Shown here piece by piece: positions 1 through 26,802 of a DNA stretch of 26,802 bases. A program made the translations under genes and the position numbers. The notes beneath the pieces are model-generated. The model was not told the origin of the DNA, searched no databases, and was given only the letters and a program-made list of their open reading frames with translations. Positions within the stretch are counted from its first letter, which is position 1. Every line of letters begins with the position of its first letter. Source of the DNA: a virus; the IMG/VR virus record IMGVR_UViG_3300020442_002574, positions 1-26,802 of that record. One strand, given 5' to 3'.

Positions 1-848
1 GCTGCGCCGTTAGGGTTCGAGGCTACTTTTGGAGTCGGATTAGGCGTAGATTTGCAGTCTAAATTCGAGTTTTCATGGCTCACATTATCTGGCTTATCAT
101 AAATAGAATCCGTAGCGTTTTTCTGTTGGTTCCACTCGTAGCAGCAGCCCTCGCCTCTATAAGTCCAAGGGCAGTTGAAGTCGTTTACAACACGAGCGGG
201 AAGCTTTAAGTCTTGAGTGTCGAAGGGTGACGCCAATTCTAACTCCATCACGTTTTTAGTTTCTGCTGATTTTCTGTCAACAAAATAAATATCAGGAGGG
301 AATTGAGCGTTTGGGTCTGGATCAAAACCTTGCGGCGGATTAAGAATATTGGTTAGCAAATTTCCGTCAGCATCGTAAAAATTAGAGTTGTCTATATATT
401 TAGTGAAAGTTCTAATTCTTGTTACCTTGGAGCCTACGAGGTCATCTAAATCTCTTATGGCTGTTTTGATAAAGACAATCCTATTCTGCATCTCTTGACT
501 TAAGCCTTCTGGGTCAATTGTGATTGACATTTTTGGCCTAGGAGGCGAACCTTTTGCGCTTATCTCGTAGCCATCAATTTGAATTGGCGCGGCTAAATAC
601 TCTTGAGAGTTGAAGAAAATAGAGCTTCTAAACAACTTAATGTTGTTATGAAATCTTAATATAGTTTTACCAGTAGAAGGATTTCTGTACGCGCTGCCAC
701 CGTCACCTTCAATAAACAGACTTCTTTCATTGTTTTTTAGAAGGTCAGTGATATCGATCTCAAATAAAGACAGTATCGCTGTAGGGTTCAGCGAAGATGC
801 GTCCCTTGTTACCTTTTTTAAAGACTTTTGTGCGTCGGATGTGTCCAT
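1..848 (-). CDS. Lambda gpL-like tail tip protein (partial, C-terminus outside window)
   Basis: An open frame runs from an ATG at 846-848 to the left edge with no stop, giving at least 282 residues. Lambda gpL is a tail-tip protein of about 232 residues whose C-terminal domain binds an iron-sulfur cluster through four cysteines. The same kind of motif is visible here: NCPWTYRGEGCCYEW at residues 225-239 (C226, C235, C236), with a further C265. The upstream gene is gpM-like, so the M-L order matches lambda-type tail clusters, and the two genes are separated by 1 bp. The protein is already longer than lambda gpL. The N-terminal part is a generic beta-rich stretch. The family call is good; the cluster itself is inferred from the cysteines. 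The remaining C-terminal cysteines lie outside the window or are replaced by C265. Confidence 0.8.
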   Translation of the reverse strand, partial: MDTSDAQKSLKKVTRDASSLNPTAILSLFEIDITDLLKNNERSLFIEGDGGSAYRNPSTGKTILRFHNNIKLFRSSIFFNSQEYLAAPIQIDGYEISAKGSPPRPKMSITIDPEGLSQEMQNRIVFIKTAIRDLDDLVGSKVTRIRTFTKYIDNSNFYDADGNLLTNILNPPQGFDPDPNAQFPPDIYFVDRKSAETKNVMELELASPFDTQDLKLPARVVNDFNCPWTYRGEGCCYEWNQQKNATDSIYDKPDNVSHENSNLDCKSTPNPTPKVASNPNGA

Positions 849-849
849 T

Positions 850-1359
850 TTATTCCACTACCTCGTCCAAATCTACTTTGATGGAGTAATTATTATCAAA
901 GTTCATCGTAACGTCCCATCGCCTGCAAACAAATTTTTTCATTGAGGAATAAGGAGAAGGCGGTAAATACGCAAACGCTTCTGAGCCACCTCTTTGATGC
1001 AAGAAGTGAGAAATTGCGGTGGTTTCTGCTTCGTCTCTATTTTCGTAATTTAAGGACACTTTAAGAAGGTTGGTGTTGATACCGTCTGGACTTCTTTGTT
1101 CGTACCCGTCTCCGAATTTAAGAGTTCTAACTGCTGGCTCTGTAGAAATTGTGGGCGAATAACTGGGAATCCAAAAGAAATGAGGTATTTCTTTATTGTC
1201 AAAAGTAGTCATACCACCCCATTTGGAAGCTCCCACGCTTGGGGTTTCTGTATTTGAGCCCTCTAGGCTATAAAAATGATTATTTAAATAAAAGTAAACA
1301 TCATTCTTGCTAGCCGTAACCCCTCCAGACCAGTTTGGTATTTCATATATAGAACCCAT
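850..1359 (-). CDS. Lambda gpM-like minor tail protein
   Basis: This 169-residue protein carries the gpM family signature: VRTLKFGDGYEQRSPDGIN near residues 77-95, followed by an NYENRDEAET segment and a C-terminal GGSEAFAYLPP segment. gpM of lambda is a 109-residue tail-tip component that acts with gpL late in tip assembly. Here about 60 extra residues sit at the N-terminus (including a YFYLNNHFYSLEG stretch). The ATG at 1357-1359 is preceded by purine-rich TAAGGA about 8 bp upstream, a plausible ribosome binding site. It is divergent from the plus-strand structural block and coupled to the gpL-like gene downstream. Family assignment is from motif recognition; a function in tail-tip assembly is inferred. 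Confidence 0.8.
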   Translation of the reverse strand: MGSIYEIPNWSGGVTASKNDVYFYLNNHFYSLEGSNTETPSVGASKWGGMTTFDNKEIPHFFWIPSYSPTISTEPAVRTLKFGDGYEQRSPDGINTNLLKVSLNYENRDEAETTAISHFLHQRGGSEAFAYLPPSPYSSMKKFVCRRWDVTMNFDNNYSIKVDLDEVVE

Positions 1360-1447
1360 ATCCTTTTTCCTTACTCTATTTTACACGTTTTAGCGATAAA
1401 AAATAAAAAATCTTGGTGTAAATATGTAGGATAAAGGTACAAGGGTA
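1360..1447. promoter_or_regulatory. Divergent intergenic region between tail-tip genes and the plus-strand structural operon
   Basis: These 88 bp separate two head-to-head structural operons and must hold at least the start signals of both. The middle is very A-rich on the plus strand (about 1395-1412). A TGTAAATAT stretch near 1417-1425 could act as a -10 for the plus operon. Purine-rich AAAGG (1433-1437) and AAGGG (1441-1445) precede the plus start; TAAGGA precedes the minus start. I see no TTGAC box or CTTGA-N7-TCAAG repeat, so the structural genes do not share the control element of the replication genes. Exact promoters are not resolvable by eye. Confidence 0.45.
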
Positions 1448-2467
1448 ATGGCAGATTACTATAATTATAATAATATCAGCCTAAAGGTTAACGGTAGCGG
1501 GATTTTGGCTAATTCTGCTTCTTTGTCGTTTTCCAACGAACTTGTCAAATCTACCCGTATTAATCGCGCTGGCGGAGATAACTATATAGCCACAAACGGC
1601 CAAAATGGCTCCCTAAGCTTGAGCTACTATGTGGACGCAAATAGCGGAGACCCCTTTTACATGGCTGACGCCAAGCCAGGCCAAAACGTTTTTAGCATAG
1701 ATATGGGCGGCATGACCATTCAATCTGGATATCTTAATTCATACAGTTGGAATGCTAGCCCTCATGGCATTTTACAAGTAAGCGCAAATTTCAATTTTTA
1801 CGAAGACCTCGCTGGGACATTCTCACCCACTATCCTGCCAGATCAAAACTGGGACTGGTATAAAATGTCTGACTTAACTATTTCTTTAGAAGGCATGGAT
1901 GTTACCAGCAAGGTTGCTGGTGTTTCTTACAACGAATCTCATTCTTTTACACCTGTATACAACATAAGTGGAGTAGCTCCAGTTGAGCAAAGATATGGTG
2001 AGAAAATTAAATCTTTGTCTTTAGAAACTTATAACATAGTCGAAGCAATTCCCTATACTGGCAAACAAATTTCTGTAGACATTGGCATAAGAGGTCAATC
2101 TACATTATGGAGTGTAAATGGCACATTACAAAGTAAAGAAATTAGCATAAACTTTGGAGAAAAAGTGGTTTCAACTTTAGACATTGAAGAAAATGGCTAC
2201 GGCTCTGCTCCTACAATCACCAATACGGCGCCAGGTCCTGTAAGCACTCTTAGCCTTTTAACGATACAAGGTACTAATTTAGATCAAGCTACTGCGGTTT
2301 ATTTTCATAATGGAATTAGAACTAACGATTTCAGAGAAAGAAGCTCAACACAAATAAAAGTAAAAGTGCCAAGATTTGCACAAAGCGGTCCAGTAAAAGT
2401 TGTTACGCCTTACGGTGAAGTATTTTCATCTAACATAACAATACAAAGTAAAATCGACATACCTTAA
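1448..2467 (+). CDS. Tail-associated protein: two tail-tube-like beta domains plus an IPT/TIG-like domain
   Basis: The protein has 339 residues. Residues about 10-125 and 145-250 look like two related beta-sandwich units. Each has a short ISL/SL opening, a central charged strand region (KSTRINRAGGDNY and APVEQRYGEKIKSL) and a closing amphipathic strand, reminiscent of phage tail-tube type folds. Residues about 255-335 look like an IPT/TIG domain: LLTIQGTNLDQATAVYF, a conserved N-L-D turn, then KVKVPRF and a GPVKVVTPYGE hairpin. It is the first gene of the plus-strand operon and its stop overlaps the next start (TAATG). A role at the tail tip or baseplate is inferred from the neighbouring gpM and gpL genes. 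I do not recognise an exact family. Confidence 0.6.
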   Translation: MADYYNYNNISLKVNGSGILANSASLSFSNELVKSTRINRAGGDNYIATNGQNGSLSLSYYVDANSGDPFYMADAKPGQNVFSIDMGGMTIQSGYLNSYSWNASPHGILQVSANFNFYEDLAGTFSPTILPDQNWDWYKMSDLTISLEGMDVTSKVAGVSYNESHSFTPVYNISGVAPVEQRYGEKIKSLSLETYNIVEAIPYTGKQISVDIGIRGQSTLWSVNGTLQSKEISINFGEKVVSTLDIEENGYGSAPTITNTAPGPVSTLSLLTIQGTNLDQATAVYFHNGIRTNDFRERSSTQIKVKVPRFAQSGPVKVVTPYGEVFSSNITIQSKIDIP

Positions 2468-4722
2468 TGCCAGTAAGCGGAAACATAGGAGACACGATAC
2501 AGTTCCAAGTAACTGGCGCTAATTCTGTGACTGGGGTTAAGTTTGGCAGTGGCCAAGCAAACTTTAGTAAGATATCGCAAACGGTTTTAGACGCAGTCGT
2601 TCCCCAAACAGCTAGCTACGGAAAAGTAACTTTTCAAAAACAAAATGACATTGAAACCTTTGACATTACCGCCACAGGCGATGGAGAAGCTGGAGCTTAC
2701 AACGCTCTTAGTGGCATCATAAATACTAGTGGATTTTTTGACACCGCTCTTTCTGGTTGTGCGACTGGCGCTGTAACTTTCACAGACTACAATAGTGCTT
2801 CTGGTGTTTGCGTTATCACTGCAACAGGAAACTCTTTAGCTCAAGCCTCTGGAATTGTTACAAGCGGGCATGAAAGCGGTTATTGCGGCGGGCCTACTGG
2901 TTTTACGGTTGGCGAATACACTGTTTCTCAAACTAGGCTTGGTAGCGTAACAGCTTCAGCTTTGGGAGGTTCAGATAATTTTGTTGCGTTCGCCACCGTG
3001 GAGTACACTGGCAATCTAAATGTAAAACAGGCTTCTGTTACGGTTACATGCAATGAGTCTGGCATACAAAGTCAAACCACAGAAAATTTTGTACCTATTT
3101 CAAGAATAAACAGTTTTACTGCTGTCAATAGTGGTGGCGGAGATATTCAAATATTAGGTAATGCTTTATCTTCTGTCAGTGGAATAAGATTAGGCACTGG
3201 CATAAACCTTAACTTCACTGGCGCGAGTAATACTTTAATAAATGCGAGTATTCCTGTTGGAAATTACGAAGACTTTTTATATTTTGATTTATACTCTGGG
3301 CTTCTTGAGGTAAGCGACACCAAGTATTTTACTTCTGGAGAAGTCAGTGGCTCGGATCAAACTCAACAGCTTTTCTTGTTTCCAAATCAAAAATATACCA
3401 AAAACAAAGGAGCCACAGACAATATAGCAATAAGAGGCTCTGGACTAAACGACTTAGATAGTTTTAAATTTGTGTCTAAACATGCAGTAGAAGTATTTCC
3501 CGTGTCTTTTACGGGCACAAGCGGCCAAGTGATAACTCCTGTAACTGGGCTAGAAACTGGCCTTCATGATGTTGTTGCTTCAAAAAGCGGAGTGTCAGTA
3601 ACAGGAGAAAATTTTGTACAAATACTAGATAACATTAGCCACTCATTCGATTACCAAACTTTCATAACAAGTGGAATAAAATATCTTGGTGAGTTATCAA
3701 GCGAGGGTTTTAGTTCTCTTTTAAACACTAAAAATTACCAACTTTTAACGACAGGTGACGCCGATAGAATATGTTTAGAATTTTCGGGGGGTAATATAGC
3801 CGCTGGAGGAATAGCATTTGACCTTACTAAAGATTCAAATATTACTCAAACAGTTCAATCCGAATATACTATAAAAGGCTTTGGGTTATCTCAAAGTGAA
3901 GCGACAACAAACGCTTATAATAAATTTAATAGTGGTATATACACTCAAGGACTATATGGAGCCTATAACCCAAGCACGTCATACAAGGTAGGCCCAAGAG
4001 TTTGCAACGTAATTTCCGAGGTAACTGGTTTAATTACCGAAAACAATAGCTTTACATCTGCTGGAACATATACTGGTGAAGTTGTGGGCAACCCATTACT
4101 ACTGCCTTTAGTAACTCAATTAAGAAACAACAATTTAGCAAGCTATTCAGGTTATATCGCTACTACAAATTTAAGCTGTACAGCTTTAGATGGTGGAGTT
4201 ACTTCTGGTATTATAGGCTCGACAAGCAGTGGAGAGGCTGTAACTGTTTCTTCTAGCGGTTATGTTGCCGCAGACAATATGGCGGCAATAAACGCCATGC
4301 TTGACGCAACTGGTGCATATTCTGGGTACAATCTAATTTCTACTTCCACTGGAATAATTGACAACTTTGAAAGTTATAGCTTTTCTAGCGGCATTTCTTT
4401 CCCGTTTCCTTCCTCAGAGCTTACTAACTTAAGCTTTGGAAATACTTGGTATGCTATACACTACTCTGGTATGCAGCAGCTTTATCCTGCTGGATGGAAT
4501 GGCGAGCATTCTTTAACAAGTGGGTTTGCGATTGTTACGGGCTCTCCTACTGACTCTACGACTTTAACTTTTTCTGGTCAAACAGTGAACGCCGTTAATA
4601 ATTTAATTAGCGGTGAAATAAATGATAACAGAAGCTACTGCACCACTGGTGATCCTTCGTATTTTACAACTGGAGAGATCGTGAACTTAACCGAAACTGG
4701 ATACTTCTACGGATACTGCTAA
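2467..4722 (+). CDS. Large beta-rich structural protein with IPT/TIG-like segments, probable tail fibre or adhesin
   Basis: The protein has 751 residues and no signal peptide or membrane segment. It is rich in Ser, Gly, Thr and Asn, with many short SG or TSG turns, as expected of a fibrous beta protein. The start (GDTIQFQVTGANSVTGVKFGSG) and stretches near residues 205-250 and 305-385 (for example IRGSGLNDLDSFKF) look like IPT/TIG immunoglobulin-like units. The last 300 residues do not match a family I recognise and include several Cys residues, among them the C-terminal residue. The ATG overlaps the previous stop by one base, so translation is probably coupled, and the next gene starts 1 bp after its stop. 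Function as a fibre or receptor-binding component is inferred from context only. Confidence 0.55.
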   Translation: MPVSGNIGDTIQFQVTGANSVTGVKFGSGQANFSKISQTVLDAVVPQTASYGKVTFQKQNDIETFDITATGDGEAGAYNALSGIINTSGFFDTALSGCATGAVTFTDYNSASGVCVITATGNSLAQASGIVTSGHESGYCGGPTGFTVGEYTVSQTRLGSVTASALGGSDNFVAFATVEYTGNLNVKQASVTVTCNESGIQSQTTENFVPISRINSFTAVNSGGGDIQILGNALSSVSGIRLGTGINLNFTGASNTLINASIPVGNYEDFLYFDLYSGLLEVSDTKYFTSGEVSGSDQTQQLFLFPNQKYTKNKGATDNIAIRGSGLNDLDSFKFVSKHAVEVFPVSFTGTSGQVITPVTGLETGLHDVVASKSGVSVTGENFVQILDNISHSFDYQTFITSGIKYLGELSSEGFSSLLNTKNYQLLTTGDADRICLEFSGGNIAAGGIAFDLTKDSNITQTVQSEYTIKGFGLSQSEATTNAYNKFNSGIYTQGLYGAYNPSTSYKVGPRVCNVISEVTGLITENNSFTSAGTYTGEVVGNPLLLPLVTQLRNNNLASYSGYIATTNLSCTALDGGVTSGIIGSTSSGEAVTVSSSGYVAADNMAAINAMLDATGAYSGYNLISTSTGIIDNFESYSFSSGISFPFPSSELTNLSFGNTWYAIHYSGMQQLYPAGWNGEHSLTSGFAIVTGSPTDSTTLTFSGQTVNAVNNLISGEINDNRSYCTTGDPSYFTTGEIVNLTETGYFYGYC

Positions 4723-4723
4723 A

Positions 4724-6130
4724 ATGCCTGACCCACACGAAACAATTTTAGTAAGAATTGCTGACAACGGTTATGGTCAGGATAAATTTGAGTTTAGCGG
4801 CTCTTTTAGCGATGGCTGGGAGAATAACCCAACAGTTACATTACAATGGCATAATGATTGTAGCGGAGATACCGCTGGTAAGGTTTATAAGTTTGACCAA
4901 AGTGACCCTTCGAATGCTAATTACCGATTAGGCTTTTCACACACTGACGACCCATATGACGCTTACAGTAGCTACGATAAATTAGGAGAAGCTAGTGGTG
5001 TCTTTTACTATGGGACGCCAGGTCAGGCTGGGGCTTCTACAAAGGTTCATGTCGGTATAATGTTTAGCGGGCAACCTAGTGGCTACGCTAATGGCGCTCC
5101 ACTAATTCACGCTTTTGCAGATACATCCACTTCGCATGACTATGGGGATAATTATTTTGATTTTGCAGACACAAGCGGAGAAGAATGTACTTCAGGAAAC
5201 TATGGCCCGCCAACAACAAGCAGTAGCGCAACGAGTAGCAGCGCGACAAGCAGCGCGACAAGTAGCGCAACCAGTAGTAGCGCGACAAGCAGCGCGACAA
5301 GCAGCGCAACCAGCAGTTCGACTGGCCCAACCTCAAGCAGTGCTACAAGTAGCAGTAGTTCGTCATGCAATCAATCCGTTGAGTTTACAGGCCAATTAAA
5401 CACTTTAATCGCAACCACAAACGCGACTCAATCGGGTATATATGGGAATTTTACAACTCAATCTTACTCTGTCGCCACTGGTGTAGAAACTGGAACTTTT
5501 TACCTTGGTACGATAAGGGCGACAGGAACAAGCCTGAGTAATGCATTGTCTGATTTAACACCACTAATCTCTCACTTTAATGCAAGCGGCGTAAGAATAG
5601 ATGAGCTAGAAGGAACAGCCAGAACTACGAATATAAACAATAATACAACAAGCTACTCTTCTGCGTTTACTGGCTCTCGTGGATCAGTTTATTGGCAGGC
5701 CGTAAGTGGTTACGTAGGCAAAAGATTTTACGTGGGTTACAACCCGCAAATAAGCGGTAACTACACGGGCGCTAATGTTACCGTGACCTGCCCAACCACA
5801 TCCATGCAAGTTAACTTTAATAGGAATAGGTTAATTTACGACACAACGGGCGTGATAGCTTTACCTGAAAATACAATAACCAGATTCGAGGACACTGTTA
5901 ATTCTATTTGCACTGGTTTTGAGACAACTTTAACTACCTCATGTTTGAAATTCCAAAACGGCGAACAAAAATTTGGAAAAGTAGTCTTTTATGAAAACCT
6001 TAAAAACGCTTGGACTGGAGATTTAACGGCTGGCACATATAATTTAAGATACGTGAGCGGATCATTCACAACCTCGCTTGGCTTACATACTTTAGGCAGC
6101 GGAACAATAAAGGTGGATAGATATGTATAA
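4724..6130 (+). CDS. Putative adhesin or fibre protein with a Ser/Thr/Ala linker
   Basis: The protein has 468 residues in three parts. An N-terminal domain (about 1-160) contains acidic and aromatic motifs such as GSFSDGWENNPTVTLQWH and several GDN/DDP turns. A low-complexity linker of roughly 50 residues (about 164-214) is built from SSATS units. A C-terminal beta-rich domain of about 250 residues has several Cys. The linker is encoded by a near-perfect 15-bp DNA repeat. Such linkers usually join a binding head to a stalk in surface proteins. The start follows the upstream stop by 1 bp, and the last 8 bp overlap the next gene. The linker is directly visible; a binding role is inferred. No family recognised. 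Confidence 0.55.
   Translation: MPDPHETILVRIADNGYGQDKFEFSGSFSDGWENNPTVTLQWHNDCSGDTAGKVYKFDQSDPSNANYRLGFSHTDDPYDAYSSYDKLGEASGVFYYGTPGQAGASTKVHVGIMFSGQPSGYANGAPLIHAFADTSTSHDYGDNYFDFADTSGEECTSGNYGPPTTSSSATSSSATSSATSSATSSSATSSATSSATSSSTGPTSSSATSSSSSSCNQSVEFTGQLNTLIATTNATQSGIYGNFTTQSYSVATGVETGTFYLGTIRATGTSLSNALSDLTPLISHFNASGVRIDELEGTARTTNINNNTTSYSSAFTGSRGSVYWQAVSGYVGKRFYVGYNPQISGNYTGANVTVTCPTTSMQVNFNRNRLIYDTTGVIALPENTITRFEDTVNSICTGFETTLTTSCLKFQNGEQKFGKVVFYENLKNAWTGDLTAGTYNLRYVSGSFTTSLGLHTLGSGTIKVDRYV
5217..5364 (+). repeat. Tandem 15-bp repeat encoding an SSATS linker
   Basis: About 150 bp consist of imperfect copies of AGCAGCGCGACAAGC and shorter variants, with synonymous third-position changes between copies (AGC/AGT, GCG/GCA). 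It is interrupted once by a segment encoding TGPTS. The unit length is a multiple of three, so copy-number change by slippage would lengthen or shorten the linker without breaking the frame. Overlapping open frames on both strands here are by-products of the repeat. Confidence 0.9.
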
Positions 6131-7886
6131 AAAAATTGTAGAAGGAGAAACTTTGACAGTGACTGGGGTAAATATATACCCAGAGTCAACTCAAGTGTTT
6201 TTCAATACCACTGGTAATCAAGTTCCTGCTATAAATTCCTCTTTCAATAGCTCGTTCACTCAGGTTTCTGTTACGGTTCCGTGTTGCTTGCCTGATTTAA
6301 ATAAAGTAATTCTCTACAATGGAATAAATTATTTCACTGGAGAAAAAGAATATAGATTTTATGGAAACCCATCATTTTCTGGCATTTCAGATTCATCATT
6401 AAAATGGGGCGAAAGCGCGTTGATAAGCGGAGCCTACCTTGGTCAGACAACTGGCGTTACCGTACAAAATGTTGAGTCCAAATACTACATTGAGTCTGAC
6501 AACGGAGTTGTATTTACGACTCCTTTCGACATAGCTTCTGGGAACCAAAAAAATGTAACTGTAAAAGCAAGAGGCGGTGAATTTACCACGCAAATTACAG
6601 TAGAAGAGCCAAATATAGAAGCTTCGCTAGACGCGAACAGTTACTCTTCTGGGGTGAAATTTGGGGAGTCAGGGTTTTTACAGGGCAACTCTTTACATAG
6701 AGTAAATAGAATTGTAATTACTGGCTACGATGGAGACATTTTTGTTTCCAATGACAATCTAGTTGCTAGCGGCACTTCTGGTTTGTCTTTTTTAATTCCA
6801 GAGAAAGCTCTAGATGGATATCCAATCAAAGTTCAAAATCAAACAGGATTTTTCTCTGAAGGTAATTATAATGCCACGATACTAGAGGAAGTTGTCACTA
6901 ATCAAAATTTAAAAATAAAATCACCTTTTATATCAGCTTTATCAAGTGGCGCTGGCAAGTACCAAGACAGTGTAACTGTTACTGGTCCTCAAGTGCAAAA
7001 CTGTAAGATTCTATTTTCTGGATATGACCAAACTCACGTTCAAGCGACTACAACGGCTACTGGTTTAAATAGTAACACCGTAAGTGTTCCAAGAGGAATA
7101 GTCAGGTCTCAGTTGATTGCTAGTGGCTATACTGGAGACATAAACGGAACTCATGCGTCTGCTGATTTCTTTTATCCCATACCTACAATTACGGGTATAT
7201 CTACAACGACTTTCGAGCACGCAGAAACAGTTACTGTAGAAGCCGTTAACGCAGCGCAAGCCAGAAGCCTTCTTGGCGTAAGGGGCGTTGATAAAATTGA
7301 AGGGGGAGGGTCATATAGCACAGCGAAAACATTCATAGTATCCACACCGTCTTCTTTTGATGGTAACGCTAGAGAATATGGCTACGCAAGTTTAGATAAT
7401 TCTTCTTTATCTACTGACATTACAACTGGGGTGAGCGTTTTATCCGCCACGATAAACTCAGTAATGATAGGGTCAGGTACTCCATTTTTAGTATCTCAAT
7501 TTGAAGGAGAAACTTTAAGCAAATTAGAGAGTTTTGCAGACTCGATCATAAATATACCTAATTATAATTCAGTGCTCGTTTCTGGCAAATCTCCATCAAT
7601 TCTAGGCTTAAGCAAAAATAGAGCCACGAAAACAGAGCAAGTCACCATAAGTGGTAATAACCTAATGAACGCTTATAGGTTAAATTTGGCATCTAGCTCA
7701 GAATCAAGACATATAACAAGCGGTCAATTTGTTAACCCAAGCGGGGCTTTGCACCCATTCGTGTCATTTACAAACACTGGAGACAATAACTATAATAACC
7801 AAACTCATTCTGTTAATGTTAATTTAAGTGATTTTAACTTTACAGGCACAAACGGAAGCTTTGAGTTTGTAGTCCCAACACCATAA
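6123..7886 (+). CDS. Multi-domain IPT/TIG-like structural protein, probable fibre component
   Basis: The protein has 587 residues and several consecutive immunoglobulin-like segments. It opens with GETLTVTGVNIYPESTQVFF. Later units start near residues 95 (WGESALISGAYLGQTTGVTV), 185 (FGESGFLQGNSLHRVNRIVI), 275 (YQDSVTVTGPQVQNCKILFSG) and 500 (KTEQVTISGNNLMNAYRLNL). The repeated G-E-S or E-x-V, I-x-G, N-x-L and hydrophobic-strand pattern is the usual IPT/TIG look. The ATG lies 8 bp inside the previous gene (ATGTATAA), and the following start is 1 bp after its stop, so the operon is translationally coupled. It probably forms an elongated tail appendage; this is inferred from domain repetition and position. 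Confidence 0.6.
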   Translation: MYKKIVEGETLTVTGVNIYPESTQVFFNTTGNQVPAINSSFNSSFTQVSVTVPCCLPDLNKVILYNGINYFTGEKEYRFYGNPSFSGISDSSLKWGESALISGAYLGQTTGVTVQNVESKYYIESDNGVVFTTPFDIASGNQKNVTVKARGGEFTTQITVEEPNIEASLDANSYSSGVKFGESGFLQGNSLHRVNRIVITGYDGDIFVSNDNLVASGTSGLSFLIPEKALDGYPIKVQNQTGFFSEGNYNATILEEVVTNQNLKIKSPFISALSSGAGKYQDSVTVTGPQVQNCKILFSGYDQTHVQATTTATGLNSNTVSVPRGIVRSQLIASGYTGDINGTHASADFFYPIPTITGISTTTFEHAETVTVEAVNAAQARSLLGVRGVDKIEGGGSYSTAKTFIVSTPSSFDGNAREYGYASLDNSSLSTDITTGVSVLSATINSVMIGSGTPFLVSQFEGETLSKLESFADSIINIPNYNSVLVSGKSPSILGLSKNRATKTEQVTISGNNLMNAYRLNLASSSESRHITSGQFVNPSGALHPFVSFTNTGDNNYNNQTHSVNVNLSDFNFTGTNGSFEFVVPTP

Positions 7887-7887
7887 A

Positions 7888-8664
7888 ATGTCATCTAATA
7901 TACAATTTATTTCTTTGCCATCGGGGTCTTCAATAACTCCTTCTTACGGTTTGCCAACGAATGCTTTTGAGATTGCTGGTACAAATCTAGATCAGGTTAC
8001 AGGGGTTCTTTTTGTTGATAAATTTCAAAACGAAATAGCCGCAAACTTTACATCGGTGAGCGACGTTAAAATAACAGGTAACGTTCCCCTTATAGACTCG
8101 ACACTCGGCAAACACGAAGTAAGAGTACAAAATGAGCTTGGCTATTCTAAGCTCTACTTTGACCCGCTGGTTCCCGCTTTAGCTGCGGAGCCTAGAAGGC
8201 TTATTCAGCACACGGTGCAAGACATAACAGATCACCTTGGGATAAACGCGGGTATTTCTCAGACCGCCCCGAACAACACGCAAGGCTATGAAATAGCAAC
8301 CACTACCGTATCAGCGATTCACTCTTCAAGCTCTTTGATTGTGTCTTGTGAGCTTTCTTTGGAAAATGACTTCTGGGGTGCTGCGGTTGTTGCTTTGTTT
8401 AAAGACTCAGAAACCACTCCTAGAAGAGTTTGGAATTTTGGTCTTATTGGGCCTACAATGGGCCAAATGGCTACTTTAAGTTATGTCGTGACCGCTGGAA
8501 CAACAAGTAATCAGACTTGGAGAATAAGGCTCGGCAGAAGCGATAGCTCTTTCTCTACGGTCTATCTAAATAGAAACTCCACAAATGCAAACCCCTATGG
8601 TCTTGATATATCTAGGTCATACATGACTGTAACTGAAATCGAAGCGCAAGGAATAACTTACTAA
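7888..8664 (+). CDS. Putative receptor-binding or fibre-tip protein with N-terminal IPT/TIG-like domain
   Basis: The protein has 258 residues. Residues about 15-95 form one IPT/TIG-like unit (AFEIAGTNLDQVTGVLFVDKF, then KHEVRVQNELGYSKLYF). Its N-L-D-Q-V/A-T stretch closely echoes the domain at the end of the first gene of this operon, so the two were probably duplicated from each other. The remaining 160 residues form a separate domain beginning with LIQHTVQDITDHLGI and containing two long beta-strand regions; I do not recognise it. The last gene before the assembly-like gene is often the distal, receptor-binding part in phage fibre clusters, which is the basis for the proposed role. Stop and next start overlap as TAATG. 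Confidence 0.5.
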   Translation: MSSNIQFISLPSGSSITPSYGLPTNAFEIAGTNLDQVTGVLFVDKFQNEIAANFTSVSDVKITGNVPLIDSTLGKHEVRVQNELGYSKLYFDPLVPALAAEPRRLIQHTVQDITDHLGINAGISQTAPNNTQGYEIATTTVSAIHSSSSLIVSCELSLENDFWGAAVVALFKDSETTPRRVWNFGLIGPTMGQMATLSYVVTAGTTSNQTWRIRLGRSDSSFSTVYLNRNSTNANPYGLDISRSYMTVTEIEAQGITY

Positions 8665-8987
8665 TGGACATTTTAAAAGTATTATCGACTTTTTATTCAG
8701 AGCACGAATGGGTTGTTAAAAATAATGATTATGACGACCTATATTGGAGTGATGAAAACTCAGCATCAAAACCCACACTTGAAGAACTGCAAGACAAGTG
8801 GGATAATCAAAGCTCCGAAATTGACAATAAGGAAGCTCAGGTAAACCGACAAAAAACAATATTGTCTAAATGGCCAATCGAAAAACAGTTTGAAGCCATT
8901 ACCGAGTTTCATATGGGTCGTTCCGAAAAGCTAGATGAGCTAACTGATTTCATTCAACAGGTTAAAACTCAGTACCCTAAGACTTAA
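8664..8987 (+). CDS. Small charged protein, possible tail/fibre assembly factor
   Basis: The protein has 107 residues. It is charged and mostly helical in appearance, with a YWSDENSASKPTLEELQDKWD segment (about 26-46). This resembles short proteins that follow fibre genes in many phages (XkdW-like or tail-assembly-chaperone-like), in which a W/Y-rich N-terminus precedes a proline-glutamate helix. The C-terminal half (KWPIEKQFEAITEFHMGRSEKLDELTDF) is predicted helical. It is coupled by TAATG to the presumed receptor-binding gene and is the last gene of the plus operon. Its stop codon lies inside the convergent minus gene, an 11-bp tail-to-tail overlap. The function is a guess from position and composition. 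Confidence 0.5.
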   Translation: MDILKVLSTFYSEHEWVVKNNDYDDLYWSDENSASKPTLEELQDKWDNQSSEIDNKEAQVNRQKTILSKWPIEKQFEAITEFHMGRSEKLDELTDFIQQVKTQYPKT

Positions 8988-9726
8988 CTTTTTTGAGTCT
9001 TTCTATAAGCTCGAAAGCTTTGATTTTGGGAATCTGCTCAACAGACTGCATTCCGCTTGCGTCGGAATACCCTTCTTCAACAAGCTTCTTTTTGACTGAT
9101 GCAAAAGTAACGCCTTTTTCAGACATCAAAGAGTTAAGCATGTCGATAGGGTTAGCACTGACCCCTGTATCATCGAAACCACTTGCAGGCTGAGAAGTTA
9201 CAGGTCTTGATGCCGCAGCATTAGCGGCAAGCTCATCACGACCTACAATGCCAATCTTAAGGAAGCTTCTAACACAACGAACAAACGCTCTATTTTCCGC
9301 CATAGGCCCAAGATATAAAGCTCCAAAGCCGTTTGTGTTTGATGGAGAAGCGTCTCCGATTGCTGAAAAAATAACTGCCTCGTTCTCTGTTTCGTAATTC
9401 GGTTTCCAAGTAATACTGCATGTTGCTATTACATAATCTGGACTAGGAGAATTTACATCATAAGTAACATCGGTATAGCCACGAATTTGAGCCAACTCTT
9501 TGTAGCCCTGCAAAAGAACACAAAGGTCATTATCTTCGAGCTTGGATACATCTGTGGTCCGTAAATTTTTGGTTGGGTTTGGGTAAAGCCAATCATCGTT
9601 AAGCATTTTACGCCAATCGATAAAGCCGTTTTCATCGAACGTATAATCAACCTTTGGCTCAGTTATCAACCCGTCCTTGTCCCTCTTGATGCGGACGATA
9701 CCTTTAGCTTCAGCTTTCTTAGTCAT
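8977..9726 (-). CDS. Putative Rad52/Sak-like single-strand annealing or ssDNA-binding protein
   Basis: The protein has 249 residues. The core has a cluster seen in Rad52/Sak-type and related phage recombination proteins. A strand (DYVIATCSITWK, about 97-108) is followed by IGDASPSNTNGFG (about 123-135), then the helix AENRAFVRCVRSFLKIGIVG (143-162), comparable to the AETRA-x-x-RALR helix of those families. A low-complexity hinge (about 170-190) leads to a C-terminal helical region (MLNSLMSEKGVTFASVKKKL), perhaps a small DNA- or protein-binding module. It is the last gene of the minus block and has its own copy of the shared promoter/operator just upstream. With RecA, SSB and several nucleases nearby, a recombination role fits. 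The family call is tentative. Confidence 0.5.
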   Translation of the reverse strand: MTKKAEAKGIVRIKRDKDGLITEPKVDYTFDENGFIDWRKMLNDDWLYPNPTKNLRTTDVSKLEDNDLCVLLQGYKELAQIRGYTDVTYDVNSPSPDYVIATCSITWKPNYETENEAVIFSAIGDASPSNTNGFGALYLGPMAENRAFVRCVRSFLKIGIVGRDELAANAAASRPVTSQPASGFDDTGVSANPIDMLNSLMSEKGVTFASVKKKLVEEGYSDASGMQSVEQIPKIKAFELIERLKKVKS

Positions 9727-9763
9727 GAATACAAGTTTAGATTATCCTTGAGCCTTAGTCAAG
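9727..9763 (-). promoter_or_regulatory. Promoter/operator E before the Rad52-like gene
   Basis: Read on the minus strand: CTTGA-CTAAGGC-TCAAG (9747-9763), a perfect 5-bp inverted repeat, containing -35 TTGACT. A 17-bp spacer follows, then -10 TAAACT (9734-9739), TG, and the ATG only 7 bp beyond the -10. The preceding GT9 gene ends with TAA at 9755-9757, inside the element. The predicted transcript would start at or next to the ATG. Confidence 0.7.
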
Positions 9764-10942
9764 CTTTTTGACGACATAAGCCTCATCTAAAAACTCCCAA
9801 AATTCTGGGTTTTCTGTTACAGGAGTAAAGGAAAAGTCGTTTACAGACTCCATAGCAAGCCCCGCTTTGAGATTAGAGATGCTATTGTAGCATTTGCCGT
9901 CTTTTAGGATTTTCTTCCTTGTTTTGAAAAAGTATTTAGACAAGTCTTTGGACTTTAGGTCTTCCGCAGCTTCTTTGTCATAATATTTCTTAAATATAAA
10001 ACTGTAATCTAAGTATTCCAGTTTAATCATATCAAGCTTTTCGCCATCAAGTTTTGTAAGCAAGCTATAAGGAATTGCGCTTGAGTGAAGAAAGTTTACA
10101 AAATCAGTGTCATGGTTTTCATCTAAGTAATAAACAAAATTTTGGATTCTATGCTTGTAATTACTAAGGATAGTTCTATCTACTGGTTTTTCAGTGCATA
10201 TAACACAAACTGAATGTTTTAATTGCTCTTCCAGCATCTCTTCATTGTGTTCCACATCCATCCTAACGATCACTGGGTGACGCCCCAAAGCTGTGTTGCC
10301 GATCTTAGCGACTGAGGTTGGTATGTTTTGAATGTTGATGTCGCTGTAGTTCTTGCCTATATGGACTCTCTCGTAAGGTATTTTGTGATCTATACCCAAT
10401 AAGTCTAACACAGATTGGGCTACTTTTTCCGCAGAAATTTCATTAATTGTTTTGGGGTCTTCTTGCAAAGAAAAGCTAGGCTTGATCCCGTCTCTGTTTG
10501 GCTCGTGCAAAACTACGTCTTTTGGTTCAGTCCAGTAAGGGCCGCTTGATCTAGTCCACTGGTTGCAGTACAGTCCAACTATTTTTTTGCCATAAGCTGA
10601 AGCCATATGAATGCCCACGCTATCAACACCCAAATGAAGCATTGAGCCATTGATTAAGTAAGCCACTTGAGACAAATCTGTTGTTCCCTGTGTGTGGACG
10701 CAGTTTGGCAGGGCTCTATCTTTTTCCATGCCTAATTGCAAGATTTTGATATCTCGCTTTTCTAGCTCAGGTTGAATATATTGAATTACCTCGTCCCAAT
10801 ACTCATAGTCTCTAACGTCTGCGCCACCCGCTGGTTGTAAGGTGATGTAGTGCTTGTAACTCATTGGGTAGTAGCTTTGGTATATCCAAGGCTTGTCGAT
10901 CCTCAACCCGCAATGCGTTGCGTATGACTCAATGATGTGCAT
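9755..10942 (-). CDS. C-terminal half of a GT9-type glycosyltransferase plus an unknown domain
   Basis: The protein has 395 residues. Residues about 30-180 match the C-terminal nucleotide-sugar-binding half of family 9 (heptosyltransferase-like) enzymes: YITLQPAGGADVRDYEYW, then KILQLGMEKDRALP, then INGSMLHLGVDSVGIHMASAYGKKIVGLY. The family's N-terminal Rossmann half is absent from this frame. It lies at the end of the upstream gene, which overlaps by 14 bp in another frame, and the two sequences join without loss at KYAHH / IIESYATHCGL. The remaining 200 residues are an unrecognised mixed alpha/beta domain. The start used is ATG; a stop two codons upstream in this frame prevents extension. 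It could be a reinitiated separate subunit, a frameshift product, or a sequencing artefact. Confidence 0.7.
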   Translation of the reverse strand: MHIIESYATHCGLRIDKPWIYQSYYPMSYKHYITLQPAGGADVRDYEYWDEVIQYIQPELEKRDIKILQLGMEKDRALPNCVHTQGTTDLSQVAYLINGSMLHLGVDSVGIHMASAYGKKIVGLYCNQWTRSSGPYWTEPKDVVLHEPNRDGIKPSFSLQEDPKTINEISAEKVAQSVLDLLGIDHKIPYERVHIGKNYSDINIQNIPTSVAKIGNTALGRHPVIVRMDVEHNEEMLEEQLKHSVCVICTEKPVDRTILSNYKHRIQNFVYYLDENHDTDFVNFLHSSAIPYSLLTKLDGEKLDMIKLEYLDYSFIFKKYYDKEAAEDLKSKDLSKYFFKTRKKILKDGKCYNSISNLKAGLAMESVNDFSFTPVTENPEFWEFLDEAYVVKKLD

Positions 10943-12851
10943 ATTTCAAATCTTTGTAATTAATTATGTCTTTACCGTTGTGCTGGTAAGACTGAAACTT
11001 TTGGGTAGTTATGTGAGGGATAAAGGAGATTTCAAAAAACCCTTCATTTTCTCCTGCCCCCTCTGTAAAGTAATGGCTTTCGAATTGCTCTGCAAAAGGT
11101 ATGACTTTGTGAACGTACTCATTACCTTTCAGCAGTTCTGCAAATTGAGGTTCAGTGGCTACATATAGATTATGGTCTGGGTAAGTTTCTTTTATAGACT
11201 TAAATAAACTGGTTGATAAGAAAATATCGCCAGCGCTTTTTGGCATACAGTATAAAATCCTGCGGCCTTTGTCATCTTTATCTAAAGTGTCTTCAAATTT
11301 TATCGATTGAGTTTGCTCTTGCTTTGCTACCTGCTTGAAGTAAGCTTCAATTTTTTCTCTAGGTGCGCCTTTTTCAATCTCCTTCATCCAGTGCTTGAAT
11401 CCGTCGTCATTTTCATCGACGTTTTCATAATTAAGGATATTTTTGTACATGTGCAGAATCCATTCGCTGTCGCTTTTAATTTCAGGCATGACATAATCTG
11501 GATTACCTTTGCGTTGTTCAAACTCAAAATCGTAATTAACTTCTTCTGCGTTATCAATAAAATCTTCCAAGACCTTGCATACAGCTTCGGTAGAAAAATT
11601 ATCCAAAGCCCATTGCCTAGCTTGTTTACCCATAAGCTCTTTCTGCTTGGGCTTCATTTTTAAGACTTTAGTAAGCTGATTACAAATAGAATTAGGCTTG
11701 GTAGAAGCTTTGATGAACTCTGTGCCATGTTCTCTATACTCGCTCCAGTTTAATGGCAGAGAGGCCGCTTCGGGTTCACACATTTCTTCACCGCAGCTAT
11801 AGTTCGTAACCAAAGTAATCAACTCGGTCATCTTTGCTTCTTGAATGGGAATTTCTTGCCCACCTGAAGTAAATGGGTGACAGTAAACATCCATGAAATT
11901 ATAAATTTCATTCAACTGAGTTTCTGTTACTCCGTGCCCGACATTTGTGGTGTTGCAGCTTTTTTCTGCTTTGCAAAAATTACAGTTTACTTCTTGCCCT
12001 CTAAATGACTGGATTGAGTATTTATTGCAAGCCTTACAAACATAAGTAGTTAGAATTTCTTCATCACTGATATTATACTCTCTGGCTAGCTTTGGAATGT
12101 TCCAGCCTTCACCGTAGTGAGTATGCAGCAACAGCTTTGCTTTAACGCCTCTGTTTTTCTCTTTAAACAGCTTGAACCCTTCAAGTAGATTGGGAACACT
12201 TTTTCTTAACTGGTTTCTAAAAACAAATCCAACAATAAAATCGTCAGTAGGCACTCCCTGAACAGCCCTTAGAGTTAGTCTATCTCTTTCAGAGAGCCTT
12301 TTGAAAGTTTTAGACTCTACTGCGCCATGAACGGTTCTAACGTGGTCAAAACCAATCTTTTTCATTTCTTTTTCGGCAAAGTTACTCCATACCCAAAAGT
12401 TATCTGTTTTTTTGGCGGCATCTAATGCAGAAGGTAGAATTGGCAATGAGTCCAAAGTGGTCCAAAGAACAGAGTGAATTTTTTTGTACCAAGGCTTATT
12501 AATAGCGAAGTCAATACCCCAAATATCTTGAGCGGCAATGTAAACGTCTGGTTTATGCTCTTTTATTACTTTGTCTAAATAATACTCTCCGTAGGAAGCT
12601 CTTTTCGCTAGGTTTGGGTCTTGATTAATTCTAGCTAGTTCTCCTTTATCGTCAGGTAGGGAACCAACAGAAGCCCAAGGCAGCATCTTGTGCTGTAAAG
12701 AAGTATGCGGGGTTCCGCAACAGTAGTGAACTAGATCATATTTACCTGTTTTGTACAGATAAGTAAGTATGGCTTTAGCGTTTCTGCCAAAGCCAGTTTT
12801 GCCCAGAGCGAAATCTGTTTGAAGTAATACTTTTTTCTTCTTCATTACCAT
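10929..12851 (-). CDS. GT4-family glycosyltransferase with inserted zinc ribbon, fused to the N-terminal half of a GT9 domain
   Basis: The protein has 640 residues. Residues about 8-190 form the N-terminal Rossmann domain of a GT-B enzyme, opening with a glycine-rich GKTGFGRNA loop. Residues about 200-440 form the donor-binding half, with FIVGFVFRNQLRKSVPNLLEGF and the GT4-type region TQLNEIYNFMDVYCHPFTSG (311-330) followed by GQEIPIQEAKM. Between them, C272-x2-C275 and C290-x2-C293 make a zinc-ribbon-like insert that ordinary GT4 enzymes lack. From about residue 525 a second domain begins (RRILYCMPKSAGDIFLSTSL), the start of a GT9 enzyme that is cut off by the stop codon and continues in the next gene. 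It overlaps the SSB-like gene upstream by 7 bp. Acceptor and product are unknown; virion or host-surface glycan modification is possible. Confidence 0.8.
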   Translation of the reverse strand: MVMKKKKVLLQTDFALGKTGFGRNAKAILTYLYKTGKYDLVHYCCGTPHTSLQHKMLPWASVGSLPDDKGELARINQDPNLAKRASYGEYYLDKVIKEHKPDVYIAAQDIWGIDFAINKPWYKKIHSVLWTTLDSLPILPSALDAAKKTDNFWVWSNFAEKEMKKIGFDHVRTVHGAVESKTFKRLSERDRLTLRAVQGVPTDDFIVGFVFRNQLRKSVPNLLEGFKLFKEKNRGVKAKLLLHTHYGEGWNIPKLAREYNISDEEILTTYVCKACNKYSIQSFRGQEVNCNFCKAEKSCNTTNVGHGVTETQLNEIYNFMDVYCHPFTSGGQEIPIQEAKMTELITLVTNYSCGEEMCEPEAASLPLNWSEYREHGTEFIKASTKPNSICNQLTKVLKMKPKQKELMGKQARQWALDNFSTEAVCKVLEDFIDNAEEVNYDFEFEQRKGNPDYVMPEIKSDSEWILHMYKNILNYENVDENDDGFKHWMKEIEKGAPREKIEAYFKQVAKQEQTQSIKFEDTLDKDDKGRRILYCMPKSAGDIFLSTSLFKSIKETYPDHNLYVATEPQFAELLKGNEYVHKVIPFAEQFESHYFTEGAGENEGFFEISFIPHITTQKFQSYQHNGKDIINYKDLKYAHH

Positions 12852-13396
12852 TCCATATCGTCATCTTCATCTTGCACTTTAGAGCCATAGGCGGCTTGCC
12901 CTCTACCCATAGTTTCCTTTTTACCGAAATCGCTCTTGCTTTGCTGATTACTAAATTTAGCATCGTTAACTCTAAAGCTTTCTTGCAGTAAATACCTAAG
13001 ATGCTCCCTGAGTAAAACAGCTTCATTAGCGTAGACGCCTAAAAAATATTTTTGCTGGTTTGTTGAATCGTCGCTGGCTTCTCTTGTGACGTTCAAGCTG
13101 TATGCCCCATCGTACTTGTCTGATTTGGCAAAAAGCACTTTCACCACCTGTTTTTGGCTTTTGTGGAAAGCACTAAATTTAGGCTGCTTGCCTTCAAGCA
13201 GGTTTAGTATTTCAGCTAATTCTAGCTGACTCCATTTAACAGAAACCTTGGTGTCTTTGTTGAAAGTTCCGATTTTACGATTGGCGTCCCAAGTCTTTTG
13301 TTTAAGTAACTCTGAAAAGAAATCGCCGTCTTTGTTCATGTAGAACGAGCAAGCCGTCCCGTTATTTGAGGCTTGTGGTTTATAAAAGCTAATCAT
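12845..13396 (-). CDS. Putative single-stranded DNA-binding protein
   Basis: The protein has 183 residues. The first 130 form a compact beta-rich region starting MISFYKPQASNNGTACSFYM, with VSVKWSQLELAEIL and a FSAFHKSQKQVVKVLF strand. This layout recalls small phage ssDNA-binding proteins of the Whirly/PC4-like kind that occur next to replication genes. A flexible Gln/Ser/Lys region leads to an acidic C-terminal tail (DEDDDMEW, 176-183) with a terminal aromatic residue. Acidic tails of this kind let SSBs (bacterial SSB, T7 gp2.5) recruit polymerase and helicase. It follows the polymerase gene and is the first gene of a promoter F transcript. No classical OB-fold SSB is seen elsewhere in the window, which supports the role, but the call is inferred. 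Confidence 0.55.
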   Translation of the reverse strand: MISFYKPQASNNGTACSFYMNKDGDFFSELLKQKTWDANRKIGTFNKDTKVSVKWSQLELAEILNLLEGKQPKFSAFHKSQKQVVKVLFAKSDKYDGAYSLNVTREASDDSTNQQKYFLGVYANEAVLLREHLRYLLQESFRVNDAKFSNQQSKSDFGKKETMGRGQAAYGSKVQDEDDDMEW

Positions 13397-13432
13397 TTTA
13401 TTATCTTACTCCTTTATTGTGTGTTTGTCAAT
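13397..13432 (-). promoter_or_regulatory. Promoter/operator F before the SSB-like gene
   Basis: On the minus strand: -35 TTGACA (13426-13431), 17-bp spacer, -10 TAAGAT (13403-13408), then 6 bp to the ATG. The inverted repeat here is ATTG-N9-CAAT (13416-13432), in place of CTTG-N9-CAAG: both outer positions changed together and symmetry is kept. The TGA stop of the polymerase gene (13428-13430) is part of the -35 box. A purine-rich AAAGGAG sits upstream of the -10 but would not be on a transcript starting at the ATG; it could serve readthrough mRNA from the polymerase gene. Confidence 0.65.
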
Positions 13433-15974
13433 TCTTAAGCTCAGACAGTTTAGTATATACTTTATTGTCTTGAACTCCAATTAAGTTAGCGAATACCGCT
13501 CCGTCTACTGTCGATCCTTTTACAATCACAATTTGACCTTTCTTGGGTAGGCCATTGTTCTGCGATTGGCAGTCGTCCATTCTGTCGTTGAATATCATTA
13601 CCGTGGTTGATGCTGTTTCATCAGACACCTCCATTTTGTAATACTTATTGCCATTTCTAGACTTACCCTTCCAGCAGTCATCTACCTGACCGATGAAAAC
13701 TACCTTGCTTCGCTCTGCGAGCCCATTTACCGAACGAACCGAGATAAGACCTGATCTCTTGCTTGAGAATATGTCTTTAAGTGTTTTGTTGTAAGTGTAT
13801 CCCAATAGCATTTTTTCGTAATACCAATTAGCAAATGACTCGGATTTACTGTTCTTAGTATAAATTTCTAGATAAGGGATATATTTCTTCTTTATTGTCT
13901 CGTACCTAGACTCTGGAATTATGGGTTTTCCTTTTTCGTTCTTGAACGTTCTAAGGTACTTCAAAATCTCAACTAAATCATGGTTGAACCTTTCAGCGAG
14001 CTCGATTGCGTACCTTTTCTCTTTAGCTAGCAAGATGTTCCAGAGTTGAGCCTCCAATACAACCTTGCTCCTAGACTGCTTGAAACCCTCCAAAGCCCCA
14101 GCTTGAATCAAGGCAGAGAGAACACCAACGTTGAGTTTCGATTCTTTAGCGGCACAAAACACATCAAATTTAGATGAGTATTCGCTTTTAAAGTCGTTAA
14201 TTTTTTCTACTGCTTTGTCTGAGATTCCTTTGATCGAAAGCAGTCCAAAGCGTATGTCTCCACCCTCAATTGAGAAGTCCATGTTCGACTTGGTTAAATG
14301 CGGCGGCAAAAGCTTAATATCGAACAAGTCCATCTCTTTGTGGATTTTTGAGATTTCACTAATCGGGTCAGGCTCATGCCTGCTCATTTTCAGCAAGCTC
14401 AAGAAAAACTCCTGTGGGTACTTAAACTTCAGGTAGACAGTAGAAGCCGCAAGCGCTGCGTAGCTCACGCTGTGGCTTTTATTGAATGAGTAATTAGCGG
14501 AGTCTTCAAGAATCTGCCAAAGGATATTACCAATTTCTTCGTCTAGGTTATTTTCTTTGATTTTGTCTTTGATTTTTTTCTTCCACTTTACAACCTCTGA
14601 CCGCTTTTTCTTGCCAACGATACGCCTCAAGATTTCCGCTTCATCAAGCGTAAAGCCAATCTTGTGAGCCATTTTCATTAGCTGCTCTTGATATAGAGCT
14701 ACTCCGCCTGTTTCTTTGAGAATGTCATCAAAGAAGGGATGTATGGGCTCGTATACGTCATTATTTGTATAGTTAGCGTACTGGTCGGTAAAGTTCATAG
14801 CGCCTGGTCGGGCCAAAGCCAATACAGCGCTTAGTTCCTCTAGGTTCTTGGGCTTCACTTTTTGACACACTTTGAAGTTGGTGTCCGCTTCAATCTGAAA
14901 AGCCCCGTGTGGCGAACGCAAATCTTGTAATTGCTGATAAATCAAGGGCTCATTTAAATCAATATCAGTAACTTTAATACCTACTTGCTTGCATACGTCA
15001 TCAACAACGGAAACACTTCTGAGACCCAAAAGGTCAAGCTTCACATTGAAGATTGAAATCCAATTCATATCATATGACGTAACACCAGCGTCTTTGGCTG
15101 AAGTAAGCTCGGCTGGGCAAGTATCCTCCATAGCGTCATAAGAAAGCGATATAGCAGAGGCGTGGACGCCCTTGTTTTTTATCAGCCCTCTAAGCTTTAA
15201 GGCTACATTGTAAGCTTCTTTATTGTCGTCGCACCAAGCTTTGAACTTATCCTCTTCTTCGTAAGCTTGTTCTATGTCCATTACCTGACCGAATGTCTTG
15301 GGAATAAGCCCAGACACCTCATTCATCTCAGTCTCGTTCTTCTCGGTGACAATTTTACCGCACTCTTTTATTAGCAGTTTACCGCTTAAAGTGTTGAGCG
15401 TGAGAATCTTTGAGGTTTTACCAACGAACTTTTCGTCAAGGTATTTGATAACCTCTTGGCGACGGTAGTAGCAAATGTCTAAATCAACGTCACACATCAA
15501 TGAGCCGTCAAGGTAGGTAATCCCATCAACCTCTTTTTTCTTAGCGCGAATTTTTGAAATAAACCTCTCAAAATATAGATCGTGCTCAATTGGGTCTATA
15601 CCAGTCACACCAATAAGATATAAAACGATACTTCCAGCGGCAGAGCCACGGCCAAGACCAACTGGTATGTCATTCTCTTTGCAGAAGTTAATTACGTCCC
15701 AGACAAGGAGAACGTAATCAATGAACCCCAAATCTCTAAGGGTTTCAAGCTCATACTTAATTCTGTCTACATACTTATCGTAAGCCTTTGTCCCTTTCCT
15801 CACTGGCAACTCAGAAAACCCATTGAGGCAGAGTTTTCTTAGGAAATCATAGTTATTGCAGTCTTCAGTGACATGAGCTCTGTGCTTGTATTCATTGCTT
15901 ATCTCAAACTGAGGCAATCTAACCCCGTGAATTTCTAGGTTATAATCGTCAAAAGATGTAGTAAAGTTTTCCAT
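13428..15974 (-). CDS. dnaE: DNA polymerase III alpha subunit, catalytic core without PHP domain
   Basis: The protein has 848 residues; bacterial DnaE has about 1,160. It is a C-family replicative polymerase. Visible: GLGRGSAAGS (106-115) of the palm; CDVDLDI with the metal-binding aspartates D164 and D166; KLDLLGLR with the third catalytic aspartate D314; fingers motifs (YQEQLMKMAHKIGF, RRIVGKKKR); NKSHSVSYA; a helix-hairpin-helix region (FGLLSIKGISDKAVEKI); and a C-terminal OB-fold (VVFIGQVDDC). The family's N-terminal PHP domain is missing. The protein begins exactly at the linker after it (YNLEIHGVRLPQFE). The PHP part is a separate gene at 17918-18670. It starts 1 bp after the DEDDh exonuclease, the likely proofreading partner. 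No intein motifs are seen at either break. All key polymerase residues are present, so activity is expected. Confidence 0.95.
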   Translation of the reverse strand: MENFTTSFDDYNLEIHGVRLPQFEISNEYKHRAHVTEDCNNYDFLRKLCLNGFSELPVRKGTKAYDKYVDRIKYELETLRDLGFIDYVLLVWDVINFCKENDIPVGLGRGSAAGSIVLYLIGVTGIDPIEHDLYFERFISKIRAKKKEVDGITYLDGSLMCDVDLDICYYRRQEVIKYLDEKFVGKTSKILTLNTLSGKLLIKECGKIVTEKNETEMNEVSGLIPKTFGQVMDIEQAYEEEDKFKAWCDDNKEAYNVALKLRGLIKNKGVHASAISLSYDAMEDTCPAELTSAKDAGVTSYDMNWISIFNVKLDLLGLRSVSVVDDVCKQVGIKVTDIDLNEPLIYQQLQDLRSPHGAFQIEADTNFKVCQKVKPKNLEELSAVLALARPGAMNFTDQYANYTNNDVYEPIHPFFDDILKETGGVALYQEQLMKMAHKIGFTLDEAEILRRIVGKKKRSEVVKWKKKIKDKIKENNLDEEIGNILWQILEDSANYSFNKSHSVSYAALAASTVYLKFKYPQEFFLSLLKMSRHEPDPISEISKIHKEMDLFDIKLLPPHLTKSNMDFSIEGGDIRFGLLSIKGISDKAVEKINDFKSEYSSKFDVFCAAKESKLNVGVLSALIQAGALEGFKQSRSKVVLEAQLWNILLAKEKRYAIELAERFNHDLVEILKYLRTFKNEKGKPIIPESRYETIKKKYIPYLEIYTKNSKSESFANWYYEKMLLGYTYNKTLKDIFSSKRSGLISVRSVNGLAERSKVVFIGQVDDCWKGKSRNGNKYYKMEVSDETASTTVMIFNDRMDDCQSQNNGLPKKGQIVIVKGSTVDGAVFANLIGVQDNKVYTKLSELKN

Positions 15975-15975
15975 A

Positions 15976-16614
15976 TTAAATTTCTATTTGCCATTTAAGC
16001 TTGTTCCATACCTCAATGTTCAATATTAAATCATTAACTGCGTCATGTAAGTTATTGTAGTCAACGTCTATATCGAACTCTTTGCCTAAAGCGGTCAGGT
16101 TCGTTTTGACGCCTTTCTGGAAGGTGTTTAAAGCTTTGTACTGGTATTCCATAAGGTCGTCGCCAGACTTATAAGGAACACCCATCTTAACCCCTTTTGC
16201 AATGCAATGAGTATCTATAAATTTAGGGTAGAGATGGTTACAAGACTTGCCCATGAATTTATAATAATCTTTAATTAAATAAACATCGAAGCCCAGCGTG
16301 TTGTGGCCAACTATGTAATCGCAAGAATCTAGCCAGTCTTCAACAGTAGCGAAAATCTCTTCAGGTTTTACTCCAAGACGATCAACTTTCTTTTGGTCAT
16401 ACCTAGTTATTTTAGCGGCATCCTCACTAATCTTTAGATCGGTATCCCATTTTATATAAATATCTTTTTGGTCTACCACTTTTTCGCCAACCACTTTAAT
16501 CATTCCTATTTGCCAAGGCAGGTTGTGGCAGCTATTCAAGCATAAGTTTAAAGTCTCACAGTCAATAAAGACGTAAGTCTTTTCTTTATCGTATCTAAGT
16601 AAATGTTCGTCCAT
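15976..16614 (-). CDS. DEDDh 3'-5' exonuclease, DnaQ/epsilon-like
   Basis: The protein has 212 residues and all DEDDh catalytic positions: D18 and E20 in VFIDCETLNL (Exo I), D110 in VGHNTLGFDVYL (Exo II), and H190 with D195 in LHDAVNDLILN (Exo III). Members such as the epsilon subunit proofread for DNA polymerase III alpha. Placement 1 bp before the polymerase gene supports that partnership, and it would supply proofreading to a polymerase that has lost its PHP domain from the same chain. Its ATG overlaps the cupin stop (TAATG). RNase T or other DnaQ-fold roles are possible but less likely given the neighbour. Confidence 0.9.
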   Translation of the reverse strand: MDEHLLRYDKEKTYVFIDCETLNLCLNSCHNLPWQIGMIKVVGEKVVDQKDIYIKWDTDLKISEDAAKITRYDQKKVDRLGVKPEEIFATVEDWLDSCDYIVGHNTLGFDVYLIKDYYKFMGKSCNHLYPKFIDTHCIAKGVKMGVPYKSGDDLMEYQYKALNTFQKGVKTNLTALGKEFDIDVDYNNLHDAVNDLILNIEVWNKLKWQIEI

Positions 16615-16979
16615 TATCTGTATACCCTAAAGCTGTCTTCGTCACGGTGAAAAGTGCTGGCTTCAATTAATTTAACATTACCACCCTTACCAATCAACTT
16701 GTGTGGCCTGTTTCTCGGCATTTCCATAGCGTTGCCAGAGGCAATTATAGTTGTGTTTACAATTCCCTCTTTAGTGTCAATCCAGTCAACCTGAAGCGTT
16801 CCCTCTAAAACATAGAATGTCTCATGCTTATCTGCGTGATAATGCATGGAGGTACTTTGATCTTTTAAAATCGTAAGAACTTTTCCGCAGTAATCTTCGG
16901 CCTCATTATTGGCAAACCACTCTTCCTTGCCCCAGCTTTTGCCTACGATTTTAACTTTCTGAATCATCCCAGATTTCAT
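16614..16979 (-). CDS. Cupin protein, mannose-6-phosphate isomerase-like
   Basis: The protein has 121 residues and forms a single cupin barrel. Metal ligands are visible: H46 and H48 in MHYHADKHETFYVLEG with E53, then H93 in MPRNRPHKLIG. The opening (VKIVGKSWGKEEWF) and the order of strands resemble the short type II phosphomannose isomerase or sugar-nucleotide cupins. An isomerase step feeding GDP-mannose would fit Gmd and the glycosyltransferases in this window, but single-domain cupins have many roles, so the substrate is open. It is the first gene of the promoter C transcript and is followed, oddly, by the exonuclease and polymerase. Confidence 0.75.
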   Translation of the reverse strand: MKSGMIQKVKIVGKSWGKEEWFANNEAEDYCGKVLTILKDQSTSMHYHADKHETFYVLEGTLQVDWIDTKEGIVNTTIIASGNAMEMPRNRPHKLIGKGGNVKLIEASTFHRDEDSFRVYR

Positions 16980-17015
16980 AACCCAAGACTATATGAAACT
17001 TGCACCCAAGTCAAG
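16980..17015 (-). promoter_or_regulatory. Promoter/operator C before the cupin-exonuclease-polymerase operon
   Basis: On the minus strand: CTTGA-CTTGGGT-GCAAG (16999-17015), a 4-of-5 inverted repeat, containing -35 TTGACT. A -10 TAGTCT lies at 17-bp spacing (16986-16991); a better-looking TATAGT overlaps it at 15-bp spacing. The ATG is 6 bp after TAGTCT. The GT17 stop TGA (17011-17013) is part of the -35 box. Confidence 0.7.
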
Positions 17016-17925
17016 CTATAAGGTGTTTGAATTTTTCTTGATTATCGACCAAATAAGCAGGGTGATTTTCGTAATTAATTTCCACCTTTTGCGTTAAATG
17101 ATCAAAATCGCTTTTAACCCTAGCTAAAGCCTTTTCTGGCGTATTCATGTCATAATAACTGTTGCCTTCGCCGTGCCCTGCGTCTTTCGAGTGCGCCCAA
17201 CTACTGTACTTTTGAAAAATGACTTCTCCAGTTCCGTCATCCATGCAGGAAAAATGCCAGCCCATGTCTGGCCCCAAGCAGGGATGAGTTGACGCGCTCA
17301 AACTTCTAGCTACTGTCGGACAAGCTTCTAAAAGCGTGCTGTATTCAGCCACTTGACCGCAGCATTGTATATTTCTGTATAGGTTTAGCTTGTGAAAGTG
17401 AAACCTCATGTTAAACCCAAACATTGGTCTAACTGGGCCTTTGTTCCTTGTAACATAATTATTTAGGGTGAACAGTGGCTTTTTATCCTCAAAGATTTGA
17501 TTCATTAAGAAAAACGCCTGATTGGAGATTATTTCATCCACAGGCGTAATTAGAACTACATCCTCTAAATCTGCTCCGTGTTTTTTGAGTAAGTTTACAT
17601 GGTGATTTCCCTGTAGGTGGTCTCTTACCCAGTCGGGGCTATTTTGATTGAAGCGATTCATCCCCAAATAACTTTGGGCCTGAGAATCTAAATTAGGCAA
17701 GTCATCAAGAAGCTCATCAACAGTGTCTATCGTCTCGTAAATTATTTTTGAGGAATACTTTTCAAATCTTTGCTTATCAAACAAAAACGGCTTGGGCATT
17801 CCCGTATGAGTTTGCCCAGCTTCTAGTATGATAAAGTGGTCAACGTGATCCCAATGTTGATTTACTCGAATTTCAAGCAAATCATTTTCATTTAAAAAAT
17901 TACAACAATCCCAAGTTTTAGGCAT
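17011..17925 (-). CDS. Family 17 (GT17) glycosyltransferase
   Basis: The protein has 304 residues and matches the GT17 pattern, the family of eukaryotic beta-1,4-mannosyl-glycoprotein N-acetylglucosaminyltransferase that also occurs in bacteria and viruses. Visible: the opening TWDCCNFLNENDLLEIRVNQ, VDHFIILEAGQTHTGMPKP (about 28-46), a nucleotide-sugar site DVVLITPVDEIIS (about 122-134), and a C-terminal GWHFSCMDDG segment (about 222-231). The ATG lies in the last 8 bp of the PHP gene. It interrupts the distance between the PHP and polymerase halves. The sugar and acceptor are unknown. Together with Gmd, GT4 and GT9 it suggests a phage-made glycan, either on the virion or on the host surface. 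Confidence 0.85.
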   Translation of the reverse strand: MPKTWDCCNFLNENDLLEIRVNQHWDHVDHFIILEAGQTHTGMPKPFLFDKQRFEKYSSKIIYETIDTVDELLDDLPNLDSQAQSYLGMNRFNQNSPDWVRDHLQGNHHVNLLKKHGADLEDVVLITPVDEIISNQAFFLMNQIFEDKKPLFTLNNYVTRNKGPVRPMFGFNMRFHFHKLNLYRNIQCCGQVAEYSTLLEACPTVARSLSASTHPCLGPDMGWHFSCMDDGTGEVIFQKYSSWAHSKDAGHGEGNSYYDMNTPEKALARVKSDFDHLTQKVEINYENHPAYLVDNQEKFKHLIA

Positions 17926-18670
17926 TTATTTCTTTCCAGTTTTCGAGGCAAAATTCATTGCTAGTCATGTGGTCTAAATTAGGCTTGTCTAAAGTTGACC
18001 TGTTGTTGATGCACCTAAAGGTCAAAAACGCTTTGAAGTCTTCTTTCTTATTGTAAAAAACACTTTTGACATTTAAGCACTTATCGTCTTTGCAATACTC
18101 TTCTACTCTCTTTTCTATTAGATAATTAAAAGGTATGTCGTTTTGCTCAACAGCGTAAACAGGCTTACAAAAACTAAAGTCAGGCATACACATGTAGCCG
18201 TGAAGAGTATTTAGATGCAAGAACGAGTCATAAAATGGAACAACCATGTTAAGGTCTTTATCGCTCCAGTGCTTCTTCAGTGATTTGTAGTCTGTTCTAG
18301 GGACATAGTAAAACCCTTTCTGCGCGGCTTCAGTATATATTTTGATTAACTTTTTATAGCCCTCTTTGTTCTTTGCGAAAACGATGATCTTTGAGGTTTT
18401 CTTTCTTTGCTCTTCGTTCTTTTCATCTAAATCTTCACACACGCTAATTCTTAGCCCAAATCTAAAGTTGATGCCTGCTTTCTCGCAATTTAAGTAGCCC
18501 TGCAAGAATCCACTCATAGAGTCGTCCACTAAAAACAAATCCTCTAGCTTATTTTCTTTGCAAAGGTCTATAATTGATTGAGGGCCACCTTTAATAGAAG
18601 AACCTTCCTCTTCCAGTGTTAAGATAGATTTGCCTATCGAATAGTGTGATTTAAAAAATGGTACTGTCAT
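17918..18670 (-). CDS. Stand-alone PHP domain of DNA polymerase III alpha
   Basis: The protein has 250 residues and corresponds to the N-terminal PHP domain of DnaE. Aligning segments are FFKSHYSIGKS (5-15), LEDLFLVDDSMSGFLQGYL and AGINFRFGLRISV, then IIVFAKNKEGYKKLIKIY and AAQKGFYYVPRTDYKSLKKH. Near the end, RSTLDKPNLDHMTSNEFCL is the usual PHP exit, and it stops where the polymerase core gene begins in homology terms. Several metal ligands are replaced: the canonical HxHSxYS start reads FKSHYS, TDH reads VDD, and the later DVHY reads KSVFY. So PHP phosphoesterase or proofreading activity is probably lost and a structural role is likely. Its ATG overlaps the upstream stop (TGATG). The two halves together are about the length of a normal DnaE. 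Confidence 0.9.
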   Translation of the reverse strand: MTVPFFKSHYSIGKSILTLEEEGSSIKGGPQSIIDLCKENKLEDLFLVDDSMSGFLQGYLNCEKAGINFRFGLRISVCEDLDEKNEEQRKKTSKIIVFAKNKEGYKKLIKIYTEAAQKGFYYVPRTDYKSLKKHWSDKDLNMVVPFYDSFLHLNTLHGYMCMPDFSFCKPVYAVEQNDIPFNYLIEKRVEEYCKDDKCLNVKSVFYNKKEDFKAFLTFRCINNRSTLDKPNLDHMTSNEFCLENWKEINA

Positions 18671-19659
18671 CAGAAATTAAATGGATCATTGCTGTTTGCT
18701 TCACTTTGTGCGAACTCTCCATGCCATCTGGGGCAACCTTCGTACTCTCTTTTTTCTATCTTTTGCCCTTTCTCGGCTTTTAGTTCGCTCTTCTTCATAC
18801 TAGAATCCAATATTCTTGATTCATTGTCAAGCAGAACATAATAGCTGTAAGGGTCTCTCTGTGGGCAAACCCAAGTTTTACCAGCAGCACAGAGCCAAGA
18901 GTTTTTCTTGCTATCAGCCGCAAAATTAGCCACAGCGTGCTCATCTTTGGTGAAGTTATTTACGATATGGAACACACGAGAGATGTAATACTCAAACCCT
19001 TTTATGGCTTCGTCTGAGAACTCAAGCTCTTGTATGGGTTGTTTCGGAAATTTAAGGAATAGGAAGTTAAAAATTATTCGTTTTACTTTCGGCCAAAGGG
19101 TTTTTGATGCTAGCACATACATCATAGCCTGCCTTTCCCCGTCCAAATCTTCTTTGCTGAATTTCTTTTTGCTACTTTTGTAATCTATAATTTTAAGAGT
19201 CTTGCCTTTATCATACAAAGCGTGCTTGTCGATATATCCTTTAATTATGTATTCTGGGTCTTTACTTTCTAGTAAGAAATCTGTTTCTGCTTTACCTAAT
19301 TTACCGCCATCTTCAGTACAGAAAAAATCATGCTTTAAGCCAACCATTATCATTTTCTTAACCAAGTCAAAATTGTCTTCTGACTTGTCATCCATATCGG
19401 CCACTTCAAAATGCCTTCTGGTTAGCCTTAGACAAGCGGCATCTCCACTTATGTCGTTAGCCTTAATTATGCGGTCATAGTTGGCCTTATGTTTTTCGTT
19501 TTGCAGGTACTCAAGTAAAGCGTGGCAAATAGTACCACGTCTTGCGCCGTCATTGTTCTTTTCGGGTACTTTTAAATGCTTGGCAGTATAGTATTTCCAA
19601 CTACATTGCTCTAACGATTTCATCGTTGATGCAGAGACGTATTTTTTTTGTTCAGCCAT
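18670..19659 (-). CDS. PD-(D/E)XK nuclease, RecB/Cas4-like, with possible iron-sulfur cysteines
   Basis: The protein has 329 residues. RecB-type nuclease motifs appear in order: H46 in GTICHALLEYL, E125 in KAETDFLL, D144 in IKGYIDKH, D159-Y-K161 in KIIDYKSS, and Q177...Y181 in GERQAMMYVL. This is the layout of AddB/Cas4-like exonucleases that resect DNA ends. One cysteine lies near the N-terminus (C19, SLEQCSW) and three near the C-terminus (C257, C265, C309), the arrangement that holds a 4Fe-4S cluster in Cas4 and AddB. It lies between primase (8-bp overlap) and the PHP gene (1-bp overlap). A role in replication-linked recombination or DNA-end processing is inferred; no CRISPR genes are present. 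Confidence 0.85.
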   Translation of the reverse strand: MAEQKKYVSASTMKSLEQCSWKYYTAKHLKVPEKNNDGARRGTICHALLEYLQNEKHKANYDRIIKANDISGDAACLRLTRRHFEVADMDDKSEDNFDLVKKMIMVGLKHDFFCTEDGGKLGKAETDFLLESKDPEYIIKGYIDKHALYDKGKTLKIIDYKSSKKKFSKEDLDGERQAMMYVLASKTLWPKVKRIIFNFLFLKFPKQPIQELEFSDEAIKGFEYYISRVFHIVNNFTKDEHAVANFAADSKKNSWLCAAGKTWVCPQRDPYSYYVLLDNESRILDSSMKKSELKAEKGQKIEKREYEGCPRWHGEFAQSEANSNDPFNF

Positions 19660-20572
19660 TAGTTTTTCCCATCCAGTCTGTTATTTGCTCTTTAGACATC
19701 TCCCCAAAATCTCCGCCTGTTGGTAACGAAACACTGATTTGGTGTGGGTCGAAGTAATTCAAAAGCTTTGCTTGCGCTTTCTTAGCGGCTTTGTTTCCTG
19801 CGCCACTGTTTTTACTATCGTCGTTAAAAGCTACGACTATGTTTGTTAGATCAAACCTAATAAACGAGCTAATCAAGGCGGAGCTTAAATCTAGACCAAA
19901 AGACACAACTACATTTTTAAACCCACAATCCCATAGAGCAAGCATATCACCTATGCTCTCTACTATTATAACACTTTTCTGCTCTTTTATTAATTTATAA
20001 TTAAGAAAAAATGGGTATTTCCACTTTGACTTGTCGCCTATAAGCTTCCATTTCGGGCGCATACTGCTTGAGTTTGTGAGCAAATCTCTACCAGCAAACC
20101 CAACAATTTCATCTGAGGCGTTAAATATTGGGAACACATATCTGTCTTGCATTTTACCTGCTTTACTAACGCCGCCTTTAAACTCAGATACAGAATAGGT
20201 TGAAACACCTCTGCCCTCCCAGTAGGAGTGATCTGGTCTAAGTTTATTTAGTAATTCTTTTTTGTAAGTCTTTCCCATGCGAATTTCAGGCTTTTCAACT
20301 CTTTCTATCGAAACAGCAACAGAGTTTTTCGAAAGCCAAGTTCTAGCCTCGTCTATCGTTTTTAAATTTAGAGACAGCTTAACTAAGTCGTCGAAACTGC
20401 CGCTAATGTTTCTGGCAAAATCTACAAACCTTCCATTGCTTTTATTTATGCACAGCGACGTGTTATTGTCAGAGTCTCTGTATATCGGGCGAGTTCTAAA
20501 TTCTTTATGATTCTCAGTTATATTAGTATAACCCAGTTCCAGTAGAACTTCTTTGATATTTTCCACTCTCAT
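19652..20572 (-). CDS. DnaG-type primase, short form
   Basis: The protein has 306 residues, about half a bacterial DnaG. The N-terminal part (about 1-70) looks like the primase zinc-binding module, but the usual Cys/His ligands are missing: the expected CPFH-type motif reads RPIYRDSDNNTSL. The middle has YWEGRGVS and the RYVFPIFNASDEIVGFAGR core (about 144-162). The TOPRIM parts follow: VIIVESIGDMLAL with E205, and VVAFNDDS with D251 and D252, then GAGNKAAKKA. The helicase-binding C-terminal domain of DnaG is absent. It is joined to the DnaB-like gene by a TAATG overlap, so the two likely work together at the fork. Confidence 0.87.
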   Translation of the reverse strand: MRVENIKEVLLELGYTNITENHKEFRTRPIYRDSDNNTSLCINKSNGRFVDFARNISGSFDDLVKLSLNLKTIDEARTWLSKNSVAVSIERVEKPEIRMGKTYKKELLNKLRPDHSYWEGRGVSTYSVSEFKGGVSKAGKMQDRYVFPIFNASDEIVGFAGRDLLTNSSSMRPKWKLIGDKSKWKYPFFLNYKLIKEQKSVIIVESIGDMLALWDCGFKNVVVSFGLDLSSALISSFIRFDLTNIVVAFNDDSKNSGAGNKAAKKAQAKLLNYFDPHQISVSLPTGGDFGEMSKEQITDWMGKTNG

Positions 20573-22074
20573 TATAGAACGCCATCACCATCATTGTTTT
20601 GATTGTCTTCTATTAAGTAATTTTCTCTAGCCCTCTCGCAGAGATGCCTCAACGACCCTTCTTCTCTGACGCTGAAGTTTTCTAGCGAGAAGTTGATGTA
20701 GTTGCCAACATATCTTTGAGAGCCGTCAGGAAACACCCTGCGTAAATAGTCAGCATGACCCATCGCATCTTTCCCTTGAAATCTGCTTTTTACAGGTATC
20801 AATTTATGAGTACCAGCATTGTAAGTCATGTTTCCATTTTCGTCATACTCGTTGTCGAGCATCAACTCTTCCTCGTCTTTTTGTCTAAAGATACCTACAA
20901 ACGCAGCAAACCACTGCAATCTGTCTGACAAAGAAATCGCAGAGCTATCGTCAACACGGTTCCTGCCTTCGGCTGACCTGTTTAACTGCATCGCTGTCAG
21001 CATAGGAGCGTTAACTTCCACTGCAATCTCTTTGAGTCTATTGATTTTCTCACCAATAGCTTGATACTCAGCCCAGTTTTGACCTACCTTCTCGCCAGTA
21101 AGCTTTACATAGTCGTAAACAATCAAGCACTGATTGCCCCTGCCTACCTCATTGTAGTACCACCGTTTAATTAAGCTGCATATTTGATCGATGCTTTTGT
21201 TGGCGACATGCATGTGGTAGAACTCATTGCTTTCACTCAGAGTTTTTTGGGCTCTACGAATTTTCTCAAAATACTCTGGGTTCTTGCGCCACTGACCTGT
21301 TTCTAGATACCAAGTAGGCACATCAGTCATGGCTCCAGCCATTCTAAATCTGATTTCATTAGTGGTCATCTCTGTGTCTAGATACAGAGCTTTTACTTTG
21401 TTGTGCTTGGCGGTCTTGAAGCAAACGTCACTAAGCCATGTAGTTTTACCTTCACCTGGTCTTGAGGCTATAGCATATATGTGGCCGCATTTAAACCCGC
21501 CATAAAGCCTGTTGAACTCTTCGTAAGGAGATTGCAGGCCGTTTTCGTCTTCTGGGTTATTGCCAGCCTCCTCAATCAAATCTAACAACCCATCGGTAAT
21601 TTTTTCTGGCTGATCTGTATCGGCGTACCCTGAAATCTTATCGTTGTAAATTGAATCACAATCTGCGATTATCTCGTCAACTTCTTTACTGCCATTGGTT
21701 TCCGCCTCTTGCCTCAGTTTTTTGGCTGTGGCTTCTATTTCTCTGCGAATCCTGTACTTTACAAGCTCTTTGCTGGCTTCAACCGCTGCGTGCCTGTTTA
21801 TCTGCGTGAAAGCAATGCTTTCTATGTAGTCGTATATATTTACATCGTCTTTAAAGGATACTCCAAGCTCCTTGATTTTGGTGGCTAGTATTACTTTGTC
21901 TATGGATTGATTTTGATAAGCACAGCTTTTAATTACATTGAAAATAGTATAGTGAACGTCATTAAAAAAGTCTTTTTCTGTTATAAAACCGTCAATTTCA
22001 GGAAAAATATCAGGATATTTAATCAATCCCCCGAGTACATGCCTTTCGATTTGTAGGGAATAGATTTTACTCAT
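20572..22074 (-). CDS. dnaB: DnaB-like replicative helicase
   Basis: The protein has 500 residues, similar in length to bacterial DnaB. The N-terminal helical domain starts with IERHVLGGLIKYPDIF and is followed by a linker helix. The RecA-like motor has GGFKCGHIYAIASRPGEGKTT with a Walker A (about 203-212), ALYLDTEM (about 229-236), and CLIVYDYVKL as Walker B. A further downstream motif region (AMQLNRSAEGRNRVDD, SDRLQWFA) is typical of DnaB DNA loops. It is the first gene of the promoter B transcript and is followed directly by primase. The ATG lies 6 bp from the predicted -10, so its mRNA may be leaderless. Confidence 0.93.
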   Translation of the reverse strand: MSKIYSLQIERHVLGGLIKYPDIFPEIDGFITEKDFFNDVHYTIFNVIKSCAYQNQSIDKVILATKIKELGVSFKDDVNIYDYIESIAFTQINRHAAVEASKELVKYRIRREIEATAKKLRQEAETNGSKEVDEIIADCDSIYNDKISGYADTDQPEKITDGLLDLIEEAGNNPEDENGLQSPYEEFNRLYGGFKCGHIYAIASRPGEGKTTWLSDVCFKTAKHNKVKALYLDTEMTTNEIRFRMAGAMTDVPTWYLETGQWRKNPEYFEKIRRAQKTLSESNEFYHMHVANKSIDQICSLIKRWYYNEVGRGNQCLIVYDYVKLTGEKVGQNWAEYQAIGEKINRLKEIAVEVNAPMLTAMQLNRSAEGRNRVDDSSAISLSDRLQWFAAFVGIFRQKDEEELMLDNEYDENGNMTYNAGTHKLIPVKSRFQGKDAMGHADYLRRVFPDGSQRYVGNYINFSLENFSVREEGSLRHLCERARENYLIEDNQNNDGDGVL

Positions 22075-22110
22075 AACGCAAGCTTAACACGCACTTGGGG
22101 GCGAGTCAAG
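22075..22110 (-). promoter_or_regulatory. Promoter/operator B before the helicase operon
   Basis: On the minus strand: CTTGA-CTCGCCC-CCAAG (22094-22110), a 4-of-5 inverted repeat, containing -35 TTGACT. A 17-bp spacer leads to -10 TAAGCT (22081-22086), followed by TG and the helicase ATG 6 bp after the -10. The upstream gene stops 3 bp before the repeat. The first 16 bp closely match promoter A (TTGACYCGCCCYCAAG). Confidence 0.75.
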
Positions 22111-22113
22111 ATA

Positions 22114-22419
22114 TTAGTCTAGATCGTCGAACGGGTTGTCTTCGTCGTCGATTTCGGGAGGAGGTGGCATATCGTCCATCATTTGGCTTTCCATATCACC
22201 AATTGTATTCTCTAAAGTAACAGCATCCACTGCTAAACTCCAGTTGGTTATATAGTGCTGTAAAGCCATTGCCTTGGAGGCGTCATCGAAGTGACTGCTT
22301 ACTACTGGGTAGCCATCTTCTCCAAACGTAAACATAATAAAGCCCCCATTTGCCTTCTCATTGATTTGGCGCATGAGTATCTTGTCTACTTTTGGAAATT
22401 GGTCGCTCATATTTTTCAT
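22114..22419 (-). CDS. Small acidic protein of unknown function
   Basis: The protein has 101 residues and I do not recognise it. The first 65 residues look like a small alpha/beta domain (GGFIMFTFGEDGYPVVSSHF, then DDASKAMALQHYI). The last 35 are strongly acidic with a proline run (MMDDMPPPPEIDDEDNPFDD). The DNPF element loosely recalls the acidic tails by which SSB proteins bind partners, although here it is followed by four more residues. Its start overlaps the nuclease stop (TAATG), and promoter B follows its stop by 3 bp. Position between a nuclease and the helicase suggests a replication accessory role such as a helicase partner, but nothing visible proves it. Confidence 0.6.
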   Translation of the reverse strand: MKNMSDQFPKVDKILMRQINEKANGGFIMFTFGEDGYPVVSSHFDDASKAMALQHYITNWSLAVDAVTLENTIGDMESQMMDDMPPPPEIDDEDNPFDDLD

Positions 22420-22838
22420 TACACAATAGAAATACCGTATACGTCTTTAATGTAAGACAAACTTAACTTTTGCAAATCCTTTTCATAAATTTCAATAATT
22501 ATAAAGTTGTTAAGCTCTAGCCACTGGCGCTTTTCCGCGTCTCTCTGAATTGATTGCAGGTACTTTGTTCTTGAGTTTGAGTGAAAGAACTTATTGAACT
22601 CATCGTGTTGTTGGCCGTTAACCTCTACTGCGATTTTTTTTGTGGCGTTAATAAAATCCACTTTCATCCTAGAGCCATAAACAGGGAACTCTTCATATAC
22701 AATGTGGTTTTCCCAGTATTGCTTAAAAAACTGTTTGGTGTTGAATTGGAGCTTTGAGCGAGACTTTTTATCCCAATCCACGAGGTATTTCGTGACAGAC
22801 TTGCTCTGAAGCTTACCTCTGATATTATATAGTCTCAT
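22419..22838 (-). CDS. DUF559/VSR-like PD-(D/E)XK endonuclease-fold protein
   Basis: The protein has 139 residues. The central part matches the small restriction-endonuclease-like fold of DUF559/VSR proteins: E50 in YEEFPVYGSRMKVDFINA with D61, then KIAVEVNGQQHDE with E72-V-N74 and Q76, and a distal NNFIIIEIYEKDL strand. Many phages use such small nucleases for DNA-junction or end processing, so a resolvase-type role near RecA is plausible but inferred. It starts 8 bp beyond the 3' end of the tmRNA on the same strand. A stop/start overlap (TAATG) joins it to the acidic protein downstream. Confidence 0.75.
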   Translation of the reverse strand: MRLYNIRGKLQSKSVTKYLVDWDKKSRSKLQFNTKQFFKQYWENHIVYEEFPVYGSRMKVDFINATKKIAVEVNGQQHDEFNKFFHSNSRTKYLQSIQRDAEKRQWLELNNFIIIEIYEKDLQKLSLSYIKDVYGISIV

Positions 22839-22846
22839 TGTTAAAT

Positions 22847-23248
22847 TGGTGGACGCGAGGGGAGTCGAACCCCTGTCTTTAAAACCATCTACTCAAACAT
22901 GCTACAAGCTTAGTCAGCGTTAATGACTCGCGCTTCATCACTGACACCTACACGCGAGGTTGGAGACTCTTTATTTAGACTAGACCGACTCCTATCCTAG
23001 CTTTTTTTGCTCGCTATCGACGCCCTAGCTCCTTAACGAGCATCCAGAGTAGGACGGGTAGCTTACGCAGCTACAGCAGCCTCTTCAGCCCAACCAAACT
23101 TAGCGAGAATCGCGTCAGCTTCGTCAAGCGAAGGAGCCATATCAACATTATTGGCAGTTGAATACCTAGACAGATGATTTAAGAGGCCCACTGTCATCCT
23201 CTGCTTGCAGTCTGGTATAAGACTCTAAATCGAAACCAGTACGCGCCC
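22847..23248 (-). ncRNA. ssrA: tmRNA (one-piece), phage-encoded
   Basis: The 402-nt RNA has every diagnostic part. The 5' end GGGCGCG pairs fully with 3' CGCGTCC, including a G-U pair at position 3, the alanine identity signal. CCA is encoded at the 3' end. The 5' TGGTTTCGAT block and a T arm (AGGGG, TTCGACT, CCCCT) are clear. The 3' segment GCTGACTAAGCTTGTAG is nearly identical to the conserved tmRNA stretch. Downstream of the 5' domain, AGAGG pairs with CCTCT and GATGA with TCATC, forming pseudoknot PK1. tmRNA with SmpB rescues stalled ribosomes and tags the unfinished peptide. No SmpB gene is in the window, so the host's is presumably used. The nuclease stop is 4 bp upstream, so the RNA is probably processed from an operon transcript. 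Confidence 0.95.
23063..23155 (-). other. Predicted tmRNA tag reading frame
   Basis: Just after PK1 the frame GCC AAT AAT GTT GAT ATG opens and runs 30 codons to TAA. The predicted tag starts ANNVDM and ends WAEEAAVAA. The hydrophobic A-V-A-A end is what ClpXP-type proteases recognise. The resume codon is inferred from the alanine and its place after PK1; another codon nearby could be used. About 30 residues is long compared with the 10 of E. coli. Confidence 0.7.
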
Positions 23249-23251
23249 AAA

Positions 23252-23773
23252 TTATTTACACCAATCCCAAGTCTTTAGGTTGTTCTTGATGTCACTCAGT
23301 TTTATTTGAGTTACTAAATCTTTTCTACCATGCCTAGTATACAGTAAATATTTTGCATCTTTGGCTTTGGTTACTCTCGTTTTTGTGTCCTTGATTAGCT
23401 TTTTACAGAGCTCTCTTAACTCTGCTCTCTTAACTATCAAAAAATTATTTTCAAACTCAAATGCTATAAAGTCAGCTTTACCTTTTATCCAACCGTCTTT
23501 GCCTATTACATTTTTAAACTCAATCCAAACCCAGTCGTCACTGTACCTGCCGCTGTTCCTGCTGGTTCGCTTGCGGGCTTTCACATCGAACCCTTTTAAA
23601 TCGCCAGCCTTATTTTTTACCCAGTAATCTATGTGATTGTATATATCGTCTTTTTTAGATGACTTATGGGCTTGATAGCCTTTCTTCCAGCATGAAATTA
23701 TAAATGCGTCTTCAGCTTTAGCTCCTCTTTCGACACTGTCGTCATCTGGTCTAAGATTAGCGTTGGGCTTCAT
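23252..23773 (-). CDS. PD-(D/E)XK-like phage protein, possible Holliday-junction or DNA-end nuclease
   Basis: The protein has 173 residues. Acidic residues are placed as in the PD-(D/E)XK fold: E21 in GAKAEDAFI, D49 in YNHIDYWV, and D63-V-K65 in LKGFDVKARKR. The following WVWIEFKNVIGKDGWIKGKADFIAFEF (split 81-107; E85, D101) is a conserved block I associate with phage proteins of this fold. The rest is basic and helical. It lies between RecA and the tmRNA under promoter D, so a recombination-intermediate nuclease is a sensible guess. Its stop is 4 bp from the tmRNA 5' end, which may therefore be released by RNase processing. The catalytic role is inferred. Confidence 0.65.
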   Translation of the reverse strand: MKPNANLRPDDDSVERGAKAEDAFIISCWKKGYQAHKSSKKDDIYNHIDYWVKNKAGDLKGFDVKARKRTSRNSGRYSDDWVWIEFKNVIGKDGWIKGKADFIAFEFENNFLIVKRAELRELCKKLIKDTKTRVTKAKDAKYLLYTRHGRKDLVTQIKLSDIKNNLKTWDWCK

Positions 23774-23809
23774 TTGCCAAGTTTCGCTTAGTCTTGATTA
23801 AATGTCAAG
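23774..23809 (-). promoter_or_regulatory. Promoter/operator D before the nuclease-tmRNA operon
   Basis: On the minus strand: CTTGA-CATTTAA-TCAAG (23793-23809), a perfect 5-bp inverted repeat, containing -35 TTGACA. A 17-bp spacer leads to a weak -10 GAAACT (23780-23785), then TTGG and the ATG 6 bp after the -10. The RecA stop TGA (23805-23807) is part of the -35 box. This is the nearest candidate promoter for the tmRNA. Confidence 0.68.
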
Positions 23810-24911
23810 CTTTGTAATCCGTGCTGTAGGCGTCTTTGAATTTTTTAAACATAAAGTCTTTAATGTCTTTGTTTTCTGTTAGATAATTACGAAAGTTTTC
23901 TTCGCCTTGATGCTGTTTCTTAAATTCAGTACCAGTAGCTTTTAGCACCTCCTCGGCTATAGAGTCGTCTACTGTGATCCATGCGCCTTTTTGTTTCGCC
24001 ATGTCCCACATTTTCATCATCTCCATTATTTCCATTTCTACCCAAACGCTTTCGCCATTTTCTGCGCCGTATCTAATTGGGTACTCGACCTTTACTCCAG
24101 TTTTTTCATTCGGAGATTTTTTAAAAACTAAGCTACATTTGTGACCAATGATTTTACTGTCTTTAGCTGTGCCTTCTCTGATTAAGTCTTTTTGAAAACG
24201 TTCTTGAAACTCCATAATCCAATCACTGTAATGCAATAAGGCGTTGCCTCCAGAGGCGTTGGTTAGCTTTGGGTCTTCTTTAACGTAAGCATTGATGCTG
24301 ACTTTGCTGCGAACTTGAGATATGATATAGCAAATATGCCCACGAGTTGATAGAGCTAGTGACATACGTTTTAAAAACGCAGAGCACAGCAATGACCCGC
24401 CAGCTACTTTAACTGCTTCGTTTGCGCCTTTCTCTAAATCGCCACGAGGAATAAGAGCGTCTACCGAGTCAATTATAAACATGAACTGCTCTTCATTAGG
24501 ATTGTTTTGCACCATGTGCCTAATCATGTCAATGACGCTTTCGTAGATGTTCATTTTTACTTCCTGCCACTTTTTAGGGTCTTGATCAACACCAGAGCGA
24601 GCAAGCATTTCTTTTGTGAGTCTGCCTTCAGCTTTGAAGTAGAAAACTCTACGGTTCTCTTCTTTTTGAAAGTTACGAGCAAAAGCTAAAGCGCAAGATG
24701 TTTTACCACCTTCAGAAACCCCAGTAGCTCTTACTACGCCTGGCCGAATACCGCCGTTCATTTCAATATCCAGAAGTAAACTTCCGCTGGATACTGTATA
24801 AGTTTGTTCTTTTTCGAAATTGTAATGCTCGTCTTTGTGGTCGTTAAGATAAGCTTGAATTATTTGATCGGTGCTAACTTCCTGCGTTTGTGTCTTTTTT
24901 TGTCTTGGCAT
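23805..24911 (-). CDS. recA: RecA/UvsX-type recombinase
   Basis: The protein has 368 residues, similar to bacterial RecA. The ATPase core shows Walker A GVSEGGKTS (64-72), YFKAEGRLTKEML (compare RecA's YIDAEGALD region), Walker B FMFIIDSVDALIPRG, and an L2-type DNA-binding loop region KLTNASGGNALLHYSDW. It forms a filament on ssDNA and carries out strand exchange, in phages usually for recombination-dependent replication and repair. The E-G-G-K loop is unlike the usual GPESSGKT of bacterial RecA, and sequence outside the core is diverged, so it is a phage lineage rather than a recent host copy. The start overlaps the upstream small gene by 38 bp, and no other ATG lies before the core. Confidence 0.92.
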   Translation of the reverse strand: MPRQKKTQTQEVSTDQIIQAYLNDHKDEHYNFEKEQTYTVSSGSLLLDIEMNGGIRPGVVRATGVSEGGKTSCALAFARNFQKEENRRVFYFKAEGRLTKEMLARSGVDQDPKKWQEVKMNIYESVIDMIRHMVQNNPNEEQFMFIIDSVDALIPRGDLEKGANEAVKVAGGSLLCSAFLKRMSLALSTRGHICYIISQVRSKVSINAYVKEDPKLTNASGGNALLHYSDWIMEFQERFQKDLIREGTAKDSKIIGHKCSLVFKKSPNEKTGVKVEYPIRYGAENGESVWVEMEIMEMMKMWDMAKQKGAWITVDDSIAEEVLKATGTEFKKQHQGEENFRNYLTENKDIKDFMFKKFKDAYSTDYKA

Positions 24912-25251
24912 TTAAGAATTCCTTTAATGTTTTAGGTTTTTTGGGTTTTATATTTTCGTCTTTTCCTATTTTATCACCCAATATAACCTCTTTCCGCTCG
25001 GGGTTCAAGCTGGTTTTGTAGAAGCGATACGCTACCTCAACAAACTGCTTTCCTCCTTTTGTTTTAAAGTAAGCGAAACTGCCAATAGTCTGTGGAGGGT
25101 TAATTGTGAGCCAAAAGCCGTGGTCTGGGTATTTCTTTAGAAGTGACTTCAATAGCTTCATCTGTGCTGGCCAGCCTATCTTTTCTTTCCAGCCCAAAAG
25201 CCGCTCTATAATGAGTTGGCATTTCTCGTGGTTTGTCGGTTTTTCTGGCAC
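24874..25251 (-). CDS. Small protein of unknown function upstream of recA
   Basis: The protein has 125 residues and no family is recognised. The N-terminus is helical and basic (about 8-45). A middle alpha/beta part (HGFWLTINPPQTIGSFAYF) follows, and the tail is lysine-rich and unstructured (KPKKPKTLKEFLNAKTKKD). It starts with GTG preceded by AGG 4 bp upstream; the frame also stays open for 11 codons above that GTG, but with no common start codon. It sits directly behind promoter A and shares 38 bp with recA, so it is probably a recombination or replication accessory factor. The lysine-rich tail would suit DNA binding. Function unproven. Confidence 0.6.
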   Translation of the reverse strand: MPEKPTNHEKCQLIIERLLGWKEKIGWPAQMKLLKSLLKKYPDHGFWLTINPPQTIGSFAYFKTKGGKQFVEVAYRFYKTSLNPERKEVILGDKIGKDENIKPKKPKTLKEFLNAKTKKDTNAGS

Positions 25252-25287
25252 ACCTATTTGTAACAGTTCCTTGAGGGCGGGTCAAGG
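25252..25287 (-). promoter_or_regulatory. Promoter/operator A before the recA operon
   Basis: On the minus strand: CCTTGA-CCCGCCC-TCAAGG (25269-25287), a perfect inverted repeat with 6-bp arms, containing -35 TTGACC. The spacer is 17 bp and the -10 is TACAAA (25257-25262). The GTG start is 5 bp after it. The region between this and the gmd stop (25288-25334) shows no clear hairpin terminator. Confidence 0.75.
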
Positions 25288-25334
25288 ATTATTGTAGGTA
25301 ATCTAAAAGCTCAAAAACTACTGCACATAATGAG

Positions 25335-26399
25335 TCATTCGTAATTATAATTTAACATATCGTGTTTAACCATCTTTTTGACTAAATCATCGAACGAGCT
25401 TTTAGGCTTCCATCCTATCTCTTCTCTGATTGGGGTAGAGTCACCAAGAAGTAGCTCTACTTCTGCTGGTCTGTAAAATTCTGGATTGATAACAACTAAG
25501 TTGTAATACTTATCGTCGCAATCGTAGATGTATCTAGTTTTTTCTGGCTTTCCTTCTACTTCAACCCATTGACCCCTAATCCCTGCATAATCAAAAGCTT
25601 TTTCCACAAACTCTTTGATGGTGTGAGTTTCGCCACTAGCAAGCACATAATCTTTAGGGTGCTTTGGCTCGTTAAGCATAGCCCATATACCGTTTACGAA
25701 ATCCTCGCTGTCGCTCCAGTCTCTTTTAGCGTAAATATTGCCTAATGAAATTGGCTCAAATTCTTCGCAACCGCCTCTGAGTAGATGATAGATTCTTGCC
25801 ACGCCTTTACTGATTTTTCTCGTTACAAATTCTTCTCCTCGCTTTGTCCCTTCATGATTGAACAGTATGCCATGTACGGCGTAAATACCGTAAGACTCTC
25901 GATAGACCTTAACGAGATGATGGGCGGCACACTTTGAAGCTCCGTATGGGCTTCTGGGTTTGAATGGGTGCTTAATGTCTTGTGGGCTGTAATCTACGTC
26001 GCCGAACTGCTCACTACTTCCTGCGCTGTAAAATCTACATTTAGGGCTAAACTTTCTAATCGCCTCTAGACATCGCAATACCCCACTGGCGTTTACGTCC
26101 ATCACATGTAATGGCATATCCCAACTGCACCCTACGAAACTGTTGGCGGCAAAATTAATTAAGTAATCTGGTTTTATATTCTTTACTAGATTCTCAATAC
26201 TAATAGTGTCTGTTAAATCACCAAAAACAAATTTAAAATTTTTGTGACTATCGAAATTTTGTGTGTTTTCGTAATTTGGATTAGCGCTTCTACGCATCAT
26301 GCCAAACACTCTACAGTTAGGGTCTCTGAGGAGATACTCGGCCATATTAGCGCCGTCTTGACCTAAAATACCTGTGACTATGACTTTTCTTACTTTCAT
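25335..26399 (-). CDS. gmd: GDP-mannose 4,6-dehydratase
   Basis: The protein has 354 residues, the usual Gmd length. It converts GDP-mannose to GDP-4-keto-6-deoxymannose, the entry to GDP-fucose and related deoxysugars. Visible: the NADP-binding GILGQDGANMAEYL loop (10-23), YSAGSSEQFGD with the Ser/Glu of the active site (about 124-134), the catalytic Y152-x3-K156 in SPYGASK, and the family-typical LFNHEGTKRGEEFVTRKI (about 178-195) just after. The start overlaps the upstream epimerase gene by 4 bp (ATGA). Phages carrying gmd probably alter the host surface or decorate their own virion. Identification is confident; the downstream sugar is not determined. Confidence 0.95.
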   Translation of the reverse strand: MKVRKVIVTGILGQDGANMAEYLLRDPNCRVFGMMRRSANPNYENTQNFDSHKNFKFVFGDLTDTISIENLVKNIKPDYLINFAANSFVGCSWDMPLHVMDVNASGVLRCLEAIRKFSPKCRFYSAGSSEQFGDVDYSPQDIKHPFKPRSPYGASKCAAHHLVKVYRESYGIYAVHGILFNHEGTKRGEEFVTRKISKGVARIYHLLRGGCEEFEPISLGNIYAKRDWSDSEDFVNGIWAMLNEPKHPKDYVLASGETHTIKEFVEKAFDYAGIRGQWVEVEGKPEKTRYIYDCDDKYYNLVVINPEFYRPAEVELLLGDSTPIREEIGWKPKSSFDDLVKKMVKHDMLNYNYE

Positions 26400-26802
26400 G
26401 AGTTTAAAAGAGCTTTGTATACCCTGCTGATACCTTCATTTAATCCTACATAATTTAACCCTAAATCTACAAAATTTCCGCAGTAATCGTCTTTCTTTTT
26501 AGGGCTTTTGTGAATGTGAACGTTATGCTCTCCCAAGGTGTTTATGTGGTCAGCTATTTCATTAAGAGTTCTTGTCTCTGGGTACGTGCAGTCTATTTCT
26601 TTAGGCGGAGATTCAGCTTCCAAGTAATACTTAATAATCGAAATAAAGTCTTCCATGTAAAAGAAGTCCATTTTTTTACTACAGTGAACGGCTATCTCTT
26701 CTTTGTTGATATACTTTAACAAACTTCCCTTAATGAACCTATCGTCTTGCTCGTCTTCGTCAAAAACAGAGTATATTCTGATATTGTAAAAATTGTCTTT
26801 TT
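26396..26802 (-). CDS. C-terminal part of an NAD-dependent sugar-nucleotide epimerase/dehydratase (partial)
   Basis: The frame is open from the right edge to a TGA at 26396, giving 134 residues of a longer protein whose start is outside the window; the internal TTG near 26720 is not the start. The sequence looks like the C-terminal half of an extended short-chain dehydrogenase: NFYNIRIYSVFDEDEQDDRF, then KKMDFFYMEDFISIIKYYLE, which matches the D-F-I/F-Y-V-D-D segment of the epimerase family. Directly preceding gmd and overlapping it, it may be a GDP-fucose-synthase-type or related deoxysugar enzyme. The N-terminal nucleotide-binding part is not visible, so the substrate cannot be stated. Confidence 0.7.
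   Translation of the reverse strand, partial: KDNFYNIRIYSVFDEDEQDDRFIKGSLLKYINKEEIAVHCSKKMDFFYMEDFISIIKYYLEAESPPKEIDCTYPETRTLNEIADHINTLGEHNVHIHKSPKKKDDYCGNFVDLGLNYVGLNEGISRVYKALLNS

Follow-up and report, generated by a model that had tools for sequence, protein, structure and literature searches.

A DNA polymerase III alpha subunit encoded as separate PHP and catalytic core genes in a lineage of uncultured phages

The 26.8-kb viral contig analysed here (the window; 26,802 nucleotides in full) carries a replication operon on its minus strand, in which a PHP ORF and a catalytic core ORF together correspond to a single DnaE-type polymerase, the alpha subunit of Pol III. The same division was found in many uncultured phages, mostly aquatic, which form a large group and whose contigs are all metagenomic; the simplest history suggested by their sequences is that the alpha subunit underwent a single, ancient and permanent division in this lineage. 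We consider it quite probable, from the analysis given below, that the PHP subunit lends stability to the polymerase and provides the docking site for the exonuclease (EXO) encoded between the two halves, so that the core enzyme would consist of three associated chains.

The divided gene and the position of the break

Both ORFs were found where the original prediction had placed them (Table 1). The core ORF matched PF07733 (5.2e-58), the finger domain PF17657 (1.6e-32) and HHH_6 (PF14579; 3.8e-18); the Pfam match to OB (1.2e-5) was under the cut-off, and an OB fold occupies residues 742–839 of the core model. The core displays the DnaE-type palm and fingers with three catalytic Asp, and its OB fold follows the HhH region as in DnaE, whereas the N-terminal PHP domain that DnaE carries in the same chain is missing.

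Table 1. Features of the window (positions in nucleotides; amino acid lengths are those of the encoded proteins).
Feature	Position	Strand	Evidence	Remarks
Element TTGAC(N)CAAG(N)CTTG	9732-9763
Pol III alpha catalytic core, 848 aa	13428-15974	-	PF07733, PF17657, PF14579	palm, thumb, fingers, HhH region, OB fold
DEDDh 3'-5' exonuclease (EXO), 212 aa	15976-16614	-	RNase_T 9.6e-15	probable proofreading subunit
Cupin	16614-16979	-	Cupin_2 1.3e-9
Element copy	16984-17015	-	TTGAC, CTTGA..TCAAG palindrome	31-nt gap between GT17 and cupin, before cupin
GT17 glycosyltransferase	17011-17925	-	PF04724 1.9e-17	start overlaps PHP stop
Free-standing PHP subunit, 250 aa	17918-18670	-	Pfam PHP 5.9e-13	corresponds to N-terminal PHP domain of Pol III alpha
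PD-(D/E)XK exonuclease	18670-19659	-	PF12705 2.4e-14	upstream part of replication operon
DnaG-type (Toprim) primase	19652-20572	-	Toprim 3.2e-8; phrog_47 5e-24	replication operon
DnaB-type replicative helicase	20572-22074	-	DnaB_C 1.4e-24	replication operon
Element copy	22079-22110	-		just upstream of helicase gene, head of operon
Element copy	23778-23809

Structures were predicted for single chains only (PHP by AF2). The PHP chain alone was predicted with a pLDDT of 91, and its model superimposes on residues 6–259 of Taq Pol III (Z 23.9) and 5–248 of the E. coli enzyme (Z 23.3), far above the free PHP phosphoesterases (Z 12.8). According to this model, the chain is a complete Pol III PHP domain, predicted to fold independently. 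The core model (pLDDT 86.7, with low confidence only for about the first dozen N-terminal residues) starts at the palm and matches Taq 283–1122 (Z 36.8) and E. coli from residue 269 (Z 33.9), through the OB fold. The limits of these matches place the break within about 20–24 residues of the PHP-palm linker, with nothing sizeable lost, and thus bear out the claim that the two parts separate at the natural domain linker. The accompanying claim that neither half shows intein motifs also held, since Pfam revealed no intein domain in either of them and the chain ends coincide with domain ends, which leaves no room for an intein. A C-terminal tau-binding domain is absent from the core, which stops about 10 residues past the OB fold; this domain is missing from many DnaE3 enzymes too (PMC3919608).

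It had also been proposed that the halves are under different copies of an operator. The repeated promoter/operator-like element is real, and copies of it lie upstream of the operon and before the cupin gene (Table 1). By eye it comprises a -35-like TTGACT, a 17-nt spacer, a weak -10 and a CTTGA/TCAAG palindrome, and this make-up renders an internal promoter ahead of the cupin gene plausible. The strict pattern was, however, detected in only 4 of the 145 listed loci (in one of them, L002, between PHP and EXO). Hence the family does not in general place the halves under separate control, and the element is not tied to the split.

Distribution and history of the split

Relatives of the core and of PHP were gathered from viral contigs, and relatives of the core also from bacterial and archaeal genomes and bins. 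Split-type queries were used and the best 80 matches per search were taken, so a rare, remoter fused member may have escaped. A search for the same split in other phages had been suggested with the original prediction, and it recovered the arrangement in many relatives: among the matches listed, PHP, EXO and core are separate genes of the same strand, in the order PHP-EXO-CORE, in all 172 viral or MAG loci showing all three, and PHP is fused to the core in none of these (0/172). The listed loci represent 145 distinct cores, with identity down to 37%. Core lengths are bimodal, the split family being shorter than 900 aa and nearly all the others exceeding 1000 aa and having a fused PHP. Where a part of the trio was missing, this was due to contig ends, except in locus L065, in which PHP and EXO are absent from the flank of the core and lie approximately 10 kb upstream of it.

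The three genes noted originally between the halves (GT17, cupin and EXO) are indeed present, on the same strand, but they do not form a meaningful set. The gap between PHP and EXO is occupied elsewhere by genes for glycosyltransferases, cupins, IMP dehydrogenase-like, SET-domain, radical SAM or unknown proteins; GT17 was found there in only 3 distinct listed loci (including the window) and a cupin in a minority of the listed loci. This variable content identifies the GT17 and cupin genes of the window as optional cargo. EXO, on the other hand, is the sole gene that lies between the halves in every listed locus with all three parts (172/172), and its constancy as a neighbour suggests a function. 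The gene of a 66–128-aa protein of unknown family separates EXO from CORE in 55 distinct loci, and the protein was detected in 76 loci in total; the window lacks it, and it may represent an additional subunit.

PHP, EXO and CORE follow one another directly (both gaps ≤60 nt), with no inserted gene besides EXO, in 43 of the 145 listed loci. Stop and start codons overlap in such minimal operons. EXO and CORE share 4 nt in 42 loci, and PHP and EXO share 1–11 nt in many loci. These junctions occur in each of the three relative frames, which argues against fusion of the chains by programmed frameshifting. The dN/dS ratios were 0.054 for PHP, 0.037 for the core and 0.037 for EXO.

These data bear on the view that dnaE was fragmented recently or accidentally by inserted genes, either of the homing endonuclease type or cargo, and that PHP is a decaying remnant. 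Fragmented dnaE genes do occur in other phages (KLEB27-3, with an HNH gene inside dnaE, phiT1, and KKP_3916, with at least four pieces), and cargo genes are present in the gaps of the split loci. Nevertheless, the split is common to the whole clade and falls in a linker, not in conserved motifs; the loci with no inserted gene beyond EXO and the dN/dS of PHP also speak against accidental fragmentation, which is refuted for the family by the constant gene order of all 172 listed loci and which we regard as extremely improbable.

In the phylogenetic tree, the split cores were placed on one side of a 100% branch, opposite 29 fused DnaE sequences (22 bacterial and 7 phage). With PolC as the outgroup, the split clade, which has a long branch, fell on the DnaE side, its exact position within DnaE being weakly supported and open to long-branch attraction. 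Since PHP is fused in DnaE and PolC alike, the simplest history would be one ancient fission. The reverse course of events, in which the separate genes are the ancestral, pre-fusion form of Pol III and cellular DnaE and PolC arose by fusion, agrees with the monophyly and the long branch of the split clade, and a similar argument has been put forward by Iyer et al. 2021 for another phage Pol III (PMC7824862). However, this course is quite improbable, given the placement obtained with the PolC outgroup and the fused PHP of both groups, for which one fission is simpler than two fusions.

The MAG contigs with the trio were binned with Flavobacteriaceae, Flavobacteriales, Saprospiraceae and Bacteriovorax. 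A longer, host-type DnaE was also detected in the Flavobacteriaceae, Saprospiraceae and Bacteriovorax bins, and the trio contigs are therefore most likely phage contigs within these bins. Among isolates, a tblastn search of 50,697 phage records with the three proteins of the trio as queries revealed no carrier: the core matched only distant DnaE sequences (approximately 24–33% identity), fused or endonuclease-cut, and EXO gave no match. A PHP match in Pectobacterium phage PcaP2EGY lies in a gene of 3.1 kb and therefore looks fused.

A full-length DnaE elsewhere in the genome, the counter-case named with the original prediction, was looked for in 14 contigs of 56–172 kb and was not encountered. 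Each of these contigs, which are not known to be complete, contained exactly one match to PF07733 and one to PF02811, i.e. one core gene and one PHP gene, with no second copy of either. The fragments could still be spare or repair polymerase parts, with replication performed by a host polymerase or another phage enzyme, as the polymerase search on the contigs covered Pol III only and the MAGs with such contigs also hold full-length host DnaE. This is very improbable in view of the operon that the trio shares with genes for a DnaB-type helicase and a primase, and of the lack of a second Pol III core on the 14 contigs. The trio is preceded by helicase, primase and nuclease genes of the same strand in 105 of the 145 listed loci.

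State of the subunits and a proposed three-chain enzyme

The catalytic residues of the core (D162, D164, D314) and of EXO (D18, E20, D110, H190, D195) are invariant in the respective alignments, and the best PDB sequence match of EXO is the PolC exonuclease (1.1e-9). The metal ligands of PHP, by comparison with the His, Asp, Glu and Cys columns of bacterial DnaE, have been replaced in all 141 sequences, and no canonical set is left. One His is replaced by Lys in 134/141 sequences and another in 140/141, Asp by Lys or Arg in 140/141, and Glu by Arg in 130/141 and by Lys in 9; all 141 have a gap at the Cys column, and the D-x-H pair has become S/T (141/141) and mostly Y/F. The PHP alignment is loose at the N-terminus, where the first two His columns are gaps. 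The metal motif of active PHP exonucleases given in a recent survey of bacterial polymerases, HHDHEH[C/H]DH (PMC12926913), does not occur in the split PHP. Despite the loss of the metal site, PHP is, judging by its dN/dS, under strong purifying selection, and the basic residues conserved in it suggest that the pocket that once held the metal has acquired another function. Neither this loss nor the constancy of EXO had been part of the original prediction.

The distance matrices of PHP and core show a correlation of 0.92 (partial correlation 0.67 given helicase and primase), to which operon linkage contributes; co-inheritance of the two genes and a correlation of their distances are also expected from such linkage.

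PHP is a separate protein with a well-folded predicted structure, encoded up to approximately 10 kb from the core (L065), and pyrophosphatase activity is reported for the E. coli PHP (PMC4822814). It could accordingly be supposed that PHP works alone, as a phosphoesterase, nuclease or pyrophosphatase, and that the core polymerises without it. We find this improbable, as none of the 141 sequences retains a canonical ligand set, the fold is nearest to the PHP of Pol III and not to free PHP enzymes, and the gene always accompanies the core and EXO, in one order, among the listed loci.

The PHP domain of E. coli is inactive and forms one cooperative folding and melting unit with the polymerase; the loss of metal ligands in PHP goes together with the possession of a separate exonuclease (PMC3666897), and the epsilon binding site sits on PHP (PMC3919608). 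The phage trio provides the E. coli ingredients in three chains, with the EXO gene always in between, and for this reason we propose a three-chain core. The PHP protein would bind the core non-covalently, at the surface of the PHP-palm/thumb contact in fused Pol III, and would both stabilise it and give EXO a docking surface, just as epsilon docks on the inactive PHP in E. coli. Assembly of the working enzyme (PHP, EXO, CORE) would be aided by coupled translation of the overlapping genes, and the enzyme would be used with the helicase and primase of the phage itself. EXO (212 aa) has no C-terminal tail of the kind with which E. coli epsilon binds PHP, so the docking would have to differ in detail. 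Of the two options left by the original prediction, assembly of the halves as separate chains is favoured over their independent operation.

A bolder version of the three-chain proposal, which we consider rather unlikely, is that PHP is an obligate but exchangeable scaffold, whose lost metal centre may have turned into a conserved basic pocket (K7, K/R14, R74, K94) that holds EXO or the frayed primer end, so that the proofreading module could leave and rejoin the polymerase.

As regards processivity, a bacterial-type beta clamp (PF02767) gave no match in nine large contigs, and the T4 gp45 model gave no match in any control genome. With no beta-type clamp in the nine contigs, the holoenzyme need not resemble that of E. 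coli, and the clamp of the host or an unrecognised phage factor may be what confers processivity.

Comparison with known systems

In surveys of bacteria, the alpha chain was found to keep its PHP domain without exception (PMC3666897, PMC3919608). The PHP/EXO/core split is undescribed in the open (non-subscription) literature searched, and the accessible portion of the bacterial polymerase survey (PMC12926913) does not show the split form. The phage lineage indicates that a replicative polymerase split at a domain boundary can persist over long evolutionary times with no inteins involved. Moreover, with a dead PHP available as a protein of its own, the role of the inactive domain becomes directly testable, by adding or withholding PHP.

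The dnaE of cyanobacteria is likewise encoded by two genes, with a split intein; in the phage, by contrast, neither half has an intein domain, and the protein ends fit domain ends. In phages KLEB27-3 and KKP_3916 dnaE is also in pieces with genes between them, but the breaks lie inside the palm/fingers and PHP has remained joined to the palm. Among published cases, the split Pol III of jumbo-phage group 2.2 (Iyer et al. 2021) comes closest, being likewise a phage C-family polymerase distributed over separate genes. That enzyme is split inside the catalytic module, is minimal, without other Pol III domains, and is encoded by distant genes beside a family B polymerase (PMC7824862), whereas here the core is unbroken in one ORF and PHP is present.

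PolC consists of a single chain, in which the exonuclease interrupts the PHP domain and the OB fold is N-terminal (PMC3919608). The phage system resembles it in that PHP, exonuclease and polymerase belong together and in the sequence of EXO, which is nearest to the PolC exonuclease in the PDB; it differs in its contiguous PHP, in EXO having its own gene and in the branching of the core with DnaE. From the E. coli type (DnaE with epsilon) it is distinguished by the separate PHP gene, a core that ends after the OB fold, an EXO without the epsilon-type tail and the lack of a beta clamp gene in the nine contigs, but it shares with this type the same domains in the same order, an inactive PHP, a separate DEDDh exonuclease and the retained catalytic Asp.

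Accessory genes and the PHP domain

In about 55 distinct loci of the split family (gene order PHP-EXO-CORE), the exonuclease (EXO) and catalytic core (CORE) genes are separated by a gene for a protein of 66–128 aa, which is a candidate for a further replisome subunit. This gene is placed outside the EXO-CORE slot in L012, L014 and L019, and the window lacks it. The PHP-EXO slot of one subgroup is filled by a protein of 157–205 aa, for which no Pfam match was obtained. The PHP family itself carries nearly invariant basic residues at its former metal site (K7, K14, R74 and K94, window numbering).

Features detected in the window and in related loci
Feature	Position	Strand	Details
tmRNA gene	window 22847-23248	(-)	one-piece, phage-borne; tag ANNVDMAPSLDEADAILAKFGWAEEAAVAA
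Promoter/operator-like repeat	window 9732-9763, 16984-17015, 22079-22110, 23778-23809	(-)	TTGAC + CTTGA/TCAAG palindrome
66–128-aa protein	e.g. L061:1929-2153		no family assigned; homologues in 76 loci
157–205-aa protein	e.g. L055:1819-2337		conserved; homologues in 24 loci

Elements flanking genes of the window

The promoter/operator-like repeat precedes several genes of the window and, with a strict pattern, was present in only 4 of the 145 loci. The tmRNA gene occupies the 413-nt gap preceding the replication operon.

Other arrangements of dnaE

The Flavobacteriaceae bin G023 (the MAG of L190) contains two different split-type cores (L287 and L289) as well as a full-length, host-type DnaE of 1461 aa; therefore, two phages were probably binned together. 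In Alicyclobacillus phage KKP_3916 (L096), dnaE is made up of at least four separate ORFs, every one of which is annotated as a hypothetical protein.
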